From positions 1 to 33,725 of IMG/VR virus record IMGVR_UViG_3300030430_001288: a DNA stretch of 33,725 bases. The stretch is one strand, 5' to 3'. The position numbers and the translations under genes are program-made. The first letter of the stretch is position 1. The number at the start of each line of letters is the position of its first letter. This DNA is from a virus. The notes under the pieces were generated by a model that saw only the letters and a program-made list of their open reading frames with translations, ran no database searches and was not told where the DNA came from. Below, piece by piece: positions 1 through 33,725 of the stretch.

Positions 1-283
1 AAGGATTAAGTTGTATTCCTTTATCGCCAGTACCAGTGCCATCAACAAACTCTGCTGTGTTTCCAATAAAAACACTTTCTCCAGAATCTATGGTGATAGC
101 TGTGGCATCTGCATTATCATCTATGCCAGGTGATGTAAATGCACCAGCTACAGTAAGAGTAGATGCCATATCTACTGCACCATCTATGTCCACAACATCT
201 AGGTTTGCTGTGCCATCTACATCAATATCACCAGCTAAATCTGCATTAGTTATTACGTTAGATATATCTCTTGCTCTTGTCAT
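1..283 (-). CDS. Tail-fibre-like protein, N-terminal 94 residues, cut by left edge
   Basis: The frame is open from an ATG at 283 to the window edge, giving 94 codons of an unfinished protein that begins MTRARDISNVITNADLAGD. The sequence is rich in Asp, Thr, Gly and Val in short beta-like stretches (for example VDGTANLDVVDIDGAVDMAS), a style common in structural fibre proteins of marine phages. A GGAG ribosome site sits just upstream, and the start overlaps the stop of the preceding gene (TAATG). It follows the main tail fibre in the same transcript, so a second fibre or a fibre accessory is likely. The C-terminus, and hence any receptor-binding or S74 domain, lies outside the window. Confidence 0.65.
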   Translation of the reverse strand, partial: MTRARDISNVITNADLAGDIDVDGTANLDVVDIDGAVDMASTLTVAGAFTSPGIDDNADATAITIDSGESVFIGNTAEFVDGTGTGDKGIQLNP

Positions 284-576
284 TATTTATCTCCAGTAAA
301 TGTATCTGCATCAGCTATTGCTTTATCTATAACTGAAAAATCTAATTTACCCCAATCATCATAATGTTCTTTTTGATATTTAAGATAGCCTACACTTCGC
401 CTTACTCTTGCTTTTTTTTCTTCATGTGTCATATCAGAACCAAAGTCTGAACTGAGTGCATCACTACCTTTTGCATGAGTGGCAATTACTCTATCAATAT
501 TTCTTGCTCCATCTAAACAAGCCTTATGTGCTTGTGCTATTTGTTCTGTTGTTCTAGGTAATTTTTCAATTTCCAT
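283..576 (-). CDS. Hypothetical protein between tail-fibre genes (97 aa)
   Basis: This is a 97-residue hydrophilic, mostly helical protein with no signal peptide or membrane segment. The visible pattern is an N-terminal helix (residues 1-35), a basic stretch around EEKKARVRRSVGYLKYQK, and an acidic C-terminus. It lies between the S74-type tail fibre and a second fibre-like gene, four bases after the fibre stop. Its ribosome site (GAGGAAG) lies within the end of that upstream gene. Small proteins in this position are sometimes fibre-assembly helpers, but no motif proves that here. I do not recognise the family by name. Confidence 0.7.
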   Translation of the reverse strand: MEIEKLPRTTEQIAQAHKACLDGARNIDRVIATHAKGSDALSSDFGSDMTHEEKKARVRRSVGYLKYQKEHYDDWGKLDFSVIDKAIADADTFTGDK

Positions 577-579
577 TTT

Positions 580-3500
580 TTATGCTTCCTCTAAAATTTT
601 GATTCGTGCTTCAAGTGATGCAATAGTTTTCTTTTGCTCTTGTAATGTTTTTACTAGCACAGCAGTCAAACGTTCATATTGAAATCCCTCAACCTCATCA
701 TTATCACCATAACTTACAAGTTCTGTAATTCCTGCATCATGAACTTCATCGGCAATAAATCCAAAGTGGTCTTTTGTTTGGTCATCTATATCACTCTTAG
801 ATTTGTAACGTATTGGTCTAAATTTATCTATGTCTATATCTTCAAGGTCACGAATGTCTTGCTTATATTTTAAAGCTGAAGTAGACCTTGCTATATGACC
901 TGAACTGCTTGTGACAACAACATTTGCAGAAGCACTTGTAGTCCAAAGATATATACCAGTAGCAAAGAATTGATTTTGGTTAGAACCTCCAGTTACCCAT
1001 ACTCTTGAATTACCATCTCCATCAGAAAGAACAATATAATTGCTTTGTGTTCTTATATCACCTAAATCACTTTCATTTCCATTATAAGTTCCTATAATAA
1101 TATTTTTATCGCCAGTGGTCATGGCATCACCAGCACTTTTCCCAATAAATGTATTTCTAAAACCACCATTTACTGCACCACCAGCATTATAACCAACAAA
1201 AGTATTGTGGTCATCATCAGTACAAGCATCCCCAGCATTAGCACCAATAAATACATTTTGGATTCCAGTGGTAATATTTAAACCAGCAAAAAATCCATAA
1301 GCTGTGTTAAGTGATTGTGTTTCAGAAGCACCATTTTGATTGGCTAAAGCTGAATAACCCATTGCTGTATTTCTTTGTCCACTAGTTTCAGCACTTAGAG
1401 TTAAATATCCTACTGCACAATTGGTAGTTCCATCAGTAATTGCATCTCCAGAAAATGCACCAACAAGAGTGTTCAAAGTACCAGTTGATACTGCTTCACC
1501 TGATTTATAACCCACAACTGTATTATAAGCATCTGTAAGAGAAGAAAATTGTTGTGAATATAATGTTTGATAACCAACTGCTACATTTTTGCTACCTTTA
1601 ATATCTTGAGCTAAAGCATTTAAACCAACAGCAACATTGTTATTTCCTTCAGTAAGTCCAAGTCCAGCTTGACCACCAATTAATGTATTGTAAACTCCAG
1701 TTGTTATTGCTGTTCCAGATTTATAACCAACTGCTGTTTCATAAGCATTTTGCCCAGCATTAAGTGTTTTTAATGATTCAAACCCAACTGCAACATTAAA
1801 CCCATGTCCGTCTTCAGTAGTCAAAGCATTATAACCAACTGCCACATTTGAACCACCAGTAGTCAAAGCATCACCAGCAAGACCTCCTACAATCGTATTT
1901 GCTGCTCCTGTAGATATTGTTTTTCCAGCACCACTTCCTATTGCGACATTATAAGCATTATCTCCAGCATCTTGAACTTTAAGAGCTTGATAACCGATTG
2001 CCACATTATTCCCATGAGTGTCCTCTGTTTTAAGTGCTTCAAAACCTACTGCTACGTTATTATCACCTGTAGTAAGTGCAGTTCCTGCTTCATCTCCAAT
2101 AACCACATTATAATTACCACCACTTGCAATAGAATTTCCAGCATTTACACCTATTCTTGTATTAGACGTTCCAGCAGTAGCAGTAATTAAATCTGCACCA
2201 TCTTCTAGTGTAGTATCACCTGATATTGCTACAGTACCATTTATATCTGTATTACCAGTAGTAAGTGTTGATGTACCATTATTAATATTACCAAAACCAT
2301 TTGTAATTGATCCAGCATCTAATGCACCAGTTCCAGTTATGCTCGTATATGATCCACTTACTCTAGCTACTGGTACTGTGCCTGATGCTAGGTTAGAAGC
2401 ATTTAATGTTGCGACTTGAAATGTGCCAAATGTAACAATATCGACTACATCTCCACTAGATAATGCACTAGCAAATACAACAGAATTACCTGACGTTACA
2501 GTAACATCTGTGCCATTCACCATCTTTACACCATTAAGATATACATCAATGAACCCAGCATCATATGCCAAAGTCTTGCTACCAGCTTCTGCAAAACCAG
2601 TTCCAGATGCACCAGTTAATGTTGTTGGTGTACCAGTAATATTATATGTAAATCTTTCTGATGTGCCATTTACTGATGAACCAGCATTTTGAAAACCACT
2701 TGATCCAAATACTTTGAGTGTATTTGCAGTAGTATCAAAGACTAAATCACCAAGGTCATTATCAGCCCCTGGCACTCCAGCGTGTACTCTGTATCTTGCA
2801 GCAAAACTATTTACACCTGATAAATTAGTTGCAACAGTATTTACATTAGCAATTGCGCCACCAACATTATTTACATTTGTAATAGAACCAGCAACGCTAT
2901 TTATATTTGTAGAATTACTTGCAACTGAATTTATATTTGTAGAATTATTAGCTACACTTGTTACATTGGCTTTTATACCTTCAACTGCATTTAGATCATT
3001 TATAAAATCTGTAGTTGCTAATAAATCTAAATCTTGAATAATTGTTGTTGTAGCTAAATCATTTAAATCAGATATAAAATCAGCTGTCACTACTGACATA
3101 TCTGTAACAAAATCACTTGTCACTAAATTCATTTTAGAAACAAATGTGCTATCAACCAAAGCCATATCAGCTGCAAAGTCTGATGTTATTAGTGATGCTT
3201 TACCAGCCACAGTATTGATATTAGAAGCATTTGATGCCACAGAGTTTACATTTGATATTGATCCAGCAACTGTATTAACATTGCTTATTGAACCAGCTAC
3301 TGAATTTATATTTGATGCATTTGAAACTACTGATGATATATTAGATGTTATACCAGCAACTGTTGTAACATTACCAGATATACCAGCTACAGTAGTTACA
3401 TTAGATGAAATACCAGCTACTGTAGTTATGTTTGCTGAAATACCAGCTACTGTATTAATGTTAGTAGATTGTGCTGATACTGTTGTGACAGAACCAATAG

Positions 3501-4026
3501 ATGGGCCAGCTTCTGCTGCTCCTGTTGTTGCATTAAATGCTAAAACATTTCCTTTTCTAGTAGCTTTATTAGGTAATGATATCTCACTAGCATCATCAGA
3601 TTCTGCCATTGTTAATGCACGAGAATTTTTATTCTCAATTTCTTGCATGATTGCATAAACTTTATCAAGATCTGTATTTAAACTAGATATATTGAATGGG
3701 CCACTTGTTGCAAAGTCACTTGTTCTTGCTACTGCTATATCTCTAAATATAGTTACAGTACTGCTGGTGTAGACAGAACCCAGGGTAATGTTACCACCTG
3801 AAAATCCATCATCTACAGCTGTACCAGTTACTGCAAAAGTATTAGATCCAGTTCCTCTTGTTAAAGTTGTATCGACACCTGAACTATTTGTAATAATTAC
3901 ATTTATGTCATCAAGTGAGAAAAATGGGAAATCTATTGTAAACTGTGTAGAGTTTGCAGTATTACCACCACTTCCTATTGTATGTTGTATTCTGGCATCA
4001 TTGTCAGCGATTGATATAGTAGCCAT
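580..4026 (-). CDS. Tail fibre: T7-like anchor, decapeptide repeats, YadA-like head repeats, S74 chaperone (1148 aa)
   Basis: This is probably the main receptor-binding fibre. Residues 1 to about 175 resemble the T7 gp17 anchor (FPFFSLDDINVII, then FNISSLNTDLDKVYAIMQEI). From about 183 to 410 there are tandem repeats of about ten residues of the form TTVAGISSNV. A beta-rich linker follows (NGVKMVNGTDVTV, near 500). From about 620 to 990 come some 21 repeats of the N-(V/T)-x-x-G-x-x-A-(G/L) kind seen in YadA-type trimeric adhesin heads, such as NVAVGYNAL. The C-terminal 101 residues are a peptidase S74 intramolecular chaperone. Its Ser-Lys dyad is probably Ser1048 and Lys1053 in STSALK, and a final coiled coil (LQEQKKTIASLEARIKILEE) should trimerise. 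The chaperone normally cuts itself off after folding. The start overlaps the stop of the preceding small gene (TAATG). At 1148 residues it is about twice the length of T7 gp17. Confidence 0.92.
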   Translation of the reverse strand: MATISIADNDARIQHTIGSGGNTANSTQFTIDFPFFSLDDINVIITNSSGVDTTLTRGTGSNTFAVTGTAVDDGFSGGNITLGSVYTSSTVTIFRDIAVARTSDFATSGPFNISSLNTDLDKVYAIMQEIENKNSRALTMAESDDASEISLPNKATRKGNVLAFNATTGAAEAGPSIGSVTTVSAQSTNINTVAGISANITTVAGISSNVTTVAGISGNVTTVAGITSNISSVVSNASNINSVAGSISNVNTVAGSISNVNSVASNASNINTVAGKASLITSDFAADMALVDSTFVSKMNLVTSDFVTDMSVVTADFISDLNDLATTTIIQDLDLLATTDFINDLNAVEGIKANVTSVANNSTNINSVASNSTNINSVAGSITNVNNVGGAIANVNTVATNLSGVNSFAARYRVHAGVPGADNDLGDLVFDTTANTLKVFGSSGFQNAGSSVNGTSERFTYNITGTPTTLTGASGTGFAEAGSKTLAYDAGFIDVYLNGVKMVNGTDVTVTSGNSVVFASALSSGDVVDIVTFGTFQVATLNASNLASGTVPVARVSGSYTSITGTGALDAGSITNGFGNINNGTSTLTTGNTDINGTVAISGDTTLEDGADLITATAGTSNTRIGVNAGNSIASGGNYNVVIGDEAGTALTTGDNNVAVGFEALKTEDTHGNNVAIGYQALKVQDAGDNAYNVAIGSGAGKTISTGAANTIVGGLAGDALTTGGSNVAVGYNALTTEDGHGFNVAVGFESLKTLNAGQNAYETAVGYKSGTAITTGVYNTLIGGQAGLGLTEGNNNVAVGLNALAQDIKGSKNVAVGYQTLYSQQFSSLTDAYNTVVGYKSGEAVSTGTLNTLVGAFSGDAITDGTTNCAVGYLTLSAETSGQRNTAMGYSALANQNGASETQSLNTAYGFFAGLNITTGIQNVFIGANAGDACTDDDHNTFVGYNAGGAVNGGFRNTFIGKSAGDAMTTGDKNIIIGTYNGNESDLGDIRTQSNYIVLSDGDGNSRVWVTGGSNQNQFFATGIYLWTTSASANVVVTSSSGHIARSTSALKYKQDIRDLEDIDIDKFRPIRYKSKSDIDDQTKDHFGFIADEVHDAGITELVSYGDNDEVEGFQYERLTAVLVKTLQEQKKTIASLEARIKILEEA

Positions 4027-4178
4027 TATTTACCTACCTCTTTCATAGCTAATTTATGTGCATTGGTAAAACTCATACCTTGTTTCATCTTTGTTGACAT
4101 AAACTTCATGTGCTTTTTTGTATGATGCACACTATGTTTTTTCATTGTGTCTTTTTGTCTTTTAGTCAACTCAGCCAT
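4026..4178 (-). CDS. Small basic Lys/His/Met-rich protein (50 aa)
   Basis: This is a 50-residue ORF reading MAELTKRQKDTMKKHSVHH, continuing with TKKHMKFMSTKMKQGMSFT and ending HKLAMKEVGK. It is strongly basic, with many His and Met. From memory, proteins with the pattern LT-R-Q-T-KKHS-HHT-KHM, then G-FT-AH-A-K-VGK, recur in marine phage genomes, but I know no function. The stop is shared with the tail-fibre start as TAATG, which is good evidence that it is a translated, coupled gene. The ribosome site is weak. It fills most of the gap between the large internal virion protein and the tail fibre. Confidence 0.75.
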   Translation of the reverse strand: MAELTKRQKDTMKKHSVHHTKKHMKFMSTKMKQGMSFTNAHKLAMKEVGK

Positions 4179-4219
4179 GATATTACCATTACTGTTAATA
4201 AATATTTAATCAATTCACA

Positions 4220-7200
4220 TCACTTTCTATCAGCTGCCATTATATTATCCCAGATAGGATCTAAATATGGCAGATTACCAGTAGGTGTTATAAAACGTAA
4301 ACTTCTGAGAGTACTATCATCAGCTTCTCCAGTAAGAATATCTGTAGCAACTCCACCAGCAGTTATAGTATTAGAAGCTGCTGGGCCAAATATTGCACCC
4401 ATCTTAGCACCAAATGGAAGGTAAGATTCTTTCTTACCCATCATTGGTCTAAGACCTAGTTTATAATCTGATAGTTTTTCTATTGAATTATTTACATCTG
4501 TAAAGAAACCTAATACCCCACTTCTATCAATGGCATCAGCTAGTAATTCAGAATAAGATTGCTCTTTATCTATACCATATTGCTTCTTTTTAAATTCATT
4601 TACTAATGATGCCATACCAACTAAAAGTATTGCACCTTGCCAAAAAGCAGCATCTTTTTCTTGTAGACCAGATGTGAGAAGTCTAACAGTAGCTCCTTGA
4701 CCATAACCTTTAAACTGAGTAATTAGTGATCCCACTTCAGTAGATGTCCATAATGCACGATCACCAGCACCTGGGGTAATAATAGTTCTTTCTACAGATT
4801 GATTTAATGCATTTCTAAACTTTCTTGCTAACAACTGATCTTCCCAAAGAGCAGTATTTGGCAACCATTCACCATCTACTCTTTGTCCATGTTGTCTAAT
4901 AAGCTGTTGCATTCTGTATGCTTCGTTACCATCAATACCATTAGCTAATAGTTTTTGTCGGTCTTTAGCATTAAGTCTTTGAAAATCCTTCATAATTGCT
5001 TCTGTCATTCTCAAAGTAATAATATTACTAGCAAATTCTTTCATTGCCTGATTCCAATAGTTTAACCCATTGATAAGAAAGAATATTCCTGTAGATGTAT
5101 TCAATGCTCTTTCCATTGCATATCTACTGCCGAAAAGATCTCCTACATCTGAAAATGCACTTGCTCTTAGACCTAAAGCAGCATCAACTGCAATACCAGC
5201 TTGTCTTGCCTCTTTGGTTAACATCTTTTTAATTGTAGACCTTTGGCTTTTGAACATATGTCTATATCCATGCTCATAAACATTTTTCAAACCCTCTGTC
5301 ATTATCGGTCTAATTACATCAGGTATCGATGATATAGCTGCTCCACCCATGCCAACAAGAACATTAAATGATTTCATTTGTCTTACAAAACGACTTGCCA
5401 TATTGTGTGGATCTTTTGATGCACCAAATGTACCCCTGATTCTATCTCTTAGACCTCTTATATCTCTAAGATCATCTGCAAGTGCTTTTTTTAACTTTTG
5501 TTTTTCTGCAACAGAAGTAGCTTGTCTTATAAGACCTTCATATTCTTGAGTAACTTCATCAAGAATCTTTGACAAAGAAACATCGCCAAACTTTCTTGTT
5601 AGCTCAATATCTGTACCCATTGTTTTAGTGTGATGCCTAATAAGAACCTCTATATCATTTTCCAAAAAATCTTCTATGAGTTTATCAGGTATTTCAAATG
5701 TTCTAGCTTTTGTACCACTAGCTTGGGTAATCCAATCTATTTGTGATGTACCTTCATCTAAATTATAGAATGGTTTGCTCTTAGTATAATTTAGGATAAT
5801 ATTATCTGCATATTCATTTGCACGAGATCTTGTCATATTAGGAAAATAGTTGATTGCCCAGTTACTAACTATACGTTTGAATAACTCGGCATTTTTTTCT
5901 ATCTTATCTATTCTTGGTACTCTTGGAACATAGCTTAATGCTGTATTTGTGAGAACACCCTCTGATCTAATTTTCTTTAATAGATTTTTTGCTTGTACTA
6001 AATCATCAGGACTAGCTTTTCCTTCAGCTATTTTTGCTTCTAAGCCTTTGATTTTCTTAGCTAAATCAAGCTCAAATAGTTTTGTATCTTCAGCATTCTT
6101 TTTTATCATATTTAAATGCTTACGATATCCTACAGCTGCTTGATTGACATATGGTGTAGCTGAGTCTGTTATTTCATCAACATCACCATTTCTCATAGCT
6201 TTTGCTACTCTTGTACGAAACTCAAATTCAGTTAATGAATCATTACGTTGTATGAAGTCTTTACTTTTTTGACCAAGCATTTGTACAGATCTGCCAATAT
6301 CACCAGCTTTTGCAGTAATGCCTCTGTATGCAAGATATGCAGTATCACTTACTCTAATAGCATCTAAAAGTGAACTGAGATAGATTGTTCTAAAGTTTGT
6401 TTCAGCAGATTGTTCCTGTGCAACACCTGTAACTCTACCACCCTGGACTTTCTTTTGAATTACACCACCAAAGTCAACTAATGCAGATGCAACTTTTCTA
6501 GATGCTAAACTTGCACTTTGAGTAAGTCTAGTCACTGGATTCCATTTAAGTTTTTCTAATGCTATTCCAGTTTCTGCTAATCCTTCTGCTTCTAACGATT
6601 GCCTAAGTACTTGTGGATTATTAGGATCAACAGCAGCTCCAGCACTACGAAAAATACCAGACTCACCTTCTTGTGCTAATTCTTCTGCTGGATTTACACT
6701 ACCAGTAATACGTTTACCAAAAGCACCACCTATTGTTCCACCAATTAAAGATGCTCCAGCTAAAGGTATTAGAGTCTGGCTTATCTCAGATCTACCCATG
6801 TTTTGTGTTGCTATTAATAATTCTTCAGGAGCATATAAAGCAGCAGTAAAGGTGGCACTACCTATAAATCTACGAAGAAAACTAGATTGAGATAATGTTT
6901 TAAATGTTCCTATAGGGGCAAGGGTTAGTGGAGAAACAAGTCCACCTAAACCTACTGCTAAGAGATTACCATTTTCTATGATCTCAAGATCTCTAAGATC
7001 ATCTTTTAATCTTTTAAGTCTTATAGTTGTTTCTTGCTCACTTGCACTATTGATGAATCTCCATTCATATCCTTTAGGTATCTGTGAGTCTTTCATTGGA
7101 TCATAAGATGGATCATCTACAAAATCTGAGTTTTCTATCATTCTCATAATAGATTGTGCTGGTGCATACTGTCTGAAGCCAGCACCAAATGATTCACTAA

Positions 7201-7330
7201 AACTAAAATCTTCAGGTGCAACTAAGGGGCTTTTATAAACATCATTATATGTAGCAACTTGATTAACTTCTTCTTCAGAAATAGTATCTCTTATATTTTG
7301 TACAATTGGTTTTAAATGTGCTTCAATCAT
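4220..7330 (-). CDS. Large internal virion (DNA ejection) protein, gp16-like by position (1036 aa)
   Basis: This 1036-residue protein follows another protein of about 1000 residues, as gp16 follows gp15 in T7-like phages, and is therefore probably part of the ejection machine that crosses the cell envelope. It is largely helical. Hydrophobic stretches occur near residues 122-142 (LLAVGLGGLVSPLTLAPIG), 192-205 (LIGGTIGGAFG) and in the C-terminal third (AILLVGMASLVNEF), which could insert in a membrane. I see no clear lytic transglycosylase signature such as that at the N-terminus of T7 gp16, so a murein-cutting role is not supported. The start overlaps the previous stop by four bases (ATGA). 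The assignment rests on size and gene order. Confidence 0.75.
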   Translation of the reverse strand: MIEAHLKPIVQNIRDTISEEEVNQVATYNDVYKSPLVAPEDFSFSESFGAGFRQYAPAQSIMRMIENSDFVDDPSYDPMKDSQIPKGYEWRFINSASEQETTIRLKRLKDDLRDLEIIENGNLLAVGLGGLVSPLTLAPIGTFKTLSQSSFLRRFIGSATFTAALYAPEELLIATQNMGRSEISQTLIPLAGASLIGGTIGGAFGKRITGSVNPAEELAQEGESGIFRSAGAAVDPNNPQVLRQSLEAEGLAETGIALEKLKWNPVTRLTQSASLASRKVASALVDFGGVIQKKVQGGRVTGVAQEQSAETNFRTIYLSSLLDAIRVSDTAYLAYRGITAKAGDIGRSVQMLGQKSKDFIQRNDSLTEFEFRTRVAKAMRNGDVDEITDSATPYVNQAAVGYRKHLNMIKKNAEDTKLFELDLAKKIKGLEAKIAEGKASPDDLVQAKNLLKKIRSEGVLTNTALSYVPRVPRIDKIEKNAELFKRIVSNWAINYFPNMTRSRANEYADNIILNYTKSKPFYNLDEGTSQIDWITQASGTKARTFEIPDKLIEDFLENDIEVLIRHHTKTMGTDIELTRKFGDVSLSKILDEVTQEYEGLIRQATSVAEKQKLKKALADDLRDIRGLRDRIRGTFGASKDPHNMASRFVRQMKSFNVLVGMGGAAISSIPDVIRPIMTEGLKNVYEHGYRHMFKSQRSTIKKMLTKEARQAGIAVDAALGLRASAFSDVGDLFGSRYAMERALNTSTGIFFLINGLNYWNQAMKEFASNIITLRMTEAIMKDFQRLNAKDRQKLLANGIDGNEAYRMQQLIRQHGQRVDGEWLPNTALWEDQLLARKFRNALNQSVERTIITPGAGDRALWTSTEVGSLITQFKGYGQGATVRLLTSGLQEKDAAFWQGAILLVGMASLVNEFKKKQYGIDKEQSYSELLADAIDRSGVLGFFTDVNNSIEKLSDYKLGLRPMMGKKESYLPFGAKMGAIFGPAASNTITAGGVATDILTGEADDSTLRSLRFITPTGNLPYLDPIWDNIMAADRK

Positions 7331-10300
7331 CTAGTAGTTAGCCCTAATGCAAGAAACTCATCAAAATATCCATCAAGTTCATTTTGTGACCCATCAAGTT
7401 GTAGGTATGGTAATATTTCAGAATATTGTATAGGGGCTCTATTAATAGCATTTGCCATTGAGTTATATGCATTTACAAGTTTTTGAAAACCCTTGCTATA
7501 ATCTCTTGAAGAAGCTATTGCACCCATAGTTTGATCTAGAACATTCTTAGACATAAAGTTTACACTATTAAGTATTCTTCTAATTGGCTCATTCTCTATT
7601 TTATCAATAGCTAAATAGTAGTCTTTTTCTAACTGTGATCCTTGATAATTCCATCTGTAGTTGTTTGCTAAAACTTCAAATCGACCATCTCCAGTTGGCA
7701 CTACAACTCTGTATGTCTGATCGCCTACACCATCATTGTTCCCAATAAACATGATGTCACCTTTTTTTATAGCTTCTTGTACTAACGGATCTTGTGATCC
7801 ACCTCCAAAACTTTTATTATAGTTTTCTAGCATATCAGCTTTTATAGTATCTAATGTAAGAGTCGGCCCACCAGTAGGTATGGTTGACTGTGCTTCCCTT
7901 AAAATGCTGTTACCTTTAATTAAATATGCTTGCCCAGTATCATCTTCATGAATGCTAAGATGTGGAGCAAGTTTATAGAATGCTTGGTGAATTGCAGCTG
8001 TTAGCCCCTCACGATCTGGTGTTACTTCTTTTCTTGTAATCTGTAATTGAACTAATTTAATCATTTCAGACTTTATTGATGGATCTCGTATTATAGCTTC
8101 ACTAAAATCACTTGCACCACTTTGTGCCACATAAGCAAGTAATGCACTATCTTCTGATGGGTCAGCACCAACTTCTTCTTTAAAGAATCTAGTAAATACA
8201 TTAGAATCTAAATAGTTTTTAACAATTTGAAATCCACGATCAAATACTTCTTCATTATTAGATCCATCAATTTTAAAGAAATCAGATAAACTTCTATTAA
8301 TCGATTCTCCTGAATGTGCAGTTGCAAATTCTTTATAATCATTATATGTCATTGCAGATTCCATAAGTGGTACAGAAACACCACTATTTTCCATAATCAG
8401 ATTAAACTGAACTTCACCATCTTTTCTTTTTGCTTGACCATATTTTTTGATGATGGCTGATTTCATTGTTGAATACATCATTTTAATCATTGCAAAATTT
8501 TCGTCATTACCACTAGTTTTAATACTCTCAAAAGCAGTTTGCAAAACTCTTGGCACATAACCAAAACTTTGAACAACTTGTGAGTAGTATTTCATTGACT
8601 CTCCTCTAATGGTATCGTCAGAACTAAAAATATTATAGTCAACACGTTGTCCATCTAACATAAAGTTTGTTGTAAGAATTTTATCTTCGATAGCTGTTTT
8701 TTGTGTTTGATTTAATCCCAAACCAAGTTTTTGATTTATACCAATTTTACTTATCTGATATATTTCTTTTTGTTTTTTTATATAATCAGTTCTGTAGTTA
8801 TTAACTCTTTGTATCCATGATTTTCTTGTATAAGCAAACCCTGGGCCAACACCAATAATGCCTTTGTTTTCTAACTCTCTAATATAAGATTCTTTTGTAA
8901 GATCATTAGGATTAAGCATTACTGTATTTTCGCTACCATCAAGCATTCTTTCCATATTAGCAGCAAAAGCATCATTATCTTGTTTTAGTTGACGAGTTGC
9001 AACTTTACTCATAACTTTTAATATAGCTCTTTGATTTTCTAAACTAGTATCTTTATGTGTTAATAACTTCTTTAAATTATTAACAGCTTCAATGTCTGCC
9101 ATACGTTGCAATTGTGCTTTTGAGCTTGTATCAAACTCACCTAATGTAGCTGCATCTACTGGTGTAACTAAGTTATTATCAACAATACTTATATTTAAAG
9201 CTAATTTATCATTAAAAATTTTCTTTATATTTGTATCATTTGTTTTCTGAAATGTTTGTCTAAATTTTAAAAAACTAACTTGATCTGCTAATTCTAATTC
9301 TTCTACTTGTGCATTTGTAACTGGTATTCCATTCATAATATTTATTTGATACTGATAGCCTTTTTGTTTACTTTCTCTTGAGGCTTCTTGCCTTTGATCG
9401 TTTTTCATTGCTTCATATATTGCTATCTTGCCTCTCATAGCTGACTCAACAGCATTACCATCAATATTAGGATCATTTTCAAAAGCCTTACGAGTATCAA
9501 TGGCCATCTTAATCATTTCTGATATTGATGTACCTGATTCATATGCAAGATCTACTGCATTTACTGATACGTTATTTTGAAGCATTTGATTATATTTAAT
9601 TTTAATTTTTTCAGCTTCTGCTCTACTTGAGGAGTTATTTTCAATTATTTCAAATACTCTTGCTTTCTCATTTTCTATAAACTCAACATCAATATCTTCA
9701 CCACCATTTGTGACAAGATCAACTTCTAAGTTTAGAACATGATTTATATGTTTTTGTGCTTCTATTAATGCAGTTGCTTTTACATCTTTGATTTGTTGTG
9801 CTGATGCCTTTCTAGAGGCTTGACCCCATATCTTACTTATAGAAGGACTTATAACATTAAAAACTTCAGGTGCTACCTGTTTCTTAATTCCATCAATATA
9901 ACTTTCACCAGCTTTTTGAACTATTAACTGACCTTGTTCGTTTACTTTACCACCATTCTCCAAGAATGATTTAGAAGCAATATCAATGGCATGATTTTGT
10001 AATGCAAGTCCATAACTATTAATAGCCTCTTTTTTAAAGTACTGTTGTGCCTTTCTTATATTGGCTTTGTTATAAATATCAGCAGTAAATGAATTAAGAG
10101 TCATCTGATCTAATGGTTTAGGAATAGTATTACCATTCTTGTCAGTTATTGTCTGTGATCCAATTTGTCTACCTTGTATCTCAGCATTTAAAACAGCTTC
10201 TTGGAACTGATTGTCATCTATAAATTTTGTTACATTATTAACTGTATTGGCAACAGTTTGTGTGGCTTTAGCTAAACTTAAAGCACCAGATGAAACGTCC

Positions 10301-10353
10301 ATTTGTACTGGTCTTACACCAAACTTTCTACCTATTGTTCTTTTTATTGCCAT
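7327..10353 (-). CDS. Internal virion protein, gp15-like by position (1008 aa)
   Basis: This 1008-residue, largely helical hydrophilic protein is rich in Lys, Gln, Asn and Ile. The N-terminus begins MAIKRTIGRKFGVRPVQMD, followed by predicted coiled-coil stretches (for example KARVFEIIENNSSSRAEAEK). It has no signal peptide or obvious membrane segment. It sits between the small gp14-like gene and the 1036-residue gp16-like gene, with TAATG and ATGA overlaps on either side, so the three are translated as a set. In T7-like virions the matching proteins stack in the head and are ejected with the DNA. Function is inferred from order and size rather than from a motif. Confidence 0.75.
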   Translation of the reverse strand: MAIKRTIGRKFGVRPVQMDVSSGALSLAKATQTVANTVNNVTKFIDDNQFQEAVLNAEIQGRQIGSQTITDKNGNTIPKPLDQMTLNSFTADIYNKANIRKAQQYFKKEAINSYGLALQNHAIDIASKSFLENGGKVNEQGQLIVQKAGESYIDGIKKQVAPEVFNVISPSISKIWGQASRKASAQQIKDVKATALIEAQKHINHVLNLEVDLVTNGGEDIDVEFIENEKARVFEIIENNSSSRAEAEKIKIKYNQMLQNNVSVNAVDLAYESGTSISEMIKMAIDTRKAFENDPNIDGNAVESAMRGKIAIYEAMKNDQRQEASRESKQKGYQYQINIMNGIPVTNAQVEELELADQVSFLKFRQTFQKTNDTNIKKIFNDKLALNISIVDNNLVTPVDAATLGEFDTSSKAQLQRMADIEAVNNLKKLLTHKDTSLENQRAILKVMSKVATRQLKQDNDAFAANMERMLDGSENTVMLNPNDLTKESYIRELENKGIIGVGPGFAYTRKSWIQRVNNYRTDYIKKQKEIYQISKIGINQKLGLGLNQTQKTAIEDKILTTNFMLDGQRVDYNIFSSDDTIRGESMKYYSQVVQSFGYVPRVLQTAFESIKTSGNDENFAMIKMMYSTMKSAIIKKYGQAKRKDGEVQFNLIMENSGVSVPLMESAMTYNDYKEFATAHSGESINRSLSDFFKIDGSNNEEVFDRGFQIVKNYLDSNVFTRFFKEEVGADPSEDSALLAYVAQSGASDFSEAIIRDPSIKSEMIKLVQLQITRKEVTPDREGLTAAIHQAFYKLAPHLSIHEDDTGQAYLIKGNSILREAQSTIPTGGPTLTLDTIKADMLENYNKSFGGGSQDPLVQEAIKKGDIMFIGNNDGVGDQTYRVVVPTGDGRFEVLANNYRWNYQGSQLEKDYYLAIDKIENEPIRRILNSVNFMSKNVLDQTMGAIASSRDYSKGFQKLVNAYNSMANAINRAPIQYSEILPYLQLDGSQNELDGYFDEFLALGLTTR

Positions 10354-10790
10354 TATGGTTTTTTTCCTGTTTTATTTGCATAGTATGCTTTTGATCCACT
10401 TGAAGCTGCACTACTTAGACCAGAAATTAAGGCAGCATCACCTTTCATTTTAGATTGTTTAGAATCTAACATAAATTTTCTTCTATTTTGTCTACCCATG
10501 AATTTGATAGCAGATATATCAGCATTTGCTAGTTTAGTTTCTCTTCTACCTATATTTTTGAAACTTGCACTTGTGCCTACTGTTACACCACCAGCTGATT
10601 GTGTTGCTGAGATTGCAGCTAATTGTGCGTTCAATTGTGCAGTTCTGTTGATAGCCTCTTGATCTGCTTGTATTTGTGCAACTTCAGCTTGTTCTTCTGC
10701 TTGCTTTGCTTGTAGAGCATAAGCATCTCTTGCCTTCATAGCAGATGCTATTGATAAAGCTGCACTTATGCCATAACCTACTGCACCCAT
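10353..10790 (-). CDS. Small internal virion protein, gp14-like (145 aa)
   Basis: The protein has a short hydrophobic N-terminus (GYGISAALSIASAMKARDAY) followed by a long Ala/Gln/Glu helix (QAKQAEEQAEVAQIQADQEA) and a basic C-terminal part (MGRQNRRKFMLDSKQSKMKG, then Ala/Ser-rich). This layout matches the gp14 type of internal core protein, which in T7 (about 196 aa) forms the outer-membrane part of the ejection channel. It is shorter than T7 gp14. Starts and stops on both sides overlap as TAATG. The position between the tail-tube B gene and the gp15-like gene supports the call. Confidence 0.75.
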   Translation of the reverse strand: MGAVGYGISAALSIASAMKARDAYALQAKQAEEQAEVAQIQADQEAINRTAQLNAQLAAISATQSAGGVTVGTSASFKNIGRRETKLANADISAIKFMGRQNRRKFMLDSKQSKMKGDAALISGLSSAASSGSKAYYANKTGKKP

Positions 10791-12715
10791 TATACTTCTA
10801 CCTCTAGCAATATACCATTAAGTGTTAATGGTAATGGTTCTTCTTGAGTTACTGTCACTCTACCTTCTTTTGACCAACCTAGTAAATACACTTCTTTTCT
10901 TTGTGTTAGTGCTGTTGGTTCAATAGAGAAATCATCTGTTACTGATCTAAGTATTATTCTTGTGCCACCAGCTTTAACATTTAAAGTAGAAACAAGATCC
11001 AAAACTGCTCTTACAACTCTTCTTTTTTGACCCACACTTACACCATCAGGCAATTGCATTTCAGGTGGCAGTGTTGTTATCTCAGGTGTATAAGCTAATC
11101 CTATTTCAACAGAAGTAACAGAATCATTTAATGTTACTTGACCACTACCATTTGTAGTAAAAGTACCCAGGCTAAAATTACCAGACTTAACTTGTACTTG
11201 TGTATTAGGTAAATGAGATACTGTCCATGTATTAGTAGAACTGGCTGTTTGCTGTGATGCCATATCAAGATGATAATCATTTGATAGAAGCTCTAATGAC
11301 TTAACAGTTGAACTATTAATTGTACGTTCTACAACTGTAAATATCTGTCGATTTACATTAACCATATTTTTAAAATTACCATCAGTATCGTATCTTACCC
11401 AGCCTTGTACCTTTTCTTTTCTAATAGACATAAATACTGGCATATGTCCTTCATCATTTAGTAGATAAAGATAACCCTCCATTTGGTCAGATGATTCTCT
11501 CTGTGCTTCAATAGCTGATGGAGTTCCTATTAGATGCTCAGATAATAATGTTATTGAGTCAGAATTATATGCTTGTGAAATATCTGAGAAAATAAATTCT
11601 CTAATTGCGCCCTTTGATTTTGTAAGAAAGACTATTGCTCCATCAAATTCCTGAGGCTGAACTGATCCTGAACCATAGCTTGTTTGTTTCTTAACTGTAA
11701 TGGTCGAGGGTGTAAGAGGTTTGTTTTCACTTGTTGGCACAAAGAGTTCTTGCTCAGAAGTAAAGATTGTGAGAAATCGAAATGATTGCAAAGCCTTAAT
11801 TTCTGATACTTGGTTTTCTGCGATTTGGATTTGTATTGATTCGTCATCTTGTCCTGTTCCTACGTCAAAATTTGTAAACTCTGCTATCTTTGACATAAAT
11901 AGAAAGTTTGGTAAATCTCTGCTCCCCCCAAATATTAATCTTTGGTCATGCAAAGTTACTGTTCTAGCAAAGCCTCTGACAGAACTAAAAACAGGTTCAC
12001 CCCATTCTGTGATAGCATTGGTATTTGCTATAGCTCCTGATAAGGTTGCAGTAACTACTGTGCCACTTGTGTAACCAGTTATTAATGCATGACGTACTGT
12101 ATTTGCTGAATCTACTAGTCTAAGATAAAGCCCATTGTACGATGATGTAAATGCAGTTGCACTTGCAGTTAATGTAACAGATCCACTTGTTCCACTTGGT
12201 GTAATGGTTACACTACCAGCTGCAAATTTATTATATGGTTGAAACTTCATACCTGATGATGTGTCAAACTCATATGCTGATCTAGCAAAATTTGTTGCAC
12301 TTGTTCTTGTTAATTCTTGCATAGCCATGTCAGGGTGAGTAATAAACATGGTATCACCACTTTGGGTCACAACTAAACTGCCAATCATTGCAGTAGTCCA
12401 AGGACAACTAGTTATTGTTTGCAATAGATTTGTTGGATCTGAAATATCTATAATTCTTAGTTTTGTATTACTAAAAAGAAGTATATATGCTTCATCTTCA
12501 TCATAAACGTATGGTTCTGCCTGATAGTCCTCATTTGCGAGGGTCTGAAGGTATCTAAGCCCAGGTCGCCTAGTGCAGCCACCCTGAGCCTTTAACCTTA
12601 CGTTACGGAGTCTAAAAGCACCATTTCTGTAAGCCTCGGCATCTACCCTAGATGACAAAAGAGGGGATAACTCCCCTGATGAAAAATTTGTAGTAAATTG
12701 TCTTAATAATGCCAT
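10790..12715 (-). CDS. Tail tubular protein B / tail nozzle, gp12-like (641 aa)
   Basis: The N-terminus carries the signature of podovirus nozzle proteins: FSSGELSPLLSSRVD, then YRNGAFRLRNVRL, then GGCTRRPGLRY. The rest is beta-rich, as expected of a propeller and tip fold that closes the tail before ejection. At 641 residues it is somewhat shorter than T7 gp12 (about 794). It lies directly after the tail tubular A gene, as in T7. Its stop overlaps the next start (TAATG at 10790). In the virion it should sit at the distal end of the tail, below the ring of tube A subunits. Confidence 0.9.
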   Translation of the reverse strand: MALLRQFTTNFSSGELSPLLSSRVDAEAYRNGAFRLRNVRLKAQGGCTRRPGLRYLQTLANEDYQAEPYVYDEDEAYILLFSNTKLRIIDISDPTNLLQTITSCPWTTAMIGSLVVTQSGDTMFITHPDMAMQELTRTSATNFARSAYEFDTSSGMKFQPYNKFAAGSVTITPSGTSGSVTLTASATAFTSSYNGLYLRLVDSANTVRHALITGYTSGTVVTATLSGAIANTNAITEWGEPVFSSVRGFARTVTLHDQRLIFGGSRDLPNFLFMSKIAEFTNFDVGTGQDDESIQIQIAENQVSEIKALQSFRFLTIFTSEQELFVPTSENKPLTPSTITVKKQTSYGSGSVQPQEFDGAIVFLTKSKGAIREFIFSDISQAYNSDSITLLSEHLIGTPSAIEAQRESSDQMEGYLYLLNDEGHMPVFMSIRKEKVQGWVRYDTDGNFKNMVNVNRQIFTVVERTINSSTVKSLELLSNDYHLDMASQQTASSTNTWTVSHLPNTQVQVKSGNFSLGTFTTNGSGQVTLNDSVTSVEIGLAYTPEITTLPPEMQLPDGVSVGQKRRVVRAVLDLVSTLNVKAGGTRIILRSVTDDFSIEPTALTQRKEVYLLGWSKEGRVTVTQEEPLPLTLNGILLEVEV

Positions 12716-12719
12716 TCAT

Positions 12720-13349
12720 TCAACTCGTTGATTCTCCTTCGATCTTTGCATAAATACCTGATCCAAGTCTTATTTTATGAAATCTACTAAGAGCAACTTG
12801 TTGTGTTGTAACCTGTTGTGCATCTCTTGCTTTTGCTCTTCTAAACTGCACCTCGGCTAACTGGCTATAAGATCTTGCAATATCACCTTTTCTCGTAACT
12901 GCCAAAGCCAAAACTGATGCAAGGCGATATATAACCCATAAAGTAAATGCTGGTGGCCAATATTGTGTATCTACTCTGAAAATATAATTAAGAACAACTC
13001 TGTCATTTTCATTTGCGTTTAGATAGATTGCTCTCTCATATATATCATACTGTTGAACTGTATCATCTATTGTTACAGTTTGTACTTGCACAACAGCTGG
13101 TTCAGTAGGTAGAGCATAAGCAGCTGCCCAACGATCAACTGGTGTATCAGCTAGTCTAGATAATACTTTCTGACCAGTAGCAAAGTTCCAATTGTTTTGT
13201 GCTAAACAATCCTCGACAATATCTTCGTAGCTTGTATTCATAACTAAGGCTTCATCAGTACCCTCTGTAAATGATGAAAGTGGTTCCATGCCCACCATAA
13301 CCATAGCTCTTTGTGCTACTTCAATATCCGTCTTAGCTGTTTGTGGCAT
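12720..13349 (-). CDS. Tail tubular protein A / head-tail adaptor, gp11-like (209 aa)
   Basis: The length (209 aa) is close to T7 gp11 (about 196). Family-like features are an N-terminal helical region (TDIEVAQRAMVMVGMEPLSSF), the segment CLAQNNWNFATGQKVLSRL, and WPPAFTLWVIYRLASVLALAVTRK in the second half, followed by a basic helix (EVQFRRAKARDAQ). The protein should form a ring under the connector to which the nozzle and fibres attach. It lies upstream of the nozzle gene with a short gap, and its start shares bases with the stop of the upstream gene (TAATG at 13349). Confidence 0.88.
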   Translation of the reverse strand: MPQTAKTDIEVAQRAMVMVGMEPLSSFTEGTDEALVMNTSYEDIVEDCLAQNNWNFATGQKVLSRLADTPVDRWAAAYALPTEPAVVQVQTVTIDDTVQQYDIYERAIYLNANENDRVVLNYIFRVDTQYWPPAFTLWVIYRLASVLALAVTRKGDIARSYSQLAEVQFRRAKARDAQQVTTQQVALSRFHKIRLGSGIYAKIEGESTS

Positions 13350-13720
13350 TATGTACCTTTAACTAATTTTTTCCTACCACCTGTAATAAGCTGATCTTCC
13401 ATGGCACGATTTTTAATAGATTTAGTTTTTCCAGTACCATATATGGGATTGCTTACAATATTAGGCACAGGAAGTTTTCTGAACATTGATTCCATTACCC
13501 CAGGAGTTTTATGTTCAAAACCCATAGTTTTTTTATAATTTTCACTAAAACCTTTTTGACTCATACTTCTTATGTGTCTTTTTTTAGTTTCATTTGTATA
13601 TTGATTTTTAAGTTTTTTTAATGGGTCAGATACATTTATTCTAAATCTTCTAGATATTATATCTCTAGATTTTTTACTCCCAAGGAAAGACTCAGCAATT
13701 TTATCTAATTTTTCTTTCAT
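13349..13720 (-). CDS. Basic hypothetical protein before the tail-tube genes (123 aa)
   Basis: This 123-residue protein is strongly basic, with many Lys/Arg/Ser (KSRDIISRRFRIN, KKLKNQYTNETKKRHIRS, GGRKKLVKGT). It has no membrane segment or cysteine motif. It sits between the capsid-proximal small genes and tail tubular A, where T7-like phages often carry short unassigned virion genes. A DNA- or head-associated role is possible but not shown. The stop overlaps the start of tail tubular A (TAATG), so the frame is real and the two genes are coupled. I do not recognise the family. Confidence 0.75.
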   Translation of the reverse strand: MKEKLDKIAESFLGSKKSRDIISRRFRINVSDPLKKLKNQYTNETKKRHIRSMSQKGFSENYKKTMGFEHKTPGVMESMFRKLPVPNIVSNPIYGTGKTKSIKNRAMEDQLITGGRKKLVKGT

Positions 13721-13724
13721 CTAA

Positions 13725-13769
13725 TTAGTAGCCTCTACCTTTACCCTTACCTTTACCTTTTTTCTTCAT
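13725..13769 (-). CDS. Tiny Lys/Gly peptide (14 aa), possible gene
   Basis: This short ORF reads MKKKGKGKGKGRGY and then stops. Its ATG shares a base with the stop of the preceding 51-residue gene (TAATG at 13769), and an AAGGAG ribosome site lies eight bases upstream of the ATG. Four bases after its stop comes the ATG of the 123-residue gene. The repeated Lys-Gly pairs make it very basic. It could be a real micropeptide or simply a translated spacer that keeps ribosomes moving to the next gene. Evidence is limited to position, ribosome site and overlap. Confidence 0.4.
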   Translation of the reverse strand: MKKKGKGKGKGRGY

Positions 13770-13924
13770 TATGCCATCTCCTTCTTTTTGGATTCTATAA
13801 TTTTTTTCTTTAGATCATCAGGTAAACTCTTTTGTTTGGCAGTTAGCATACTTTCGCCATTGCCATTTTTTTTCTTTTTACCCATCATTTTATTGTCAGG
13901 TTTCGGTTTGTAATGCTTTGGCAT
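13769..13924 (-). CDS. Small Lys-rich protein (51 aa)
   Basis: This is a 51-residue ORF starting MPKHYKPKPDNKMMGKKKK and ending KKKIIESKKKEMA. The middle part, SMLTAKQKSLPDDLKKKIIE, resembles a short helical motif (LT-KQ-LP--L---I) that is common in very small marine phage proteins. A GGGAG ribosome site lies eight bases before the ATG, inside the end of the upstream gene, which it overlaps by 29 bases. Its stop overlaps the next ATG (TAATG). Function is unknown. It belongs to a run of four tiny genes between the capsid region and the tail-tube genes. Confidence 0.65.
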   Translation of the reverse strand: MPKHYKPKPDNKMMGKKKKNGNGESMLTAKQKSLPDDLKKKIIESKKKEMA

Positions 13925-14057
13925 CTACTTTACTCCCAAGTTTTACTTTATCTCCAAACTTAATTGTATAAACAGTTCCGTTTGATGTTCTAACTGAATG
14001 ATTGTAGGAAGTGGCTTTTTCAGCCACCTCCTTAGATTTAGTTGGTTTCTTAGCCAT
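13896..14057 (-). CDS. Small hypothetical protein (53 aa)
   Basis: This is a 53-residue ORF beginning MAKKPTKSKEVAEKATSYNH, with a central beta-like stretch (VRTSNGTVYTIKFGDKVKLG) and the ending KVDAKALQTET. Its ATG shares one base with the stop of the 86-residue gene upstream (TAATG at 14057), so translation is probably coupled. The beta stretch could be a small fold of the decoration or plug type, but that is a guess. It overlaps the next gene by 29 bases. Confidence 0.65.
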   Translation of the reverse strand: MAKKPTKSKEVAEKATSYNHSVRTSNGTVYTIKFGDKVKLGSKVDAKALQTET

Positions 14058-14317
14058 TATCTACTATCCGAAGTCATACTGACAATATCAGCAGTATCAA
14101 TTGCTGATCCATCATTTGACACGACAGTTGTGATACCAAAACCATTAGATGCATTGATAAATATTACATCGCCAACATTCATCTCATTGACTAATGCATT
14201 GAAATATCCAGCAGCATCTATTGTATTAAGAGCATCACCAGTAGATTTGTAATTCCAGATATGGAACCCATTACCAGCATAGGAAACTAAACTTAAGTCT
14301 GCTTGAACTAACGCCAT
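14057..14317 (-). CDS. Capsid-adjacent conserved hypothetical (86 aa)
   Basis: The protein reads MALVQADLSLVSYAGNGFHI and continues with a Gly/Asp/Asn-rich pattern (YKSTGDALNTIDAAGYFNA, NVGDVIFINASNGFGITTVV). From memory, short proteins of this make-up directly after the major capsid gene are widespread in marine podoviruses and siphoviruses. The beta-rich composition and position suggest a head decoration or minor virion protein, but that is inference. An AGGAGG ribosome site precedes the ATG, which lies nine bases after the capsid stop. High expression alongside the capsid is therefore plausible. Confidence 0.75.
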   Translation of the reverse strand: MALVQADLSLVSYAGNGFHIWNYKSTGDALNTIDAAGYFNALVNEMNVGDVIFINASNGFGITTVVSNDGSAIDTADIVSMTSDSR

Positions 14318-14326
14318 GTCTACCTC

Positions 14327-15166
14327 CTATTTCTTTAGTTCCATTTCAAATACACCCTCAGCATCGATTAAGACTGCATTCTGTTGCATTTTGTTTAATA
14401 CAAAATAACTGTCTTTATCGTTGTGATATTGCATATTTGAAGTGATATCTGTACCGATTGCATGAGCAACAGCATCTCTGTGGTAAGCAAAACACTCTCT
14501 GTGTGTTGTACCAGCTGCTCCTGATCCATTTGTTTCAGTTAAACCTGAATGTGCAAACCACATAAAGCCTAACCATCTTTTGGCAGTTACGCCATTTGGA
14601 AAAGGAAGATCTGCTTCACCGACATATTCTGCTCTTGAGAATTGATCGATTGCCATAAGTTGCGACCATTGCTCCCAACCAACAACTGCGTATCTCTGAC
14701 CATCATCAGGTACACTATTGTTACCAAACTTTTCCATAAGCTCTAATGCCCAGGTTAAAGTTATTCCGTTAGAAGTTTCATCATGTGCTGATGTCGTAGT
14801 AGTCATCTGATTAAGAATTAATTCATCAGTTTTTCTACCTAGAGCATATGCACCTGATTGTTGTGCAACTTGCATCTCGTCATGGTTGATTCTTAACTGA
14901 TCTAGATCATCGACCCACTCACCAGCAAAGAAGTCCTCAACTGTAACAGATACATTGGTGTGTGCAAGATTCATTGGTGCTACGTTACCATGTCTTGCCT
15001 TAGTAGTAGCAAAACCTTTACCGATTTTTTGGAATGTTGTTTTGTTCTTAACACCATTTCTAGTTCGAACAGTATTCCTTAGTTTTGAACCCATACGTTG
15101 ATAAGCAACGTGTACTCCAGACTCAAACTCCTCAATAAAGGAAGTGCTTATGGTATTTACAGCCAT
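14327..15166 (-). CDS. Major capsid protein (279 aa)
   Basis: The gene follows the scaffold directly and precedes a small capsid-adjacent gene, the usual place for the major head protein. The sequence starts MAVNTISTSFIEEFESGVH and contains stretches typical of HK97-fold capsid proteins of podoviruses: an early region NTVRTRNGVKNKTTFQKIG, then SVTVEDFFAGEWVDDLDQLR, and a C-terminal segment AVAHAIGTDITSNMQYHNDK followed by LNKMQQNAVLIDAEGVFEME. At 279 residues it is shorter than T7 gp10A (about 345). There is no sign of a frameshifted longer form. A strong GGAGG ribosome site stands before the ATG, and a 141-base leader precedes it, so separate high-level transcription is possible. Confidence 0.88.
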   Translation of the reverse strand: MAVNTISTSFIEEFESGVHVAYQRMGSKLRNTVRTRNGVKNKTTFQKIGKGFATTKARHGNVAPMNLAHTNVSVTVEDFFAGEWVDDLDQLRINHDEMQVAQQSGAYALGRKTDELILNQMTTTTSAHDETSNGITLTWALELMEKFGNNSVPDDGQRYAVVGWEQWSQLMAIDQFSRAEYVGEADLPFPNGVTAKRWLGFMWFAHSGLTETNGSGAAGTTHRECFAYHRDAVAHAIGTDITSNMQYHNDKDSYFVLNKMQQNAVLIDAEGVFEMELKK

Positions 15167-15307
15167 TATAGCCTCCGTTAAAGGTTAATATTTATACTAT
15201 TCTGGTTATTCGCTTCACTACTACCTTGAAGTTATTCCATTACTGGGCCTCTAAGTAGTTCTACGAGCCTTCTAGTACTTACAATGTTTCAGAAAAAATA
15301 AAGTTTG
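15167..15307 (-). promoter_or_regulatory. Capsid leader with a possible promoter
   Basis: This 141-base gap is unusually long for the packed virion unit. On the minus strand it ends with GGAGG seven bases before the capsid ATG. About 30 bases upstream of that ATG is an AT-rich TATAAATATT stretch that could serve as a -10 element. No good -35 is seen 17 bases further up. A short inverted repeat, CTTCA at 15213-15217 and TGAAG at 15227-15231, could form a hairpin in the leader. A capsid-specific promoter or mRNA-stabilising leader would make sense here. Confidence 0.3.
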
Positions 15308-16114
15308 TTAATTCACATTACTTTGTTTTTGTTTAGCAAGTTGTGCTGACATTGCTCTTACTTTTGCTACATGGGCTGGATCACCACCATTCTGCCAATA
15401 TTTTGGATCTCTTTGAGCAGCCATAAGATCTTCTCTAGTTACAGTTTCCTGAAACTCAGTAGTAGATGTCATATTAAACTTTGGTTGACCATTTAGCTCC
15501 ATAATACCTTCAAATAGCTTAACCATACCAGCTGAAGCTGGAATACCAGCAAAAACATTATATTCTTCTTCTGTAAATACATTGTTTGCCCAAGCATCAA
15601 CTCTTTCAAGTCTTCTATCTGCGTGTTCACCAAGTGCTTCTGACTCAACATTCCAGTCAGGGCCTGATTGTGATTGTTCAGTAAGATATTCAGTAACAAA
15701 GTCAGAAAACTCGTCTTGTGTTAATGCCATATCATGTGCCTTACCTCTGAACCAATTAACCATATGATCGTCTTCAGGTATTGGAACATCATTACCATCT
15801 TCATCTTTAATAGCAATTTGATAATCAGCTGGACTTACTGGAACATCTTTGGAAGCCTCTTCATTAATCTCGTCCACAAGTTCTGCTTTAATTTCATCAC
15901 GCCTTGTATGAAATTTTGTTTCCAATTGCTTATAACTTGTTTGTAATTGTTGAGGGGTTTCGAATTTTGGGTCAAGCCACTCAGGTCTTTCGGTTGAATC
16001 TTTCTGCTCAACTTCGTTTTGTTCTCCTGAGTCTTTTGCACTCTGGACTTCAACTCCTTCTTGTTCACTTTGGCTTTCATTGCTTTCTGTAACGACTTCT
16101 TGCTCATTAGACAT
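15308..16114 (-). CDS. Scaffolding protein (268 aa)
   Basis: The protein is very acidic and Gln/Glu/Ser-rich at the N-terminus (SNEQEVVTESNESQSEQEGV). A conserved-looking block follows, RPEWLDPKFETPQQLQTSYKQLE, then PADYQIAIKDEDGNDVPIP and a helical C-terminal half ending AMSAQLAKQKQSNVN. This is the usual design of podovirus scaffolds such as T7 gp9 (about 307 aa): disordered acidic N-terminus, helical core and basic tail that binds the capsid protein. It lies directly before the capsid gene. A GGAGA ribosome site precedes the ATG by six bases. It should guide procapsid assembly and be lost from the mature head. Confidence 0.88.
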   Translation of the reverse strand: MSNEQEVVTESNESQSEQEGVEVQSAKDSGEQNEVEQKDSTERPEWLDPKFETPQQLQTSYKQLETKFHTRRDEIKAELVDEINEEASKDVPVSPADYQIAIKDEDGNDVPIPEDDHMVNWFRGKAHDMALTQDEFSDFVTEYLTEQSQSGPDWNVESEALGEHADRRLERVDAWANNVFTEEEYNVFAGIPASAGMVKLFEGIMELNGQPKFNMTSTTEFQETVTREDLMAAQRDPKYWQNGGDPAHVAKVRAMSAQLAKQKQSNVN

Positions 16115-16126
16115 ATCTTCTCCTAT

Positions 16127-16396
16127 TTAACAGTCCCACTTTCTTAATGCTTTATTAATTCTGCTATTTGGATCATTAGCAGTTTTTTTACTAGTCAATT
16201 TCTTCTTCATTCCCATCATTCTTTTGCAGAATGATCTACGTCTAGCAGCTGCTTTTGGACTCTTTTTAGCTTCTTTCGCAGAAACTGGACGTTTGATATT
16301 CTTCCCTTGACGGCGTAGACTTGCTCTACCTTTGGCATTGAGTCCTCCACTTGGATTCTTTCCCTCTTTTCTTTGCCATGCTGGTGTTTTTGCCAT
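16127..16396 (-). CDS. Basic DUF6321-like protein (89 aa)
   Basis: Key stretches are KTPAWQRKEGKNPSGGLNAK, then RRRSFCKRMMGMKKKLTSKK, and the ending ANDPNSRINKALRKWDC. I recognise this combination from a widespread family of short basic proteins of phages and other viruses that I believe is DUF6321; the number is from memory. Function is unknown. The Lys/Arg content and conserved Cys residues suggest nucleic-acid contact. It lies three bases after the preceding small gene, with an AAGGA ribosome site, and just ahead of the scaffold gene. It is one of three short basic genes between connector and scaffold. Confidence 0.85.
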   Translation of the reverse strand: MAKTPAWQRKEGKNPSGGLNAKGRASLRRQGKNIKRPVSAKEAKKSPKAAARRRSFCKRMMGMKKKLTSKKTANDPNSRINKALRKWDC

Positions 16397-16399
16397 GAT

Positions 16400-16630
16400 C
16401 TACGTCCTTGCATAAGTTGGTTTTTTACCACCACTCTCAGGGTTTGTCTTTCTTTTTCTTGCTACAGCTGCTCTTTTTTCTGCAACACTCATTCTAGCAG
16501 CTTTTGATGATGGCACACATTTAGGGTACTTTCTACCATCACCCATCTTTCTACCACACTTAGGGTGTTTGCCATCTTTCTTTGTGGATATGTCTACCCA
16601 ATTTTCACCAAACCATTTTTTTAGACTCAT
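16400..16630 (-). CDS. Basic protein with two paired-Cys segments (76 aa)
   Basis: The sequence starts MSLKKWFGENWVDISTKKDG. It contains KHPKCGRKMGDGRKYPKCVP, in which two cysteines stand in similar PKC contexts, and then a basic helical tail (MSVAEKRAAVARKRKTN). The W-DI start and the PKC--KYPKC pattern recur in small proteins of marine and giant viruses. A metal site would need more ligands than the two Cys, so zinc binding is uncertain. Its ATG overlaps the upstream stop by four bases (ATGA at 16627). It probably belongs with the neighbouring small basic proteins, perhaps as a head-associated or DNA-contacting protein. Confidence 0.8.
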   Translation of the reverse strand: MSLKKWFGENWVDISTKKDGKHPKCGRKMGDGRKYPKCVPSSKAARMSVAEKRAAVARKRKTNPESGGKKPTYART

Positions 16631-16773
16631 GCTGACCTATATTTACCACCCATTTTTTTGTATAAACGGACAAGCTGACCACTAGCATATGCTGATGGCC
16701 ATTTCTTGACTCTAGCTTTAACAATAGCTTTTGCTCTTGCATATAATTTAGGATTGGTTGGTTTGCTCGCCAT
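16627..16773 (-). CDS. Small basic protein, DUF5872-like (48 aa)
   Basis: This 48-residue ORF reads MASKPTNPKLYARAKAIVKA and ends YASGQLVRLYKKMGGKYRSA. The pattern PTNP-LY---K---K----PSAYAS--LV--YKK-GG-YR is one I recall from a small family found across phages and large viruses, probably DUF5872 (number from memory). The ATG lies inside the end of the 92-residue gene, overlapping it by 26 bases, with a GGGAGG ribosome site just upstream. Its stop shares four bases with the next start (ATGA). Function is unknown. The basic, aromatic-rich make-up suggests nucleic-acid binding. Confidence 0.78.
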   Translation of the reverse strand: MASKPTNPKLYARAKAIVKARVKKWPSAYASGQLVRLYKKMGGKYRSA

Positions 16774-17026
16774 TTAGCCTCCCTTGTTCTGTCCTATGCT
16801 TGATGAGTGCCACGATCCACCTCTGACCCTCAAAGTGAGCAAGGCTTTCGATTTGTGTTCCAGCACCATGAATGTTGCCCGTTGTGATGTTTTCCAAATA
16901 CTGAAGGAACAGTTTGCCAATCCCTGAACCAAAAATAGCATAGGCTTTATTATTAAGATCAGCTTCAACTTCAGCAGTATAACTTCTACCATCGACAGAT
17001 GCATTTATCTTTTCCTTTTTTTTCAT
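16748..17026 (-). CDS. Hypothetical protein after the connector (92 aa)
   Basis: This 92-residue protein starts MKKKEKINASVDGRSYTAEV and contains AYAIFGSGIGKLFLQYLENI followed by GAGTQIESLAHFEGQRWIVA. It is soluble and mixed alpha/beta, with no known motif that I can name. Its ATG shares a base with the stop of the connector gene (TAATG at 17026), so it is probably made in step with the connector. Its last 26 bases overlap the next small gene. A minor head or connector-associated role is possible. Confidence 0.7.
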   Translation of the reverse strand: MKKKEKINASVDGRSYTAEVEADLNNKAYAIFGSGIGKLFLQYLENITTGNIHGAGTQIESLAHFEGQRWIVALIKHRTEQGRLNGEQTNQS

Positions 17027-18600
17027 TATTGTCCTCGTTGTTGTTGCATTAACTGTAATGCCATGTCAATGTTCCCTTGTACTTCATCTCTACTAGCCAA
17101 TAATTCTTCTTTAACACCAAACTTAGATGCAAGATATCTTATAACCTGTTCCTGATTATATAATGCTGGTGTTATATCAGGCCCAAATGTTCCTGATACT
17201 GTTTGCTGAAATCTTACAAAATCAGCAACATCTTGTTGATCTTGAGCCCTAAGCAATGGAGATACTGGTACTATTCGTATTTCTCTGCCATCAACTTTCG
17301 GTATATCCAAGATACCTTGTTCCGAATATATATGAACGATTCTTTCAACTAATGGGTGAAGAAATTCTTTCTGCATTCTTCCTGCGACTGCTCCCATATC
17401 TCTTGCCACGTCAGCAAGCCTTTCTGAAACTTCAGTTGCTGACAATGGTGTCTTTGCATTTGCTCTTGAATCGAGTTCATCAATATACATAGCCTTCCTG
17501 ACATTTCTTCGCATATCCTCCAGTATTAGTTGTCCTACATCAAATCGTGCTGGACTTTGTAATGATTCTAATGTTGACCCTGGGCTTCTTGGTATAAATG
17601 TCCCAGGTTGTATAGTTATGTTATCAGGATTAAAAACTCCATCATCATCATACACATATGCACCACCTATAGCCATCTCAGCATTTTCAAGTATAAGTTG
17701 TACTGTAAGATTCAATGTCTTTATTGCTGGCATAGCTTGTAATACTGGGCCTCTACCCCATACTTCCATTCCAGATTTTGACCATCTAGTTGTAAGCCAA
17801 GGTAATGATCCCTTACCTTTTAGCTTTTGTTGTTGCAGTATATGATTATCTGTTTCAGATATAAGATAATAAGTATATTCATCTTTGAACTTATCATCAC
17901 TATCAAACATAGTTGCTTCAATAATTCTAGTTTTTCTATGTGGATCTCTTTTCTGTATAAGCTCCATATCCTTACTGTACTTGGCATCAGGATATCTATG
18001 CTTAATATCTGTTATCTCACAATCATAGTTCCATCTAAACCAATCAGTAACTTGATCCATAGCCCCTGATAACAATGCTACATTATTAGGTGGTACAGCA
18101 GTAAAATGGAGATCACCAACAAAACGACCTGATTCAACAAGCATATTCATTGTGCCGATACCAAGATCTTGTAATCCCTCATGAAACTCAGAATTGAAGT
18201 TACTGTTACGTAAACCCTCATGTAATAACTCTGTAATTTCATCAAGCTCTTTTAGTAACTGTGAATTAATCTGCTCTGATGGATATTCAGGCCCAGGGGC
18301 AAGTTTAAATGCTCGACCATTAGGAGGAAAAAAGCCAAGCTGAAGTCTTGAGGCAAATCTAGGGAGTCCAGTTACTGCTGTTTCGTCATATATGTTTTCA
18401 GTTCGTCTTTGACCAGCATATTCGCCAAAGAAACTTTCTCTATGGGGCAAAACATAATCATATATTTCTTCCCAAATGTCAGACCAATTTTGCCATCTAC
18501 CTTTGGCTTTCTTGTATCTGTTCATAACCTTTTGATATTCAGAACGACTCTTTGTGCCACCTGAAGGTGTTGGATCGGAATCACCACCATAGCCACGCAT
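17026..18600 (-). CDS. Head-tail connector (portal) protein (524 aa)
   Basis: The length is close to T7 gp8 (about 536 aa), and the family's signature regions are visible: KKAKGRWQNWSDIWEEIYDY, then VLPHRESFFGEYAGQRRTEN, and DETAVTGLPRFASRLQLGFF. Further on come LGIGTMNMLVESG and PLSATEVSERLADVARDMGA. The C-terminal end is Gln-rich (MALQLMQQQRGQ). This fits the podovirus head-to-tail connector family. It should form the dodecameric ring at the packaging vertex, docking the large terminase during packaging and the tail afterwards. The start and stop both overlap neighbours as TAATG (18600 and 17026). Confidence 0.92.
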   Translation of the reverse strand: MRGYGGDSDPTPSGGTKSRSEYQKVMNRYKKAKGRWQNWSDIWEEIYDYVLPHRESFFGEYAGQRRTENIYDETAVTGLPRFASRLQLGFFPPNGRAFKLAPGPEYPSEQINSQLLKELDEITELLHEGLRNSNFNSEFHEGLQDLGIGTMNMLVESGRFVGDLHFTAVPPNNVALLSGAMDQVTDWFRWNYDCEITDIKHRYPDAKYSKDMELIQKRDPHRKTRIIEATMFDSDDKFKDEYTYYLISETDNHILQQQKLKGKGSLPWLTTRWSKSGMEVWGRGPVLQAMPAIKTLNLTVQLILENAEMAIGGAYVYDDDGVFNPDNITIQPGTFIPRSPGSTLESLQSPARFDVGQLILEDMRRNVRKAMYIDELDSRANAKTPLSATEVSERLADVARDMGAVAGRMQKEFLHPLVERIVHIYSEQGILDIPKVDGREIRIVPVSPLLRAQDQQDVADFVRFQQTVSGTFGPDITPALYNQEQVIRYLASKFGVKEELLASRDEVQGNIDMALQLMQQQRGQ

Positions 18601-18839
18601 TAGTAGCCTCCTCCCATAGTTTTATTCTTTTTTAAACGTCTAAAACCAGTAAAATCTTCTAATTCACTACTTTGTAATGATCTTTGACCTATTTTATTTG
18701 TTGCTATTTTTCTATTACGTTCTTTTTTCTGAAATTCTTGTCTTGCAGCTTCTTCTCTATTAATTCTCTCTTGTTCTGCTTTACGTTTCTGTAATTCAGG
18801 ATCAGGTGCTGGTTTAGATGGACTTAAAATACTACCCAT
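18600..18839 (-). CDS. Small MGSILSPSKP-type virion-unit protein (79 aa)
   Basis: I choose the ATG at 18839 (MGSILSPSKPAPDPELQKRK) rather than an in-frame ATG ten codons upstream. A GGAG ribosome site lies seven bases before it, and this start overlaps the previous gene by only eight bases. The protein has a Pro-rich head, a long charged helix (EQERINREEAARQEFQKKER) and a tail RLKKNKTMGGGY. I recall short proteins that begin MGSIL-P and end in a Gly-rich tail just before the connector gene in many podoviruses. Function is unknown, perhaps a connector-assembly aid. Its stop overlaps the connector start (TAATG). Confidence 0.75.
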   Translation of the reverse strand: MGSILSPSKPAPDPELQKRKAEQERINREEAARQEFQKKERNRKIATNKIGQRSLQSSELEDFTGFRRLKKNKTMGGGY

Positions 18840-19245
18840 TTGATTGCTCCAATAAATCTTTTGCATCAAAGATGACTTTTCCTTTCAATCTACGCAATTC
18901 ACAATACAATTGATATGGAGTTAGAATCCAAAATTTTCTTATATTGCATAGATGTTTGATAAAACTGACACAATAAAATAGCCTTGGCATATAAATAGGC
19001 TTATCTTTAACGTCAATTTCCAAACATTCGCCACCTAAATGCATATTTAGGACTAATTCTGTGGCTTTTTCCCCTTGTAATGTATGAAATTGGAAACCAT
19101 TTGTTGTTAATTCTAATTTTTTCCAAATATCTAACTCAGTATCATAATTTACTGCATAAACATGAGAAAAGCCAAAGCGATGTTTAGTAAAAAATTTCCA
19201 AATTCCTATGTTTTTGCTTTCACAAAAGCATATAATCCATCTCAT
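18832..19245 (-). CDS. Conserved hypothetical with His...Cys pattern after the large terminase (137 aa)
   Basis: The protein begins MRWIICFCESKNIGIWKFFT. It contains FGFSHVYAVNYDTELDIWKK in the first third and RLFYCVSFIKHLCNIRKFWI near residues 88-108, then LTPYQLYCELRRLKGK. I recall similar proteins beside the large terminase in other marine podoviruses. An invariant-looking His in FSHVY followed by a Cys in YCVSFIKHL is the order seen in circularly permuted papain-like (LRAT/YiiX-type) enzymes, so such a fold is conceivable but unproven. There is no signal peptide. The start overlaps the large terminase stop by four bases (ATGA). Confidence 0.7.
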   Translation of the reverse strand: MRWIICFCESKNIGIWKFFTKHRFGFSHVYAVNYDTELDIWKKLELTTNGFQFHTLQGEKATELVLNMHLGGECLEIDVKDKPIYMPRLFYCVSFIKHLCNIRKFWILTPYQLYCELRRLKGKVIFDAKDLLEQSNG

Positions 19246-20783
19246 ATTGCTCTTTTCCTACTAAAACGACTATTTCTACGTTTCATACGATCAAATGGAT
19301 TGCTTACCCTCTCCACAATAGTGGGGGTGGTTGCTCTTTGTCCACCCAGCATGACTTTTCGACCCTCTCCACCACCTAGAAAAGCATATTGCAATGCATC
19401 ATGACAATGTGAGAATCTATTTTTATCAGGCTTTTCTTCGTATCTTTCATTACCCATGTAATACATTCTTTTATATTGATAGCCACCTTCAAATCCTGAT
19501 ATCAGATTTGTACAAGTAGGACTAATACTTAATGATGGCAAACCATCTGTCATACGATTTATTACAGATTCAACTGCTTCTACTCTTACGGATATATCAT
19601 TTGATGGTGCTGGGTAAGCATTAATACCAGCTGCTCTTAACATCATAAATGGTGTATGCTCAGATACTTGTGCCATTTGATTACCAGCTGGATCTCCAAT
19701 AAATTTATATGTCAATTTATCCCATTGATTCCTTGATATTTCTTTTTTTAGTATATCTGCAAACCTAATAGCTCCCATGTCTTTACCAATGATTTCATGG
19801 AATATAATCCATCTTCCAGAATGCAACTGTTGGCAAAAGACAGCTGAAGGGGATCTACCGAAGTCTATGCCAACAATTACATCACTCTGATCTGTAGGCA
19901 CTAATGGCTCACTAGATACATGAGTATCTCTTCTGAATGTAGGATAAACTGGTTTTCCGTCCATTAAAGATTGATATTCATTTAAAACATATACTTTTAT
20001 CCATGATGGTGCTTTACCTAATATTATTTTATCATAATACTCTACTTGTAGATTATCTCTGTTTTCTGATTTAAGATTTGGTTCATATCCTGATAAATTA
20101 CCATGAACATCTTTTTTCTCATACATAGCAGATGGTTGTGAGAAAAAATTCCAATCATCAGGCTTTACCATCAATAATCTTTCTTCACTCGTTAGATACT
20201 CAGGAACTGGAACTTCACCAGCTACTATACCCCACCAATGATCTTCACTAGGAGCATTTGTGTCCATAATTACACCATACCAACTTGGGCCACCCTCTCT
20301 CATTGCTGGGTATCTACCAACACGCATAGTACAAGCATCAACTATATTTTTATTAATTTCTCTAGCTTCATTTATCCAAACACCACTTAGCTCTAATGAA
20401 AGCAGCTTCTTTACATCTTCGGTTTTATCCAAAGCTAAAAATATTACTTCAAGCTCAACTGTTGTTTTATCACCCAAAGCAAAACAGACATTATGTGTAT
20501 ATGGTGGTGACCAGACAAAACGTCCTAGATCATCACCAAACCAATCTCTCCATGTTTTTATTGTTGTAGTTTTCAATTGTGGATTTGTATTACGAATAAC
20601 TGCCCATCTACTTTTTCTTACACCTTGCTCATTAGGTTGTTGATTGATAGATCTACGCATGATCTCCATACAACAAGCTACAGATTTACCACTACCAACT
20701 GGGCCTCTGATACCACGGACAAAAGACCCATCTTTCATAAAAGACTTAGCTACTTGCCCTGGGGGTTTGTAGTCTAACTTCAT
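19242..20783 (-). CDS. terL: Terminase large subunit (513 aa)
   Basis: This is the DNA packaging motor and nuclease. The Walker A loop GPVGSGKS is at residues 27-34. The Walker B-like strand SGVWINEARE is at about 133-142 and has Asn-Glu where many ATPases have Asp-Glu, a form common in T7-like terminases. The C-terminal RNase H-like nuclease shows Asp307 in VIVGIDFGRS, Glu330, Asp364 in FIGDPAGNQM, and Asp462 in SHCHDALQYAF. The length is a little below T7 gp19 (about 586). The first start codon overlaps the upstream stop by four bases (ATGA at 20780). It should dock on the connector ring and cut concatemers. Confidence 0.95.
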   Translation of the reverse strand: MKLDYKPPGQVAKSFMKDGSFVRGIRGPVGSGKSVACCMEIMRRSINQQPNEQGVRKSRWAVIRNTNPQLKTTTIKTWRDWFGDDLGRFVWSPPYTHNVCFALGDKTTVELEVIFLALDKTEDVKKLLSLELSGVWINEAREINKNIVDACTMRVGRYPAMREGGPSWYGVIMDTNAPSEDHWWGIVAGEVPVPEYLTSEERLLMVKPDDWNFFSQPSAMYEKKDVHGNLSGYEPNLKSENRDNLQVEYYDKIILGKAPSWIKVYVLNEYQSLMDGKPVYPTFRRDTHVSSEPLVPTDQSDVIVGIDFGRSPSAVFCQQLHSGRWIIFHEIIGKDMGAIRFADILKKEISRNQWDKLTYKFIGDPAGNQMAQVSEHTPFMMLRAAGINAYPAPSNDISVRVEAVESVINRMTDGLPSLSISPTCTNLISGFEGGYQYKRMYYMGNERYEEKPDKNRFSHCHDALQYAFLGGGEGRKVMLGGQRATTPTIVERVSNPFDRMKRRNSRFSRKRAI

Positions 20784-21505
20784 AAAAGATTTCTTCTAGT
20801 AGCACCACCACCAGCACCAGATATTAATGCTCTTCTAGATGCAGTAGATATTGATGGAGTACTTGGTTTTTTCACTGGCTCAGTTTCATCTTTAGGTGGT
20901 GGACTTACAACCATTTCAGCTGGTGGGTCATTATCACCACTACCTTGTGTTGCATCTTTTTTTGAAACTGAATAAGAACCCATATCAGTTCTTGTTACAC
21001 CATCTTGTCTACCAATAGGACTAAAATCAGGATCACCTGAATATGTAGATATACCCAAACTATTTGTACTTACAACACCCCTATAATCTTTTACAGGATC
21101 AAACATTGGGCTGCTTGGATCAACTGAAGAATCAAATACAGCCCTTCCACCACTTCTTAGTGCCTTTGCTTGCATATTTCTGCTTACAGAACTTATAGTA
21201 CCCATAGTAACTGTTCCTAGTGTTGGAATAGGAACTTTTATTTCAGAAGTCTTAGCTTTTTGTTCTAGATCTCTAGCAATTCTTACGTTTTGATCTACTT
21301 CTTTAAAAACACCTGATCCTGATCTCATTTTATATTCAGGGTGTTCTCTGCCTCTTCTACCACCTTGGTCAAAAGCAATCTGTCTTGATTTACGTTCTTG
21401 TTCTTCTTTTGCACGATTTGTGGCTTCTGCCATTTCTCTAGCCCTCATTTCATTAGGATTAGATCTATCGACTGAACCACCACTATCACTTGAACTACCA
21501 CCCAT
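20780..21505 (-). CDS. Low-complexity Ser/Gly/Pro-rich hypothetical between terminase genes (241 aa)
   Basis: The N-terminus (MGGSSSDSGGSVDRSNPNEM) is Ser/Gly-rich. A charged helical stretch follows (EMAEATNRAKEEQERKSRQI), then a moderately hydrophobic part (IKVPIPTLGTVTMGTISSV), a Pro/Asp/Ser-rich linker (PPAEMVVSPPPKDETEPVKK) and a distinctive tail SGAGGGATRRNLL. Much of it is likely disordered. I do not recognise a named family, although Gly-rich tails of this kind occur in other small podovirus proteins. It lies between the small and large terminase genes with an AAGGAG ribosome site, and overlaps the large terminase start (ATGA). A packaging or virion role is possible. Confidence 0.7.
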   Translation of the reverse strand: MGGSSSDSGGSVDRSNPNEMRAREMAEATNRAKEEQERKSRQIAFDQGGRRGREHPEYKMRSGSGVFKEVDQNVRIARDLEQKAKTSEIKVPIPTLGTVTMGTISSVSRNMQAKALRSGGRAVFDSSVDPSSPMFDPVKDYRGVVSTNSLGISTYSGDPDFSPIGRQDGVTRTDMGSYSVSKKDATQGSGDNDPPAEMVVSPPPKDETEPVKKPSTPSISTASRRALISGAGGGATRRNLL

Positions 21506-21661
21506 ATCAATCTCCTTTGTTTTTGTCTTTATTTAAAGTAAAATATTTTTTAGTGTCTTGTCTTTTCACATATATCATGAGTGTGATTCACCTGTTATAG
21601 TACACACGTCTGTTTTTTTAGGACGTATATCTATAACTACTACTCTGTCTGTGGGGCCCCC
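21506..21661 (-). other. Spacer between small terminase and next gene, with palindromes
   Basis: This 156-base spacer has no credible gene. Reading the minus strand, the small terminase stop is followed at once by the palindrome GGGGCCCC (21653-21660). A short hairpin comes next, with ACGTC and GACGT arms around an A-rich loop (about 21606-21625), then inverted GTGTG/CACAC arms, and near the end an AT-rich near-palindrome around 21533-21550. No run of T follows the GC palindrome, so it is not a standard terminator. I see no convincing -35/-10 pair. Confidence 0.5.
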
Positions 21662-22093
21662 TTAGTCTACGTTAAAGTTTATATTCACGGAAGTATTGCT
21701 AGTCTTAGGCGCATCAACTCTGAGTCCAGCACGATCCATCAGATCTCTACTTGCTTCCAGTCTTACGTGTGCTGACTTTGCATTGAGCAGTTCTCTCATA
21801 GTTGCCAATGCCTGTGTTGCGTCCCAACCCAAGCAGTTCATTGCTATCTGCTGTCTGTACTCCACAACATGAGGCTTTGCAATGGTTTTGTATGCCCATG
21901 CCTTGTTCCTACCTAACCTCTTTGCACCCTCTGTGGGGTTGCAACCATCATGCAACATTGCGTGTACTAACTCAGCCTGTGCTTCTGTTATCTGTTTGTG
22001 ATTGGGTAGTAGCAATTCACTATGCTTTTGTATATCCTCTAACGGAACTATTGACCCTTGGTATCGTTGCTGTTGATCGTTACTTGCTTTCAT
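21662..22093 (-). CDS. Terminase small subunit (143 aa)
   Basis: The central region looks like a helix-turn-helix DNA-binding unit (CNPTEGAKRLGRNKAWAYKT), followed by the segment LNAKSAHVRLEASRDLMDRA-GL that I associate with phage small terminase proteins, and a Ser/Asn-rich tail. The position at the head of the virion unit, two genes before the large terminase, supports the call. It should recognise the packaging start on viral DNA and load the large subunit. The gene is visibly richer in G+C than its neighbours. The ribosome site is weak (AAGAG about ten bases before the ATG). A promoter candidate lies just upstream. Confidence 0.8.
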   Translation of the reverse strand: MKASNDQQQRYQGSIVPLEDIQKHSELLLPNHKQITEAQAELVHAMLHDGCNPTEGAKRLGRNKAWAYKTIAKPHVVEYRQQIAMNCLGWDATQALATMRELLNAKSAHVRLEASRDLMDRAGLRVDAPKTSNTSVNINFNVD

Positions 22094-22110
22094 GGGGCAG
22101 CTCTTATTAT

Positions 22111-22125
22111 TACTCTACGAGAGTA
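22111..22125. promoter_or_regulatory. Perfect 15-bp palindrome at the predicted late start site
   Basis: The sequence TACTCT-ACG-AGAGTA is a perfect inverted repeat with a three-base centre. It overlaps the edge of the -10 box and the predicted start of the late transcript. That is a typical place for a repressor operator, so it is a candidate binding site for a phage regulator such as the XRE protein at 28891-29127 or the small terminase itself. As RNA it would be a short 5' hairpin. Confidence 0.45.
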
Positions 22126-22152
22126 TAACCATAGGTGCTATATCAATGTCAA
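22122..22152 (-). promoter_or_regulatory. Candidate late promoter before the small terminase
   Basis: On the minus strand, a perfect TTGACA (plus-strand 22147-22152) is followed after 19 bases by TATACT (22122-22127), which matches TATAAT at five of six positions. The spacer is two bases longer than ideal. Transcription would start near 22115, about 20 bases before the small terminase ATG, and could read the whole 22 kb virion unit, since I see no other good promoter for it. A host sigma-70-type polymerase would be used, consistent with the absence of a phage RNA polymerase. Confidence 0.5.
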
Positions 22153-22184
22153 TTCACATTTGTAAGTCCTTGATATTACGAATG

Positions 22185-22290
22185 AATATGAGGTGGCATC
22201 GAGCCACACACATTCATATTGTTCTACAACAATCCCTTTCATCACATTCCCTGACAGGGGTCTAAGAGAAATTTTAGGTCTGGACAGACC
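22185..22290 (+). other. Cluster of three short hairpins at the left of the control region
   Basis: The first has arms AATATGA (22185-22191) and TCATATT (22214-22220) enclosing GTGGC-ATCGA-GCCAC (22193-22207). The second is ATTGTT-CTAC-AACAAT (22218-22233), which competes with the first for three bases. The third is GGTCT-GGAC-AGACC (22277-22290). The ATCGA loop is the same as the loop of the hairpin at 22499-22519. Each alone is modest, but together they continue the dense folding of this region. Confidence 0.4.
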
Positions 22291-22311
22291 CTTTATACCT
22301 TTTGGAGTAGC

Positions 22312-22363
22312 CGTTTCCTTTTGCAAGTCAGACGTGAAGAACGTCTGTTTGGCAAAAGGGACG
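22312..22363 (+). repeat. Repeated hairpin, copy 1
   Basis: The inner stem-loop is CAGACGT-GAAGA-ACGTCTG (22329-22347). It is capped onto a second helix, CCTTTTGC (22317-22324) with GCAAAAGG (22352-22359), across a symmetric internal loop (AAGT and TTTG). The outer helix extends to 22312 and 22363 with one bulge and one G-T wobble. Compared with copies 2 and 3, the second base pair of the inner stem is A-T instead of T-A, a compensated change. Confidence 0.75.
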
Positions 22364-22384
22364 TGATACCCAAAAGCAGATACA

Positions 22385-22418
22385 AGCCCATCTGACGTGA
22401 AGAACGTCAGGTTGGGTT
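22385..22418 (+). repeat. Repeated hairpin, copy 2
   Basis: The inner stem-loop is CTGACGT-GAAGA-ACGTCAG (22392-22410). Below it lies a T-G wobble plus a bulged T, then the helix AGCCCA (22385-22390) with TGGGTT (22413-22418), which contains one further G-T wobble. Copy 3 shares the same 22 bases (22391-22412 equal 22583-22604) but has a completely different outer helix, so the outer pairing rather than its sequence is kept. Confidence 0.75.
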
Positions 22419-22424
22419 CGATGC

Positions 22425-22459
22425 AGAATAATATGTGCTTCATGGCACGATATTATTCT
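22425..22459 (+). other. Long hairpin with 10+4 bp stem
   Basis: The arms AGAATAATAT (22425-22434) and ATATTATTCT (22450-22459) are perfect complements. They continue, across one bulged G, into GTGC (22435-22438) and GCAC (22445-22448) closed by the loop TTCATG. It is the longest perfect stem outside the repeated hairpins and lies directly after copy 2. An ATG in its loop on the minus strand opens a frame that I consider chance. Confidence 0.6.
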
Positions 22460-22490
22460 TTACTCATGGCTACGTACTGTGCTGAATAAC

Positions 22491-22527
22491 ACGATATCAT
22501 CAGGGTATCGAACCCTGATTCAATCGT
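22491..22527 (+). other. Hairpin with ATCGA loop and distal stem
   Basis: The upper stem is ATCAGGGT (22499-22506) and ACCCTGAT (22512-22519) around the loop ATCGA. The lower stem is ACGAT (22491-22495) and ATCGT (22523-22527), separated by a symmetric 3x3 internal loop. The segment 22507-22515 is also a perfect nine-base complement of 22414-22422, so a pseudoknot or an alternative fold is possible. On the minus strand it resembles a tRNA T-arm (CAGGG-TTCGATA-CCCTG), but the rest of a tRNA is absent. Confidence 0.55.
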
Positions 22528-22564
22528 AAAACTTTGTTGTATGCCTTTGGCAGTACAAAGTTTT
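22528..22564 (+). other. Hairpin with perfect 10-bp stem
   Basis: The arms AAAACTTTGT (22528-22537) and ACAAAGTTTT (22555-22564) are perfect complements. Inside is a smaller stem TGCC-TTT-GGCA (22542-22552). It abuts the previous hairpin without a gap, so the two could stack end to end. The 3' arm ends in TTTT, but the stem is AT-rich and a terminator role is doubtful. Confidence 0.5.
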
Positions 22565-22577
22565 CTGTTCGTAAGAA

Positions 22578-22609
22578 TTTTGTCTGACGTGAAGAACGTC
22601 AGGTCAAAA
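22578..22609 (+). repeat. Repeated hairpin, copy 3
   Basis: The inner stem-loop CTGACGT-GAAGA-ACGTCAG (22584-22602) is identical to copy 2, including the flanking T on the left and GT on the right. The outer helix is TTTTG (22578-22582) with CAAAA (22605-22609), different in sequence from copy 2 but equally paired, with the same wobble and bulge between the helices. Confidence 0.75.
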
Positions 22610-22755
22610 CCGTGTCCCACTTTCTAAGAACAGGCTTACTACTACTACTACGTTCTGCACTGCTCACGTACCGAGGAGCTATACCACACCATACAACCCC
22701 TACAGAAATGGTCTTACATTGTTGTCCTCACTATTACCCTCCCCATTTCTTAATC

Positions 22756-22819
22756 CTTTCTAAGTACGTCAAGATAAACTTTTTCGTGAAGTACGAAAAA
22801 CTGGACGTACTACAGAAAG
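22756..22819 (+). repeat. Repeated hairpin, diverged copy 4 with three stacked stems
   Basis: The core is TTTTTCGT-GAAGT-ACGAAAAA (22780-22800), which keeps the CGT-GAAG-x-ACG centre of copies 1-3. Around it lie AGTACGTC (22763-22770) with GACGTACT (22804-22811), and outermost CTTTCT (22756-22761) with AGAAAG (22814-22819). Three nested perfect stems in 64 bases cannot plausibly be chance. It lies 107 bases upstream of the first early gene and could belong to its leader. Confidence 0.75.
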
Positions 22820-22925
22820 TATCTCTGGGGGTTTCCTCGGTGTGAATCGGTTGCCGTAAGTGAGCAGTACATAACGCAGTAGGTAGTGCTTTAATATCAA
22901 TAACTGTACAAAAGGAGATACTACG

Positions 22926-23165
22926 ATGAAACAGTTAGATTTATTTATCAAAAGCCAAGCAAGTGATCTAGAGGTTCTAGAGGATATGGTAACATATCAA
23001 GATACTTCTACAGTTGATCTACTTGATACAGAAGAACGTATGCCATTCAGGGAGCAGAAGCTACCATCTAGTCAGCTAGACTGGGATATACAGGTTGCAA
23101 TTGAGGCTGGTGATTGGGATCGTGTACATGAACTCAACACCATCAAACATGACATGAACAACTAA
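22926..23165 (+). CDS. First early gene, acidic hypothetical protein (79 aa)
   Basis: This 79-residue acidic protein (MKQLDLFIKSQASDLEVLED) is rich in Asp, Glu and Leu, with a Trp pair near the end (LDWDIQVAIEAGDWDRVHEL). It has no Cys motif or membrane segment. An AAGGAG ribosome site lies eight bases before the ATG. It is the first gene after the control region on the plus strand. Small acidic first genes of phages sometimes inhibit host proteins or mimic DNA, but nothing here proves that. Confidence 0.75.
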   Translation: MKQLDLFIKSQASDLEVLEDMVTYQDTSTVDLLDTEERMPFREQKLPSSQLDWDIQVAIEAGDWDRVHELNTIKHDMNN

Positions 23166-23176
23166 CGGAGGCTAAC

Positions 23177-23362
23177 ATGAATATCAAACAAACTTCTGAG
23201 ATCAAAGAAGATAAAGACTTCATCAGGTTATTTTGGCACGCAAGTAGGGCTTCAGCCTTTTGCCCAAGATACTGGCTTGAAGACTACAGGCAAGGTCGGA
23301 AGCATGGTAACAACATCATTCGACAAACTTATTATACTGATGCTGACGTATCAGGTAAATAA
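23177..23362 (+). CDS. Early hypothetical protein (61 aa)
   Basis: The 61-residue protein reads MNIKQTSEIKEDKDFIRLFW and continues with ASRASAFCPRYWLEDYRQGR. It has one Cys and several aromatic residues in the middle and a polar end. A GGAGG ribosome site precedes the ATG by six bases, and the gene follows the previous one after 11 bases. I see no known family. Immediately after its stop comes a copy of the AAAAGCCAA motif and then a hairpin. Confidence 0.7.
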   Translation: MNIKQTSEIKEDKDFIRLFWHASRASAFCPRYWLEDYRQGRKHGNNIIRQTYYTDADVSGK

Positions 23363-23375
23363 AAGCCAAATCATA

Positions 23376-23397
23376 GGGGGTATAATTATATATCCCC
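23376..23397 (+). other. Hairpin upstream of the third early gene
   Basis: GGGGGTATA-ATTA-TATATCCCC forms a nine-pair stem with one G-T wobble on the plus strand. It lies 26 bases before the next ATG. The TATAAT inside it matches a -10 box, but no -35 is seen at the right distance. A role in mRNA stability or in spacing expression is more likely than termination, because only two T follow. Confidence 0.4.
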
Positions 23398-23423
23398 TTC
23401 AATGTCAGAGAAAGGAACATATC

Positions 23424-24110
23424 ATGACATATCAAATTGAAGAATCAAACAAGACTAAATCAGAGATCGAAGCTGGTAAGCAGTTAGATCAGATCACTAC
23501 TGAACAGCTAGATGCTATTGCTAGAGAGTTCAAACCCAAGTCTACTTACACAGCAGATTGGGAGGGTGAGTTCATCAGACGAGCATTGTCATTTGCTGAG
23601 ATGTTTGAAGATGGCAATGAGGTTATCATCAAAGCCAAACTTCAGGATCAGTTACCTCGTATGTTTGAGAAAATGAGGGACAATGTTATGGAACGTGCAG
23701 AGAAACTGCTTAGAGAACGCAGAGTCTTGGTACGTCAGGACGTTGGCATTGAGATCACTGGCAACATCTTGGAGGATCACGACAAGAAGATTGACCAGAT
23801 GCGTCAACAGTATGCATCACTCAATCATGCATTCAAGCTATTGCTTACACACTTCAGACCTATGATTCAAGGTCAGACTGGTATTGACAATGGCAAGTAC
23901 ACTCAGCTTCATGAGTTTGCCAAGGTGCATCGCATGAAGAAACGTAACGAGAAGATGACACTAGATACTCTAGTCAACACTCGTGAGGTGTATGATGATC
24001 TCCAAGCTGAGAGATCTAAGGTTTATCCTGTCAGTTCACAGCATGAGGAACTGATGATTGATATCTCTAATCAAGAGGGCATCATTGAAATGCCTGAAGA
24101 TCTTGAGTAA
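23424..24110 (+). CDS. Early helical hypothetical protein (228 aa)
   Basis: The frame is open further upstream, but I choose the ATG at 23424 (MTYQIEESNKTKSEIEAGKQ) because an AAAGGAA site lies just before it and the upstream codons cover the hairpin and the previous gene. The protein is mostly helical and charged: KAKLQDQLPRMFEKMRDNVM, then EKLLRERRVLVRQDVGIEIT, and HDKKIDQMRQQYASLNHAFK. It has no Cys cluster, Walker motif or membrane segment. It is well expressed by appearance (good ribosome site) and is the last gene before a strong terminator, so it completes a three-gene early unit. I do not recognise a family. Confidence 0.8.
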   Translation: MTYQIEESNKTKSEIEAGKQLDQITTEQLDAIAREFKPKSTYTADWEGEFIRRALSFAEMFEDGNEVIIKAKLQDQLPRMFEKMRDNVMERAEKLLRERRVLVRQDVGIEITGNILEDHDKKIDQMRQQYASLNHAFKLLLTHFRPMIQGQTGIDNGKYTQLHEFAKVHRMKKRNEKMTLDTLVNTREVYDDLQAERSKVYPVSSQHEELMIDISNQEGIIEMPEDLE

Positions 24111-24120
24111 GTTATCCCCA

Positions 24121-24156
24121 GGGGAGAGGGCTTCGGCTCTCTCTCCATTTTTTTTA
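24121..24156 (+). terminator. Strong rho-independent terminator
   Basis: A GC-rich stem, GGAGAGGGC pairing with GCTCTCTCTCC around a TTCG tetraloop (24123-24146), is followed by A and eight T (24148-24155). This ends the first early unit (22926-24110). It is the clearest terminator in the window. Downstream genes therefore need read-through, antitermination or their own promoter. Confidence 0.92.
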
Positions 24157-24208
24157 TCCGTCTCGTGATTCCCCACCCAGGGTGAGATCGCCTCAGAAAG
24201 GAAACGTT

Positions 24209-24340
24209 ATGAGTAAAGGCATAAAAGGTAGAGGCAAGATTCATAGTACATCTAGATCTTGGGAAAAATCACTAAAGAAAGTGGCTAAGGCAAAGGATCG
24301 TCAGAAAGCCAAGAAGAATATTAAAAGAAATTACAAGTAG
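24209..24340 (+). CDS. Small Lys-rich protein (43 aa)
   Basis: This 43-residue ORF starts MSKGIKGRGKIHSTSRSWEK and ends KAKKNIKRNYK. It is extremely basic. An AAAGGAAA site precedes the ATG by six bases, and its stop is followed nine bases later by the next ATG with its own ribosome site. It probably binds nucleic acid, but there is no motif. It contains an AAAGCCAA copy in frame as Lys-Ala-Lys. Confidence 0.65.
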   Translation: MSKGIKGRGKIHSTSRSWEKSLKKVAKAKDRQKAKKNIKRNYK

Positions 24341-24349
24341 GAGGTTAAA

Positions 24350-24634
24350 ATGTTTTTTTATCTTATAGCTGGTATCGCATCAGCTTGTGCAATTTTATTT
24401 CTACTTGCAAAACTAAATATCAAACGAGTTCTTTGTTTTGATGTTTTCGTAGACATAAGTGCCTCAATCGCATTGATTATCATGTTTGCTGGTACATTTG
24501 CTGGAATGATGGCTGGAATCCTAGGTGGTGCAATCATTTCCATTGTACTATTCATTCTTAAACGCACAATAGGGTACGAAAAGCCAAAACGAGAAGGTTT
24601 CAAGGTTAGATGGGTGAATGTTCCCCCCAAATAA
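24350..24634 (+). CDS. Small membrane protein (94 aa)
   Basis: Residues 2-20 (FFYLIAGIASACAILFLLA) form one membrane helix. Two more likely lie in 33-70 (DISASIALIIMFAGTFAGMM, then AGILGGAIISIVLFIL), with a basic soluble tail (KRTIGYEKPKREGFKVRW). A GTAGGAGG ribosome site stands before the ATG. It is an early gene outside the lysis block, so a superinfection or membrane-remodelling role is possible, but this is inference only. No family is recognised. Confidence 0.75.
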   Translation: MFFYLIAGIASACAILFLLAKLNIKRVLCFDVFVDISASIALIIMFAGTFAGMMAGILGGAIISIVLFILKRTIGYEKPKREGFKVRWVNVPPK

Positions 24635-24637
24635 TCT

Positions 24638-24773
24638 TGGATAAATGATGCAGAGTCTGGCTAGCAAGATGGTGTCTGCAACGGGTGGTGATGTCCCTAA
24701 TCCACTATACTAGTCAAGTCCAGTAGCCTTTGGTAATCGATTTAAACGTGTCGTAAAAGCCAAGGGCTATTGG
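24638..24773 (+). ncRNA. Structured RNA candidate upstream of ssb
   Basis: The 5' half can form a three-way junction: TGGAT (24638-24642) with ATCCA (24700-24704); TGCAGA (24649-24654) with TCTGCA (24675-24680); and GGG (24683-24685) with CCC (24695-24697). The 3' half is a strong hairpin, CCAGTAGCCTTTGG (24720-24733) with CCAAGGGCTATTGG (24760-24773): 14 pairs, of which two are G-T wobbles that pair only in plus-strand RNA. The ssb ATG follows 37 bases later. It may be a leader that controls ssb, or an independent small RNA. It matches no riboswitch class that I can recognise. Confidence 0.5.
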
Positions 24774-24810
24774 CATTATCATTAATCATCTAACGTAAAG
24801 GAGAAATCAG

Positions 24811-25242
24811 ATGAATATTGCACAAATCACAGTATCAGGTAATGTTGGTCAAGCACCAGAGATCAAAGAAGTAAATGGCACAAAGGTTGCCAACTTCTCT
24901 ATTGCTGTCAACGAAAGCTACACAACCAAAGCTGGTGAGAAAAGAGAAAATACTCATTGGTTCAGATGTGAAGCATGGGACGGATCAAATGGCAAAGGTC
25001 TTGTGACTAACGTCATTGAGAAGTATGTCGCAGCTGGCACAACTGTCTTTGTCCAGGGTTTTCCTATGGTAGAATCCTATGAGCAAGATGGTCAGAAAAG
25101 AACTGCCTTCAAGATCAAACTTGCTGGTGTGTCATCAACTTTCAGACTTATCAACTCAAAACCAGTTGACTCTACTGCAACCAAGGGTGATACTAAATCC
25201 CCAAAGGTTGACGAAAAAGTTGACGATGAAATTCCGTTCTAG
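24811..25242 (+). CDS. ssb: Single-stranded DNA-binding protein (143 aa)
   Basis: This is a typical bacterial-type SSB with an OB fold over residues 1 to about 113: MNIAQITVSGNVGQAPEIKE, then VANFSIAVNESYT and HWFRCEAWD, with KYVAAGTTVFVQG. After a Thr/Lys-rich linker the protein ends in the acidic tip DDEIPF, the partner-docking peptide of SSBs. The fold should bind single strands at forks and recombination intermediates, protecting them and loading the phage annealing protein. An AAAGGAGA site lies eight bases before the ATG. The structured leader upstream and the hairpin downstream suggest separate control of this gene. Confidence 0.95.
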   Translation: MNIAQITVSGNVGQAPEIKEVNGTKVANFSIAVNESYTTKAGEKRENTHWFRCEAWDGSNGKGLVTNVIEKYVAAGTTVFVQGFPMVESYEQDGQKRTAFKIKLAGVSSTFRLINSKPVDSTATKGDTKSPKVDEKVDDEIPF

Positions 25243-25271
25243 GACAACTACTGAAACCTAACAATACGGAA

Positions 25272-25312
25272 TAGAAAAGGGCTTCCTTGTATGTTGGATC
25301 AGCCCTTTTCTA
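25272..25312 (+). terminator. Perfect 12-bp hairpin after ssb, possible terminator
   Basis: TAGAAAAGGGCT (25272-25283) and AGCCCTTTTCTA (25301-25312) are perfect complements around a 17-base loop, with a further ATAC/GTAT pairing outside. The T run lies within the 3' arm instead of after it, so termination would be partial at best. Similar arms would form on either strand. It separates ssb from the next group of genes. Confidence 0.5.
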
Positions 25313-25334
25313 CTGTATACTATTGGAGATCAGA

Positions 25335-25580
25335 ATGATATCGCCTCAACATTACGAACAATTTGAAATAGAACCAGTAGAGTTTATAACCCAAAATCGC
25401 CTCAACTATTTACAAGGCAACATCATAAAATATATTCTACGATACAAACAAAAGAATGGTATCGAAGATTTAGAAAAAGCCAAAACATATTTAGAATATT
25501 TAATTAATTTTGAAAAGGAGGGCAGATGTCTAAAGACTGGCAAGAACAGCTTCAAGAAGAAGAAGCCTACGAAGAAGTAG
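25335..25580 (+). CDS. DUF3310-like protein (81 aa)
   Basis: I start it at ATG 25335 (MISPQHYEQFEIEPVEFITQ), six bases after GGAG, not at the upstream TTG. The pattern P-HY-----IEP-EFI--N-L-Y--GN-IKY--RY--K-G-EDL-KA--YLEYLI is diagnostic for the DUF3310 family of small phage and bacterial proteins, often annotated as nucleotide-kinase-like without proof. The visible blocks are QNRLNYLQGNIIKYILRYK and GIEDLEKAKTYLEYLI. The Lys-rich tail overlaps the next gene by 55 bases in another frame. It is probably cytoplasmic with a role in nucleotide metabolism, but its activity is unknown. Confidence 0.88.
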   Translation: MISPQHYEQFEIEPVEFITQNRLNYLQGNIIKYILRYKQKNGIEDLEKAKTYLEYLINFEKEGRCLKTGKNSFKKKKPTKK

Positions 25581-25801
25581 TTGCAAAGCTAACTAAACGT
25601 ACAGCTGATCTTGTTGATGCAAACAATCATATAGGCCATTTACAATGGAAGCTATATGAACGTGATACATTACTTATTGAAACTAATCAGAAACTAAGGG
25701 AGTTGCAAAATGCAATTACTAACAACATCATTGAGAAAACAACTCATCGCAAACCACCATGCAAACAAAAAGGCACAAAACGCAGACAAAGGAGTGATTG
25801 A
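25526..25801 (+). CDS. Coiled-coil hypothetical protein (91 aa)
   Basis: The protein begins MSKDWQEQLQEEEAYEEVVA, with a continuous heptad-like helix (KLTKRTADLVDANNHIGHLQ through YERDTLLIETNQKLRELQNA) and a basic tail (KQKGTKRRQRSD). A GGAGG site precedes the ATG. It overlaps the end of the DUF3310-like gene by 55 bases and the start of the DUF2958-like gene by 92 bases, so the three genes are packed in alternating frames. It may be a structural or adaptor coiled coil. No family is recognised. Confidence 0.7.
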   Translation: MSKDWQEQLQEEEAYEEVVAKLTKRTADLVDANNHIGHLQWKLYERDTLLIETNQKLRELQNAITNNIIEKTTHRKPPCKQKGTKRRQRSD

Positions 25802-26066
25802 CTTTGCTCCTGTCGTTAAGTTTTTCTTTCCTATTGGTGCAGCTACTTGGCTTATCACAGAAATGGACGAAGAAGAAATGATGTTTGGTCTATGTGATCT
25901 TGGTCATGGATTTCCAGAACTTGGTTATGTTCATTTACATGAATTACAAAATACTAAATTTATGAATGGTATGGTGTCAGTAGAGAGAGATAAGCATTGG
26001 AAAGCCAAAGGTACATTACAAGATTATACTAACAAAGCTCAACTACATGGAAGGATCGTAGCCTAA
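25710..26066 (+). CDS. DUF2958-like protein (118 aa)
   Basis: The core KFFFPIGAATWLITEMDEEE, then MFGLCDLGHGFPELGYVHLH, then VSVERDKHWKAKGTLQDY matches the DUF2958 pattern (KFF-P----TWLITE-D----FGLCDLG-G-PELGYV---EL---ERD). Members occur in plasmids, conjugative elements and phages, and I know no proven function. The first 90 bases overlap the previous gene in another frame, and the ATG is preceded by AGGGAG. A start further in is possible, but no other good ATG lies before the conserved part. The stop overlaps the next start (TAATG at 26064). Confidence 0.85.
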   Translation: MQLLTTSLRKQLIANHHANKKAQNADKGVIDFAPVVKFFFPIGAATWLITEMDEEEMMFGLCDLGHGFPELGYVHLHELQNTKFMNGMVSVERDKHWKAKGTLQDYTNKAQLHGRIVA

Positions 26067-26287
26067 TGTGGGAAAAAATCAAAACAATCAAACCAATATC
26101 AAGAAAAGCTAATTGGCTTGGCTGGTTCTGTACAGTCCATATTGCGTCAACAATATTGATACTGTTGGTGCTATTGGGCATCGGAATCAACCCAACTCTT
26201 GTTGTTTCGGTAGTTGCAGCACCTTTATGGCTAGCTGTTGCATTCACATCAAAATACATCACAGATAAAATCATGGAGGATAAATGA
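26066..26287 (+). CDS. Small two-helix membrane protein (73 aa)
   Basis: A basic N-terminus (MWEKIKTIKPISRKANWLGW) leads into a membrane helix, about residues 20-41 (FCTVHIASTILILLVLLGIG), a short turn, and a second helix, about 44-62 (TLVVSVVAAPLWLAVAFTSK), followed by a charged tail. The ATG shares a base with the upstream stop (TAATG). It lies far from the lysis block, so a holin role is less likely. Function is unknown. Confidence 0.7.
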   Translation: MWEKIKTIKPISRKANWLGWFCTVHIASTILILLVLLGIGINPTLVVSVVAAPLWLAVAFTSKYITDKIMEDK

Positions 26288-26640
26288 TGATGACATTGAA
26301 TCTAAAAATAAATGACGATACTTATGTTATAAAAGGCGAAAGGTCAAAGGTTGTTGACTTTATCAGTTACTTTTATGATGATACTTTTTCAATCCATAAA
26401 AAAGAGAAAGAGTATATCTATATCAATGATGAAGATGCTAAGAAACTTTCTCAAGAATCAATCAAAAGGATCAAAACCTTTTGTGAGGATAATAAGATCA
26501 ATGATTTTCAGACCTATGAAACTATGACTCCAATCAAAGTTTCAATGGACGGAAATGAAATAAGGCATCTTACCTCAGTTCAAAAGGACTTTCAGAGTTT
26601 GATTCATGGATTGTTAAACCAAGCCAAAGCAAAGGCTTAA
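26284..26640 (+). CDS. Hypothetical protein before the ParB-like gene (118 aa)
   Basis: The start is one of three consecutive ATG codons (26284, 26287, 26290). The first overlaps the previous stop (ATGA) and lies four bases after GGAGG, while the second or third has better spacing. The protein is charged and mixed alpha/beta: NLKINDDTYVIKGERSKVVD, then KKEKEYIYINDEDAKKLSQE, and a helical C-terminus ending NQAKAKA. It has no motif that I can name. A strong hairpin follows the stop. Confidence 0.7.
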   Translation: MMMTLNLKINDDTYVIKGERSKVVDFISYFYDDTFSIHKKEKEYIYINDEDAKKLSQESIKRIKTFCEDNKINDFQTYETMTPIKVSMDGNEIRHLTSVQKDFQSLIHGLLNQAKAKA

Positions 26641-26646
26641 ATAAAA

Positions 26647-26684
26647 TGGGGGATCAAGGAAACACTACTAAACTAGATCCCCCA
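26647..26684 (-). terminator. GC-rich hairpin before the ParB-like gene
   Basis: TGGGGGATC (26647-26655) and GATCCCCCA (26676-26684) form a perfect nine-pair stem. On the plus strand it is followed by AAAAACATA, without T. On the minus strand the stem is followed by TTTTAT, so it would work better as a terminator for leftward transcription. As plus-strand RNA it may block read-through or protect a 3' end just before the ParB-like gene. Confidence 0.4.
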
Positions 26685-26712
26685 AAAACATACTAGACTA
26701 AAGGAGTGTAAT

Positions 26713-28317
26713 ATGCAAATTGCATTAAATCAACTAAAACCAAATCCTAACAACGTAAGAAAAGTAAAAGGCAATGGTCTTGATTCTCTTATCGCCTCAA
26801 TCAAATCTAGAGATCTACTACACAACCTCGTAGTAAAGAAGAATGGTTCTGGATATATAGTTATTGATGGTAACAGAAGATTCCAAGCTCTTACCAAAAT
26901 ACATGGTAAAGATTCAACTGAAATGATTCCATGTAAAGTCATTGAGGAAAACGAAACAGAAATAGGTGTCATGGCTAATATGCTTCGTGAAGGTATGCAC
27001 CCTCTTGATGAATCAGAAGCTATCAACAAAGTGATGGCAGATGGTGAATATTCTTACGATGAACTTGCAATCAACTGGGGCCAGACCACAAAATGGGTCA
27101 AACAACGTGTTGCTCTTGCTGAATTATCTAAGAAGGTAAAAGCTGCATTCCGTAATAATGAGTTTGGTATCGGCATTGCTCAACTATTTACCAATGTCAA
27201 CAAAGATACCCAGGATAAATTGTATGATGATTGTCTTGGTTACTTTGACTATGATGATCTTCAAAGAAGAATTGGTCAGGTTAGACTCCTGAGATCAGAA
27301 GTAATTATTCCTGAGAAACACAAGTTATTCAAGTCTATTGATTTCGATGGTGATTTGTTTTCTGATGCTCAGTATGTAGCTGACATGAAACAGTATATGC
27401 CTCTTGCAGTACAGTTTATTGAAGAAAAACAAAAGTATTACAAAAGATTATACAAAGAATGTGTAGTCATTGATACTTATCCACAAGAAGTCAAAGGTTT
27501 ACTCAAGAACAAAGATCAAGTCTATGAGCATGAGATCAAAAGCCAAGAGATTGATAGAAAAAGTCTTGATGTAATTATTACTGCAATACCTATCAAAGGT
27601 ATATTTTATGTATACAAATACAGAGATAAGACAGAACTGTCACAAAAAGAACTAGATGCTATTGACAAAGGTGAGATACCAGAACTGGGTCTAGCTGATA
27701 TGTCTAATCCTCAGATAGATATGTCTAATGATATGTTCTATGACTATCTAAGAGGTATGATGTGGGATCAACAGCCAAAGGTTCAAGATTATGTACAATC
27801 AAATGGTATGCATCTTACATCTGCTTTGTTATGCAATGCTATGTTACCAAATTGGTGGCATGAAGAGGGTGATGCAGAATCAACACATATAGATCACTAT
27901 ACAGATATCTTATTCAATTTACATGGAGGAACAGATGGGTACTTTGCTAATATTTACAAAGAAGCTATTACTTATGCTAAAGAGTGGAAATGCAATACTC
28001 TCCAGTATTTTCTCCGTAAAGAACAAAGTGAGCTATCTGCTATATTGTATAAAGCAGTTGTGGGCTGTATGCATCGTACTTATGCGTTCAAAGCACACAA
28101 AGAAATCTTCAAAATCGCAGTTTCTCCAAATTGGTTCAGCCCAACAGAAGAGTGGCTCAACAAATACAAAATAACTCAGCTTCGTCTACTTGCTAAGAAG
28201 CTAGATGTAGATGTATTACCTACTGACAACAAGAAGATGGTAATGCATAGACTTCTTGCAGCATTTAGTGAGGGTGCAGAATTTGATCCTATCAAGTTCT
28301 TAGAAGAAGTTAAGTAA
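26713..28317 (+). CDS. ParB/Srx-fold protein with long C-terminal region (534 aa)
   Basis: The N-terminal 100 residues are a ParB-type domain: LKPNPNNVRK (8-17), IDGNRRFQAL (51-60; the Arg-Arg site where ParB proteins bind CTP), and ANMLREGMHPLDESEAI (88-104), which matches the ENL-R---L-P-E motif in looser form. A helix-turn-helix (DELAINWGQTTKWVKQRVAL) follows at about 116-135. The remaining 350 or so residues are unlike the short dimer domain of chromosomal ParB, which is about 300 aa in total. No ParA is present. The protein may bind DNA sites on the phage and act in replication, regulation or packaging. Long ParB-like proteins of this kind occur on plasmids and in some phages. Confidence 0.85.
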   Translation: MQIALNQLKPNPNNVRKVKGNGLDSLIASIKSRDLLHNLVVKKNGSGYIVIDGNRRFQALTKIHGKDSTEMIPCKVIEENETEIGVMANMLREGMHPLDESEAINKVMADGEYSYDELAINWGQTTKWVKQRVALAELSKKVKAAFRNNEFGIGIAQLFTNVNKDTQDKLYDDCLGYFDYDDLQRRIGQVRLLRSEVIIPEKHKLFKSIDFDGDLFSDAQYVADMKQYMPLAVQFIEEKQKYYKRLYKECVVIDTYPQEVKGLLKNKDQVYEHEIKSQEIDRKSLDVIITAIPIKGIFYVYKYRDKTELSQKELDAIDKGEIPELGLADMSNPQIDMSNDMFYDYLRGMMWDQQPKVQDYVQSNGMHLTSALLCNAMLPNWWHEEGDAESTHIDHYTDILFNLHGGTDGYFANIYKEAITYAKEWKCNTLQYFLRKEQSELSAILYKAVVGCMHRTYAFKAHKEIFKIAVSPNWFSPTEEWLNKYKITQLRLLAKKLDVDVLPTDNKKMVMHRLLAAFSEGAEFDPIKFLEEVK

Positions 28318-28323
28318 ACAGTT

Positions 28324-28421
28324 TGAGGGCAGCCGAAAGGTTACAAGCATTAAAAGGCCAAAGTCGGTTCTGTAAGCTGACATTAAGTTCACTTGAATGA
28401 CAGTTGGTTGCTATGCCCTCA
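28324..28421 (+). ncRNA. Structured element between two convergent genes
   Basis: The outer stem is TGAGGGCA (28324-28331) with TGCCCTCA (28414-28421), whose right arm covers the stop codon of the leftward RuvC-like gene. Inside, AGCC-GAAA-GGTT forms a hairpin with a GNRA tetraloop. Further on, CTGT ... CATT-A-AGT-TC-ACT-TG-AATG-ACAG forms a nested imperfect hairpin (about 28370-28402). There is no T run on either side. It may be a transcription barrier between the converging units, an mRNA 3' protector, or a small RNA of its own. Confidence 0.45.
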
Positions 28422-28910
28422 TACATCTCTACATCTTTCAATTGATTTTCTCAAACCCCAATAGGCAATCAGACTAGCTTCAGCTACTCCATCTTGGCTT
28501 TTTAGTTGCCACAGATGTTTGCCTTGGGGCATTAACTTTGTAGCAAGATCTCTTGATAGATCTTTATCAGAAGAACAGTTCAAGTCTTTTTTCCAGACTC
28601 TTGCTGGTACTTCTGTATAATTATATCCAGTAGCAACAAGCAGTCCTAGGTATGCACCATACCCCATGCCAGTAGCAAATGTGCTTACTAGTCCTTGGTT
28701 TGGCATTGGTTGTTGCTTCTCAATAAATACATGGTCTGGGTTATGGTCATTGAGTATCGTAAGAAGCTGCCATAGATCTAAGAATCTCTTAGTCTTTGTT
28801 TTAGTTTCTAACTTGTATGTTGGTACTTTCTCAGCATAAAGGTCATAGCTTACATTTCTGTAGAATGCTATGCCTCCACTAAGTCCTGGGTCAATTCCAC
28901 ATATTATCAT
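28419..28910 (-). CDS. RuvC-like Holliday junction resolvase (163 aa)
   Basis: I use the ATG at 28910 (MIICGIDPGLSGGIAFYRNV) because GGAGG stands six bases before it. The frame is open a few codons further. The RuvC fold is shown by IDPGLSGG with Asp7, VFIEKQQPMP with Glu64, the central TGMGYGAYLGLL, and SQDGVAEASLIAYWG with Asp140 near the C-terminus. The length fits RuvC (about 170 aa). It should cleave four-way junctions or branched DNA before packaging. It is transcribed leftwards with the XRE gene, whose end it overlaps by 20 bases, against the surrounding early genes. Confidence 0.9.
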   Translation of the reverse strand: MIICGIDPGLSGGIAFYRNVSYDLYAEKVPTYKLETKTKTKRFLDLWQLLTILNDHNPDHVFIEKQQPMPNQGLVSTFATGMGYGAYLGLLVATGYNYTEVPARVWKKDLNCSSDKDLSRDLATKLMPQGKHLWQLKSQDGVAEASLIAYWGLRKSIERCRDV

Positions 28911-29127
28911 TGATCGCCTCCACATTTATTTTACATTTAAGGGCTTCAGCCCAACAATATAAATTAAACGCTGTTGGCTTTCTGTTCCCAGTTTCCCACT
29001 TAGCGACAAGTCCTGTAGCACAACCAATCTTATGGTCTAATTCGTTTTGTGAAATATTAAGTTCATATCTACGATGGGTAAACTGTGCAACTAGATCAGT
29101 TATCCATTGTTCTTCTTTAGTAACCAT
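28891..29127 (-). CDS. XRE-family helix-turn-helix regulator (78 aa)
   Basis: A Cro/CI-type helix-turn-helix fills residues 18 to about 70: RRYELNISQNELDHKIGCAT, then GLVAKWETGNRKPTAFNLYC and WAEAL. The protein has no extra domain, so it is a minimal repressor of Cro size. No ribosome site lies before the ATG at 29127, while a promoter-like sequence ends almost on it, which suggests leaderless translation as in lambda cI from PRM. It could control its own leftward unit, the rightward recombination genes, or the late promoter. No integrase is present to support lysogeny. Confidence 0.88.
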   Translation of the reverse strand: MVTKEEQWITDLVAQFTHRRYELNISQNELDHKIGCATGLVAKWETGNRKPTAFNLYCWAEALKCKINVEAINDNMWN

Positions 29128-29135
29128 GTACGGAA

Positions 29136-29164
29136 GTATTACACAAGAAAGCCAATATGTTCAA
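29136..29164 (-). promoter_or_regulatory. Possible leaderless promoter of the XRE-RuvC island
   Basis: On the minus strand, TTGAAC (plus-strand 29159-29164) is followed after 17 bases by TAATAC (29136-29141), a weak match. Transcription would start two or three bases before the XRE ATG at 29127, which itself lacks a ribosome site. The opposite rightward gene starts at 29186, so regulation of both directions from this 58-base gap is likely. The gap also contains an AAAGCCAA copy at 29148-29155. Confidence 0.3.
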
Positions 29165-29185
29165 TTAAAAAATAAGGAGGTAAAA

Positions 29186-29455
29186 ATGGCACAAATGTTC
29201 AGTCGTAAAGATTTACAATGGTTTGCAAAAGAAATTGCACCTATGATCTATCCACAAGACATGGAAGAGTTTGCAAAGGTTGTAAAAGCCAAATCAAGAA
29301 ACAGTAGATTTGATATGGATCTTTTCATGGAAGTGTGTAAACTTTCTTGGCAAGGTAGAAACAGTCCTCATGCACAAACGGACTGGTTATCAATTGAATT
29401 GAAACAACAATATCAGGAGGGGCGTAGTCATGGTACTAACGAAACAGCAGCTTAA
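29186..29455 (+). CDS. Hypothetical protein before the exonuclease (89 aa)
   Basis: The frame is open far upstream through the XRE gene, but the ATG at 29186 (MAQMFSRKDLQWFAKEIAPM) has AAGGAGG five bases before it and is the only sensible start. The protein is helical and soluble: PQDMEEFAKVVKAKSRNSRF, then LFMEVCKLSWQGRNSPHAQT. It overlaps the exonuclease gene by 26 bases, which suggests coupled translation and perhaps a shared role in recombination. No family is recognised. Confidence 0.75.
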   Translation: MAQMFSRKDLQWFAKEIAPMIYPQDMEEFAKVVKAKSRNSRFDMDLFMEVCKLSWQGRNSPHAQTDWLSIELKQQYQEGRSHGTNETAA

Positions 29456-30299
29456 TGAGAGAAAAAATTTTATTGGCTCATCAGAAGCTAAGATCATTGC
29501 TAGTGGAGATTTCACAGCATGGGCAAAACTTATATCAGAGAAAAAAGGGGAGTCTGAACCATTTATTACCAAGCAACTACAATTCATGTTTGATGCTGGT
29601 AATCATCTTGAATCTTTTGTTCTTGATGCTTTTGCCAACACTACTAAGATGAAGATTGGATCAGCTGGTCAAGGTCGTACTGTTGACCACAATGGTGTTC
29701 CAATCCATTCAACATATGATGCAATTGCCTCTGATGGCAACCCAATAGAAGCTAAAACACATTGGGGATTCATACCTATGGACGATCTTTGTGATATGTA
29801 TGAAGCACAATGTCAACATCATATGCATACTAGGGCAACAGATCATTGTTATCTTGCAGTATTCTTTGGTGTTCATTGCAGATTCGAATACAGAAAAGTC
29901 AACAGAGATGATGCTTGGCTCAAAGAATATCTAGAACAATGTGAGTTGTTCTGGAATTGGTATCAAAACAATGAGATGCCTGATGAGTTCAAAGTTCTGC
30001 CTCCAGTTGATTGGACAGATCAAATCAGTATCAACATGAGTGATCTGGAATGTTGGGATCTCAAGATGCAATCAGAGATGAATCTTCATGCACAAGATAT
30101 CATTGAAGCTAACAAAGCCAACAAGATTGCAGAAACTGCAAAGATATCTATCAAACACTATTTGCCTGACAATTGTCGTAAAATGGTGTTGGATCTGTCA
30201 GGCAACCTAGAAGGCGATAAGATTATCGTTACTAGGAGCAAATCCAATACTGTAACACTTAAACATCAACCAAAGAAGGGAAGTAAAGATGGCAACTAA
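29430..30299 (+). CDS. YqaJ-family recombination exonuclease (289 aa)
   Basis: The nuclease core of the YqaJ/lambda-exonuclease type is visible: FIGSSEAKIIASGD (residues 14-27), GNHLESFVLDAF with Glu61, STYDAIASDGNPIEAKTHWG with Asp97 and Glu107-Ala-Lys109, and AQCQHHM at about 126-132. These give the D...ExK metal site of the PD-(D/E)xK superfamily. The enzyme should chew 5' ends of double-stranded DNA to give 3' single strands for the annealing protein encoded immediately downstream. An AGGAGG site precedes the ATG. The gene overlaps both neighbours slightly, so the three form one translated unit. Confidence 0.9.
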   Translation: MVLTKQQLNERKNFIGSSEAKIIASGDFTAWAKLISEKKGESEPFITKQLQFMFDAGNHLESFVLDAFANTTKMKIGSAGQGRTVDHNGVPIHSTYDAIASDGNPIEAKTHWGFIPMDDLCDMYEAQCQHHMHTRATDHCYLAVFFGVHCRFEYRKVNRDDAWLKEYLEQCELFWNWYQNNEMPDEFKVLPPVDWTDQISINMSDLECWDLKMQSEMNLHAQDIIEANKANKIAETAKISIKHYLPDNCRKMVLDLSGNLEGDKIIVTRSKSNTVTLKHQPKKGSKDGN

Positions 30300-30948
30300 A
30301 ACCTCAGCTAAATCGGTATGGGAAGTTCTATCAAAAATCGACGTGTCAGGGTACATGGAGAAGAAGAATGGACTCGACTATGTATCATGGACTCATGCTT
30401 GGTCAGCAGTCAAGCAAGCATTTCCTACTGCATCATTCATGAAGCACACATTTGTTGACAATCAGCACAATGTTCTACCATTCATGCGTGACTACAAGGG
30501 CAATACTTTTGTCAAAGTTTCTGTCAAGATCGAAACAATCAACATTGAAGAGATCTATCCAGTCATGGACAATCGTATGCAAGCAATCAATGCAGAAAAG
30601 ACCAGTAAGTTCAACAAGGACAAGGTGGGTCGCATACCTGATGCAACAGAAATCAACAATGCTTTCCAACGTGCATTGACTAAGTGTCTTGCCTATCATG
30701 GTCTTGGCATCAACGTCTATGCTGGTGAAGATCTACCTATGGGTGACATGATCGAGAAAAACGTTGACAAAGATGAAGAGGCTGTGCAAGCATTCGAAAT
30801 TGCTTTGAAAGATGTCAAAGACAAAGATCAATTGAATGAGGTATGGTCATTGAATGCTGCAAGGTACAACAAAATGGGTGTTCAAGCCCAGGACAAAGTT
30901 CAGCAGCTGTTCAAGTCCACACGAACAAAACTAAAGATTGCTAACTAA
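30289..30948 (+). CDS. DUF1071/Sak3-like single-strand annealing protein (219 aa)
   Basis: Characteristic blocks are EKKNGLDYVSWTHAWSAVKQ (about 24-43), then TFVKVSVKIETINIEEIYPV and MDNRMQAI (about 73-100), and NAFQRALTKCLAYHGLGINV followed by YAGEDLP (124-150). They match DUF1071, a family I know as the Sak3 branch of Rad52-like phage annealing proteins. It should coat 3' tails made by the YqaJ-type exonuclease and pair complementary strands, with SSB as partner. The start overlaps the exonuclease end by 11 bases. The C-terminus is a charged helix. Confidence 0.88.
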   Translation: MATKTSAKSVWEVLSKIDVSGYMEKKNGLDYVSWTHAWSAVKQAFPTASFMKHTFVDNQHNVLPFMRDYKGNTFVKVSVKIETINIEEIYPVMDNRMQAINAEKTSKFNKDKVGRIPDATEINNAFQRALTKCLAYHGLGINVYAGEDLPMGDMIEKNVDKDEEAVQAFEIALKDVKDKDQLNEVWSLNAARYNKMGVQAQDKVQQLFKSTRTKLKIAN

Positions 30949-30972
30949 TGCAATCTTTTCTGAGGCAATAAT

Positions 30973-31218
30973 ATGGATTACGAAACTCCAGACAGTATTG
31001 CCTCAGAATTAAAAAGACTTTTGGTCTTAATTAAGAATAAAAATCTAATTGATTTTCCAAGACAAGAGTTTGATTTCTGTTATGAGATTGGAAATGTTCC
31101 AGCTTGTGTAACTCTTACATTAGAAATAAGAACTCCACATCTTATTGAAATTGATTTAGATCCTGAAAAACACAATGAAAACAATGTGATACAACTAAAA
31201 GATTATAGGAGGGATTAA
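30973..31218 (+). CDS. Hypothetical protein (81 aa)
   Basis: The protein reads MDYETPDSIASELKRLLVLI, then NLIDFPRQEFDFCYEIGNVP, and ends with a beta-like and acidic part. It is soluble and small with no motif I recognise. A GAGG site lies seven bases before the ATG. It follows the annealing gene after 24 bases and precedes another short gene by two bases, so it belongs to the same transcript. Confidence 0.65.
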   Translation: MDYETPDSIASELKRLLVLIKNKNLIDFPRQEFDFCYEIGNVPACVTLTLEIRTPHLIEIDLDPEKHNENNVIQLKDYRRD

Positions 31219-31220
31219 CT

Positions 31221-31406
31221 ATGCCTGAATATACAAGCACAGTTACACTAATATTTGGTGGCAATAATTTAGATGCAGAAAATGTAGCAGAGTATAAATT
31301 AAAGCTAAAAGATAACTTTCTTGGTACTTTTGGAATCTTAATAACTGATGATGAGATTACAGATATCAATAAGATACGTCAAATAAACTACAAAAGAAAA
31401 GAGTGA
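31221..31406 (+). CDS. Hypothetical protein (61 aa)
   Basis: This 61-residue protein (MPEYTSTVTLIFGGNNLDAE) has a beta strand followed by acidic turns and a helix (NVAEYKLKLKDNFLGTFGIL), and a basic tail (RQINYKRKE). AGGAGG stands seven bases before the ATG. The end of the gene runs into a hairpin that begins before the stop codon. Function is unknown. Confidence 0.65.
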   Translation: MPEYTSTVTLIFGGNNLDAENVAEYKLKLKDNFLGTFGILITDDEITDINKIRQINYKRKE

Positions 31407-31459
31407 ACTGGAAAGGAACAGTCCACTCTTAACCCCCACTATTGCCGAGTCGGGCAATA
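31399..31459 (+). other. Two consecutive hairpins after the recombination genes
   Basis: The first is AAGAGTG-A-ACTG (31399-31410) with CAGT-C-CACTCTT (31419-31430) around GAAAGGAA. It is followed by AACCCCC. The second is TATTGCC (31440-31446) with GGCAATA (31453-31459), followed by the AT-rich ATTAATTTAAAC. The second could be a weak terminator or a processing site between this operon and the last early gene. Confidence 0.45.
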
Positions 31460-31502
31460 ATTAATTTAAACAAAACAAATTATAAAAGTAAAGGGAATAG
31501 AT

Positions 31503-31769
31503 ATGAAAAGTTTTGAACATTGTGTAGAATGTGGTGTTGAATTAAGAAAAGTAGCTCTAGTAAGAGTAAAAGCAACTAAGTGTGGTGATTGTAGAAAACA
31601 TTCAAGAAACTATGAATTAGGTAAATTATTTGAAGAGTGTGCCAAAAACTCACAACCTGAAGAAGGTAGATTCGAAGATATAGCTTTTGATCCTGATGAA
31701 GGCATAATGCATAAAAGCACAAGGCCAAGAACAGAAGTTGGAATCAAAAGTTCACTAGGTGGATTGTAA
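31503..31769 (+). CDS. Zinc-ribbon-like small protein (88 aa)
   Basis: Two Cys pairs, CVEC at about residues 7-10 and CGDC at about 27-30 (HCVECGVELRKVALV and ATKCGDCRKHSRNY), form a typical four-Cys zinc ribbon. A further Cys and an acidic part follow (EECAKNSQPEEGRFEDIAFD). An AAAGGGAAT site precedes the ATG. Such small ribbons in phages often bind RNA polymerase or DNA, but the target is unknown here. The end of the gene overlaps the leftward lysozyme stop by 15 bases, so this is the convergence point of the early and late units. Confidence 0.8.
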   Translation: MKSFEHCVECGVELRKVALVRVKATKCGDCRKHSRNYELGKLFEECAKNSQPEEGRFEDIAFDPDEGIMHKSTRPRTEVGIKSSLGGL

Positions 31770-32279
31770 CATCTCTAAAGCTGTTTTTCTTGTTTCATAA
31801 CAACGTCTATCCCAACCTTTACCAAAGGTATCATAGTTCTTTAATGTTCTATAAAATTGTGATCTTTGTGCAGTAAATACTTCAATAACACCTTTGATAG
31901 TTGTAGGGTAATCTTGGATTGCTTGTAATGTTCCAGATCCTATAACACCATCAATAGAAGTAGCTAAGAAACCTTGTAAGGTTTTAGCTGCTCTAGATAC
32001 ACCAGCATTAACTGCAAAATCAAAGACTGCCCAATCTAATCCTGATGGCAGATCATCGCCTCTGATCTTATCCCAGTACTTTCTTTTGTATATTTCACGA
32101 ACAGCTTCTAGTGGCATTTCTTTGACTTCATCTTTGGTGCATTCTCTACCAAGATATCTTTCATATACTTTTTTGGTAACTCCATAGTTTGTAGCACCCC
32201 CAGGATCTTTTGGGTGATCTACATATCCACCCTCATGATGTAGGACTAACTCTAGTGCTTTTTCAAAGTTATCTTTCAT
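31755..32279 (-). CDS. GH108-type lysozyme / endolysin (174 aa)
   Basis: I choose the ATG at 32279 (MKDNFEKALELVLHHEGGYV) because it overlaps the holin-candidate stop as ATGA; the frame is open 24 codons further without support. HHEGGYVDHPKDPGGATNYG is the catalytic signature of the glycosyl hydrolase 108 family, with Glu16 as the likely acid and the DPGG-TN-GVT motif after it. The C-terminal half (GFLATSIDGVIGSGTLQAIQ) resembles the family's peptidoglycan-binding part. It should cut murein at lysis. There is no signal peptide, so export needs the holin. It is the last gene of the leftward unit. Confidence 0.93.
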   Translation of the reverse strand: MKDNFEKALELVLHHEGGYVDHPKDPGGATNYGVTKKVYERYLGRECTKDEVKEMPLEAVREIYKRKYWDKIRGDDLPSGLDWAVFDFAVNAGVSRAAKTLQGFLATSIDGVIGSGTLQAIQDYPTTIKGVIEVFTAQRSQFYRTLKNYDTFGKGWDRRCYETRKTALEMLQST

Positions 32280-32641
32280 TTTTTTAGCTTTGCTATAGAT
32301 TTCAAACCAAAAGAAGCTGCAATAGATGCAAGTATGCCATAGCTTAACCATTCAGGACAATCTTCTCGTAAAAACTTAAAACCATCAGAAATGTATGGTT
32401 GTAAAGCTGGAATGAAACAAGCAAGGATCAATAAAATAAATGTAATAGTCCAAGCCTCATCTTTCCAACTATTATCAGATGCGTCCATTGCTTTTTCGTC
32501 CCATGATCCTTCTTGTTCTACACGTTTGACTTGTGCTTGAACTTTGGCAACTTCCAATTGTTGTTTTGCTTTGGCTTTTTCTTGCTTTCCTTGTAGCCAC
32601 GTTGTAGCAATATTTGCTATAGGCCCTAATAATTGAATCAT
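32276..32641 (-). CDS. Holin candidate with N-terminal helix and two membrane segments (121 aa)
   Basis: The start is taken as ATG 32641 (MIQLLGPIANIATTWLQGKQ), which overlaps the upstream stop (TAATG). A long charged amphipathic helix (KQEKAKAKQQLEVAKVQAQV) is followed by SWKDEAWTITFILLILACFI as one membrane segment and WLSYGILASIAASFGLKSIA as another. This layout recalls the three-segment holin family of phages and gene transfer agents. It lies directly upstream of the endolysin with an ATGA overlap, the normal holin place. It should make the pore that lets the lysozyme reach the wall. Confidence 0.7.
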   Translation of the reverse strand: MIQLLGPIANIATTWLQGKQEKAKAKQQLEVAKVQAQVKRVEQEGSWDEKAMDASDNSWKDEAWTITFILLILACFIPALQPYISDGFKFLREDCPEWLSYGILASIAASFGLKSIAKLKK

Positions 32642-32841
32642 TAATATACCCTCACTTTCTTTGTATCTACATTTGGTACTACTTTGCACATACATTCGTA
32701 AATAATTTCTTTACCATTTGCACTATCATAAGTTTGCTGACCTAAATATCTTGAATAATACAAGCAATCATTTACGTTACGAAAATGTAAAGTCGCACTA
32801 AGACTACCTGATAAGTAACAAGCTAACATAAATGAGGTCAT
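32641..32841 (-). CDS. Small secreted or lipoprotein-like Cys-containing protein (66 aa)
   Basis: The N-terminus (MTSFMLACYLSGSLSATLHF) is hydrophobic and contains LAC, which could be a very short lipobox, although a basic start is missing. The rest has spaced Cys residues (NVNDCLYYSRYLG, then IIYECMCKVVPN), suggesting disulphides outside the cytoplasm. It lies in the lysis block between two membrane proteins and overlaps both neighbours (ATGA at 32838, TAATG at 32641). An outer-membrane spanin part is possible but unproven. Confidence 0.65.
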   Translation of the reverse strand: MTSFMLACYLSGSLSATLHFRNVNDCLYYSRYLGQQTYDSANGKEIIYECMCKVVPNVDTKKVRVY

Positions 32842-33308
32842 ATTATACCTTTCTTTCTAGCTACCAATGCTAGTACAGTTAATACACCAGCTGCCAATGC
32901 AGTTATCATAATGAATAAAATAATTTTTAAAACTAAATTTTTAAATTCTTCTTTTTGTTTTCTTCGTTTAGCTTCAGCTTCTTTTCTTTGTTTTCTAGCT
33001 TCAGCACAATAAGCCTGATAATCATTCCAAAGATTTGCTCTACCATATAACTGCATAAACTCACGAAGTTTTTCATGCTTAACTCTAATTTGTTCTAGAG
33101 CCATGAACTCTTCTAGATCATTGTCAGTTTTACCAAGAAAATTTGTCCAAAGACTATTACGTTTTTTATGAAGATCTCTTTGCAGCTGTTCCTCTGCACC
33201 TACAAAACGTGCAATTGCTTGCCCAGCTGAACTAATTTCTTTTCCATTTTCTAAAGTTTGTTTAATTATGGCGAATGCACTATTTGCAATTGCAAGCATT
33301 TCAAGCAC
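32838..33308 (-). CDS. Coiled-coil membrane protein of the lysis block (156 aa)
   Basis: A GTG at 33308 is the likely start because GAGG stands six bases before it; an ATG three codons in is the alternative. The protein has a helical N-terminus (ANSAFAIIKQTLENGKEISS), a conserved-looking central part (LEEFMALEQIRVKHEKLREF, then MQLYGRANLWNDYQAYCAEA), a charged coiled coil (RKQRKEAEAKRRKQKEEFKN) and a C-terminal membrane segment (LVLKIILFIMITALAAGVLT). From memory, similar proteins occur in cyanophages and pelagiphages near the lysis genes. It may be an Rz-like or virion-associated protein. Confidence 0.7.
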   Translation of the reverse strand: MLEMLAIANSAFAIIKQTLENGKEISSAGQAIARFVGAEEQLQRDLHKKRNSLWTNFLGKTDNDLEEFMALEQIRVKHEKLREFMQLYGRANLWNDYQAYCAEARKQRKEAEAKRRKQKEEFKNLVLKIILFIMITALAAGVLTVLALVARKKGII

Positions 33309-33311
33309 AGA

Positions 33312-33542
33312 TCACCTCACATTCAGAACCTTATCAATCTTATCTTCTAGTCTATGCAAGGCTTCCATTACACGACCAGATGTATCACGCAAATCTTGTC
33401 TTGTTGCGTATTCTTCTCTTGTTTTATTAAGAAGTATTTGCAATCGTTTTACTTCTGTAAACATCTTATTAAATGCCCAAGCAAATGGCATTATAATTAA
33501 TGTAATAATTATGTTCCAAATAAAGGTAGCATCAAATGCCAT
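33312..33542 (-). CDS. Single-span membrane protein with coiled coil (76 aa)
   Basis: The N-terminus (MAFDATFIWNIIITLIIMPF) spans the membrane at about residues 7-25. It is followed by a charged coiled coil (EVKRLQILLNKTREEYATRQ, then RVMEALHRLEDKIDKVLNVR). This design resembles inner-membrane spanins or small holin partners. Its ATG shares a base with the stop of the upstream gene (TAATG at 33542). It lies three bases before the next gene, within the lysis block. Confidence 0.72.
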   Translation of the reverse strand: MAFDATFIWNIIITLIIMPFAWAFNKMFTEVKRLQILLNKTREEYATRQDLRDTSGRVMEALHRLEDKIDKVLNVR

Positions 33543-33725
33543 TATATTGCTTGGCTTTCCACAAATGTTTTATAGTTGGCTTTTACTGTATCTGTCCACA
33601 CTGCATTGGCTACTGCTTGTACTTCACTAGCTTCTTTACTTATATCTGTATCTATATGTGTCCACTTACCATCTTCACCTTTTGATGATTTGCATGGTTG
33701 TAATACATGACGATGCCTTGATCTT
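33542..33725 (-). CDS. C-terminal 60 residues of a gene cut by the right edge
   Basis: The frame is open from the window edge to a stop shared with the next ATG (TAATG). The visible part includes RHRHVLQPCKSSKGEDGKWT, then HIDTDISKEASEVQAVANAV, and ends VWTDTVKANYKTFVESQAI. It is soluble and helical at the end. The fragment lies upstream of the lysis genes and, on a circular map, downstream of the fibre genes. It contains two AAAGCCAA copies. No family is recognised from this part. Confidence 0.6.
   Translation of the reverse strand, partial: RSRHRHVLQPCKSSKGEDGKWTHIDTDISKEASEVQAVANAVWTDTVKANYKTFVESQAI

Follow-up and report, generated by a model that had tools for sequence, protein, structure and literature searches.

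Locus and Gene Neighbourhood

The window analysed here is a stretch of 33,725 nucleotides of viral DNA (positions 1 to 33,725 of the IMG/VR record IMGVR_UViG_3300030430_001288), and all window coordinates given below refer to features of its plus strand. The record belongs to a tailed DNA phage with a terminase, and the nearest annotated terminase is that of Pelagibacter phage EXVC031P Hodr (55% identity). From this kinship and from the contig series we infer that the phage family is marine. DNA comparison revealed no close phage records, and a search for tRNA and tmRNA genes gave no hits.

The leader under study lies between two genes, which form a unit preceded by a strong intrinsic terminator with an 11-pair stem and a U-tract (24121-24156). 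The upstream gene (24350-24634) encodes a small membrane protein of a family of unknown function (phrog_19152, E 2.3e-11), and its position is kept in relatives. The downstream gene is ssb (24811-25242; Pfam PF00436, E 3.6e-19; phrog_44), which begins with ATG at 24811 and has the ribosome-binding site GGAG at 24800-24803. In related phage contigs the order is membrane gene, leader, ssb and a ParB-like gene, and a terminator-like hairpin directly 3' of ssb was found in 40 of 81 relatives. A simple scan, limited to sigma70-like promoters, detected no such site from 24160 to 24811, including the interval between the leader hairpin and ssb, where a promoter would have separated the transcription of the two.

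The relatives were collected from IMG/VR by an SSB search, pattern scans and searches with alignments of the membrane protein and of SSB.

Overall Structure of the Leader

The plus strand of 24638-24773 folds with an energy of -43.2 kcal/mol (z -2.95), and none of 200 shuffled sequences was equally stable; for the minus strand the fold z-score was only -1.0. A preliminary description, made from the window sequence, had placed a structured plus-strand RNA element between the membrane-protein gene and ssb, and such an element is indeed kept in relatives. The fold was drawn there as a three-way junction (24638-24704) followed by a 14-pair hairpin (24720-24773). The hairpin is present, with 15 pairs including three G-U or 14 pairs including two G-U, and its end lies 37 nt 5' of the ssb start codon, in agreement with the distance reported earlier. 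The junction could not be retained, as both its outer stem GGAT/ATCC and its second arm GGG/CCC fail in relatives: the former reads GAAT in L194 and is deleted in L221, and the latter is disrupted in L193 and L194. Covariation in the ssb leaders of relatives, proposed earlier as a check, was found in part, namely in the pairing of the two modules described below and not in the outer junction stem. The preliminary description had missed the palindromic loop at 24660-24665, which tells more about the region than any other feature.

The element had not been recognised as a known riboswitch, and a search against all Rfam families, including OLE, ROOL and GOLLD, likewise gave no match: nothing in the window reached the gathering score, and the leader yielded nothing even at E <= 5. 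On the comparative evidence, the leader is a real and conserved structure with an anatomy different from that drawn before, consisting of two separable modules, A and B.

Module A

Module A is a 61-nt element of two hairpins at 24646-24706, which is matched over its full length by the covariance model R1 (cmsearch E 7e-12; a single copy in the record). This model was built from alignment A3, containing 14 diverse copies. In the relatives the module is about 61-85 nt long overall, mostly 60-71 nt.

The first hairpin, P1, has a lower stem P1a formed by UGCAGA (24649-24654) and UCUGCA (24675-24680), an upper stem P1b formed by UCU (24656-24658) and AGA (24667-24669), and an internal loop, the 3' side of which is UGGUG (24670-24674) in the window, GCAAU-like in most relatives and conserved in alignments A3 and A4. 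The second hairpin, P2, is closed by GUGG (24685-24688) and CCAC (24702-24705) around the loop UGAUGUCCCUAAU (24689-24701). In the window group the whole hairpin is conserved as GUGG-UGAUGUCCCUAAU-CCAC, with the loop consensus UGAUGYCCCUAAU; in other groups the loop contains ..ACSUGAU. The P1 internal loop and the P2 loop probably form a binding site for a protein or make a tertiary contact.

The sequences of the stems change in relatives and their pairing persists. P1a covaries, occurring as 12 distinct compatible stems in 40 unique copies (208 Watson-Crick pairs, 9 G-U and no A-C, with the stems placed by hand); P1b occurs as CCC/GGG, ACC/GGU, ACUG/CAGU, ACUU/AAGU and others; and P2 occurs as 16 distinct stems, for example GAGAGG/CCUCUC and UGUAGG/CCUACA. 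Taken together, the stems of module A contain 14 G-U and no A-C cells, a count to be read with the fact that stem placement permitted G-U and was thereby biased toward G-U over A-C at stem ends; the interior stem pairs show the same pattern. In alignment A3, 97.5% of the stem and loop cells are paired, versus 69.8% after shuffling and 23-49% when the alignment is slid, and 10 of 12 pairs vary on both sides. The covariation score of 0.817, versus 0.285 for shuffled alignments, was reached in none of 500 shuffles.

Palindromic Loop of Hairpin 1

In most copies the short P1b stem closes an 8-nt loop of the form R-N6-A. In the window this loop is G-GCUAGC-A, and the core GCUAGC (24660-24665) is a putative kissing site. 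The hexamer is palindromic in 39 of the 40 unique copies, which were curated by hand and partly with guidance from the palindrome, and it is represented by 11 different palindromes, such as GUCGAC, CCAUGG, CGUACG and CUGCAG in addition to that of the window. The sole exception is CCUUGG, which self-pairs poorly and is confined to one lineage (L294, L317 and L318). The flanking bases are A or G on the 5' side and A on the 3' side in the window and most copies; three copies have a 3' C, and nine have an extended loop.

The retrieval of relatives was mostly blind to this property, because the pattern scans had N at every hexamer position and the R1 model contains no trans pairs. The eleventh palindrome, ACAUGU, was found by R1 in L010-L014. 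When the columns of the 12 distinct hexamers were shuffled, at most 6 palindromes were obtained, and none of 200,000 shuffles reached 11 of 12. At other offsets in the hairpin a palindrome appears in only 0-3 of the 40 copies. A loose descriptor of palindromic hairpins was excluded as evidence, since it also matches 25% of shuffled leaders.

The palindromes have been replaced repeatedly. At least 18 changes of the hexamer were counted on the SSB tree, and phages with near-identical SSBs can carry different palindromes, as in the case of L296 (CGUACG) and L300 (CCUAGG). All 14 copies of alignment A3 can form the three trans pairs of the hexamer, which are variable on both sides, with changes on both sides recorded for pairs 2-5 and 3-4. 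These inner pairs are impossible intramolecularly, because the loop would hold 2 or 0 bases, and so what is conserved and selected is the capacity of two copies to pair. Such a pattern strongly suggests that two RNA copies pair loop to loop in a kissing-loop homodimer. On these sequence grounds, we consider it very probable that dimerization actually takes place.

For self-duplexes of the palindromes, the calculated energies lie between -3.4 and -11.5 kcal/mol, and those of cross-duplexes between different loops reach only -4.5 kcal/mol at best; hence, the natural loops are nearly orthogonal to each other. The preliminary description had mentioned action in trans as one option. The loop does look suited to pairing with a second copy of the same RNA, which is trans action in a sense other than the one expected.

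Module B

Module B corresponds to the hairpin retained from the earlier reading. Its arms CCAGUAGCCUUUGGU (24720-24734) and GCCAAGGGCUAUUGG (24759-24773) pair with each other in the predicted fold, and it sits between module A and the ssb ribosome-binding site. It is present in 37 of 90 unique leaders (about 40%), of which 34 also contain module A. The conserved sequence is CCnUUGGU...GCCAAnGGG, and one position shows G-C, C-G, A-U and G-U pairs across relatives. The cells of this hairpin include 108 Watson-Crick, 32 G-U, no A-C and 3 other combinations, a count to which the G-U bias of stem placement noted for module A applies as well. The argument that wobbles working on one strand only point to RNA, made before for the window, thus holds family-wide, and module B is, by its pairing pattern, a plus-strand RNA hairpin. 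The tail of the module in the window, CATTATCATT, has no terminator-like U-tract; tracts of U5-U6 follow it in some relatives (L232, L252).

Distribution and Variants

One strong R1 match was found in each of 19 virus records, and every copy that was placed by locus coordinates sits in the membrane gene/ssb interval. In a divergent group (L009, L015 and L036), R1 matched over its full length with E 0.002 per record, or about 0.03 in the larger search. Unrelated phage DNA, 667 kb in total, gave no match better than E 0.48. Phage EXVC031P Hodr gave a single R1 match of 15.6 bits (E 0.13) in another context, and no phage isolate carrying the element turned up. Matches in L338, L342, L343 and L346 (E 0.04-0.3), located inside the membrane-protein coding region, were taken as chance. 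Bacterial genomes yielded 19 pattern matches, all of them lacking the upstream hairpin.

A curated copy of hairpin 1 is missing from 23 of 90 unique leaders, or about a quarter. In L336, L349 and L350, R1 matches only the 3' part, and in L261 (1587-1671) and L344 (2380-2466) the apical part or loop of module A is replaced by a longer structure. This replacement holds UUCUCC or UUUCCUCC, a potential pairing partner of the ssb ribosome-binding site. In L010-L014, the membrane-protein ORF runs at its 3' end into module A (2904-2964 in L010), so that code and RNA structure share one sequence.

In the arrangement seen most often, 55-66 nt separate the end of the P1 stem from the ssb ATG. Across relatives, the spacing between the P1 stem and the ATG extends from 55 to 443 nt, with module B or small ORFs in between. 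A small ORF stands between module A and ssb in L016 and L251 (it contains MKTQAEIICDEEH... in L251).

Several leaders contain additional structures. In L016, L017, L327 and L328, which form one lineage, an extra hairpin ACGGCCTTAGCATGATTGCAAAATGCTATTAGTCGTG with the palindrome UUGCAA in its loop is possibly a second kissing hairpin. A structured-looking stretch (GTGTC ... GACAC or similar) lies 5' of module A in L203, L216, L232, L233 and L235, and in the last three it includes the 8-nt palindrome CUUGCAAG. In L271, the membrane gene/ssb gap has at its end a sequence resembling the 3' half of a tRNA (GGTTCGAGTCCTGCCATCTGCCCC).

Comparison with Known Systems

The palindrome of the HIV-1 DIS varies among subtypes, and an internal loop lies there beneath a short upper stem. 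This hairpin, SL1/DIS, bears a 6-nt palindrome with purine flanks in its apical loop (PMC7357161, PMC5874298). Module A shares with the retroviral DIS an apical self-complementary hexamer, purine flanks in most copies and conserved self-complementarity. It differs in being part of an mRNA leader of a DNA phage, which has no RNA genome to package, in showing 11 palindromes within one family, and in the linked hairpin P2. The likeness appears to be one of architecture, and common ancestry is not claimed.

For OLE and GOLLD, changes from one palindrome to another have been taken to support the contacts between molecules that cryo-EM shows (PMC12286853). Symmetric kissing loops with covarying palindromes are predicted in module A as well, but those RNAs are far larger (GOLLD is often over 800 nt) than the 61-85 nt of the phage element. 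The 3' UTR of oskar mRNA forms a homodimer via a 6-nt palindromic loop (PMC7357161); unlike module A, it belongs to an animal mRNA and has a localization role. Functional RNA homodimers have seldom been documented in nature (PMC7357161), and among the open-licence papers searched we found no report of a comparable element in a phage ssb leader.

Possible Function and Alternative Explanations

According to the model that we propose, module A would be made in a transcript carrying the membrane-protein gene and ssb, and hairpin 1 would present the self-complementary hexamer in its 8-nt loop. Two copies of the transcript would join via these loops into a kissing-loop homodimer, the formation of which should rise with transcript level. 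The hexamer would be free to drift among palindromes, self-complementarity being obligatory, and for that reason the RNA of each phage would pair with further copies of itself and poorly with the RNAs of related phages. The dimer would then act in cis on the translation or stability of the ssb mRNA, and module B would serve as an accessory hairpin, for example in processing or stability. We give about even chances to this model as a whole, that is, to a homodimerizing leader RNA acting in cis on its own mRNA, and any effect on ssb may be regarded as an equally balanced question.

Several direct routes to ssb were considered. No conserved pairing of module A with the ssb ribosome-binding site was found across leaders, and anti-Shine-Dalgarno pairing is confined to the loops of L261 and L344 and is not general. 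By eye, the P2 loop can be paired in some leaders with AUCAU located 5' of the ssb start, but elsewhere this pairing is lost with no compensating change, and it was discarded. A leader peptide starting from TTG in L009-type leaders was rejected, the ribosome-binding site being missing in L036 and L041.

One form of cis-regulation, put forward already in the preliminary description, is repression of the ssb mRNA by SSB bound to its leader, in which case dimerization would present two sites. The element adjoins ssb, as such an operator should, but in L016 and L251 it is not confined to the immediate 5' region of ssb, as another ORF separates the two, which argues against a strictly ssb-specific operator; we regard autorepression by SSB as improbable. 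The variable spacing is of interest from another side as well. The identity of the element is kept despite a distance of 55 to 443 nt and the insertion of other ORFs or modules 3' of it, as might be expected of a small RNA cut from the leader around module A or B, the dimer of which would act elsewhere than on ssb, for instance on a host or phage protein that it binds. Such a trans-acting RNA seems unlikely: the element occupies a constant inter-gene slot beside ssb in the records examined, and no promoter or terminator of its own was seen in the window.

The main mechanistic rival is, in our opinion, an antiterminator resembling the put RNA of phage HK022, which is built of two stem-loops, about 70 nt in all, and prevents termination at intrinsic terminators (PMC9378689). 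Like put, which antiterminates by way of the zinc-binding domain of the polymerase beta' subunit, nascent module A would bind RNA polymerase and cause read-through of the terminators after ssb, allowing the expression of downstream recombination genes, and the palindrome would be a side feature. The two RNAs are similar in plan and size, which is all that was compared, and the hairpins located after ssb in 40 of 81 relatives would be suitable targets. However, a recognisable terminator is missing there in half of the relatives; put occurs in two copies near early promoters, whereas module A is found once per record, near ssb and within a transcription unit rather than just past two such promoters; and the put RNA has been described without a self-covarying palindromic loop. 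Its rank among the rivals notwithstanding, this reading also has a low probability.

The six-base palindrome is symmetric as DNA too, and could in principle serve recombination, replication or a dimeric DNA-binding protein, with the RNA fold being incidental. Such a DNA-level site is very unlikely, because eleven sequences serve in this position, which excludes a single fixed recognition sequence, and because the flanking stems behave as RNA, covarying and admitting G-U and not A-C, as fits one strand.

Within the preferred reading of module A as a homodimerizing leader RNA, the loop may also be a self-recognition tag, with each lineage having its own palindrome and leader RNAs pairing only within the lineage. 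A phage would in this way sense the number of its own transcripts (or genomes) and ignore co-infecting relatives, similarly to plasmid copy-control loops, and the fast switching of palindromes among near-identical SSBs would have been left behind by selection or exchange that favoured orthogonal tags. We advance this idea tentatively, rating it in all its parts as rather unlikely.

Conclusions

Module A represents a phage RNA family that is small and tractable, and for which sequence comparison by itself indicates that loops of different molecules pair. Its eleven natural and mutually near-orthogonal loops are a test set ready for use. If ssb is under the control of dimerization, the leader would be a concentration-dependent mRNA switch that operates without a protein, and if the loops act as tags, these phages could tell their own RNA from that of their relatives.
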